Origin: Candidatus Omnitrophica bacterium CG22_combo_CG10-13_8_21_14_all_43_16
GTDB taxonomy: Bacteria > Omnitrophota > Gorgyraeia > Gorgyraeales > Gorgyraeaceae
DNA: 40,061 bases
Assembly (NCBI GenBank): GCA_002771475.1
Contig: PCTH01000001.1
Span: 1 to 40,061 of the forward strand
Direction: 5' to 3'
The notes beneath the pieces were generated by a model, which saw only the letters and a program-made list of their open reading frames with translations, had not been told where the DNA came from and searched no databases. Below, piece by piece: positions 1 through 40,061 of the stretch. A program made the position numbers and the translations under genes. Numbering within the stretch: position 1 is the first letter of the stretch; every line of letters begins with the position of its first letter.

Positions 1-207
1 AAGCTCTATAGCGCCCGCTTTATTCATTTCTTCGCGGATAATATTCTGGACCTTTTGCAAAACCCTGAGGCCTAAAGGAAGGTAGGTATACGCGCCTGAG
101 GCAAGTTTCCTGATAAGCCCCGAGCGTATCATAAGGCGGTGGCTTACTGCCTCGGCCTCGCTAGGGACCTCTTTCAAAGTTGGTATAAAATATTTAGTCC
201 ATCGCAT
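1..207 (-). CDS. proS: Prolyl-tRNA synthetase, N-terminal fragment (cut by window edge)
   Basis: This reading frame is not in the ORF track because it runs off the left edge. Translating the minus strand gives [20 protein letters not shown] followed by a stretch containing [20 protein letters not shown] and [11 protein letters not shown], which is the characteristic N-terminus of bacterial class II ProRS (motif 1 region). ProRS charges tRNA-Pro with proline in the cytoplasm. I chose the ATG at 207-205 because family members start at this MR; an in-frame ATG at 225 would add MRHIKN. About 69 residues are visible; the rest lies outside. It follows ispG, the usual end of the uppS-cdsA-dxr-rseP-ispG-proS block, which supports the call. 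Confidence 0.9.
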
Positions 208-230
208 ATTTTTTATATGTCTCATTTTTA

Positions 231-319
231 AGATTGCTTCGTCGTCCCGATAAATCAGGACTCCTCGCAATGACAATAGACATGTCATTGCGAGCGAATG
301 AAATGAGCGAAGCAATCTC
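231..319. repeat. Family A palindromic repeat, two copies head to head (A1)
   Basis: Two copies of the dispersed motif TGTCATTGCGAG...GAAGCAATCT face each other, so the region reads agattgcttc...ctcgcaatgaca-ataga-catgtcattgcgag...gaagcaatctc and can form one long hairpin. It fills most of the gap between the ispG stop and the proS start. The same motif recurs at 5536, 15563, 15630, 17331, 21326, 26866 and 31315. Confidence 0.85.
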
Positions 320-327
320 AAATTTTA

Positions 328-1380
328 TTATAATTCTTTCAACAGCTCTTTTACAATATCTTTTTCTTTAACCCTCTTTACAATCTTCCCCTTTTTAAAT
401 ATAACTCCAGAACCTTTGCCGCAGGCAATACCTATATCTGCTTCTTTAGCTTCGCCGGGGCCATTCACTTCGCAGCCCATAATAGCAATCTTAATCTGCT
501 CCTTACGCCCTTGACCCTTGAGCCTTGAGCTAATTTGTTCCGCTATATTCTGCAAATCCACCTGACACCTGCCGCATGTCGGGCACGAAATAATTTCAGG
601 GCCGAAATTCCTTAAGTTTAACGCCTGAAGGATGTTCTTAGCTGCTATTACTTCTTCTAACGGATCTCCTGTCAATGAAACCCTGATAGTATCGCCTATC
701 CCATCCAAAAGAAGGCTTCCTATACCTATGGCTGATTTCACAATGCCTGTTGAAACAGGCCCTGCTGCAGTAATGCCCAGATGCAGAGGATATTTTGATT
801 TCTTTGAAAAGAGCTTATAGGCCCCTATGGTGCTGACAACGTCCGATGCCTTCAACGATACTATTATATCGTAAAAATCCATTCTCTCCAATATCTTTAT
901 ATAATCCATCACGGATTTTACCATGCCTTCTACCGTGGACCTTTCCTTGCCCCTTGCCCCTTGCCCCCTGTCCCTGATAGATCCTGAATTCGCTCCCACT
1001 CTTATGGAGATCTTTTTCTTTTTTGCCAGCCTCACAACCTCTTTTATTTCGTTTTCCTTATAAATATTCCCGGGATTAAGCCTTATCTTATCAGCCCCGT
1101 TTTCAATAGCGCATAAGGCCAGCCTGTAATCAAAATGTATATCTGCCACCAATGGCAAATTTATTTTTCTTTTAATAGCCTTTATGGCGCTTGCAGCCTC
1201 GAAATCTTTTATGGCAACCCTTACTATTCCGCATCCTGCTTTTTCCAGTCCTTTAATCTGCCTTACGGTAGCTGAGACGTCTCTCGTATCGGTCTTTGTC
1301 ATTGACTGGATAGAGACAGGGGCTCCGCCTCCGATTTTAACCCTGCCTACCCTGATCTGTCTCGTAATTATCTTTTCCAT
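328..1380 (-). CDS. ispG: 4-hydroxy-3-methylbut-2-en-1-yl diphosphate synthase (IspG/GcpE)
   Basis: This enzyme converts MEcPP to HMBPP, the penultimate step of the MEP isoprenoid pathway, using a [4Fe-4S] cluster. The N-terminal TIM-barrel region begins with MTKTDTRDVSATVRQI and contains VADIHFDY and KIRLNPGNI. The C-terminal cluster domain has CPTCGRC (Cys266, Cys269) and MGCEVNGPGEA (Cys303), the family cluster ligands. At 350 aa it is normal for the short bacterial form. Its start overlaps the rseP stop by 13 bases, implying translational coupling. Two short heptanucleotide tandem arrays lie in its coding sequence (508-528 and 945-965) and encode GQG-rich stretches where family members are variable. 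It works in the same pathway as dxr two genes upstream. Confidence 0.97.
   Translation of the reverse strand: MEKIITRQIRVGRVKIGGGAPVSIQSMTKTDTRDVSATVRQIKGLEKAGCGIVRVAIKDFEAASAIKAIKRKINLPLVADIHFDYRLALCAIENGADKIRLNPGNIYKENEIKEVVRLAKKKKISIRVGANSGSIRDRGQGARGKERSTVEGMVKSVMDYIKILERMDFYDIIVSLKASDVVSTIGAYKLFSKKSKYPLHLGITAAGPVSTGIVKSAIGIGSLLLDGIGDTIRVSLTGDPLEEVIAAKNILQALNLRNFGPEIISCPTCGRCQVDLQNIAEQISSRLKGQGRKEQIKIAIMGCEVNGPGEAKEADIGIACGKGSGVIFKKGKIVKRVKEKDIVKELLKEL
508..528. repeat. Heptanucleotide tandem array in ispG (first)
   Basis: Three near-identical 7-bp units, cccttga-cccttga-gccttga on the plus strand, lie inside ispG. The unit length is not a multiple of three, so gain or loss of one unit would shift the frame. 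Confidence 0.6.
945..965. repeat. Heptanucleotide tandem array in ispG (second)
   Basis: Three exact copies of ccttgcc on the plus strand, followed by a degenerate copy. They encode the minus-strand residues around RGQGARGKE in a variable loop of IspG. Confidence 0.65.
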
Positions 1381-2453
1381 AAATGCGCTATTTTTTCAAA
1401 AACCCCAAATCTCATAAAATCATTATAAAATACAAACAGCATCAAAATTATTAAAAGCGACATGCCGACCTGCGTTATGTTTTCCTGTATCTTGATAGAA
1501 ACAGGCTTTCTCCTGATCTTTTCTATCGCAAGAAATAAAATATGGCCGCCGTCCAGTACAGGCACAGGCAAAAGATTAAAGATAGCCAGGGACGCGCTTA
1601 AAACTCCCATTAACTGCAATAGATAAATAATGCCCAGCTTGGCTGCCTGGCCTGTTATATAAAATATTCCTATGGGACCCGTCATGGACTCCTTTATAGG
1701 TATGGCGCCTGTAACGCTTGCCCATAAAGCCCTGCATGTTATATAAGTAAGCGACCATAATTTTTCAGCCCCCATATAAATAGACTTAAAAAATCCATAT
1801 CTTACAAATACCACATCTCCGGACGGGACAATGCCTATTATGGAAATCTTCTTTCTTGAGCCGAAAACAGTATCCATCTCCTGGGATTTCGGCATAACGA
1901 CAATAGAAATCTTTTGCCCGAGTCTTTCTACAACAAGGTTCATCTCCTGATTCTTGCTGGTATGCACAATCTTTGTGACATCCTCCCAGTAGATTACATC
2001 CTTGCCGTTTATATTCAGGATCTTATCGCCTGTTTTTAAGCCGGATGACTCAGCCGGATAGCCCGGCATGACCTTGCCTATCGCTGAAGTCAATGTAGGA
2101 TTGCCTGCCATGAACACGAATGAAAAAATCGCAAATGCCAGTATGTAATTTAATAACGGGCCTGCGAATATTATCCGCATCCTCTCTCCGACTGTCCTGG
2201 AAAGATATTCCCATTTTTCTCCCTTTAAACCCTCTGCCCCTGTTTCTCCGGATAATTTTACATAACCTCCGAGAGGTATTATTGAAACAGAATATCTGGT
2301 TTCTTCTCTCGTCACGCCGAATATCTCAGGCCCGAATCCTATAGAAAATTTTTCAACCCGCACTCCCATCTTTTTAGCGACAATAAAATGCCCGAACTCA
2401 TGCACTACGACTAGAATACTCAAAACAACTATAAAAGAAACTAGCGACAGCAT
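1368..2453 (-). CDS. rseP: Site-2 intramembrane zinc metalloprotease RseP
   Basis: This is a membrane protease of the RseP/site-2 family, which cleaves anti-sigma factors or signal peptides within the bilayer. The N-terminal membrane segment carries the zinc-binding HEFGH motif (VVVHEFGHFIVAKKMGVRVE). A single PDZ domain follows at about residues 115-185 (GLKTGDKILNINGKDV). The C-terminal membrane region holds the third ligand motif NLLPVPVLDGGHI. At 361 aa it fits the one-PDZ form rather than the two-PDZ E. coli form. It overlaps both dxr upstream and ispG downstream by 13 bases. Its substrate cannot be read from the sequence. Confidence 0.95.
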   Translation of the reverse strand: MLSLVSFIVVLSILVVVHEFGHFIVAKKMGVRVEKFSIGFGPEIFGVTREETRYSVSIIPLGGYVKLSGETGAEGLKGEKWEYLSRTVGERMRIIFAGPLLNYILAFAIFSFVFMAGNPTLTSAIGKVMPGYPAESSGLKTGDKILNINGKDVIYWEDVTKIVHTSKNQEMNLVVERLGQKISIVVMPKSQEMDTVFGSRKKISIIGIVPSGDVVFVRYGFFKSIYMGAEKLWSLTYITCRALWASVTGAIPIKESMTGPIGIFYITGQAAKLGIIYLLQLMGVLSASLAIFNLLPVPVLDGGHILFLAIEKIRRKPVSIKIQENITQVGMSLLIILMLFVFYNDFMRFGVFEKIAHLWKR

Positions 2454-3583
2454 CTAAGCATCTCCTTGGTTTTTATCCTTGCCCATTTATCAGCTTCAAG
2501 TATATCCAAAAGTCCGGGGTCCTTAACGCCTTTATGCAGCCTTAAAACCCTGTCGATTACCTTCGGTATATCTATAAATTTTATACGGCCTTCCATGAAT
2601 TCCTTAACAGCTGTTTCATTTGAGGCATTCAGCGCAGAAGGAAATGTGCCTCCTTTTTTTCCAGCGTCATATGCCAGATCCATACACGGAAATCTTTCAA
2701 AATCCGGCTTATAAAAAGTCAGATTTTTTATTTTGGAAAAATCAGGGCTTTTTATCCCGGAGCGGGATCTTTCAGGATAAGTAAGCGCGTATTGAATAGG
2801 AAGCCGCATATCGCACGCGGCCATCTGGGCAAGTACTGCGCCGTCTGTGAATTCAACCATTGAATGAATTACTGCTTCAGGATGTATCAATATCTCTATG
2901 TTTTTAATTTCCATATTAAAAAGCCAGGCTGCCTCGATCACTTCCAACCCCTTATTCATCATAGTAGCAGAATCCACTGATATCTTTTTACCCATTTTCC
3001 ACCTGGGATGATTAATCGCCTGTTTAACGGTAATATTCCTGAATCCTGATTTTTTTACCTTTAATAAAGGCCCGCCTGAACCTGTGAGAAAAATCTTTTT
3101 CAAATCTTTCTTATCGTTGCTTCCGATGCATTGGAATATCGCGCTATGCTCGCTATCCACAGGCACTATTTTTACATTGTTCTTTGCAGCCTTATCCATT
3201 ATAAGGCCACCTGCCATAACCAGTGCTTCTTTATTCGCAAGCGCCATTTTTCTGGCTTTATCCAACACTGTAAGTATAGGCATAAGCGCAGATGACCCCA
3301 CTATGCCCACAAGGACAGTATCTATCTTTAAATTTTCCAGCATCTCCAGTAACCCGGTTTCTCCTTCATATACCTTTATCCTGCCCCATCCTCCTTTATC
3401 CCCGCTTATTTCACCTATACAAACAGCTTCGGGTTTATAAATCTTTGCCTGCTTGCGCAATAATCCGACATTTGCATTGGCAGATAAGGCGCATACCTTA
3501 AATCTATCCGGAAATTTTGCAATTACATCCAATCCGCTGGTGCCTATGGATCCCGTAGAACCCAAGACCGCAATATTTTCCAT
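2441..3583 (-). CDS. dxr: 1-deoxy-D-xylulose-5-phosphate reductoisomerase
   Basis: DXR makes MEP from DXP with NADPH, the first committed step of the MEP isoprenoid pathway. The N-terminus carries the Rossmann motif LGSTGSIGTSGLDVI. Catalytic-domain signatures follow: NKEALVMAG, PVDSEHSAIFQ (metal and substrate ligands) and NHPRWKMGKKISVDSATMMN. The C-terminal helical domain is complete and the length (380 aa) is normal. It overlaps rseP by 13 bases and lies 5 bases after cdsA. Together with ispG it places two MEP-pathway enzymes beside uppS, which consumes the isoprenoid product. Confidence 0.97.
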   Translation of the reverse strand: MENIAVLGSTGSIGTSGLDVIAKFPDRFKVCALSANANVGLLRKQAKIYKPEAVCIGEISGDKGGWGRIKVYEGETGLLEMLENLKIDTVLVGIVGSSALMPILTVLDKARKMALANKEALVMAGGLIMDKAAKNNVKIVPVDSEHSAIFQCIGSNDKKDLKKIFLTGSGGPLLKVKKSGFRNITVKQAINHPRWKMGKKISVDSATMMNKGLEVIEAAWLFNMEIKNIEILIHPEAVIHSMVEFTDGAVLAQMAACDMRLPIQYALTYPERSRSGIKSPDFSKIKNLTFYKPDFERFPCMDLAYDAGKKGGTFPSALNASNETAVKEFMEGRIKFIDIPKVIDRVLRLHKGVKDPGLLDILEADKWARIKTKEMLRCCR

Positions 3584-3588
3584 AATAT

Positions 3589-4389
3589 TTACCTGAAGAT
3601 AGCAAGGCAGATATAAAAAATAGGCGCTGTAAAAAGGATGCTGTCTGTGGCATCCAGCATCCCGCCAATGCCTGGCAGAGAAGTCCCGGAATCTTTTGCC
3701 TCATAATCTCTTTTTATAAGGCTCTCGGCCAGGTCTCCGAGCTGCGCGAATATGCCTATAAGAATACCGCTTAAAAGCACAAAACTAAAACTCATCCATG
3801 AAAAATAATACCTGCTTAAGATAGCGCTCGCAATACTGAAGATAAAACCTCCTATAGCGCCTTCTACTGATTTATTGGGGCTTATCCTTGGTATCAGCTT
3901 ATGCTTTCCGAAGCGAGACCCGACTAAATACGCGCCCATATCGCCTGATTTTGTGACGAAAAGCAGGTACGCCACTAATTTATGCCCATCTTCCAGAAAT
4001 CTTATTTTTACAAGAAATGTAAAAAACCATCCTATATAAAAAACCGCGAATAGCGTGACCGCTATCAGCGATACTGCATTCTGATTTTCTTTCCTTGTGA
4101 ATTGAATTATAAAAAGCGCGATCAATATGATGATAAAAAACACAGCCTCCCATATGCCGCCTGTAGGCCTGTAAAAATATGTTATGTACGGCAAAAGTAT
4201 CCCTGATAAAACACCTACATATGCAAAACTTAAAGGCAATGCCTTCTTTGCGCTTAGTTTGAAAAACTCGCAGAGCCCAAATCCTATAAATAAAGACGCC
4301 ACTGCCCCGAACGTCCACACCGGCAATACAAATATGCTTAAAATAGTAACCGATATCAGGATTAGCGAGGTAACTGCGCGTTTAAACAT
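3589..4389 (-). CDS. cdsA: Phosphatidate cytidylyltransferase (CDP-diglyceride synthase)
   Basis: CdsA activates phosphatidate with CTP to give CDP-diacylglycerol for phospholipid synthesis in the inner membrane. The protein is strongly hydrophobic with about seven predicted membrane segments. The C-terminal signature region reads SLIKRDYEAKDSGTSLPGIG followed by GMLDATDS, the known variant in which the usual HGG-DR is GIGG-DA. The 266 aa length is typical. The start is favoured by an upstream GGAGGGAGATAG ending in the uppS stop, with a 3-base gap to uppS. Confidence 0.94.
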   Translation of the reverse strand: MFKRAVTSLILISVTILSIFVLPVWTFGAVASLFIGFGLCEFFKLSAKKALPLSFAYVGVLSGILLPYITYFYRPTGGIWEAVFFIIILIALFIIQFTRKENQNAVSLIAVTLFAVFYIGWFFTFLVKIRFLEDGHKLVAYLLFVTKSGDMGAYLVGSRFGKHKLIPRISPNKSVEGAIGGFIFSIASAILSRYYFSWMSFSFVLLSGILIGIFAQLGDLAESLIKRDYEAKDSGTSLPGIGGMLDATDSILFTAPIFYICLAIFR

Positions 4390-4392
4390 AAA

Positions 4393-5091
4393 CTATCTCC
4401 CTCCAAACCTTCTGTCTCTTTTGCTATACGTTTCTATAGCCTTATTGAATTCCCTCTCGTCAAAATCAGGCCAGAGCGTTTCAGTCACGTAAAGTTCAGA
4501 ATACGATATCTGCCACAACAGAAAATTTGAAACCCTCATTTCCCCGCTTGTGCGTATTAAAAGATCCGGATCCGGCTGTCCAGCCGTATAAAGATTACTG
4601 GAAAACATTTTTTCATCTATGTCCTTCGGATCAATCTTTCCGCTCTTCGCGTCTTGCGCCAGGATCCTTGCCGCGTTTAATATTTCCTGCCTTGCGCCAT
4701 AGCTCAGCGCTATATTCAGCGTAAGATCGTGATAATCGCTGGTATCTTTCTCTGTTTTCTCAACCTTGGCCAGCAGATCCTTTTGTATCCTGCTCCTTTC
4801 TCCTATTATACAAAACTTTATTTTATTATCATGGAATAATTTAATTTCATTGTCTATAAAATTTTCTAAAAGCTGAAACAGCGCTTTTATCTCACTATCA
4901 GGCCTGGACCAATTCTCGGTTGAAAATGCGTAAAGCGTCAGATACTGAACGCCTGTTTTAAGGCATAACTTTACGGTATTTTTTACGATATCCACACCTT
5001 GTTTATGGCCTATGACCTTGGGCAGGCCCCTTTTCTCGGCCCATCTCCCGTTGCCATCCATTATTATCGCTATGTGTTTTGGGATATTCAT
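4393..5091 (-). CDS. uppS: Undecaprenyl diphosphate synthase
   Basis: This cis-prenyltransferase extends FPP with IPP to undecaprenyl-PP, the lipid carrier for peptidoglycan and LPS. The N-terminus IAIIMDGNGRWAEKRGLPKV contains the catalytic Asp and the diphosphate-binding Gly-Arg. LYAFSTENWSRP and the C-terminal DLLIRTSGEMRVSNFLLWQ with YSELYVTE are the other conserved regions. Length 232 aa is normal. No clear Shine-Dalgarno precedes the ATG, and a terminator-like hairpin lies just upstream, so expression may be set by readthrough. It begins the uppS-cdsA-dxr-rseP-ispG-proS block. Confidence 0.97.
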   Translation of the reverse strand: MNIPKHIAIIMDGNGRWAEKRGLPKVIGHKQGVDIVKNTVKLCLKTGVQYLTLYAFSTENWSRPDSEIKALFQLLENFIDNEIKLFHDNKIKFCIIGERSRIQKDLLAKVEKTEKDTSDYHDLTLNIALSYGARQEILNAARILAQDAKSGKIDPKDIDEKMFSSNLYTAGQPDPDLLIRTSGEMRVSNFLLWQISYSELYVTETLWPDFDEREFNKAIETYSKRDRRFGGR

Positions 5092-5101
5092 ATATTATGG
5101 C

Positions 5102-5147
5102 TAAAAGAAAAACGCGAATTCGTATTTAATTCAAACACGATTCGCGT
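5102..5147 (-). terminator. Rho-independent terminator-like hairpin between the coiled-coil gene and uppS
   Basis: On the minus strand an 11-12 bp stem ACGCGAATCGT / ACGAATTCGCGT (one bulge, about 13-nt loop) is followed at once by TTTTTCTTTT. It lies after the stop of the 112-aa gene and about 10 bases before uppS, so it could terminate, or attenuate entry into the uppS block. Confidence 0.7.
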
Positions 5148-5173
5148 CCTTCTCTGATTCCATAAAAATTTTG

Positions 5174-5512
5174 TTACTCTAGAGGAACAGCGTCTTGCGT
5201 TTTTAGTTTTGACTTAAGATCTGAATACGCTGTTTTTAAATTTGCCGATTCTGCGTTGACTTTATCCAGAGCGGCCTGTAAATTGGCGGCAAGACCTGTC
5301 TGGTTATTTACCTGAGCGGTTGCTTTGGTCAATTGTACCTGTAAATCACCCGCCTTGGAATTAAGCCCTGCTATCTGATCATTAAGCTGCAGGATTTTTA
5401 TCCTTTCAGCTTTCAACTGGCTGTTTAAACTCGCTGCGTAACCCACAAGCACAATACAGACAATAGCTAAAACCGCAATAATTACTGTAAAATTTATCTT
5501 TACCTTGTCCAT
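5174..5512 (-). CDS. Small membrane-anchored coiled-coil protein, unknown function
   Basis: I do not recognise the family. Residues about 7-27 (FTVIIAVLAIVCIVLVGYAA) form one membrane segment or uncleaved signal anchor. The rest is a continuous predicted coiled coil with heptad leucines (LNSQLKAERIKILQLNDQIAG and onward to about residue 105), ending in a short Pro-containing tail. A strong ribosome-binding site AAGGAGGAGC precedes the ATG. It follows the OmpA-like lipoprotein, separated by repeat A2, and precedes a terminator. The architecture suggests an envelope spacer or scaffold, perhaps acting with the neighbouring peptidoglycan-binding lipoprotein, but no function can be assigned. Confidence 0.8.
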   Translation of the reverse strand: MDKVKINFTVIIAVLAIVCIVLVGYAASLNSQLKAERIKILQLNDQIAGLNSKAGDLQVQLTKATAQVNNQTGLAANLQAALDKVNAESANLKTAYSDLKSKLKTQDAVPLE

Positions 5513-5535
5513 TTTTATAGCTCCTCCTTTTTACA

Positions 5536-5671
5536 TGTCATTGCGAGCCCTGACGAAGTCAGGACGAAGCAATCTTATAAGATCCTTCGTCCCGATAAAT
5601 CGGGACTCAGGATAAGTTCGGATCTATCATTTACGTCGTCCTCCGGACTCCATAAATGATGTCCTCACTTA
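5536..5671. repeat. Family A composite repeat (A2)
   Basis: The copy begins TGTCATTGCGAG on the plus strand, continues through GAAGCAATCT and the shared arm GATCCTTCGTCCCGATAAAT...GACTCAGGATAA, and ends in a hairpin and TCCTCACTTA. The last TTA is the minus-strand TAA stop of the OmpA-like gene, so the element's edge coincides with the stop codon. Confidence 0.85.
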
Positions 5672-6397
5672 TTTTTTATACTTCTTGATCTGCCTTTCTA
5701 TCTGCTGCTTTCTCTGGGTTATTTTATCCATATCTGCCTGGATCTTTTCCATATTCTTCGGAAGTATTACTATTTCCACGCGCCTGTTCTGCTTTTTTCC
5801 GGATGCAGTATCATTCGAAGCCACAGGCCTATATTCACCGTAACCTATAGCAGCTACCCTTTTGGGGCTTATGCCTTTTTTATCCACAAGATAGTGGAGA
5901 ACGCTCGTCGCCCTGGAAGTAGAGAGTTCCCAGTTGGATTTCCAGCCTGAATGTTTTATCGGCTCATTGTCCGTATGGCCCTCTATTCCTATATTCCTGT
6001 CTTCCACGTTCTTTCCCAGCACGCCCGCTATTTTATCAAGAGAGGAAAAAGCTTCCGGCTTTATTTCTACCTTGCCTGAATCAAAAAGGACTTCTGTCAA
6101 AAATATGATCGCAAGTCCCTTCTCTGCCATCTCCAGCCGCACGGATTTATCGCCTATTTCCTGCTTTAGTTTTTCTTCCAGAAGAAGCTTTGCCTTTTCC
6201 AGTTCAGACAATTCGGTTTCTTTCTCCTCCTGTAATTGGCTGAGCCTTGCGTTTAAGTCATCTATCTCGTTTCCAAGAGCGCTTATCCTGTCCACATCGC
6301 TCTTATGCCTGGTCTGAAATGTAATAGAACATCCGGACATAGCGAGAGAAACAACCGTTAAAAATAAAACTAAAAACAATCCTTTATTTCTGACCAT
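5669..6397 (-). CDS. OmpA/MotB-like peptidoglycan-binding lipoprotein
   Basis: The precursor has a hydrophobic signal peptide ending in LAMSGC, a plausible lipobox, so it is probably a lipoprotein. Residues about 25-80 are a charged coiled coil, followed by a C-terminal OmpA-like domain (LFDSGKVEIKPEAF, EGHTDNEPI, NWELSTSRA, GYGEYRPVASNDT, NRRVEI) that binds meso-diaminopimelate in this family. A second short coiled coil ends the protein. I moved the start from the ORF-track TTG to the ATG at 6397, giving 242 aa. AAGGAGG lies just upstream, and the extra N-terminal codons fall inside a good promoter. Likely role: tethering the outer membrane to peptidoglycan. The domain also resembles MotB, but no MotA partner is nearby. 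Confidence 0.9.
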   Translation of the reverse strand: MVRNKGLFLVLFLTVVSLAMSGCSITFQTRHKSDVDRISALGNEIDDLNARLSQLQEEKETELSELEKAKLLLEEKLKQEIGDKSVRLEMAEKGLAIIFLTEVLFDSGKVEIKPEAFSSLDKIAGVLGKNVEDRNIGIEGHTDNEPIKHSGWKSNWELSTSRATSVLHYLVDKKGISPKRVAAIGYGEYRPVASNDTASGKKQNRRVEIVILPKNMEKIQADMDKITQRKQQIERQIKKYKK

Positions 6398-6422
6398 AAT
6401 ATCCTCCTTATGCGTTTTTTTA

Positions 6423-6451
6423 ATCATAATACAGCTGCTACGTAAAGTCAA
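6423..6451 (-). promoter_or_regulatory. Sigma-70-type promoter for the OmpA-like gene
   Basis: Minus-strand TTGACT (6451-6446), 17-bp spacer, TATGAT (6428-6423), giving a short leader with AAGGAGG before the ATG at 6397. The spacing is ideal and each box matches consensus at 5 of 6 positions. Confidence 0.75.
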
Positions 6452-6468
6452 GAAATTTGAAAATTTTC

Positions 6469-8556
6469 TTACTTAAATAACGTGTTCTTTATAATAAAAG
6501 ACGCGAATACAATCGAAACCATTGACATAAGTTTTATTAAAATATTCAAAGACGGGCCTGATGTATCTTTGAACGGGTCTCCCACCGTATCTCCCACGAC
6601 ACCTGCCTTATGGGCAATAGAGCCCTTGCCTCCGTGATGGCCCTCCTCTATATATTTCTTTGCGTTATCCCATGCCCCGCCGGAATTCGCCATCATAACC
6701 GCAAGCACAAATCCTGTAACAGTCGCCCCCATAAGAAGCCCGCCCACTGCATTTATCCCCACTAAAAGCCCCACTACGATAGGGGCGCTGATCGCCAATA
6801 GAGACGGCATCACCATTTCTTTCTGCGCGGCAATTGTAGCAATATCAACGCAGCGCGCATAATCAGGCTTTGCCTTTCCTTCCATAAGCCCTATTATTTC
6901 TTTAAACTGGCGCCTAACTTCAATGACAATCTTTGCAGCCGCTCTTCCCACTGCTCTCATTGTCATGGAACAGAATAAAAACGGGAGCATCCCTCCCAGG
7001 AATAATCCCACCAAGACGCTTGGGTTCATTAAATTCAGGTCCATGGTTTTGCCGAAAAGCCACACCTGATCCCTATAGGCCGCTATCAAAGCAAGGGCTG
7101 TCAACGCAGCTGAACCGATTGCAAAACCTTTTCCGGTCGCAGCTGTTGTGTTTCCCAGGGCATCTAAGGCATCTGTCCTTTTTCTCACCTCAGGAGGAAG
7201 ATGAGACATCTCTGCATTTCCTCCCGCATTATCAGCAACAGGGCCGTAAGCATCTGTCGCCAGAGTTATCCCCAGGGTAGACAGCATACCCACTGCTGCA
7301 ATTGCTATCCCGTAAAGCCCTAAGTTAAAATTACCGGCGCCTCCTGCGAATAAAAAACTCGCCAATATAGCCGCGCACACCACTATTACCGGTACAGCAG
7401 TTGACATCATGCCGACTGCCATGCCGCTTATAATAACAGTAGCGGGACCGGTAACACTTGAGTCTGCTATTGTCTGCGTAGGCTTGAAAGTGCTGGAAGT
7501 ATAATACTCCGTTGAAAGGCCTATCAATACGCCTGCCACTAAACCCGATATAACTGACCAATAGACCCCTATATGCTGGCTACCGAGCGTATGCTTTACC
7601 AGAAAATAAGACGCTATAGCCACTATAAAAGAGCTGACAAACACTCCCTTTCTTAAGGCTGCCAATAGAACCGATTGATTCGCATCCTCTTTGCTTCTTA
7701 CAAAAAATGTCCCTATAATAGATGCGATAACCCCGACTGCTGCCATGACCATCGGAACAGTAACGCCCGCTAAACCCAGGCCGGCTGCTACGCCCAGCGC
7801 AGATGTAGCTACTATAGAACCTACATACGATTCATAAAGATCCGCTCCCATACCTGCGACATCGCCTACATTGTCGCCCACATTATCAGCAATAACAGCA
7901 GGATTTCTCGGATCATCTTCAGGTATCCCTGCTTCTACTTTTCCTACCAGATCAGCTCCCACATCCGCTGCCTTTGTAAAAATGCCTCCGCCCACCCTTG
8001 CAAAAAGCGCCTGAGAGCTTGCGCCCATTCCAAAGCAAAGCATTGTAGATGTGATTGCGCCTATCTTATCTACCCCTATCGCCAGAGGATGCGCCGTGTA
8101 ATACCAATCCAGAAAATAATACCATATGCTAAGATCCAGAAGTCCCAGCCCCACAACTGTAAGGCCCATAACAGCGCCGCTTGAAAAAGCAACCCTTAAC
8201 CCGGAATTCAAACTCTTCATCGCTGCTGCCGCGGTCCTGTTTGAAGACTGTGTTGCTATCGTCATGCCTATAAAACCTGAAAGCCCTGAGAAAAATCCTC
8301 CTGTTAAAAATGCGAAAGGCACAAATATGGGCAGATATTTAAACAGAGACAATGCCAGAAGAATAAAAAATACGACTATAAAAAATAAAGCTACCCCTAT
8401 ATACTGCCTCTTTAAATATGCCCTTGCGCCTATGCGGACTGCCTGGGCTATTTCTTTCATTTTGTCGTTTCCTTCATCCATCTTAAGTATTGATACTGCT
8501 AAATAAAAAGCAAAACCAAGCGCCAATATAGAACCCACAGGTGCCAAAAATAACAT
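6469..8556 (-). CDS. hppA: Membrane-bound ion-translocating pyrophosphatase, K+-dependent type
   Basis: This integral membrane enzyme hydrolyses PPi and pumps H+ and/or Na+ out of the cytoplasm. The 695-aa protein has about 16 membrane segments. The substrate-binding region reads [20 protein letters not shown] and [21 protein letters not shown], and the C-terminal region contains [18 protein letters not shown]. At the cation-dependence site it has [10 protein letters not shown], with Ala and Gly at the positions that are Lys and Thr in K+-independent enzymes, indicating the K+-dependent clade, which includes Na+ pumps. It sits 13 bases after purA, whose upstream pathway and tRNA charging release PPi. 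Whether it pumps Na+ or H+ cannot be decided here. Confidence 0.97.
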
Positions 8557-8569
8557 TTTGTTCCTCCTC

Positions 8570-9811
<1,242 letters not shown>

Positions 9812-9832
9812 TTATCGTATCGGTTCCACATG

Positions 9833-9874
9833 TTTTGTGCCTGGCACCACTTTAAAATGGTGCCAGGCACAAAA
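9833..9874. repeat. Perfect 17-bp inverted repeat (GTGCCTGGCACCA hairpin)
   Basis: The arms ttttgtgcctggcacca and tggtgccaggcacaaaa are exactly complementary around the 8-nt loop ctttaaaa. It occupies the gap upstream of purA. A related palindrome, GTGCCTGACACC, lies at 24455. Such REP-like hairpins are often mobilised by RAYT (Y1) transposases in other genomes; no such gene is in this window. Confidence 0.85.
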
Positions 9875-9893
9875 AACATTAACCACCCAAAAA

Positions 9894-11129
9894 CTACGGC
9901 GTCATCGTAAATATCTTCCTGGCTATCTCCGGATATTTTGCTATAAAACGCAGCTCGTCGTGCGTGAGCGGCTGCTGGGTATGCACATTGGCATATCTGA
10001 CGAGTTCAAGTATGTCCGCCGCCTCTAAATCGTTTTTAAACTTTATCTCCAGCTTATCGTACACATTCCTGAATCCTTTTATACCTGAATATTCTCCGGC
10101 GATGATCTGCCTGCCTGTTTCTAATAGTTCCGGCTCGCCTCTTCCAAGTTCCTCAAAATCATAAAGCTCATAATTACGCCTGTCTTTCAGAGCCCCATCA
10201 GCATGAATACCTGATTCATGGGCAAACGCATTTGCGCCTATACCTGGATGGTTTATAGGTATAGGGACCTTAAATGCGTAAGAAGTGTATTTTCCGATCT
10301 TCCAGGCATGATTTAACTTAATCTTTTCATCCAGATTATATTTACCGCTAAACCCGCTTGAATACTTAATCGCAAGTATGATAGAAACGAGGTCTGCGTT
10401 CCCGGCCCTCTCCCCCATGCCGTTCACTGTCGTATTTATATAAGCGTCCACACCTGCGTCTATTGCTGCCTTTGCGCCTGCCACAGAGCACGCTATTACC
10501 ATTCCAAGATCATTATGACAGTGAAGTTCTATGGGCAGCTTAACCTCATTTGCAAGTATCTTGACCCTCTTATAAATCGTAAAAGGATCGTCATGGCCAA
10601 GCGTGTCGCAATACCTGATCCTGTCTGCGCCGTGGTCTTTAGCTGCCTTTGCGAATTTTATTAAATACGGCATATCAGTCCTTGAAGCGTCTTCTGCGTT
10701 CACGCCTACAATCTTTAATTTCTTTTTTCTCGCCAGGTCCACCGCGTCAGTCATCATGAGCAATATATCATCGCGGGTTTTATTGCCCAGGAATTTTCCG
10801 CTGGTCATCTGCTCTGAAGTGGATATGGAGAGGTTCAGGTTTTCGACATCCGTCATCTCGCATGCCTTTTTGACATCGTCTTTTATCGCCCTTACCCAGC
10901 CGCTTAAGACTATCGGCTTCAGCACGCCCATCTTGACAAGCTCTATATTAGCATTCAGATAATTCGTCTCGTGGCGCGTAACAGGAAAACCAAACTCGCT
11001 CCCGAAAACCCCCATATCGTTCAGGAAGATATTTATCATGGTCTTCTGTAGTTTTGCAAGTCCGAGTTTTGCGGTCTGCACCCCGTCCCTGTTTGTTACA
11101 TCAATTAGATAGATCTTGTTGTTTTTCAT
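9894..11129 (-). CDS. DRE-TIM metallolyase: homocitrate / isopropylmalate / Re-citrate synthase-like
   Basis: The protein belongs to the acyl-CoA-condensing synthases (NifV, LeuA, CimA, Re-citrate synthase). Family features are IDVTNRDGVQTA (the metal-binding RDG-Q), LNLSISTSEQM, ELHCHNDLGMVIACSVAGAK (the HxH metal ligands) and NTTVNGMGERAGNADL. GANAFAHESGIHADG gives the C-terminal lid. At 411 aa it lacks the large LeuA regulatory domain, and no nif or leu genes are nearby. It lies 13 bases after serA, in an operon with a serine-type aminotransferase and purA. The motif NRDGVQ, not LRDGEQ, marks a divergent subgroup often labelled homocitrate synthase in anaerobes. The substrate cannot be fixed from sequence; citrate, homocitrate and citramalate formation are all possible. 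Confidence 0.85.
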   Translation of the reverse strand: MKNNKIYLIDVTNRDGVQTAKLGLAKLQKTMINIFLNDMGVFGSEFGFPVTRHETNYLNANIELVKMGVLKPIVLSGWVRAIKDDVKKACEMTDVENLNLSISTSEQMTSGKFLGNKTRDDILLMMTDAVDLARKKKLKIVGVNAEDASRTDMPYLIKFAKAAKDHGADRIRYCDTLGHDDPFTIYKRVKILANEVKLPIELHCHNDLGMVIACSVAGAKAAIDAGVDAYINTTVNGMGERAGNADLVSIILAIKYSSGFSGKYNLDEKIKLNHAWKIGKYTSYAFKVPIPINHPGIGANAFAHESGIHADGALKDRRNYELYDFEELGRGEPELLETGRQIIAGEYSGIKGFRNVYDKLEIKFKNDLEAADILELVRYANVHTQQPLTHDELRFIAKYPEIARKIFTMTP

Positions 11130-11142
11130 AAAAGATCCTTTT

Positions 11143-12729
11143 TTACAGTTTTATTAATGTTGCGTCCAATATATTTTTATCTTTCCTTATTTCGTTCAAT
11201 ACCTTTTCTGAGACCGCGCTATCAATATTTAAGACCGACAATGTTTTTCCGCCCGGTTTTTCCCTGCCGAATGTCATGGCAGCAATATTTATATTATTTT
11301 TCCCTAAGATAGTCCCCATCATGCCTATGATGCCCGGCACGTCTATATTATGCGCGACTATCATATATCCTTCAGGAATGGCGTCCACGTGAAATTCGTC
11401 TATCTTGACAATCCTTGGGTCTTTCTTCGTAAATAAAGTGCCGGAAACAGTCCTGACTCCGATATCTGTCTTTATCTCCACGCTTATAAGGCTTGAATAT
11501 TCCTCTAAGTTAGTCGCTTTCATTTCTTCTATTTTAATGCCGCGTTCCTTTGCCACGATCAATGAATTTACATAATTTACAGTTTCCTGCAATACGGGTG
11601 AAAGCACCCCCTTTACGATAGCTACGGTAATCGGGGACAGGTTGTATTTTACGACATCCCCTGAATACTTTATCTGTATTTCCTGGGTCCTGCCTTTGGC
11701 AAGCTGGGATGCCAGGCCTCCTATTTTTTCTCCCAGATTTATATAAGGCTGTAATATTTTGTAAAGCTCGAAATCAACGCAGGGCACATTCACCGCGTTT
11801 CTTATCCCGCATCCTAAAAGCGCGTCGCGCGCGCTGCCTGCGATTTCAACAGCCACGTTTATCTGCGCCTCTTCAGTCGAAGCCCCTAGATGCGGAGTAA
11901 GCACTACCTTGTCGCATTTGAACAACGGATTATCTTTTACAGGGGGTTCTTTTTCATAAACATCAAAAGCAGCCCCTGCGATCTTTCCTGCGGCAATGCC
12001 TTCAAGTACAGCTGTCTCGTCAATTATTCCGCCCCTTGCGCAGTTTATGATCCTGACTCCATGCTTCATTTTTTCTATGGCCTTTTTATCGATAATGTGT
12101 TTTGTCTCTTCTGTTAAAGGCGAATGGACAGTAATGTAATCAGCTTTTTCAAATATAACCTTTAATTCGCCTGATTCTATGCCCAGCTCCCTGGCTTTAT
12201 CCAGGGACAAAAACGGATCATATGTTATAACCTTCATCCCGAACGCAATAGCCCGTTTTGCCACCTCTGTGCCTATCCTGCCGAGCCCTATAATGCCCAG
12301 GGTTTTCCCGTATACCTCTGCGCCCATGAATTTCTTTCTTTCCCATTCGCCTTTTTTAACAGAGCCATCTGCCTGGGGTATGTTTCTTGATAGAGAAAGC
12401 ATTAAAGATACAGCGTGTTCCGCGGTAGACATGGTGTTCCCGCCCGGGGTATTCATGACTATAATGCCCCGCTTGGAGGCAGCCCGGAGATCAACGTTAT
12501 CAAGCCCGACCCCTGCCCTGCCTATCACCTTTAGATTTATAGCGGCTTCTATAATATCTTTTGTGACCTTTGTCTCGCTTCTGACCAAAAGCGCGTCATA
12601 GTCTTTTATTATTTTCTTCAGTTCTTCAGGGGGCAGCTTATGCTTTACATCCACCTGAAACTCTTTTACCTTTTTAAGTATATCCACGCCTTCCTGCGCC
12701 AACGGATCGCTCACAAGTATCTTAAACAT
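11143..12729 (-). CDS. serA: D-3-phosphoglycerate dehydrogenase
   Basis: SerA oxidises 3-phosphoglycerate to 3-phosphohydroxypyruvate, the first step of serine synthesis. The 528-aa protein has the long bacterial layout. The catalytic and NAD domains span about residues 1-310 (GRAGVGLDNVDLRAASKRGI, LGIIGLGRIGTEVA, INCARGGIIDE, LTPHLGASTEEAQ). An intervening ASB domain runs to about 450, and a C-terminal ACT domain follows (MIVAHNIDVPGIIGMMGTIL), the usual site of serine feedback. It is 16 bases after the class V aminotransferase gene, which can supply the next step. Confidence 0.97.
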   Translation of the reverse strand: MFKILVSDPLAQEGVDILKKVKEFQVDVKHKLPPEELKKIIKDYDALLVRSETKVTKDIIEAAINLKVIGRAGVGLDNVDLRAASKRGIIVMNTPGGNTMSTAEHAVSLMLSLSRNIPQADGSVKKGEWERKKFMGAEVYGKTLGIIGLGRIGTEVAKRAIAFGMKVITYDPFLSLDKARELGIESGELKVIFEKADYITVHSPLTEETKHIIDKKAIEKMKHGVRIINCARGGIIDETAVLEGIAAGKIAGAAFDVYEKEPPVKDNPLFKCDKVVLTPHLGASTEEAQINVAVEIAGSARDALLGCGIRNAVNVPCVDFELYKILQPYINLGEKIGGLASQLAKGRTQEIQIKYSGDVVKYNLSPITVAIVKGVLSPVLQETVNYVNSLIVAKERGIKIEEMKATNLEEYSSLISVEIKTDIGVRTVSGTLFTKKDPRIVKIDEFHVDAIPEGYMIVAHNIDVPGIIGMMGTILGKNNINIAAMTFGREKPGGKTLSVLNIDSAVSEKVLNEIRKDKNILDATLIKL

Positions 12730-12745
12730 GCTTCCTCCGTATATT

Positions 12746-13879
12746 TTACTTCAATGCCTCTACAAGCGCCTTCACGCCTGAACCCAACTGAAATTTATAT
12801 CCCATCTCTGAAAGCGCTGTTTCAAGAGTAGCTATGCACACTATAAGATCTGGCGGGGTTATGTAGCCCATGGTGGCTATCCTGAACATCTTGCCTTTCA
12901 TCTCGTCCTGGCCGCCTGCTATGCCTACCCCATATTTATCTCTCATTGTCTTGACTAGTTTTTCACCGTCTATGCCCTGAGGCACCCTTACAGCAGTAAC
13001 TCCGTCCGAATAAGCGTCAGGCGCGAATAGTTCCAATCCCATAGACTTGACTGCGTTTCTTACCGCAGCTGCCATCTTTTTATGTTTTTCAAAAATAACT
13101 TCCAGGCCTTCTTCTTTTATTATTTTCAAAGCCTCTCTCAGCGCTATCATGAGATTTACAGCGGGCGTAAAAGGCGTATCTGTTTTTCCGAGCGCCTTTT
13201 TATAAGCCTTAAAGTCAAAATAATATTTCGGCAATGTCGATTTCTCAATCGCCTGCCAAGCCTTTGGGCTCACGCTTACAAATGCAAGGCCGGGAGGTAT
13301 CATCAGGCCTTTTTGAGAACCGGATATTACAACATCTATCCCCCATTCGTCTGTCTTTATGGGAATAGCTGCAAGCCCGCTTATGGCATCAACCACAAGC
13401 ACTGCTTCATAATTCTTCATTATTTTTGCAATCGCTTCTACATCTGTGGAAACCCCGGTGGATGTTTCGCATAATGTGGTAAAAACAGCTTTTATCTTTT
13501 TATTTTTTTTTAAAGCCTCCTCTATATTTTTCGGGTCCACTGCTTTTCCCCACTCCACGTCCAGGGCTGTAAATTCAATTCCATACGCCTTGCAGATATC
13601 CCCGAACCTTTCCCCGAATTTTCCTCCGCGAACCACAAGGGCTTTATCCCCGGGAGAAAAAATATTCGCAATAGCTCCTTCCATAGCGCCTGTTCCTGAT
13701 GCCGCAAATATAAGGACCTCGTTTTTAGTCTGATACACATACTTTAAATCCTCTTCCACTTCCTGTATAACCTTCTGGAATTCAGGCGTCCGGTGATGGA
13801 TAATCGGCCTTGCCATGGTCTCCAGGACTCTTGGCGGTATCGGCGTCGGCCCTGGCGTAAGCAAATAATTTTTGATCAT
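12746..13879 (-). CDS. Class V aminotransferase, AGXT-type (probable phosphoserine aminotransferase)
   Basis: This is a PLP-dependent fold-type I enzyme of the alanine-glyoxylate/serine-pyruvate aminotransferase group. The N-terminus LTPGPTPIPPRVLETMARPI with HHRTPEF is the group signature. GTGAMEGAIANIF, VDAISGLAAIPIKTDEWGID and the PLP lysine in SGSQKGLMIPPG follow. Length 377 aa is normal. In archaea and many anaerobes this family replaces SerC, and its position immediately before serA supports conversion of phosphohydroxypyruvate to phosphoserine. No serB is visible in the window. An alanine-glyoxylate or serine-glyoxylate role remains possible. Confidence 0.9.
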   Translation of the reverse strand: MIKNYLLTPGPTPIPPRVLETMARPIIHHRTPEFQKVIQEVEEDLKYVYQTKNEVLIFAASGTGAMEGAIANIFSPGDKALVVRGGKFGERFGDICKAYGIEFTALDVEWGKAVDPKNIEEALKKNKKIKAVFTTLCETSTGVSTDVEAIAKIMKNYEAVLVVDAISGLAAIPIKTDEWGIDVVISGSQKGLMIPPGLAFVSVSPKAWQAIEKSTLPKYYFDFKAYKKALGKTDTPFTPAVNLMIALREALKIIKEEGLEVIFEKHKKMAAAVRNAVKSMGLELFAPDAYSDGVTAVRVPQGIDGEKLVKTMRDKYGVGIAGGQDEMKGKMFRIATMGYITPPDLIVCIATLETALSEMGYKFQLGSGVKALVEALK

Positions 13880-13892
13880 GCTGTCTCCCTTT

Positions 13893-14477
13893 TTATTTTT
13901 TGCTCTCTGTTATAACCTCGTCTATAATACCGTATTCCAGCGATTCCTGGCCGGACATAAAATAATCCCTATCGGTGTCCTTCTGTATCTTATCGAGAGG
14001 CTTTCCCGTGTGCTTTGCCAAAATCTCATTGATCCTGTCTCTCATCTTCAGGATCTCTTTTGCCTGTATGCTTATATCTGACGCCTGGCCCTGGACTCCT
14101 CCCCAAGGCTGATGTATCATCACTCTTGCATTCGGAAGCGCGTGGCGTTTGCCCTTTGCTCCTGCTGCCAACAATACTGCTCCCATACTTGCTGCCTGTC
14201 CCACACAATATGTGCATACGTCAGGCTTCACAAACTGCATCGTGTCGTATATCGCAAGCCCTGCTGTCACTGATCCGCCCGGGCTATGTATATAAATATT
14301 TATATCCCTCTGGCGGTCTTCCATCTGGAGAAAAAGCATCTGGGCGATAACAACATTCGCGACCACATCGTCTATCGCCGAACCTATAAAAATAATCCTG
14401 TCTTTCAGAAGCCTTGAATAAATATCATACGCCCGCTCGCCTCTCTCTGACTGCTCTATCACCATAGGTATCAACAT
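13893..14477 (-). CDS. clpP: ATP-dependent Clp protease proteolytic subunit
   Basis: ClpP forms the tetradecameric serine protease chamber that works with a ClpX or ClpA unfoldase. The Ser nucleophile lies in [14 protein letters not shown] (Ser97), the His in [12 protein letters not shown] (His122), and the Asp is in the C-terminal third ([10 protein letters not shown]). [20 protein letters not shown] is the conserved handle and oxyanion region. The 194-aa length and short N-terminal propeptide are typical. It follows tig by 13 bases, the common tig-clpP order, but clpX does not follow; the next gene is the aminotransferase. Confidence 0.97.
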
Positions 14478-14490
14478 GCCAACCTCCTTG

Positions 14491-15543
14491 TTATTCAGTC
14501 TTCGCTTCTTTTAACAAAAACTCCATCACCTTTTTGTTCCTTATATTTACGGCCAGTTCATCCATGCCATGGCCTTTTTCCAGATAGATCTTGATCTCGT
14601 CTTTTGTCTTATGATACTGAGCGGCTAATCCTTCTATGTACCCGTCAATCTCCTCTTCTTTCAGATAGATCTTTTCGGCATGCGCGATTCTGTCCAGCAT
14701 AAAAAATGCCTTTACCTGGCGGATCGCCTGCTTGGAGGCATTCTCCTCCAATTCTTTTTTATCTTTTTCTTCCAAAGTGAATTTTTTATCCGGATTTTCT
14801 TTTTTCTGGAGCGCCTCCATATATTTTATGCGCATTCTAGCGTCTTTTATCAATCTTTCTTTTTCAGAATTCACCAAGGTATCCGGCACTTCAAAATCTG
14901 CGCCGTCCAGAAGCTGATTTATAATCTGAACCTCCAAATCAGCCTCGCAATCCTCTTCCAGTTTTGCCTTCAGGTTCTGTTTTATGGCGTCTTTCATTTT
15001 ATCCAGGCTTTCAAATCCCAGGTCTTTCGCAAACTCATCATCCAGTTTTGGCAGCACCTTTTCTTTTTCCTGGCTGCCTTCTTTAGGCACTTGCTGGGAA
15101 TGCATCTCCCTTAAATGTTCCAGATTTTTCGCGAAATCCTCTTCTTTTACTTCTGTGCTTTTCTTTTTAAGCTTAAGGCCTTTGTAATTTTTTAAGTTTA
15201 TCTCAGGCCTTGTTTCAATACTGGCCTTATATGAAAAACCTTCCTTAGGGTCAAGCTTCACATCAGTCACATCAGGATAGCCTATAGGGTAGAGTTTATG
15301 TTCTTCTAAAATCTTTTCATAGGTCTCTGGTATAAGTTTTTTCAAAACCTCTTCCTTGGCTGTTTTGGAATAATGCAGTTCCAGAAGGTCTCTGGGGGCT
15401 CTTCCCTGCCTGAAGCCCGGCACGCTGGCATACTTTCCTAAATCTCCGTAAACCTCATCAAAAGCCTCTTTTACCTTTTCCGCAGGAAGGCTGACTTCTA
15501 AACTATGCTTGCAATTTTTTAATTTTTTAACGCTTGCTTTCAT
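14491..15543 (-). CDS. tig: Trigger factor lacking the PPIase domain
   Basis: Trigger factor is the ribosome-associated chaperone for nascent chains. Residues 1-115 are the ribosome-binding domain with the signature GFRQGRAP at 43-50. The family normally has an FKBP-type PPIase domain at about 150-245. Here the linker helix ([10 protein letters not shown]) passes through only about a dozen residues ([12 protein letters not shown]) into [13 protein letters not shown], the start of the C-terminal substrate-binding arms. That accounts for the 350-aa length, against about 430 in other trigger factors. The frame is open and the flanks align well, so this looks like a clean domain loss, not a sequencing break. 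It precedes clpP, as is usual. Confidence 0.93.
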
Positions 15544-15562
15544 AAAATCAATCTCCGTTCCA

Positions 15563-15761
15563 TGTCATTGCGAGACCGAAGGCCGAAGCAATCTTATAGA
15601 TCCTTCGAATGCTCCTATCCGTCGCATCGATATGTCATTGCGAGCGAAGCGAAGCAATCTCTGAGATCCTTCGTCCGCCAAAGTTCTGTGGCGGACTCAG
15701 GATAAATTCGGACTTATGAGTTGCGTCGGACTTCGTCCTCCGTAACTCATGTCCTCATTTA
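15563..15761. repeat. Family A composite repeat, double copy (A3)
   Basis: Two TGTCATTGCGAG...GAAGCAATCT modules lie in tandem (15563 and about 15630), followed by the shared arm CTCAGGATAAATTCGGAC, a hairpin with arms ATGAGTT/AACTCAT and TCCTCATTTA. The terminal TTA is the minus-strand TAA stop of lptB. It fills the 215-base gap between lptB and tig. Confidence 0.85.
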
Positions 15762-16505
15762 CATTTTAAACTTCTCGCCTAAATATATTTCCCGCGCCTT
15801 TGGATCATTGACCAGCACTTCTTTTGTGCCTTCAATAAGTATCTTGCCATCAGCCATTATATACGAATGATTTGTTATTTCAAGCGTTTCTCTGACATTG
15901 TGGTCCGTAAGGAGTATACCGAGCCCCTTATTTTTTAATTCTCCTATTATTTCCTGCGCATCAGCCACGGCAATAGGGTCTATGCCGCTGAAAGGCTCGT
16001 CCAGAAGGATGAAGAGCGGATTAGTAACCAATGCCCTTGTTATTTCCAGCCTTCTTCTCTCGCCTCCTGAAAGCATGTACGCCTTCTTCTTTGCAAGATG
16101 GCTTATCTTTAATTCATCCAGAAGCTCTTTGAGCCTGGTTATGCGCACCTCGCGGGGAAGATGCAGGGTTTCCAGCACAGCCATTATATTTTCTTCGACT
16201 GTGAGTTTCCTGAATATCGAAGGCTCCTGAGAAAGATATCCTATGCCGTTCCTCGCCCTACGGTACATCGCAAGATTTGTAATATCGTTTCCGTCAAAGA
16301 TTATATTTCCGCCGTCAGGCTTTAATATCCCTACCACCATGTAGAACGTAGTGGTCTTTCCGGCTCCGTTCGGACCCAATAAGCCCACGACCTCTCCGCG
16401 TTTCACCTTCATAGAGATGCCGTCCACAACCTTTTTTCCGTCATAGGATTTAATAAGGCTGTTTATATCCAGCAAGTGCCCGTTATTATTAGTTTGCGTT
16501 GCCAT
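15759..16505 (-). CDS. lptB: LPS export ABC transporter ATPase LptB
   Basis: LptB powers extraction of lipopolysaccharide from the inner membrane with LptF and LptG. Walker A is GLLGPNGAGKTTTFYMVVG, the Q-loop region is GIGYLSQEPSIFRKLTVEEN, the ABC signature is YMLSGGERRRLEIT, and Walker B is FILLDEPFSGIDPIAV, followed by the switch His in LLTDHNVRETL. These Lpt-type signatures and the 248-aa length separate it from amino-acid transporter ATPases. Its start overlaps the LptC-LptA gene by 17 bases. lptF and lptG are not in the window. Confidence 0.97.
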   Translation of the reverse strand: MATQTNNNGHLLDINSLIKSYDGKKVVDGISMKVKRGEVVGLLGPNGAGKTTTFYMVVGILKPDGGNIIFDGNDITNLAMYRRARNGIGYLSQEPSIFRKLTVEENIMAVLETLHLPREVRITRLKELLDELKISHLAKKKAYMLSGGERRRLEITRALVTNPLFILLDEPFSGIDPIAVADAQEIIGELKNKGLGILLTDHNVRETLEITNHSYIMADGKILIEGTKEVLVNDPKAREIYLGEKFKM

Positions 16506-17385
16506 TTTTAATAACCAGCTTAGGCCTGTTAGGCAATATTACCCTGGCCTGTTCCACCAGATAAATCGCTTTGTCGCTATAAGTTATATTTTCTCCGTTT
16601 ACAATCCTTACATTCCCGCGCGCAACCACCAGTTTGACCCGCCTTGAGTCAGCATTGAAATACACATCTATCCTGTCAGCCAGTATATGGCCCTTTGAAT
16701 CTTCCACTTTCACATTGCCATGAAAAAACGCCCTGTTCTGTTTATAGTTAAGCTCCAAAGGCCCGTCGCAGGTTATGGTAGTCTGGTTATTGCCGACGAG
16801 AGGCCCCATGACTTCCGGCTCTCCGGATACAAGCTTTGCGCTTATATCCTGTTTCAGTTCAGCGGTCTTGCCCTCCATATCAAAATTACCGCCTGTGCCT
16901 GTAATCTCCATATCAGGCCTTTTTATATTTACGCTTGTGTCTGTGGATACATTTTTTGTCTCTGCGTCCCAAACCAGGTGGTCTGTTGTCAACTTTGTGC
17001 CGTCACTGGAAGCCATCACCACATTATCATTCAGATGGACAATGTTTTCGCCCTTGTCAAAGATACCCTCTCTGGCCCTCAATTTTAGTATCGTGCCCTG
17101 GCCGAAAGACAACGCAGACAGATATTCTATATTGACTTTGTTGTCCATGACCTCTGCCGAGCGTCCGTTCATTTTCCATTTCTGATCCCCGCCTTCTTTA
17201 TACTGCACAAAAGAAAAATCCTTTACCTCCTGCAGGGCTGCTTCTTTTTTCTCCCCGGCAATGCATCTTTCAACACAACACAATGATAACAATAAAAACA
17301 TAAATAAGCTTAATAAAATTACTGAAAACCTGTCATTGCGAGTCCCGACAAAGTCGGGACGAAGCAATCTCTTTAATTTTTTCAT
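16489..17385 (-). CDS. LptC-LptA fusion, periplasmic LPS transport protein
   Basis: After a short N-terminal segment, a hydrophobic stretch (FSVILLSLFMFLLLSLCCVE) anchors the protein or directs its export. Residues about 45-185 resemble LptC/YrbK (DFSFVQYKEGGDQKWKMNGR, LTTDHLVWDAETKNV). Residues about 195-295 resemble the LptA/OstA beta-jellyroll (ITCDGPLELNYKQNRAFFHG, ADRIDVYFNADSRRVKLVVA). A single chain thus carries two parts of the periplasmic LPS bridge, next to lptB. ORF-track residue 1 is a TTG; I prefer the ATG at 17385, 8 bases after GGAA, though 17391 is possible. Residues 6-18 (RLLRPDFVGTRND) are encoded by a family A repeat. Confidence 0.85.
   Translation of the reverse strand: MKKLKRLLRPDFVGTRNDRFSVILLSLFMFLLLSLCCVERCIAGEKKEAALQEVKDFSFVQYKEGGDQKWKMNGRSAEVMDNKVNIEYLSALSFGQGTILKLRAREGIFDKGENIVHLNDNVVMASSDGTKLTTDHLVWDAETKNVSTDTSVNIKRPDMEITGTGGNFDMEGKTAELKQDISAKLVSGEPEVMGPLVGNNQTTITCDGPLELNYKQNRAFFHGNVKVEDSKGHILADRIDVYFNADSRRVKLVVARGNVRIVNGENITYSDKAIYLVEQARVILPNRPKLVIKNGNAN
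17331..17371. repeat. Family A repeat inside the LptC-LptA coding sequence (A4)
   Basis: The plus strand reads TGTCATTGCGAGTCCCGACA...GTCGGGACGAAGCAATCTC, a complete short family A module with its internal GTCCCGAC/GTCGGGAC stem. It is read in frame as the cytoplasmic N-terminus just before the signal anchor. Confidence 0.85.
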
Positions 17386-17409
17386 ATTCATTTCCAAATC
17401 AGTTCCGCA

Positions 17410-18306
17410 TTAGTTACGCGTCTTCCACCTATCGTGAAACCATACCCATTGTTCCGGGTATTTTCTTATGCAGTCTTCTATTGCCCTTGTATATCTCCGG
17501 GTATTTTCCAGGATATCTTTTCTCTTGTCGCCTGTCTTCGCCACTTCTATCGGATTTTCAATCAGGACCTCGTGGCCGAATTTCCTGCGCACTATAAAAC
17601 ACGGCACGATATAAGCGCCTGTCAAAAGATTCAAAACAGCTGCCCCGCTGGGCGTCCACGCTTCTTTGCCGAAAAAATCCACAAATACGCCTGAGACGCT
17701 GTCCATGTCCTGGTCAGGCATAATGCCTACAAATTTTTTATCCCTTAAAAGATCCACTATTTCTTTGGCGGACGCGTCTCTGTATAATATATTTACGCTA
17801 TTCTGTTTTCTTATCCGGATGAAAAAAGCCTCCAGGCCTTCCATCCTGACGCGCCTTGCGATCACATTCATTGGAAACCCGCTTATCGCAAGATAATGCG
17901 CCAAAAGCTCCCAATTTCCAAAATGGCCGGAAAGGATTATTACAGCCTTACCGTCCCGCAAAAACTCTTTCAGCATATCTATATTTTTGGAATACACGTA
18001 TCTTTTAAAACCTCGCCTGGTAAACTTGGGTATAGACAAGATTTCTATGACGCTTTTTCCAAGATTTTCAAAGACCTTTTTGGTTATTTCTCTTTTTTCT
18101 ATATTACTCTTGGAATCTCCGAATGCGGTATCAAGATTCCGAAGCGCTCGTTTTCTCTCTTTTATCAGAATATAAAAACAAAGGCGTCCAAAGGCCTGGC
18201 CAAGCATAAGTCCTATTCCGGTAGGAATCACTAAAATAATCAAACTCGCCAGCCTGAAGAGTAAAAAAATCGCCACTCTCCTCGGCTTATTCTTAGCCAT
18301 AGCCAA
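17410..18306 (-). CDS. Lipid A biosynthesis acyltransferase (LpxL/HtrB family)
   Basis: This inner-membrane enzyme adds a secondary acyl chain to the Kdo-lipid A precursor. An N-terminal hydrophobic segment (FRLASLIILVIPTGIGLMLG) anchors it. The catalytic HxxxxD/E motif appears as LSGHFGNWELLAHYL. The family blocks MPDQDMDSVSGVFVDFFGKE, TPSGAAVL and the C-terminal YPEQWVWFHDRWKTR are all present. Length 298 aa is typical. It heads the unit lpxL-lptCA-lptB, linking lipid A completion to export, and lies 12 bases or slightly more before the next gene. Acyl-chain and position specificity cannot be told. Confidence 0.93.
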   Translation of the reverse strand: MAMAKNKPRRVAIFLLFRLASLIILVIPTGIGLMLGQAFGRLCFYILIKERKRALRNLDTAFGDSKSNIEKREITKKVFENLGKSVIEILSIPKFTRRGFKRYVYSKNIDMLKEFLRDGKAVIILSGHFGNWELLAHYLAISGFPMNVIARRVRMEGLEAFFIRIRKQNSVNILYRDASAKEIVDLLRDKKFVGIMPDQDMDSVSGVFVDFFGKEAWTPSGAAVLNLLTGAYIVPCFIVRRKFGHEVLIENPIEVAKTGDKRKDILENTRRYTRAIEDCIRKYPEQWVWFHDRWKTRN

Positions 18307-18309
18307 AGT

Positions 18310-18339
18310 ATGTTAGCATATATGCTATATAAAAGTCAA
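18310..18339 (-). promoter_or_regulatory. Possible promoter for the lpxL-lpt unit
   Basis: Minus-strand TTGACT (18339-18334), 18-bp spacer, TAACAT (18315-18310). The spacer contains the palindrome TAGCATATATGCTA. The position would give an almost leaderless mRNA for the ATG at 18306 or 18300, so support is moderate only. It lies just downstream of the large palindromic element that ends the pil unit. Confidence 0.4.
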
Positions 18340-18358
18340 TAATAATGCTAAGTTAGTC

Positions 18359-18706
18359 TCTTCCCGGCCGGCAGCCTACGAAAAGACGCTCGGACGCCCC
18401 AGCGAGGCGTCCTTCGCTCCGCGCCGATTCTCGTTCGTCCTGCGGCAGCTGGGGTCTGAGGCGCCTTAGAAAAATTTTGCCAAATGTCCGCAAGGGATTA
18501 CAGCAAGCAAATGGCGGAACTGACCGAGCCAGCTTTTCCATCGATTGTTTATTCATATATACGGCGAGGGAATTCCGGCAAATTTGCGAGCTGTAAACCG
18601 TAGCGGACGGCAAAATTATTTCAGCGCCGAATGGCCCCAGCTGCCGCAGGACACCCTGCCCGCTCGAATCGCCGAGGCTTTTCTTTAGGCCTGCCGGCCG
18701 GGAAGA
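18359..18706. mobile_element. MITE-like element with terminal inverted repeats, enlarged copy (C1)
   Basis: The 434-base gene-free gap between pilP and the acyltransferase is filled by this element. Its ends are imperfect inverted repeats: TTCCCGGCCGGCAG-CCTACG, then AAAAGACGCTCGG on the left, and the complement of TTTTCTTTAGGCCTGCC then GGCCGGGAA on the right. Between the arms is an inner inverted-repeat unit (18437-18652). The arms match copy C2 at 22677 (GACGCCCC-GCGAGGCGTCCT, CGCCGATTCT, GCCCGCTCGAATCGCCGA). It encodes no credible protein and carries no transposase. Lying at the end of the pil operon, it may also terminate transcription. Confidence 0.85.
18437..18652. repeat. Inner inverted-repeat unit nested in element C1
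   Basis: The ends GTCCTGCGGCAGCTGGGG and CCCCAGCTGCCGCAGGAC are perfectly complementary (18 bp). Complementarity continues inward imperfectly (AGAAAAATTTTGCC / GGCAAAATTATTTC; GTCCGC / GCGGAC). The 216-bp unit lies where copy C2 has only a 23-bp hairpin stretch. It could be a second mobile palindrome or a structured RNA. Confidence 0.75.
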
Positions 18707-18740
18707 ACTACTATTTAACTATTCAAATAATAATGCGGGA

Positions 18741-19178
18741 TTAATACAGGTTTAATTCCAGGGTATGGCGCTCGCCGTTCTCATCCAGCACAACATTATT
18801 CTCGTTGATCTCGATAACCGTCATTCCGCCTACTTTATCGCCCAGCTTGACAACATCATTATTTATTATGGCGTACGGATTCTGCTTATCCGACATTATC
18901 CCGTTAAGGGCCAGATCCTCCACGTCCTGCTCTTGTATGCTATTAGTTGATGCATCCAGTAAAAAAGGATCCCTGCCCCATCTTAGCTTATCCCAGGATT
19001 CAGGCTCAGATACGATCGTCATAGCGGATTCGGAAGTATGATAAGCCTCATTTTTTGAGACACCTTTACCGCTGCCTGGTTTAGACATATGGCTTGTAAC
19101 CAAAAATATCAGGATAACTACGCTTATTCCGGTTACAGCCAGTTCTATTCTTTTTTTGGCTTCCGCGTCTTTTAACAT
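18741..19178 (-). CDS. pilP: PilP/GspC-like pilus assembly protein
   Basis: PilP-type proteins link the inner-membrane PilMNO platform to the secretin. Residues about 13-32 form one membrane segment (TGISVVILIFLVTSH), then a flexible region leads to LRWGRDPFLLD, the RDPF motif common to PilP/GspC. The C-terminal beta-domain (LNGIMSDKQNPYAIINNDVV, KLGDKVGGMTVIEINEN) matches the homology-region fold. It is not an obvious lipoprotein, which is closer to GspC. It is 1 base after pilO, with pilM-N before that, so the assignment rests on motif plus context. No secretin gene is in the window. Confidence 0.8.
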   Translation of the reverse strand: MLKDAEAKKRIELAVTGISVVILIFLVTSHMSKPGSGKGVSKNEAYHTSESAMTIVSEPESWDKLRWGRDPFLLDASTNSIQEQDVEDLALNGIMSDKQNPYAIINNDVVKLGDKVGGMTVIEINENNVVLDENGERHTLELNLY

Positions 19179-19179
19179 A

Positions 19180-19743
19180 TTATTCTCCCAGCACGCAGGC
19201 GTTCAGCTCTATACCCGCCCTTATCTTCGGTAATATATTTACATCCTTCCTTATTTCCACTTTTCTCACAGATATCATGGGATTTTTATCAAACTCTATT
19301 TTATTCAAGAATTCTCCGAGCGACTGGTACCTGGCCTCAACGCTCAGATCGAGAGGCATGCTTTTGCAAAGATAATCAAAGATCTTAAGCTGCGAGCCCC
19401 CGGCATCCGTGTAGTTAGTAAGGTCTCCTGGTTTTACGGAAATTACATTGACCTTAAGTCCCACAGCTTCTTCATTAAGCTGTTTTATGATATTGGAAGC
19501 CTCTCTTTCGGAAGGGAATGCGTTCTCCAGCCCCTTGATATAATCCCGCATCTTTATGAGATTATCCTTTAGTTTTTCCTCGCCGCCTATAAAATTATAA
19601 AGTTCCGATATCTCTCTTTTTATATCTCTATACTCTGTCCCGAGCCGCTTAACCTCTCCGGCCTTGGGCAGATAAATAAACTGCAGGAATAATCCCGCTA
19701 TTGCCCCAAATATAACCAGGGTTATGATTTTATTTTTATTCAT
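19180..19743 (-). CDS. pilO: PilO-like pilus assembly protein
   Basis: The layout is that of PilO/GspM: a short cytoplasmic tail, a membrane segment at about residues 6-25 (ITLVIFGAIAGLFLQFIYLP), a coiled coil at about 28-80, and a periplasmic ferredoxin-like domain (EAVGLKVNVISVKPG, LPLDLSVEARYQSLGEFLNK-like region). The VEARYQSLGEFLNKIE stretch is typical of PilO. It lies between the PilM-PilN fusion and PilP, with single-base gaps, and probably forms the PilN-PilO heterodimer that aligns the platform. Sequence conservation in this family is low, so context carries much of the call. Confidence 0.85.
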   Translation of the reverse strand: MNKNKIITLVIFGAIAGLFLQFIYLPKAGEVKRLGTEYRDIKREISELYNFIGGEEKLKDNLIKMRDYIKGLENAFPSEREASNIIKQLNEEAVGLKVNVISVKPGDLTNYTDAGGSQLKIFDYLCKSMPLDLSVEARYQSLGEFLNKIEFDKNPMISVRKVEIRKDVNILPKIRAGIELNACVLGE

Positions 19744-19744
19744 A

Positions 19745-21331
19745 TCACTTCTTTCTCAGGTTACATATTATTTCAAATTTCACGCTATTTTGGCCGCCTG
19801 GCGCCTCATTCTTCTCGCTGAAAGAAAGTTTAATATTATGAAACATGGCGTTCGATTCCAGTTTGGACATAAAACTTGTCAGTGAATCCTGCTTCGATAC
19901 AACACCGCCGATTTTTACATTCGGCTCCCTGGTGTCCACTGTAATCCTGTCCAGCACCATATCTGAGAATATCATCCTGCTTATTTCCTTCATTATCATT
20001 CCGGCCCGCACGCCGTCCATGGAAACCGCGGTTACAACGGAGCTGTAAGCCGTTATTTTATCCTTCAATAAGTTTATCTCCCCCAGATTATTCCAGTACT
20101 GTTTTTGAATCTGGACGCCTTTTTTCAGGTTTATGGCCTGCATGCATAATAGGATATACGAGAAAAGCACTATGACCCCCATGGCAAAAGTAATTACTGT
20201 CACGGAAAATCTTTTAAGCGCCTTTTTATCCTCTGCCCTGTATTCTTCAGGCAGCATATTCATGCCAAAGCCCCTGCTCAGGCTAAGGCCTATAGCGCCT
20301 GCTTCTTCGGGCAATATTGCCAGGACCTCTATTCCTGCTTGCTTAGTGATATACTCCTTCAGGCCTTTAAGCCTGGATCCATTTCCTGCGAGTATAATTT
20401 TTTTAATACCCTGGTCATGAAACCGCTGCTCATAGTATTCCAGAGAACCCTTTATCTGGCTTATAAGCTTCTCAAGCACAGGCCTTATAAGGCCTAATAT
20501 CCGTATATCAGACGGAATACCCTGTTCTATTTTCATTTTTTCCGCATCCGGTTTGGATAATTCTATTCTGCCCTTATCCGTTATAATCACGCCTGTCATA
20601 GCGTCTGTAAAACTATCCCCGCCCATAAGTATTTCTCTGGTAAAACAAACCTTATCTTTTTCAATTATAGAAATAAGCGTCTTAGCGCTTCCTATGTCTA
20701 CAATAGCGATCTTTTCATCCTGCGGCACAATCTTGGCATTGTTTGCATACCTGGCCAGCGCAAAATCCAGAGGCATTACATTCTGGACATTCAAGCCGAT
20801 TTGTTTTAGCTCTTTTACCTTTGGCCCTACATCAGATTCCTGGTAGGCAAACGCTATCAGCTCTATTCTTTTTGCCCCGGCTTCAGCCTCTCTTTCTCCG
20901 AGGATATTAAATTTTACCTTGGCTTTATCTATATCAAAACTAACCTGTTCCTTCAGCTCCCACTTAAGAGCGCTCTCTATCTCTTCATGGGGCATCGCAG
21001 GGATACTTACCCTTTTTATGACAATCCCTTCCAGGTTAAGATTCACGCTCAGCTCTTCTTCATCCATTAAATGCATCTTGCTGGGAAGCTGGCTTATATC
21101 TTCTATAGCTTCTATTAATCTATCCTGGATTAGGAATTCATCGCCTGTCTTTTTTACCCTCACAGCCCTGAAGTATCTGGAACCTATATCCAGGCCTATA
21201 AAATTAGCGGACTTCTGGCCCATGCCCATTCCTGATAGAAGCGATTTGGATTCTTTTTTTACCTGCTCTAGAATAGCTCTCATATCTTTAATCAACGCTT
21301 GGCTTACATAATAAACTCTCTCGCCTGTCAT
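19745..21331 (-). CDS. PilM-PilN fusion protein, type IV pilus platform
   Basis: Residues about 30-350 are PilM, an actin-like ATPase: FIGLDIGSRYFRAVRVKK, PAMPHEEIESALKWE, AIVDIGSAKTLISIIEKD, ILAGNGSRLKGLKEYI. Residues about 375-525 are PilN: a membrane segment (VITFAMGVIVLFSYILLC), a coiled coil and a periplasmic domain (MVLDRITVDTREPNVKIGG, LTSFMSKLE). In most species PilM binds the tail of a separate PilN; here they are one polypeptide. The upstream ATG lies in family A repeat A5. An internal ATG at 21280 (MRAILEQVKKE) is an equally plausible start and would drop the repeat-encoded residues. Confidence 0.9.
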   Translation of the reverse strand: MTGERVYYVSQALIKDMRAILEQVKKESKSLLSGMGMGQKSANFIGLDIGSRYFRAVRVKKTGDEFLIQDRLIEAIEDISQLPSKMHLMDEEELSVNLNLEGIVIKRVSIPAMPHEEIESALKWELKEQVSFDIDKAKVKFNILGEREAEAGAKRIELIAFAYQESDVGPKVKELKQIGLNVQNVMPLDFALARYANNAKIVPQDEKIAIVDIGSAKTLISIIEKDKVCFTREILMGGDSFTDAMTGVIITDKGRIELSKPDAEKMKIEQGIPSDIRILGLIRPVLEKLISQIKGSLEYYEQRFHDQGIKKIILAGNGSRLKGLKEYITKQAGIEVLAILPEEAGAIGLSLSRGFGMNMLPEEYRAEDKKALKRFSVTVITFAMGVIVLFSYILLCMQAINLKKGVQIQKQYWNNLGEINLLKDKITAYSSVVTAVSMDGVRAGMIMKEISRMIFSDMVLDRITVDTREPNVKIGGVVSKQDSLTSFMSKLESNAMFHNIKLSFSEKNEAPGGQNSVKFEIICNLRKK

Positions 21332-21456
21332 TACGAGAAGCGTAAGCGACGAAGCAATTTCCTAGATCCTTCGTCCCGATAAATCGGGACTCAGGATAAA
21401 TTCGGACATACGACTTACGAAAAACTCCGTTTTTTGTAAGACGTGTCCTCATTTAA
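21326..21456. repeat. Family A composite repeat (A5)
   Basis: It begins TGTCATTACGAG, with GAAGCAAT, GATCCTTCGTCCCGATAAAT...GACTCAGGATAAATTCGGAC and a hairpin with arms CTTACGAAAAA / TTTTTTGTAAG, and ends TCCTCATTTA. In minus-strand order it starts about 13 bases after the stop of the preceding gene and ends over the upstream ATG of pilM-N. Confidence 0.85.
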
Positions 21457-21468
21457 ATTATACCATAC

Positions 21469-22881
21469 CTATAATGCTTCCCGCCACAAAGAAGTTGTCA
21501 ATGTTATGCTCAATCCTGTATTGAATCCCTGTATAGAGCTATGATTTACCTTTGTATTATCTTTAGTTAAATCTCCTCCCTGGCCGAGAGAATCAAACCT
21601 GTTTCCGCTGAGATTACCTGTCAAATCAAGGTTAGTGCCGATTGTAACATCGTCTCCGAAAACAAATCCCGTGATAGTAGTATTATTGCCTAAAACCACA
21701 TCGCCTGGAGATAATAATATAACGCCTTCTCCGGCGCCGGCCCCGCTGCCGAGGACAATACCTGCCCTCAAGTCAATATCTGAAGAAGAATAAAATGTCA
21801 CAGACTTGCCTACGGTCCCATTTACTCTCATAAGCAAAGTGCCGTCAGAAACAACTGTAATATTATCCCCTATATCTACCTCACTCTTTATATCAACCGA
21901 ACCTGTGACAACTATTGTCCCTGAGCCGTTTATATAATCTTTTATTATCGCATTGCCGTTTACATATACAGTCCCTGAAATCGCTTCTGCCTCAAATGTC
22001 CTATTCCCTGCTGGCTGGCCGGAAGCGGTGGTAATAAGGCTATCATAATATGTAGTTGTTAGCGTGGGCTGGGTTACAGTCTGGCTTGCATATTCAGTAG
22101 TATCCCCTGAAATATTCGTGCCATTCCCTACGCTGATTTCGCCCGTAGCTGAGACATTGCCGGTTATAGTGCAATTCCTCCCTATATCTAAATTCCCTTT
22201 TATAAAAATATCCCCTGCTATCGTCTGATTTCTATTGATGTCGGTGTCAATACTCCCATTCCCTCCTCCATAAAATAATGCAAAATCCGCAAAAGTAGTT
22301 CCTGCGCCTGCAGCCTTTGTAATATGCTGTGTAATGACACGCTGAACTGAATTTCCGTCCCATCCGGTAACCTTGCCCGTACTGGTAACATCTATTGAAT
22401 CCGTTGCCTGGTTTGAATAAGTAATGGTAAATGTCCCATTGCCAAATGCCTGATTTGTAAAAACCGCGGGAGGAGTAGCCCAGTCTGCATCAGCTTCCAA
22501 TAATTCAAGATACGATTCCATGCCTGCTGATGCTATAAAAAATGCCTGCTCAGCCTGCATATCAGTGATAGCAGAGATATTTCCGGACGACATAAAAGAC
22601 GCTATCAGCAATGCAAGTGTGGACACTATAAGCATCACTATGACTACCGCCACTAGCGATAAGCCTTTATTGCATCTTGCCAGCCCTGGCAGACCTAAAG
22701 AAAAGCGTCGGCGATTCGAGCGGGCACGGTGCCACGACGCGAATAGCGTCGAGGCGAGCAAGAATCGGCGCCCGAGCGAAGGACGCCTCGCAGGGGCGTC
22801 CAAGCGTCTTTTCGTAGGTCTGCCAGGACTGGCAAAAAATTTAGAAATTCTTCGTCGAAGCGTCTGATTGCAAATAAACAT
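21469..22881 (-). CDS. PilX-like minor pilin with repetitive beta-helix (bactofilin-like) domain; start region replaced by a repeat
   Basis: The core begins at NKGLSLVAVVIVMLIVSTLA (residue 71 on), a prepilin-type helix with a G-L cleavage site, then EQAFFIASAGMESYLELLEA as in PilX. Residues about 190-440 are a repetitive domain (AGDIFIKGNLDIGRNCTITG, GSVDIKSEVDIGDNITVVS, GVILLSPGDVVLGNNTTITG) resembling bactofilin or other left-turning beta-helices. The first 70 residues come from the 3' end of the previous gene in another frame and from element C2, giving an implausible Arg-rich leader. No clear Shine-Dalgarno or natural start is left, so the gene may use a repeat-borne start or be inactivated. 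It lies among minor pilins and before pilM-N. Confidence 0.75.
   Translation of the reverse strand: MFICNQTLRRRISKFFASPGRPTKRRLDAPARRPSLGRRFLLASTLFASWHRARSNRRRFSLGLPGLARCNKGLSLVAVVIVMLIVSTLALLIASFMSSGNISAITDMQAEQAFFIASAGMESYLELLEADADWATPPAVFTNQAFGNGTFTITYSNQATDSIDVTSTGKVTGWDGNSVQRVITQHITKAAGAGTTFADFALFYGGGNGSIDTDINRNQTIAGDIFIKGNLDIGRNCTITGNVSATGEISVGNGTNISGDTTEYASQTVTQPTLTTTYYDSLITTASGQPAGNRTFEAEAISGTVYVNGNAIIKDYINGSGTIVVTGSVDIKSEVDIGDNITVVSDGTLLMRVNGTVGKSVTFYSSSDIDLRAGIVLGSGAGAGEGVILLSPGDVVLGNNTTITGFVFGDDVTIGTNLDLTGNLSGNRFDSLGQGGDLTKDNTKVNHSSIQGFNTGLSITLTTSLWREAL
22677..22835. mobile_element. MITE-like element with terminal inverted repeats (C2)
   Basis: The ends are TTGCCAGCCCTGGCAGACCT, then AAAGAAAAGCGTCGG, and the complement of TTGCCAGTCCTGGCAGACCT then ACGAAAAGACGCTTGG, about 33-bp imperfect terminal inverted repeats. 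The 159-bp copy matches C1 without its inner unit and lies in the opposite orientation. It starts 5 bases after the stop of the upstream pilin and runs into the prepilin leader of the next gene. Confidence 0.85.
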
Positions 22882-23341
22882 TTTGCCCGTTCTTTGTAAG
22901 CGTAAGATTGATCCTTACCCTTCTTATATCTGTCGCAGCTGGACTGACTGCTGGGCTTGGGATCGCAGTATCACTAGAATTATAATAAGTAAAACTAAGG
23001 CTTGAGACATTTTCAGCCAATAGATTCGCTGTCCCATTTTCAGTCCTGTTTAAATTTGTGCCGGAGAGGCTATAGGTTATGTCTTTATTTCCTGTATCAA
23101 TAAACCTGAACTGCGCAGCTGAGGCAGTAGTAACGCTCGTAGAATCTTTTATTGTCCTGATTTCCCTGGTTATCCTATCCAGGCTAAGCCTTCCGTCCCA
23201 TAATATATCATTCCGATTAAATTTAAACGTCCATGCCTTGACAGTCCCGAGCAGCATAAATCCGAGGATGCTCGCGCTAATCCCGATTATCGTTATCACT
23301 ATCACCAGCTCCACCAATGTAAATCCATTTTTCTTTTTCAT
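22841..23341 (-). CDS. PilW/GspJ-like minor pilin
   Basis: The short leader MKKKNG is followed by FTLVELVIVITIIGISASIL, a textbook type III prepilin signal with Glu5. After the helix comes DGRLSLDRITREIRTIKDST, typical of PilW/GspJ, then a Ser/Thr-rich beta domain ending in DIRRVRINLTLTKNGQNVYL. I use the ATG at 23341, giving 166 aa; the ORF-track GTG at 23359 lies in repeat B1. A GAGAAG from the end of B1 sits 5 bases before this ATG and may act as the ribosome-binding site. Minor pilins prime or cap pilus assembly. Confidence 0.88.
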   Translation of the reverse strand: MKKKNGFTLVELVIVITIIGISASILGFMLLGTVKAWTFKFNRNDILWDGRLSLDRITREIRTIKDSTSVTTASAAQFRFIDTGNKDITYSLSGTNLNRTENGTANLLAENVSSLSFTYYNSSDTAIPSPAVSPAATDIRRVRINLTLTKNGQNVYLQSDASTKNF

Positions 23342-23346
23342 TAATA

Positions 23347-23460
23347 CTTCTCGACTCACTCGCGAAGTTTACCACGAGCAATGTCGAAAGGCTCGTTCGC
23401 TCGAAGAATATCGTTCGAGCGGTCATATCAGCTTAATCTGCGAACCAGTCGAGAACCTCT
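23347..23460. repeat. Family B palindromic repeat (B1)
   Basis: It starts CTTCTCGACTCACTCG, contains TCGCTCGAAGAATAT and GTTCGAGCG, and ends AGTCGAGAACCTCT on the plus strand. The ends are inverted repeats. It fills the gap between two minor-pilin genes; its right edge overlaps the TAG stop of the preceding gene and its left edge supplies GAGAAG before the next ATG. Confidence 0.85.
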
Positions 23461-23839
23461 AATTATTTGTAACAATAGTTTTCAGACTAATATCTCCCAC
23501 CATCGGATTTGTCACGCGGGATTCCACCTGTTTATACTGAGCCATGCCCGGATCGCTGGCAATAGCCACAGGCACAGCGCTCACCACTATCTGCCAGGAA
23601 TAATTGGTAAAATTTCCGCCAAAGCTCACGGGAGACCCGACGTTTTGGGAGACAACTCCGGCGAAACTTAACCTGGCTGTTCTTTCCAGCTCTCCCTTTG
23701 CCAGGCTCGTGGCAATAGTCACCACCTCATCCCTGACTGCATTGGTAAATACCCCTGTAAAAGTCGCGAATAAGCCCAGGGCTATAATACCCAGCACCAC
23801 TATTCCGATAACCGTCTCTATTAAAGTAAAACCTTTCAT
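23459..23839 (-). CDS. PilV/GspI-like minor pilin
   Basis: The leader MKG precedes FTLIETVIGIVVLGIIALGL, the prepilin signal with Glu5. The downstream sequence (DEVVTIATSLAKGELERTAR) matches the PilV/GspI pattern, where the helix runs into an AxxLAxGELE segment. The 126-aa protein has a small C-terminal domain (YSWQIVVSAVPVAI). Its ATG overlaps the preceding FimT/GspH-like stop by 4 bases, so the two are translationally coupled. Its stop is completed at the edge of repeat B1. Confidence 0.88.
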   Translation of the reverse strand: MKGFTLIETVIGIVVLGIIALGLFATFTGVFTNAVRDEVVTIATSLAKGELERTARLSFAGVVSQNVGSPVSFGGNFTNYSWQIVVSAVPVAIASDPGMAQYKQVESRVTNPMVGDISLKTIVTNN

Positions 23840-24333
23840 TGGATACTCACCTTACCTGTCTTTGGCTCTATCCTCACTGTCCTCGAATATGCGCCGCCTG
23901 CAGCCTGGATAGTGATAACGCCCTGGCTGGATAAAATTATTCCGCTTCCGTCATATGGAGCGCCGGTAGAATCGAATTCAATTTTATTGCTGAAATTTGT
24001 GCCGGCTATATCCATGCCCTTAAATTCATTAAGAGCGGTAAATGAAACATCAAAGTCATTTCTTGTCTGCGGATCTACTGCTTTTGTTTCTACACTTACT
24101 CTGTAAACAAAATAAGCTTCGGCCGCAGGATCAAAAGATGCGCCAAACTTCACCTGTTGCGCCAGAGACATCTCTTGAGCATACCTCAAATCCAGGGCTA
24201 TTCTCTGGCACGCTGCCTCCAGTCTTAGCCTGGGTTCAGCCGTAGTTTTGGGCATAATGGCCAAAGCCAGTATCCCCAGGATAAGTATCATCATTATTAG
24301 CTCTATTAACGTAACTCCTTTTAGATTTTTCAT
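23836..24333 (-). CDS. FimT/GspH-like minor pilin
   Basis: After MKNLKG comes VTLIELIMMILILGILALAI, a prepilin signal with Glu5, followed by MPKTTAEPRLRLEAACQRIA and LDLRYAQEMSLAQ, the FimT/GspH helix with its conserved Leu-Arg-x-Ala-Arg-like region. A beta-rich domain follows (FKGMDIAGTNFSNKIEFDST, then IILSSQGVITIQ). I prefer the ATG at 24333 because it gives a normal 6-residue leader and a 165-aa protein; the ORF-track ATG at 24348 adds five residues. It leads the minor-pilin set fimT-pilV-pilW-pilX. Confidence 0.87.
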   Translation of the reverse strand: MKNLKGVTLIELIMMILILGILALAIMPKTTAEPRLRLEAACQRIALDLRYAQEMSLAQQVKFGASFDPAAEAYFVYRVSVETKAVDPQTRNDFDVSFTALNEFKGMDIAGTNFSNKIEFDSTGAPYDGSGIILSSQGVITIQAAGGAYSRTVRIEPKTGKVSIQ

Positions 24334-24390
24334 TTTACTAATTCCCATAATATACCAAGTCCGTATTTAATGCCAGCAAATATTCTAACA

Positions 24391-24415
24391 CTGATGGGAG
24401 TCCGACTCCCATCAG
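24391..24415. repeat. Perfect 11-bp hairpin overlapping the yfhO-like stop codon
   Basis: CTGATGGGAGT-CCG-ACTCCCATCAG is an exact inverted repeat with a 3-nt loop. The minus-strand TGA stop of the YfhO-like gene (24414-24412) lies inside the right arm. Confidence 0.8.
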
Positions 24416-26835
24416 CGAGCTCTATGCCGGAATTTGCCGGAATTTGGCCGGAATTTGTGCCTGACACCGCTACGTAGCGGTGTCAGGCACAAGAAGAGTG
24501 TTACCAGCGTTATTATAGCGCCTATTTTAAACGAAAATGGATCGTATGTAAACTTCACGCTATGTTTTCCAGGCTCCAGATAAACTGCGCGCAAGGTATA
24601 ATCTGCCCTGTAAATCCTATTTAGCTTCCCATCCACACGCGCCTTCCATCCCGGATAATACGTATCGCTAAGCACTAAAAATCCTGGCGTATCGATATGA
24701 GCATCTATTTCAATATAACTTGGCTCATATTTTAAAATACGCACCGATCCTTCTCGACTCACTCGCTTTGCTCGTTCGCTCGAAGAATATTTGAGTAGCA
24801 GAGCAGAGCTCCGCGCAATATTGTTCGAGCGATCCGCCGTAGGCGGAGAGTCGAGAACCTCTTCTAAAATCACTTCCCTCTCTGGCTTAAATTCTTTACT
24901 CTTCAATCTCTTCAATATTTCCTTTTCATCCTTAATAACCACTGCCTTATTTGCCATAAATGCCCTTGGCAGAAAATTTTCATTTTCATAAATATTTACT
25001 TTTTTATTTTTCTCGAGCATCCTGTATCCCGCTGCATCGAAATCCTTCGGGGAAATGACGTATTTCACATTCAATAGGTTCAGGAGGTTTGTCTCGCCCG
25101 GCGAATTCGATCTCGCAATAATATCCATAATCTCTTCCTGTCTCCTATTGTAAAGTGACCCATAGCCATACGCGTCATAGATACCGAAGCTCATGCCTCT
25201 ATTTGAAACCACCCTTTCCATAAGAGCGAGATTGCCTTCAAAATAATCTTTTTCCGGCACAAACATGTTCTGCCTCAATGTGCTGGGAGAATTAAATATC
25301 CTGAACAGGCTTTTATCGCGCTGTAAAAATTCTACGGTATCCCCCGGCTTTAAAAATTCCTTTATGCCCATATTCTGGTACACATTTTTATTTGCGGTAA
25401 ATATGTCCGCCAGGGCTATCAATAATATAAAAACCAAAACCGCTTTCATGCTTACGCGTTTTTTTATCCCCAAAAACATAATCACTGATAAAAACATAAA
25501 TAACCCTATGCCTCTTTTTATGTTGTGGAGCCCTGTGATCACGAGCTGGTCTATCCTGTCAATCCTGGCGCCAAAACCGCTATTGATATTTAATACCATT
25601 TTCTTCAAAGACCCGCATATTCCGTAAAAATTCAGATTAACTATCAGAAAAAAGAGCGCCAGCATGAATCCAAATGCCAATACCTGTTTTAAAAATCTCC
25701 CAAAACCCGGATCTTTTTTTGCGTGAACCCTGTAATAATCCATCCCCATGCCCGCCAGGACCGCCAGAGAAAACGCAGCCATGAAAAAGAATTTTATAGG
25801 ATACCTGGAAAACCTGAAGCCGGGCAGAAAATTATATAAAAAATAATATACTGGCGTATACCTGCCGAATGAAAGCACCAGGCTCAGCGCCAGGATATAA
25901 AAAATTGTTTTTCTTCTTTTTGTGGAATCAAATTTCAGGGATATCAGCGCAAATATAACCGCAACTATCCCCATATAATAGACCACAAGCCAGCTCTGCC
26001 TGGTCCAGTAATCCTTATATATATAATCTGATTCGCTAAGATAGGGGAAAAATAATTCCGAAAGCGCGTACACAGGCATAGACCACATGGATGCCTCGTT
26101 AAAATCCATCAGATTTCTTGAAGTATGTTTTAAAAATTCCAGAAAAGGCAGGATCTGAAAAGCACAAAGCCCCAAAAACACACAAACAGCCAATAACAAA
26201 CACCGCCCCCACCTACGCGGTGGAACTCGTTCCACCGCGTAGGTGGAAAAAACCAGTATAAAAAAAGTACTATATAATATTATCGGCTCCCCTCCCAGGA
26301 ACATCAGCGCCATAAATACGCCTGTTATTACAGAATTTTTAATCCGGTCTTTTTTTACTGCCCGCTCGTAAAATAAAATCACAAGCGGAAGCCATACACA
26401 AGACGCCAGCGAAGCCAGAAGATTTATCACGGAAATTATATACCCTGAGAACATAAAAACTATTGCGGATAAAAACGAGGCATAGGTAGAATGGCCCCAC
26501 TCCCTCATTAAGATATAGGTGAACAAACCTGCCAGGAATATGTGGCTTATTATGAAATAATTAAATGCCTGGGGATAAGGAAACAATAAGTAAACTATGC
26601 TTGGAGGATAAAACACGCAGGTCTGAAGCTCTGCCAGGTGCGGGCTGCCGCATTGTATATATGGGTTCCATAATGGGACTTTCCATGAGAGAATTTGAGC
26701 GGCGCTGAATTCCCTTAAGGGATAAAAAAATCTGGAGAGGTCCCTGTGAATAAAAATCTTGCCCTGAAACAAGACATCTGAAAAAAATACCAGCGCTAGT
26801 CCCGCTAAAATAAAAATGGGGATGGCTTTCTTCAT
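24412..26835 (-). CDS. YfhO-family multi-spanning membrane protein (GT-C-like), with repeat-derived segments
   Basis: YfhO proteins are large GT-C-type membrane proteins; the Bacillus and Listeria members are needed to glycosylate envelope polymers. The N-terminal two thirds hold about 12-13 membrane segments, with an early acidic loop (FIHRDLSRFFYPLREF) and PLWNPYIQCGSPHLAELQ typical of the family. The last third is a periplasmic domain ending in FLVLSDTYYPGWKARVDGK and LEPGKHSVKFTYDPFSFKIG. I start at ATG 26835 (MKKAIP), giving 807 aa; the ORF-track start lies in repeat A6. Residues about 658-695 come from repeat B2, about 197-208 from a palindrome, and the C-terminus from repeats. Position between the pilin and minor pilins hints at pilin or surface glycosylation (inference). 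Confidence 0.85.
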   Translation of the reverse strand: MKKAIPIFILAGLALVFFSDVLFQGKIFIHRDLSRFFYPLREFSAAQILSWKVPLWNPYIQCGSPHLAELQTCVFYPPSIVYLLFPYPQAFNYFIISHIFLAGLFTYILMREWGHSTYASFLSAIVFMFSGYIISVINLLASLASCVWLPLVILFYERAVKKDRIKNSVITGVFMALMFLGGEPIILYSTFFILVFSTYAVERVPPRRWGRCLLLAVCVFLGLCAFQILPFLEFLKHTSRNLMDFNEASMWSMPVYALSELFFPYLSESDYIYKDYWTRQSWLVVYYMGIVAVIFALISLKFDSTKRRKTIFYILALSLVLSFGRYTPVYYFLYNFLPGFRFSRYPIKFFFMAAFSLAVLAGMGMDYYRVHAKKDPGFGRFLKQVLAFGFMLALFFLIVNLNFYGICGSLKKMVLNINSGFGARIDRIDQLVITGLHNIKRGIGLFMFLSVIMFLGIKKRVSMKAVLVFILLIALADIFTANKNVYQNMGIKEFLKPGDTVEFLQRDKSLFRIFNSPSTLRQNMFVPEKDYFEGNLALMERVVSNRGMSFGIYDAYGYGSLYNRRQEEIMDIIARSNSPGETNLLNLLNVKYVISPKDFDAAGYRMLEKNKKVNIYENENFLPRAFMANKAVVIKDEKEILKRLKSKEFKPEREVILEEVLDSPPTADRSNNIARSSALLLKYSSSERAKRVSREGSVRILKYEPSYIEIDAHIDTPGFLVLSDTYYPGWKARVDGKLNRIYRADYTLRAVYLEPGKHSVKFTYDPFSFKIGAIITLVTLFLCLTPLRSGVRHKFRPNSGKFRHRAR
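24426..24492. repeat. Tandem CCGGAATTT units plus a perfect 38-bp palindrome at the end of the yfhO-like gene
   Basis: Three ccggaattt units (24427-24455) adjoin ttgtgcctgacaccgctacg and its exact complement (24455-24492, no loop). They encode the Arg-rich tail of the protein. The palindrome core GTGCCTGACACC is related to the hairpin at 9833. Confidence 0.8.
24750..24862. repeat. Family B repeat inserted in frame in the yfhO-like gene (B2)
   Basis: It starts CTTCTCGACTCACTCGCTTT, contains TCGCTCGAAGAATAT and AATATTGTTCGAGCGATCCG, and ends GAGTCGAGAACCTC. It adds about 38 residues (beginning EVLDSPPTADRSNNIARSSA) to the periplasmic domain without breaking the frame. Confidence 0.85.
26209..26246. 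repeat. Perfect 17-bp hairpin inside the yfhO-like gene
   Basis: CCACCTACGCGGTGGAA-ctcg-TTCCACCGCGTAGGTGG has exact 17-bp arms and a 4-nt loop. It is translated in frame as part of VERVPPRRWGR, a charged insert between two hydrophobic segments. Confidence 0.85.
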
Positions 26836-26865
26836 CCACCCCCATTTAAAATAGCGTTGAAAAAA

Positions 26866-27052
26866 TGTCATTGCGAAGCCAAAGGCCGAAGCGACCGAGG
26901 ACGAAATGTCCGAGGAAGTGCCGAGTCCTCCGGACGAGGCCAATCTCAATGAGCGCTGGACTTACGGAACAAAGCGAACGTAAGTCCATGCGCGAATTGA
27001 TCCCGAGCAAAGCGAGGGATCTCGGCAGTTGCGTAAGTTATGCGCTCATTTA
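26866..27052. repeat. Family A composite repeat, divergent (A6)
   Basis: It starts TGTCATTGCGAAGCC and includes CGAAGCGACCGAGGACGAAA and a hairpin with arms GGACTTACG / CGTAAGTCC. It ends GCGTAAGTTATGCGCTCATT, with TTA forming the TAA stop of the major pilin. It fills the 214-base gap between pilin and YfhO-like genes and could attenuate transcription there. Confidence 0.75.
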
Positions 27053-27457
27053 CCAGGTAGAAGTATCCTGTGTTCCGTCTGAATAAGCGCCTGCCCTGCC
27101 GGAAGCTGATATGTACCACCAACCATCCGCAGATGTTGCTGTGCCAGCCGGAGCAACTGTTACAACCCCTACGCTTGTGGCGTTATTCAGCGGATTCTTT
27201 GGAATCAAGCTGTCTGCGAAAAGCGCTGTAGTAATAGCGGAAGGAAATGCTACCGTGCCTGAAGTGGCGCTTTTTGCATAGTCTATGGCGACTGCTGAGC
27301 GCATTGCCCCCAACCCGCCTTTTCCGGCAGCAATCTTTGCCTGTGTGGTAAGATCCGCAAACTTAGGAATAGCTATTGCAGCCAGTATCCCGAGTATAAC
27401 AATTACCATGACAAGCTCTATCAGCGTAAAACCACTTTTATTGCCTCTCTTTGCCAT
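27050..27457 (-). CDS. Major prepilin (type IV pilin / GspG-like pseudopilin)
   Basis: The leader MAKRGNKSG precedes FTLIELVMVIVILGILAAIA IPKF, with Glu5 and Pro22, the signature of type IV pilins and major pseudopilins. The 135-aa protein has no cysteines in the globular part and ends WWYISASGRAGAYSDGTQDT, resembling GspG/PilE-like short pilins. AGGAGG precedes the ATG. It has its own near-perfect promoter at 27501-27528 although it follows pilC, as expected for an abundant subunit. Whether the machine is a pilus or a type II secretion pseudopilus is open; PilM-N-O favours type IV pili. Confidence 0.92.
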   Translation of the reverse strand: MAKRGNKSGFTLIELVMVIVILGILAAIAIPKFADLTTQAKIAAGKGGLGAMRSAVAIDYAKSATSGTVAFPSAITTALFADSLIPKNPLNNATSVGVVTVAPAGTATSADGWWYISASGRAGAYSDGTQDTSTW

Positions 27458-27500
27458 GCCGCCTCCTAATTTTCATATATATTGTTATAAGATAGCTCTA

Positions 27501-27528
27501 ATTATAATGATAAGCCTGTCTTTGTCAA
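27501..27528 (-). promoter_or_regulatory. Near-perfect sigma-70 promoter for the major pilin
   Basis: Minus-strand TTGACA (27528-27523), 16-bp spacer, TATAAT (27506-27501), both boxes perfect, followed by a roughly 40-nt leader with AGGAGG before the pilin ATG. It lies between pilC and the pilin inside the operon. Confidence 0.85.
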
Positions 27529-27545
27529 GTATCTTCAAAAATCTA

Positions 27546-28763
27546 TTAATACCTGAACACGGACATCAGGTTCCACATGGGCATAAATATAGCGAGCGCC
27601 ATGACTAAAACCATCATCCCGAGCGCGAATATCAGAATAGGCTCTATAAGTACTGTCAGGTTTTTAACAGTATAATCAACCTGCGAGTCATAATAATCAG
27701 ATACCTTTAAAAGCAGTTCGTTTATCTTGCCTGTCTCTTCTCCAATCTTCACCATCTGCACTACAATCCCGGGGAAAAGCCCTGTCAGCTTCATCGGCTC
27801 TGCTATGCCTTTGCCTTCTCCTATGCCGTTAATAATATTGTCTATTGAATCAGCAATAACCATATTGCCAAGGGAGTTTTTTGTAATCTCCAGGGTGTTT
27901 AATATGGGTATGCCGCTTGCGGATAAAAGCGCTGTCATCCTGCTGAATCTGGATAAGGATATCTTTAAAAAAAGCTGGCCGAATACAGGAATCTTTAATT
28001 TAACCCTATCCCACTTATATCTGCCTGAAGAGGTGTTTATAAAACGCCTGAACCCTATAATAACCGCTATCATAGCTACGATAATAAAAGGCCAATAATG
28101 AGAGAGCATAAAATGCACGACTAAAAGTATCCTGGTCGGGAGAGGTAACTCTGTGTTAAATCTGGCGAATAGCGCGCTGAATTTAGGCAATACAAACATG
28201 ATCAGAAGCGGGAACGCTATAGAAATAACTATTATTACCAAAAGCGGATAGCGGATTGCCTGCTTCACCCTCATCCTCATTTCCTGCTCGTGTTCCATAA
28301 GCGTAGCTAACCTGCCCAACACATCGTCCAGTATCCCAGCTGCCTCGCCTGAACGCATCATGTTCACATATATATCTGAAAAAATCGAGGGGAACCTTGA
28401 AATAGCATCTGAAAAACTCTTGCCTGATTCTATATCGCCGGCTATCTCTTCAATCACTCTTTTAAAATACGGGTTAACAATCTGCTCTGTAATAGAACCA
28501 AGGCTGACAAGTATTGCCACGCCTGCGCCCTGCAGGGTCTCTAGCTGCCTGGTAAAAACTATCAATTCTTCCTGGCTGACTCTATTGAAAAATCTCCGGA
28601 ATGGGCTAAAATTCTTTATGCCAGGCTTGGATTCCTCTATCATAATAGGCATATAGCCCATCTGCTTGAAATGGCCGGCAACAGATTCCCTGGATTCGCC
28701 TTCTATGGATCCCGTAGACGGCCTTCCGTGTTTATCGCGTATCTTGTATTTGAAATTAGCCAC
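27546..28763 (-). CDS. pilC: Type IV pilus inner-membrane platform protein PilC/GspF
   Basis: PilC is the rotor-like membrane core on which the PilB ATPase acts. Two repeated GspF domains are visible at about residues 65-190 (EELIVFTRQLETLQGAGVAI, MMRSGEAAGILDDVLGRLAT) and 270-395 (LSRFSRMTALLSASGIPILN, MVKIGEETGKINELLLKV), each with membrane helices. Length 405 aa is standard. It lies 3 bases after pilB. The N-terminal cytoplasmic helix domain starts MANFKYKIRDKHGR. Confidence 0.95.
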   Translation of the reverse strand: MANFKYKIRDKHGRPSTGSIEGESRESVAGHFKQMGYMPIMIEESKPGIKNFSPFRRFFNRVSQEELIVFTRQLETLQGAGVAILVSLGSITEQIVNPYFKRVIEEIAGDIESGKSFSDAISRFPSIFSDIYVNMMRSGEAAGILDDVLGRLATLMEHEQEMRMRVKQAIRYPLLVIIVISIAFPLLIMFVLPKFSALFARFNTELPLPTRILLVVHFMLSHYWPFIIVAMIAVIIGFRRFINTSSGRYKWDRVKLKIPVFGQLFLKISLSRFSRMTALLSASGIPILNTLEITKNSLGNMVIADSIDNIINGIGEGKGIAEPMKLTGLFPGIVVQMVKIGEETGKINELLLKVSDYYDSQVDYTVKNLTVLIEPILIFALGMMVLVMALAIFMPMWNLMSVFRY

Positions 28764-28766
28764 TTT

Positions 28767-30446
28767 TTATTCCTCTTGCGTAGCCTTTATTACTTCTTCA
28801 GGCGTTGTAATGCCTTTTAAGACCTTATCAAGGCCGTCGTCTCTCAAGGTCTTCATCCCTGTCTCTATCGCGGTTTTCTTTATAACATCGCTTGAGGCCT
28901 TGTCAACTATAAGCTTTCTTATTTTATCATTCACTATCAGCAGTTCAAAAATCCCTATCCTGCCAGAATATCCTGTGTTTTTGCATACGCTGCAGCCTTT
29001 GCCTTTAAAAAATCCTTTTTTCTGTCCTACCCCAAGGCCTTTTAAAATATCTTCTGACGGGATATATTCTTCCTTACATTTATCGCAAATCTTTCTGACA
29101 AGCCTCTGGGCAAGGATGCCTAACATAGAACTGGAAATTAAAAACGGCTCTATCCCCATATCTATAAGCCTGGACAATGCGCCTGCTGCGTCATTTGTAT
29201 GAAGCGTGCTAAAAACAAGATGGCCTGTCAAAGCAGCCTGCACGCTTATCTCAGCTGTCTCTTTATCCCTTATTTCTCCTACCATTATTATGTCAGGATC
29301 CTGCCTCAGGATAGACCTTAACCCTGCCGCAAAAGTCAGGCCGGCCTTTGGATTAACCTGGGACTGCCTTATTCTTCCCAGGTGGTATTCAACAGGATCT
29401 TCTATTGTAATCACATTTTTTTCTTCGGAATCAATTGTTGAAAGCGCTGAATACAGCGTGGTAGTCTTCCCGCTTCCAGTGGGCCCTGTGACTAAAATTA
29501 TGCCGTGCGGATATTTTATAAATTTTTCGAATTCTTTCTGCGTTTCGCCTGTAAAACCTACCTTATCAAGGCCCATAAGTATTGAACCCCTGTCCAGAAT
29601 CCTTATGACAATATTTTCCCCGTATATGGTAGGAAAACTCGAAACCCTCAAATCAATGTCCCTGTCCATGGCCTTCATATTAAACCTGCCGTCCTGAGGC
29701 TTTCTTTTTTCCGCAATATCCATCTTGGAAAGCACCTTTATCCTGGACATGAGCGCGGGTTCCAGGTGTTTTGGAGGAGAAAACATTTCATGCAGTATAC
29801 CGTCTATCCTGAACCTTACCGCCAGCCTGGTTTCTTCCGGCTCAATATGTATATCGCTTGCCTTGTCTTTAACAGCCTGCATGATAATCATATTAACAAG
29901 TTTTATTACAGGCGCTTCTTCCGCTATCTCCGCAAGTTTTGTAGAGTCAAACTCAGCCCCGGCTGATTTAAACCTGTTTTCTTTGTCTATATCTTTCACA
30001 ACATCGTCAAACGAAGAAGACGTGCCATAATACTGCTCTATGGCATTAGCTATGGCGCTTTCCGTGGATAACATTGCTTCTATATCGCATTTTGCCTTGC
30101 GGCTCAGATCGTCTATCGCAACAATATCTTTAGGGTCTACCATGGCAACAGTTAGAATATCGCGTATCTTAAAAATAGGCACTGCCTTATACTTTTGGGC
30201 CATGGCTTCAGGTATAAGTTTTATAACCTCGGTATCTATTATATAACTCTCCAGATTCACATAAGGGACATCCAGGGCCTCTGACGCTGCCTGGGCATAT
30301 GCCTCTTCTGTTGCCATGCCTGAGCGCACAATCACCTTGCCCACGCTCATGCCTTTTTTCTTGGATTCTTCCATTGCTTTATCCAGCTGTTCCTTAGTGA
30401 TAACCGCTTTTTCAAACAATATCTGCTCTATGCTTTTCTTTGTCAT
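28767..30446 (-). CDS. pilB: Type IV pilus extension ATPase PilB/GspE
   Basis: PilB is the hexameric ATPase that drives pilin polymerisation. An N-terminal MshEN-type domain (about 1-150; FEKAVITKEQLDKAMEESKK, ALDVPYVNLESY) precedes the RecA-like core. The core has Walker A GPTGSGKTTTLYSAL, the Asp box TIEDPVEYHLGRIRQSQVNP, Walker B RSILRQDPDIIMVGEIRDKE and the His box LTGHLVFSTLHTNDAAGALS. A C-terminal CxxC...CxxC zinc site (CDKCKEEY, CSVCKNTGYSGRIGIFELL) is intact. Length 559 aa is normal. No PilT retraction ATPase is present in the window. Repeat B3 lies directly upstream and may provide GAGAAG as ribosome-binding site. Confidence 0.96.
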   Translation of the reverse strand: MTKKSIEQILFEKAVITKEQLDKAMEESKKKGMSVGKVIVRSGMATEEAYAQAASEALDVPYVNLESYIIDTEVIKLIPEAMAQKYKAVPIFKIRDILTVAMVDPKDIVAIDDLSRKAKCDIEAMLSTESAIANAIEQYYGTSSSFDDVVKDIDKENRFKSAGAEFDSTKLAEIAEEAPVIKLVNMIIMQAVKDKASDIHIEPEETRLAVRFRIDGILHEMFSPPKHLEPALMSRIKVLSKMDIAEKRKPQDGRFNMKAMDRDIDLRVSSFPTIYGENIVIRILDRGSILMGLDKVGFTGETQKEFEKFIKYPHGIILVTGPTGSGKTTTLYSALSTIDSEEKNVITIEDPVEYHLGRIRQSQVNPKAGLTFAAGLRSILRQDPDIIMVGEIRDKETAEISVQAALTGHLVFSTLHTNDAAGALSRLIDMGIEPFLISSSMLGILAQRLVRKICDKCKEEYIPSEDILKGLGVGQKKGFFKGKGCSVCKNTGYSGRIGIFELLIVNDKIRKLIVDKASSDVIKKTAIETGMKTLRDDGLDKVLKGITTPEEVIKATQEE

Positions 30447-30453
30447 ATTTATT

Positions 30454-30522
30454 CTTCTCGACTTCGCTCGAAGAATAATATTGTTCGAGCGAGTCCGCCT
30501 AGGCGGACGAGTCGAGAACCTT
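30454..30522. repeat. Family B palindromic repeat, short copy (B3)
   Basis: CTTCTCGACTTCGCTCGAAG...AATATTGTTCGAGCGAGTCC, then the stem GTCCGCCTAGGCGGAC, ending GAGTCGAGAACCTT. It lies between a receiver gene and pilB; its end places GAGAAG 7 bases before the pilB ATG. Confidence 0.85.
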
Positions 30523-30525
30523 GTT

Positions 30526-30900
30526 TTATATTTTCAGTATCTCTTTTATCTTCGCTACCAGATTATCCAATTCAAAAGGTTTTTCTATGTACCCGCTGAT
30601 TTTCTGGAATGCGAACAAGTCCCTGACCTTTTCCTCTTCCTTTCCGCTCAGCATAACTACCGGAGTATCTTTTGTCTTCTGTATCCTCCTGATTTCCTTG
30701 AGGCATGAATAACCGTCAACCTTAGGCATCATGATATCCAGGAGGATCAGGTCAGGCGCTTCCGACTCCGCAGCCTTTGCGCCACTATCTCCATCGCCTG
30801 CGGTTACTACTATAAGGCCTTCCTGCTCGAGCCTTATTTTTAATAATTTTTGTATATCCTCTTCGTCATCTATAACCAGTATTTTCTTCTGCGCATCCAT
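30526..30900 (-). CDS. Single-domain response regulator receiver (RR1)
   Basis: The 124-aa protein is one CheY-like receiver and nothing else. The acidic pocket is VIDDEED, the phosphoacceptor Asp lies in LILLDIMMPKVDGYSCL, the Ser switch is in MLSGKEEEK, and the Lys is in GYIEKPFELDNL. The alpha4 region (EEEKVRDLFAFQKI) lacks the usual GAD pattern and resembles RR3, so the two may share a partner. With no output domain it probably signals by protein contact. It lies just before pilB, suggesting control of pilus assembly. Confidence 0.92.
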   Translation of the reverse strand: MDAQKKILVIDDEEDIQKLLKIRLEQEGLIVVTAGDGDSGAKAAESEAPDLILLDIMMPKVDGYSCLKEIRRIQKTKDTPVVMLSGKEEEKVRDLFAFQKISGYIEKPFELDNLVAKIKEILKI

Positions 30901-30915
30901 AATAACCCCCTCTTT

Positions 30916-31290
30916 TTATTTTTTGCTCAACAATTCTTTCATTCTACTCAATAATATCTCCGGCTCAAAAGGCTTTGAGATATAAGCGTCTGCGCCCATT
31001 TCCATGCTCAGCTCTTCATCCTTTTTTTGAGCCCTGGCTGTGAATATTATGATCGGCATTGACTTATAAGCCTCGTCAAACTTCAGCATCCTGCAAACCT
31101 TATACCCGTCAAGCTTGGGAAGCATAAGATCCAATATCATTAGATCCGGCTTTTCAGACCTGGCTTTATTAAGGCCTTCCTGTCCGTCGCTGGCCACCAG
31201 CACTTCATAATTATTTGCCTCCAGCCTGAACCTTAGAATGTTCAATATATCTTCTTCATCATCTACCACAAGTATCCTCTTTTTATCCAT
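30916..31290 (-). CDS. Single-domain response regulator receiver (RR2)
   Basis: The frame MDKKRILVVDDEEDILNILR contains the acidic pocket. The phosphoacceptor lies in LMILDLMLPKLDGYKVCRM, Thr in IIFTARAQKKDEE, and Lys in GADAYISKPFEPEILLSRM, a canonical receiver. I moved the start to the ATG at 31290 (124 aa) because AAGGAGA lies upstream, and the ORF-track extension is encoded by repeat A7. No output domain is present. It is 15 bases before RR1. Confidence 0.93.
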   Translation of the reverse strand: MDKKRILVVDDEEDILNILRFRLEANNYEVLVASDGQEGLNKARSEKPDLMILDLMLPKLDGYKVCRMLKFDEAYKSMPIIIFTARAQKKDEELSMEMGADAYISKPFEPEILLSRMKELLSKK

Positions 31291-31314
31291 TATGTTTTCT
31301 CCTTCATTCTCGCA

Positions 31315-31437
31315 TGTCATTGCGAGGCCGTCGAAGGCGGCCAAAGCAATCTCAAGAGATTCCTCGCTTCGCTCGGAATAAGTTCGGTCATATAACTTAC
31401 GTCTGCCTTCGGCCTCCGTAAGTTATGGCCTCACTTA
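31315..31437. repeat. Family A composite repeat (A7)
   Basis: It begins TGTCATTGCGAGGCCGTCGA, continues through AAAGCAATCTC, the shortened shared arm GGAATAAGTTCGG, and a hairpin with arms ATAACTTACG / CGTAAGTTAT, and ends CCTCACTTA. The stop codon of RR3 lies inside the hairpin. Confidence 0.85.
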
Positions 31438-31786
31438 TTTTTTCCATCAAATCCTTTGTATCAAAAGGCTTTTCTATAAAAAACGCTATCTTCTCAAGTA
31501 TAAAAAGATCCCCCACTTTTTTCTTTTCCTTTGCGCTGAGTATAATCACCGGGATATCGGCATATCTTTCGTTTTTCCTCATCTCCCTTAATACGCTGTA
31601 GCCGTCTATATTCGGAAGCATTATATCCAGTAAAATTACATCCGGCTTTTTTACGTTTAAAATCTCCAGCAGCTGTTTCCCGTCTCCCGCGTGCTTAAAC
31701 TCATAGCCTTCGGATTCTATCCTGATCTTGAGCATCTTTGCTAAATCCGAATCGTCATCAACCAGTAAAACTATTTTTTTATCCAT
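31397..31786 (-). CDS. Single-domain response regulator receiver (RR3), C-terminus extended by a repeat
   Basis: A lone CheY-like receiver: acidic pocket LLVDDDSDLAKML, phosphoacceptor in VILLDIMLPNIDGYSVLREM, Ser in ILSAKEKKKVGDLF, Lys in FFIEKPFDTKDLMEKI. It shares the atypical KEKKKVGDLFILEKI segment with RR1. The natural domain ends near EKISE; the last ten residues (AITYGGRRQT) are translated from repeat A7. Its start overlaps the histidine kinase gene by 8 bases, so the pair is translationally coupled and RR3 is the likeliest phosphotransfer partner. Confidence 0.92.
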   Translation of the reverse strand: MDKKIVLLVDDDSDLAKMLKIRIESEGYEFKHAGDGKQLLEILNVKKPDVILLDIMLPNIDGYSVLREMRKNERYADIPVIILSAKEKKKVGDLFILEKIAFFIEKPFDTKDLMEKISEAITYGGRRQT

Positions 31787-33311
31787 TTTTCCCCTCCAGA
31801 ATGCTGTTAATCTTATTGATTAAAACATTCGGCTCAAAAGGTTTTTCAATAAAACCGGCTGCGTTCAATTTTTTTATCGACTCTTTTGTATTCTTATTCA
31901 CAAGCGCGGAAAATACGACTATAGGTATATTTTTTGTAGCAAAATCTGATTTCAGCCTCTTTGAAACCTCGAAACCATCCACTTTCGGCATCATGAGATC
32001 CAGCAGTATAAGATCAGGCTTATTTTCTTTGGCAAGCCCCACGCCTGTATCACCGTCCGTGGCAGTAATAGTGTCAAAGCCTGAATTCTGCAGCCTGAAA
32101 GAAAGCATAGACGCAAGCGCTTCTTCGTCATCTATTATAAGAAGCACCTTTTTTGAAGTTACCTGATTTTTGCCGGTTTTTAAGTCTTCTTCCGCTTTTT
32201 TTAAAAGCTCTTCTTTATCCATGGCTTCATCCGGATAAACAGAAATACCGAAAATAAGAGGAACTTTGATATTTCCTTTCAGCCTTCTTATTATCGCCAT
32301 AGATCCCGGCCTGTCTGCGCATGCGATTATTACAACGCACTCCTTTTTTTTGCATCTCACCACTTTATCTCCCGGCCCCCTTATTGTATTTCTTATAATA
32401 CCCTCTATTCCAGCGGTAATATCCTCAGTCTTATATTTTGCGTCTTTTATGTCGAAGACCATAAGGCTGATCCTGGCATCATTATGCTTTGCTTTCTCTA
32501 TTGCCTCTTCTATTAAAAAATCAAATTCTTCATCCTTTTTATACAGAGGTATGGTAAATATAAACTTGCTTCCTATGTCAGGCTCCGAAACAACCCAGAT
32601 GTCCCCTCCGTGCAGCTCTATCATGCCTTTTGAAATAGCCAGTCCAAGTCCTGTGCCGCTATGCTTACGCGTCATGCTTGTATCCAGGGGGCTGAAATTC
32701 CTGAACAGATTTTCCTTGTCTTCCGCAGGTATACCGATCCCGCTATCCTCTATAGTGACTTTTATAAAATTTCTGTTCTTTATGGTTTCTTTCGCGCTGG
32801 ATACGTTTACCTTTCCATTGACTTTGTTGAATTTTATTGCGTTCGATATGAGATTTTTAAGCACCTGGCCGATCCTGTCCGGATCAAACCATGTAGGCTC
32901 TACGGACCCCCCCAGAGAAATGGTGAATTCTATATTTTTCTGCTCAGCCAATATTTTAGTAGACGCGCAAACATCCTTTATAACATCGTTGATGTTTAAT
33001 TTTCTTTTAAACATCAGGATCCTGCCTGCCTCCAGCTTGGAAAGGTCCAGTATATCTATTATAAGTTTTGTCAGGCGTTCTATGTTATTTTTGGATATGG
33101 TGAGGAATTTTTTTTGTTCTTCGCTGATAGGCCCGGCTACTCCGTCCAGAACAAGAGAAACGCTTTCTTTGATAGAGGTAAGCGGGGTCCTCAATTCGTG
33201 GGATACGACAGATATAAACTCAGATTTTATTCTGGATAATTTTTCAATTTCCTCATTTGCTTTCGAGAGTTCTTCTTTCAGGTCCTGTATTTCTTTTTCC
33301 AGATCCGCCAT
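31779..33311 (-). CDS. Soluble hybrid histidine kinase with C-terminal receiver
   Basis: The protein has no membrane segment. An N-terminal coiled coil (residues 1-28) leads into HisKA with SVVSHELRTPLTSIKES (His38), then HATPase_c with the N-box LKNLISNAIKFNKVNG, G1 DSGIGIPA and G2 GTGLGLAISKGMIELHGGD. Residues about 255-375 form an unassigned alpha/beta domain (ARISLMVFDIKDAKYKTEDI, GDKVVRCKKKECVVIIA) that resembles a degenerate GGDEF domain without its active-site motif. A receiver ends the protein (LIIDDEEALASML, LILLDLMMPKVDGFEVSKRL, GFIEKPFEPNVL). It starts 9 bases after kdsC and precedes three lone receivers and pilB. Its signal input is unknown. Confidence 0.9.
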   Translation of the reverse strand: MADLEKEIQDLKEELSKANEEIEKLSRIKSEFISVVSHELRTPLTSIKESVSLVLDGVAGPISEEQKKFLTISKNNIERLTKLIIDILDLSKLEAGRILMFKRKLNINDVIKDVCASTKILAEQKNIEFTISLGGSVEPTWFDPDRIGQVLKNLISNAIKFNKVNGKVNVSSAKETIKNRNFIKVTIEDSGIGIPAEDKENLFRNFSPLDTSMTRKHSGTGLGLAISKGMIELHGGDIWVVSEPDIGSKFIFTIPLYKKDEEFDFLIEEAIEKAKHNDARISLMVFDIKDAKYKTEDITAGIEGIIRNTIRGPGDKVVRCKKKECVVIIACADRPGSMAIIRRLKGNIKVPLIFGISVYPDEAMDKEELLKKAEEDLKTGKNQVTSKKVLLIIDDEEALASMLSFRLQNSGFDTITATDGDTGVGLAKENKPDLILLDLMMPKVDGFEVSKRLKSDFATKNIPIVVFSALVNKNTKESIKKLNAAGFIEKPFEPNVLINKINSILEGKNG

Positions 33312-33320
33312 CCCATCTCC

Positions 33321-33836
33321 TCATTTCGCGTATTCGCCGGTCACCTTATGCCATAAATCCTGTGATTTCAGAATAATCTCTATCAATTCACGAACAGCGC
33401 CTTTGCCGCCGCTTTTTTTTGTAACATAATGGCAGGAAGCCTTGACTTCATCTATTGCTTCCGGAGGCGCAATGCTCAAACCGGCCCTTTTTAAAACCGG
33501 CAGATCTATTAAGTCATCTCCCATGAAGCATACCTCTTCGTCTTTTACCTTAAATTTTTTAATCACTTTTTCGTAGATTTTAAGTTTTTTATAATCCGAA
33601 TAAACATTTGCCACATGCATATCCTTTGCCCTGCGCTTTACTATCCTGGTCTTTTTTGCTGTAATAATAACTGATTTGATGCCTGCCCTGTAGAGGAGCG
33701 TCATGCCGAATCCGTCATAAACGCTGAAACATTTTATCTCGTCCCCGAAATTATCGTATATGATGCGGCTGTCTGTCAGTACCCCGTCTACATCCAGTAT
33801 CAATAATTTTATTTTTTTCGCCCTGTCTTCTATCAC
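33321..33836 (-). CDS. kdsC: 3-deoxy-D-manno-octulosonate 8-phosphate phosphatase
   Basis: KdsC removes phosphate from Kdo-8-P to give Kdo. It is a short HAD-family enzyme (171 aa, no cap) with LLILDVDGVLTDSRIIYDN (nucleophile Asp), KCFSVYDGFGMTLL, the Ser/Thr motif SVIITAK and the C-terminal metal site CFMGDDLIDLPVLK. Related KdsC-like and N-acylneuraminate enzymes exist, but the kdsA-kdsD-kdsC-kdsB neighbourhood settles the role. Its start overlaps the kdsD stop by 4 bases. Confidence 0.95.
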   Translation of the reverse strand: MIEDRAKKIKLLILDVDGVLTDSRIIYDNFGDEIKCFSVYDGFGMTLLYRAGIKSVIITAKKTRIVKRRAKDMHVANVYSDYKKLKIYEKVIKKFKVKDEEVCFMGDDLIDLPVLKRAGLSIAPPEAIDEVKASCHYVTKKSGGKGAVRELIEIILKSQDLWHKVTGEYAK

Positions 33837-34792
33837 ACCAGCCCCGCCTTTAATAAATCCTGCACATCCACCAGGCCTATAGCCCTTTTGTTTTCATCCA
33901 CTATGGGTATTTCGTCAATCTTATATTCCTGCAAAATCCTCAACGCCTCTACGGCAAGACAGCCTTTTTTGAGCGTCCTGGGATTTTTTGTCATCACATC
34001 CTTTACCTCTTTATTGAGGAGCATTGGGTCTATGCCCAGATGCCTCCTCAAATCTCCGTCTGTAAAAATCCCTTTTACCCTTCCGGCTTTATCAATCACT
34101 GTCGCGCTGCCTGCCCTGGAAGCTGTGATGGCAAGAAGCACGTCCTTTACCTTTCTGGATTTCTTAACCATAGGATTGCCTGAGCCCTTGCGCATTATGT
34201 CTTCAACCTTCAACAACAATTGCTTCCCAAGGCTCCCTCCGGGGTGCAAAAACGCGAAATCGCTTTTCTTGAACTTTCTTTTATCCATGAGAGCTGCGCA
34301 TAGCGCATCTCCCATCGCAAGCATGCTGGTAGTACTCGCCATTGGAGCCAATCCCAGAGGACACGCCTCAACCTTTATTGACACATCCAATACAGCGTCG
34401 CTATTTTTCGCCAGGCTGGACTTTTTATTCCCTGTAATGGCTATTAACCTGGATCCTATCTTTTTTATCTGAGGCACAAGATCCACGACTTCTTGCGTCT
34501 GGCCGCTATTCGAGATAACTATCACCACGTCTTCTTTTATCACCCTGCCCAGGTCTCCGTGTATGGCTTCTGCCGAATGAAGCCACAGGCTGGGCGTGCC
34601 TGTAGAAGAAAGTGTGGCTGAAATCTTCTGGCCTATAATGCCGGCCTTGCCCATGCCCGTTACCACAACCCTTCCCTTGCAGGCATATATAAAATCCACG
34701 GCCTTCTCGAAATCCTTGTCTATATGGGAAATCAGCTCTCTTATTGAGTCAGCTTCAATTTTCAAAACTTGTTTAGCGCGTTTTTTTAGCAT
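33833..34792 (-). CDS. kdsD: Arabinose-5-phosphate isomerase
   Basis: KdsD interconverts ribulose-5-P and arabinose-5-P, the precursor of Kdo. The SIS domain spans about residues 35-165 (GRVVVTGMGKAGIIGQKISA, TLSSTGTPSLWLHSAEAIHG, VVIVISNSGQTQEVV). Two CBS domains follow at about 200-319 (AGRVKGIFTDGDLRRHLG, EYKIDEIPIVDENKRAIGLV). The 319-aa length is standard for KdsD/KpsF. It lies 6 bases after kdsA and overlaps kdsC, so the Kdo enzymes are made together. Confidence 0.96.
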   Translation of the reverse strand: MLKKRAKQVLKIEADSIRELISHIDKDFEKAVDFIYACKGRVVVTGMGKAGIIGQKISATLSSTGTPSLWLHSAEAIHGDLGRVIKEDVVIVISNSGQTQEVVDLVPQIKKIGSRLIAITGNKKSSLAKNSDAVLDVSIKVEACPLGLAPMASTTSMLAMGDALCAALMDKRKFKKSDFAFLHPGGSLGKQLLLKVEDIMRKGSGNPMVKKSRKVKDVLLAITASRAGSATVIDKAGRVKGIFTDGDLRRHLGIDPMLLNKEVKDVMTKNPRTLKKGCLAVEALRILQEYKIDEIPIVDENKRAIGLVDVQDLLKAGLV

Positions 34793-34798
34793 ATTCGC

Positions 34799-37965
<3,167 letters not shown>

Positions 37966-37968
37966 AAA

Positions 37969-38937
37969 TTATTTTAACCTTTCCATCAGTTCCTTCTGCG
38001 TAATGACAGCTATGCCTACCTTGCCGACCACAATCCCTGCCGCAATATTTGAAATATAAGCGGCGTCCTTCATATCTACGCCAAGCGCGAGCGCCAGGGT
38101 AAAAACGCTGATCACGGTATCTCCTGCGCCGGAAACATCAAATACCTCCTGCGCAACAGTTGGTATATGGGTAACAGCTCCGTTCTTTTGAAAAAGCTGC
38201 ATGCCGTTTTCCCCCAGCGTCATTAAGACGCCTTCGCAATTCAATTTCTTAAGAAGCGCTTTGCCTATCTTTAATATGCTCTTATTGTCCCTGGCCTTGA
38301 TGCCGGCTGCCTGACCTGCTTCATGATGGTTAGGGGCTATGGCTGTCACGCCTTTATAATAAGAAAAATGCTCTTCCTTTGGATCCACGGTTATAATTTT
38401 TTTCTTTTTCTTTGCTATGCTTAAGGCCTCTTTCAAAAGCTTTGCCGAAATAACGCCTTTGCCGTAATCCTCTATGACAATAGCGTCCATTTCTTCAATT
38501 ACGCCCTTGACATAGTCTATAATCTTATCCAATACCCCCGCTGAAATGCCTTCTATCTTTTCCCTGTCAATCCTAACCACCTGCTGATGATGCGCCACCA
38601 CCCTGGTTTTTAATGTTGTGGGCCTTGCGTCATCCGTGATAACACCGTCTGTATTTATGCCTTTTTCCGTCAGGCCTTCTTTAAGTATCCCTGCCCTCTC
38701 GTCATTTCCGGCAACGCCAGCTATATACACCTTTGCGCCCAGCGAGGCAATGTTATTCGCCACATTAGCAGCCCCGCCCGGCATAAATGACTCTGACTTA
38801 ACCCATACCACAGGCACCGGGGCTTCAGGAGAAATCCTGGAAACCTCTCCCCACACAAATTCATCCAGGATCAAATCGCCTATCACAAGGATCTTTACAT
38901 TGCTGAATTCGGGTATTATCTTTTTTAATTTTTCCAT
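37969..38937 (-). CDS. D-glycero-beta-D-manno-heptose-7-phosphate kinase (HldE N-domain / RfaE1 type)
   Basis: This PfkB-family sugar kinase phosphorylates heptose-7-P at C1 for ADP-heptose synthesis. It has VIGDLILDEFVWGEVSRISP, FMPGGAANVANNIASLGA (substrate region), ITVDPKEEHFSYYKG, and the catalytic anion hole FDVSGAGDTVISVFTLA. At 322 aa it covers only the kinase half of bifunctional HldE; the adenylyltransferase half is not in the window and must be a separate gene. It sits between the DHS-like gene and kdsB, consistent with a core-oligosaccharide operon. Confidence 0.94.
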   Translation of the reverse strand: MEKLKKIIPEFSNVKILVIGDLILDEFVWGEVSRISPEAPVPVVWVKSESFMPGGAANVANNIASLGAKVYIAGVAGNDERAGILKEGLTEKGINTDGVITDDARPTTLKTRVVAHHQQVVRIDREKIEGISAGVLDKIIDYVKGVIEEMDAIVIEDYGKGVISAKLLKEALSIAKKKKKIITVDPKEEHFSYYKGVTAIAPNHHEAGQAAGIKARDNKSILKIGKALLKKLNCEGVLMTLGENGMQLFQKNGAVTHIPTVAQEVFDVSGAGDTVISVFTLALALGVDMKDAAYISNIAAGIVVGKVGIAVITQKELMERLK

Positions 38938-38939
38938 TT

Positions 38940-39887
38940 TTATATTTTTTCTATTATCGCCTGGCCGAGAAGCGGGAGCAATATTTCATGCTGCCCTATT
39001 ATATTGTAACCTTTGCCGCCTGACCTTACGGGCCTCGTAACCACATTCTGATGGGGCCTGTAATGATGTATCATATCAAAATTACACGCTGTAAAATCCT
39101 TGACTTCGTAGCCAAGGTTTCTTGCTGTATTTATTGCCTTTAAAAATACTTCCGGCAGTATCACCGAAGAACCTATGTTAAGCACCACGCCTCCGCCCTC
39201 TAAAGCCGCGACCTCTTCTATTAAATTATAAAAATCTTTTATTGAAGCCTGGCCTGCCGCGCCTGCGTCAAAACTCGGGTGCTGATGTATTATGTCGGTC
39301 CCTATCGCAATGTGCACCGTAACCAGGACATCTTCTTTCACGGCATTATATAAAATACTTTGATTCCTGAAAGAAAGTTTCTCGTCATTTATCACTTCGC
39401 CTATTGCCCTGCCTGCTCCTATATCTTTTTCAACAGCTTCTTCAAGAGCGCCGTTTATATATAAAGCTGTCTCCTTTGCCATGCCGAAACTCCCGTCTTC
39501 CAGGGCATCAGACACGTCCTCTGAAGTCCTGCCTATGAGGGCTATTTCAAAATCATGTATTGCGCCTGCGCCGTTCAAAGAAACAGCCGTTATTACCTTT
39601 TTTTTCATCAATTCTATGATTACCGGATTCAGGCCGCATTTAATAACATGGGCGCCCATCATGAATATGACGGGTTTTTTCTTATTACGGGCTGAGACAA
39701 TAGCGTCTACCACTGCCTTAAAATCAACCCCTGCGGATATATTCGGAAGAGAGCTGTAGAAGTCAGAAAAGGTGGCAGCTTTTGAAGGCGGCTTGGCAAA
39801 GTCTTTATACCCTACCTTGCAAATCCTTTTTGATATAGGGTAAGTCTTTAGCTTGCCTAGGTTTATCTTGATTTTATCGTGCGCCAT
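38940..39887 (-). CDS. Deoxyhypusine-synthase-like protein, catalytic Lys not conserved
   Basis: The 315-aa protein resembles the deoxyhypusine synthase superfamily (NAD-binding Rossmann-like fold): VIFMMGAHVIKCGLNPVIIE, SLNGAGAIHDFEIALIG, and LEGGGVVLNIGSSVILPEVF. In true DHS the GGGVV motif is followed by the catalytic Lys (GGGVVKHH in the human enzyme); here it is GGGVVLN, with Leu at 236. No eIF5A substrate is expected in bacteria. A similar gene occurs beside heptose genes in Geobacter (from memory). It lies 2 bases before the heptose kinase gene and is the first gene after a strong promoter. Function unknown; a role in LPS-core or heptose metabolism is inference from context. Confidence 0.75.
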   Translation of the reverse strand: MAHDKIKINLGKLKTYPISKRICKVGYKDFAKPPSKAATFSDFYSSLPNISAGVDFKAVVDAIVSARNKKKPVIFMMGAHVIKCGLNPVIIELMKKKVITAVSLNGAGAIHDFEIALIGRTSEDVSDALEDGSFGMAKETALYINGALEEAVEKDIGAGRAIGEVINDEKLSFRNQSILYNAVKEDVLVTVHIAIGTDIIHQHPSFDAGAAGQASIKDFYNLIEEVAALEGGGVVLNIGSSVILPEVFLKAINTARNLGYEVKDFTACNFDMIHHYRPHQNVVTRPVRSGGKGYNIIGQHEILLPLLGQAIIEKI

Positions 39888-39908
39888 AAGACGTCCTTTA
39901 ATTCGAGC

Positions 39909-39937
39909 ATTTTAACATTATTAACAATAAGTGTCAA
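39909..39937 (-). promoter_or_regulatory. Near-consensus sigma-70 promoter for the LPS/pilus operon
   Basis: Minus-strand TTGACA (39937-39932), ideal 17-bp spacer, TAAAAT (39914-39909), then a short leader with AAAGGA before the ATG at 39887. An ACCTGT...ACAGGT dyad (about 39956-39980) lies upstream of the -35 box and might bind a regulator. Confidence 0.8.
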
Positions 39938-40004
39938 GGTCGCTGAACTATCCCACCTGTAATGCTTTCAATGACAGGTAACACTCATTGCTTTTGCCAG
40001 CCCT

Positions 40005-40061
40005 GGCAAGCCTACGAAAAGACGCTCGGACGCCCCAGCGAGGCGTCCTTCGCTCATTGCT
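40005..40061. mobile_element. Family C MITE-like element, truncated by window edge (C3)
   Basis: The sequence TTGCCAGCCCTGGCAAGCCT, then ACGAAAAGACGCTCGGACGC and CCCAGCGAGGCGTCCTTCGC, matches the left arm of C1 almost exactly and the ITR of C2. It continues beyond the window. It lies upstream of the promoter at 39909. Confidence 0.8.

Follow-up and report, generated by a model that had tools for sequence, protein, structure and literature searches.

A protein family with a predicted deoxyhypusine synthase-like fold displaces HldD in Omnitrophota and is probably a heptose 6-epimerase

INTRODUCTION

L,D-heptose is widespread in the lipopolysaccharide (LPS) inner core of the Gram-negative bacteria that have been studied. 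The known last step in making its precursor is catalyzed by HldD, which epimerizes C6 to generate ADP-L-glycero-D-manno-heptose. Deoxyhypusine synthase (DHS) acts on spermidine by NAD-dependent oxidation, forming its intermediate on a catalytic lysine that is K329 in the human enzyme, and the DHS superfamily is known for the chemistry of spermidine and ornithine.

The two subjects meet in a gene family typified by GSU2086 of Geobacter. By locus number this gene lies between hldE (GSU2085) and gmhA (GSU2087), and transposon insertions in the three genes lead to similar defects of growth on electrodes (−3.2, −3.1 and −3.7 log2); the authors note that read-through from the cassette limits polar effects (PMC5585712). 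In the open-access literature we found GSU2086 named only in that study, no published function for the family, nothing that joins deoxyhypusine synthase and heptose, and nothing on a replaced HldD that concerns this family. Nor did we find there any description of HldD being displaced by an unrelated protein, and this finding is new. Here we describe a member of the family in an LPS operon of an Omnitrophota genome, and propose that it performs the epimerization normally carried out by HldD.

RESULTS

The locus in the window

The window analyzed is one entire contig of 40,061 nucleotides (G000:C64), from an Omnitrophota genome that is ~91% complete and comprises 92 contigs with a total of 1.23 Mb. 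The genes of the operon, all on the reverse strand, are as follows.

38940..39887, minus strand: GSU2086-family protein, the proposed replacement of HldD; 315 amino acids, ATG start (NF052581, AlphaFold2 model, Foldseek)
37969..38937, minus strand: hldE-I, heptose-7-phosphate kinase (TIGR02198, 393.5 bits against a cut-off of 345; adjacency kept in relatives)
37222..37965, minus strand: kdsB, CMP-Kdo synthetase (profile search)
35610..37220, minus strand: pyrG, CTP synthase, supplying CTP for KdsB (named from sequence; kept in relatives)
34799..35617, minus strand: kdsA, Kdo-8-phosphate synthase (named from sequence; kept in relatives)
33833..34792, minus strand: kdsD, arabinose-5-phosphate isomerase of the KpsF/GutQ family (profile search)
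33321..33836, minus strand: kdsC, Kdo-8-phosphate phosphatase (TIGR01670, above cut-off)

The initial annotation took 38940–39887 to be a gene, and the reading frame is indeed real. It stands 2 bp upstream of hldE-I, which is followed by kdsB, pyrG, kdsA, kdsD and kdsC. The gene was also said to lead its operon; that is so here only in that the contig stops 174 bp upstream, and relatives have several heptosyltransferase-like genes of the GT9 family ahead of it. The order preserved in Omnitrophota is thus GT9 (waaF-like) genes, GSU2086, hldE-I, kdsB, (pyrG), kdsA, kdsD and kdsC, with a median gap of 24 bp between GSU2086 and hldE-I in tblastn matches. On another contig of the same genome gmhA and a stand-alone ADP-heptose adenylyltransferase (RfaE domain II) adjoin each other. 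No GmhB-like match was found in this genome at an E value of 1e-20.

Two further features of the contig were observed. Directly downstream of kdsC, at 31397–33311, a histidine kinase with a C-terminal receiver domain is followed by several stand-alone response regulators, and the kinase is kept in place in close relatives (L002, L003, L007 and L015). A GC-rich, hairpin-like repeat of 30 bp is present in three copies, at 18385–18414 (minus), 22779–22808 (plus) and 40021–40050 (minus), with 0–2 mismatches where none would be expected by chance. All lie outside the main genes, and no exact copy was found in the loci of relatives. One copy is 11 bp from the end of the contig and may be the cause of the assembly break.

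Family membership and fold

The protein matches the NCBIfam model NF052581 with 408.5 bits (cut-off 250) over positions 2–300 of 301. 'GSU2086 family protein' is the only annotation of the model, which states no function. Neither the protein alone nor a profile of 15 sequences gave a match when searched against the sequences of the PDB, even with E-value limits of 1 and 10, so that the link to DHS is reached only by comparison of folds. An AlphaFold2 model built from 15 relatives is of moderate quality (pLDDT 79.4, pTM 0.78). Its best Foldseek match in the PDB is the Pyrococcus DHS 7cmc (E = 6e-9, probability 1); a K329A variant of DHS, 8a0f, is also in the PDB. ArgZ and an archaeal LOR/SDH protein rank behind the deoxyhypusine synthases, for which the TM-scores are about 0.55–0.6. 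Comparison of profiles by hhalign with true bacterial DHS-family proteins gave an E value of 1e-6 and a probability of 91, with only residues 68–261 aligned. The prediction of a DHS-like fold is therefore sound, and at this level the original description of the protein as DHS-like is borne out.

The protein is nevertheless not a DHS. The Pfam DS family (PF01916) does not match it at an E value of 1e-3, whereas it gives 317 bits for a bacterial DHS-family control. It scores 20.4 against PF21570, below the cut-off of 27; members of a second subfamily discussed below are above it, at 30.0 and 30.3. No relative of the family was found in phages. True DHS-family proteins recognized by Pfam DS are common in Bacteroidota genomes (L066–L083); they are weakly matched by the GSU2086 model, and their best NCBIfam match is 1,9-bis(guanidino)-5-aza-nonane synthase.

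The catalytic lysine

The initial annotation held that GGGVV is kept and that the catalytic lysine of DHS is replaced by leucine. This followed the wrong lysine. Alignment by phmmer of a bacterial DHS-family protein with human DHS places the lysine of GGGVVK at K287, and the catalytic K329 within a SWGK motif 42 residues further on. Two positions of the protein are relevant.

39180..39182, minus strand: codon of Leu236, counterpart of human DHS K287 and not of K329
39033..39035, minus strand: codon of Arg285, tentative counterpart of DHS K329, read from the C-terminal motif and not from a computed superposition

Across 81 members of the family residue 236 is variable (L, I, M, V, G or A), while residue 285 is arginine in 80 and lysine in one. 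The SWGK motif was not found in any of the 81. Arg285 thus appears to stand at about the position of K329, and judged from the alignments the true catalytic lysine seems to be absent from the family. The argument made from Leu236 falls, yet its conclusion that this is no working DHS stands. The GGGVV string is likewise present, at residues 231–235, but its conservation is weak; of its residues only G233 is invariant, with N237 and G239 just beyond. Also invariant are H111, D112, E114, E123, N145, D198, D218, E246, K250, R256, N257, D271, R277 and H300.

These data bear on the suggestion that the protein is a polyamine enzyme, akin to deoxyhypusine or homospermidine synthase, that lies in an LPS operon by chance. 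In its favor are the DHS-like fold and a profile that weakly resembles those of DHS-family proteins from bacteria. Set against it are the lack of a Pfam DS match and of the SWGK motif, heptose partners that are kept in several phyla, and the absence of polyamine genes from the neighborhoods that were seen. We regard it as scarcely credible, and polyamine chemistry, offered earlier as an alternative, finds no support.

Mutual exclusion of the GSU2086 family and HldD

The same 285 Omnitrophota genomes, mostly draft, were searched for GSU2086, HldD, GmhA, the adenylyltransferase and GmhB, with HldD defined as a TIGR02197 score above 274.6 bits. GSU2086 is present in 108 genomes (107 above cut-off and one split gene) and HldD in 157. 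They occur together in just 10 where 59.5 would be expected, and one of those 10 has a copy of the second subfamily; 98 genomes have GSU2086 only, 147 HldD only, and 30 neither. Fisher's test gives P = 5e-37 for the exclusion when relatedness is ignored, and P = 3e-8 once stratified by taxonomic family. None of the 65 genomes of the families f8, f14, f16 and f23 lacks both genes.

The rest of the pathway is indifferent to which is present. GmhA is found in 92 and the adenylyltransferase in 93 of the 98 GSU2086-only genomes, compared with 141 and 142 of the 147 HldD-only genomes, and the share is thus about 95% whichever gene is present. The family represented in the window therefore occurs where the adenylyltransferase is present and HldD is missing, as would be found for isofunctional proteins. 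The window protein itself has no match to TIGR02197, and the best score anywhere in its genome is 128.8 bits (contig C80).

Could the anti-correlation be an artefact of phylogeny, incomplete genomes or the score threshold, with GSU2086 having some unrelated role? The pooled P value takes no account of relatedness and most of the genomes are drafts. Against this, the exclusion persists within families, and the genera g14, g18 and g38 each contain both states, with sister species swapping one gene for the other. On a tree of the adjacent kinase 13 independent pairs differ in GSU2086, and HldD differs the opposite way in ~10 and the same way in none, in a sample that favors opposite-way pairs because genomes with neither gene were left out. 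Nor is a hidden HldD being missed: in 42 GSU2086-only genomes the best SDR protein scores no more than 155 bits, so the absence is not an effect of the 274.6-bit threshold. Together with the second phylum and the exchange within an operon described below, this makes an artefact very improbable.

A different possibility is that the protein replaces another heptose step, the GmhA isomerase or the GmhB phosphatase, or partners the kinase in a regulatory and non-catalytic role. It is the immediate neighbor of hldE-I, and the genome of the window lacks a GmhB-like match at the threshold given above. However, gmhA is near-universal (270 of 285 genomes), and a GmhB-like HAD protein is present in 79 of 98 GSU2086-only and 154 of 177 other genomes, which is nothing like the exclusion of HldD. 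On these distributions replacement of GmhA or GmhB was dropped. Moreover, neither phosphatase nor aldose–ketose isomerase chemistry would be expected of a Rossmann NAD-type fold, and the large number of charged residues that are invariant points to an active site. We consider this group of explanations improbable.

Of the 30 genomes with neither gene (including G002, G034, G038, G079 and G152), 27 have gmhA and 26 the adenylyltransferase. Either they have a third epimerase, or they use D,D-heptose only, or the relevant contigs are missing. Since gmhA is retained in 27 of them, absence of HldD does not require GSU2086.

A second phylum and an exchange within the operon

The exclusion recurs in Bacteroidota, the phylum of an Ignavibacteria relative. 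In 248 genomes GSU2086 is present in 12 and HldD in 130, without overlap; HldD in 0 of 12 carriers compares with a base rate of 130/248 (P = 1e-4). All 12 carriers have the adenylyltransferase, and a waaF-like gene is nearby in most of the GSU2086 copies.

In the Omnitrophota family f4 (L178–L180) HldD lies 41 bp upstream of hldE-I, in the slot of GSU2086, and that exchange aside the operon matches that of the window gene for gene. It has the GT9 heptosyltransferase-like genes that accompany GSU2086 in other Omnitrophota. This arrangement is particular to f4. The idea that HldD has this slot everywhere was rejected; the remaining HldD genomes that were examined have the operon with no GSU2086 in the slot, and carry HldD elsewhere. 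Displacement of HldD by the GSU2086 family is thus well supported.

Other genomic contexts

The association with hldE, which the initial annotation had proposed to check, is conserved across phyla. Other arrangements were also observed. In family f49 (L096–L100) the GSU2086 gene is not beside hldE, and in L098 and L099 it stands between genes for an AAA-type (MgsA-like) ATPase and an SDR-type sugar epimerase/dehydratase-like protein.

A second subfamily (B; loci L046:13444-16525, L101:8860-15255, L102–L105 and L047:14044-17474) is found on a Solidesulfovibrio plasmid and as paralogues in Omnitrophota that are 53–57% identical to the Solidesulfovibrio copy. Its neighbors encode a nucleotidyltransferase-PfkB HldE-like protein and a GmhA-like SIS isomerase; at the two loci that were read, L046 and L101, there are also genes for a radical SAM protein and transketolase subunits. 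This looks like a separate pathway to a heptose-type sugar. On a Chloroflexota plasmid, where the subfamily lies in a region of sugar ABC-transporter genes, the order is HAD, GSU2086, HldE-type kinase and GmhA-type isomerase, with no nucleotidyltransferase nearby.

Such contexts provide the case for the main rival explanation, that the protein makes a different heptose. By this account it would convert D,D-heptose, as the phosphate or the ADP form, to another epimer or to a keto or deoxy sugar by an NAD-dependent reaction, giving a core that lacks L,D-heptose and has no need of HldD, and the exclusion would follow equally. The glycan clusters that contain subfamily B include transketolase, radical SAM and pseudaminic acid-type genes, and a Chloroflexota copy has a sugar-uptake context, so that the family may act on more than a single sugar. 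An unchanged product nevertheless fits better with the f4 operon, where the same genes, heptosyltransferase-like ones included, accompany HldD, and with the swapping of the two genes between sister species of one genus. We judge a different heptose to be unlikely, if a good deal less so than the other alternatives.

DISCUSSION

The GSU2086-family gene is probably that of a heptose-precursor enzyme of the LPS core, an NAD-dependent C6-epimerase of DHS-type fold that replaces HldD; we put the probability of this at roughly 0.6. A second 6-epimerase is the best reading because the protein is part of the pathway, its predicted fold is the NAD-type one of DHS, and it is present where HldD is not. 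The protein had at the outset been suggested to perform an undescribed NAD-dependent step on core sugars. The link to heptose across phyla and the alternation with HldD place it in the core-sugar pathway, while the use of NAD is predicted from the fold.

In the proposed mechanism, NAD would be held in the DHS-type pocket and would oxidize the heptose at C6. The hydride would then be given back to the opposite face, converting the D-glycero to the L-glycero form. The lysine imine of DHS would not be used. The substrate might be ADP-heptose, as for HldD, or alternatively heptose 7-phosphate or 1,7-bisphosphate. The Chloroflexota cluster has no nucleotidyltransferase nearby, and action on a heptose phosphate is therefore possible; this counts against action on ADP-heptose only.

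On balance we lean to a broader view, that the DHS superfamily contains a widespread, unrecognized family of sugar epimerases that has alternated with HldD many times. L,D-heptose would then have a second route, by an enzyme not homologous to HldD, and the step might take place on the heptose phosphate before nucleotide activation. If epimerization is indeed the function, it would explain core heptose in the many Omnitrophota and some Bacteroidota that lack HldD, together with the role of GSU2086 in Geobacter. It would also give a function to the family, correct the calling of an 'incomplete heptose pathway' in many genomes, and show the DHS fold at work on sugars as well as amines.

How does the family compare with known systems? 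With HldD (RfaD, GmhD; TIGR02197) it shares the pathway, the need of the same genomes and, in f4, the operon slot. Yet homology between the two was not detected; HldD belongs to the extended SDRs, whereas the GSU2086 protein is predicted to have a DHS-type fold. With DHS (PF01916, TIGR00321) and 1,9-bis(guanidino)-5-aza-nonane synthase it has in common that fold and an N-terminal region resembling the NAD site, but it lacks the Pfam match and the SWGK lysine, and its context is one of heptose and not polyamines. The C-terminal domain of ArgZ/AgrE (PF21570) and the archaeal ornithine cyclodeaminase of LOR/SDH type also match in fold, but over only about 65–95 residues, and GSU2086 has no arginine or ornithine context.
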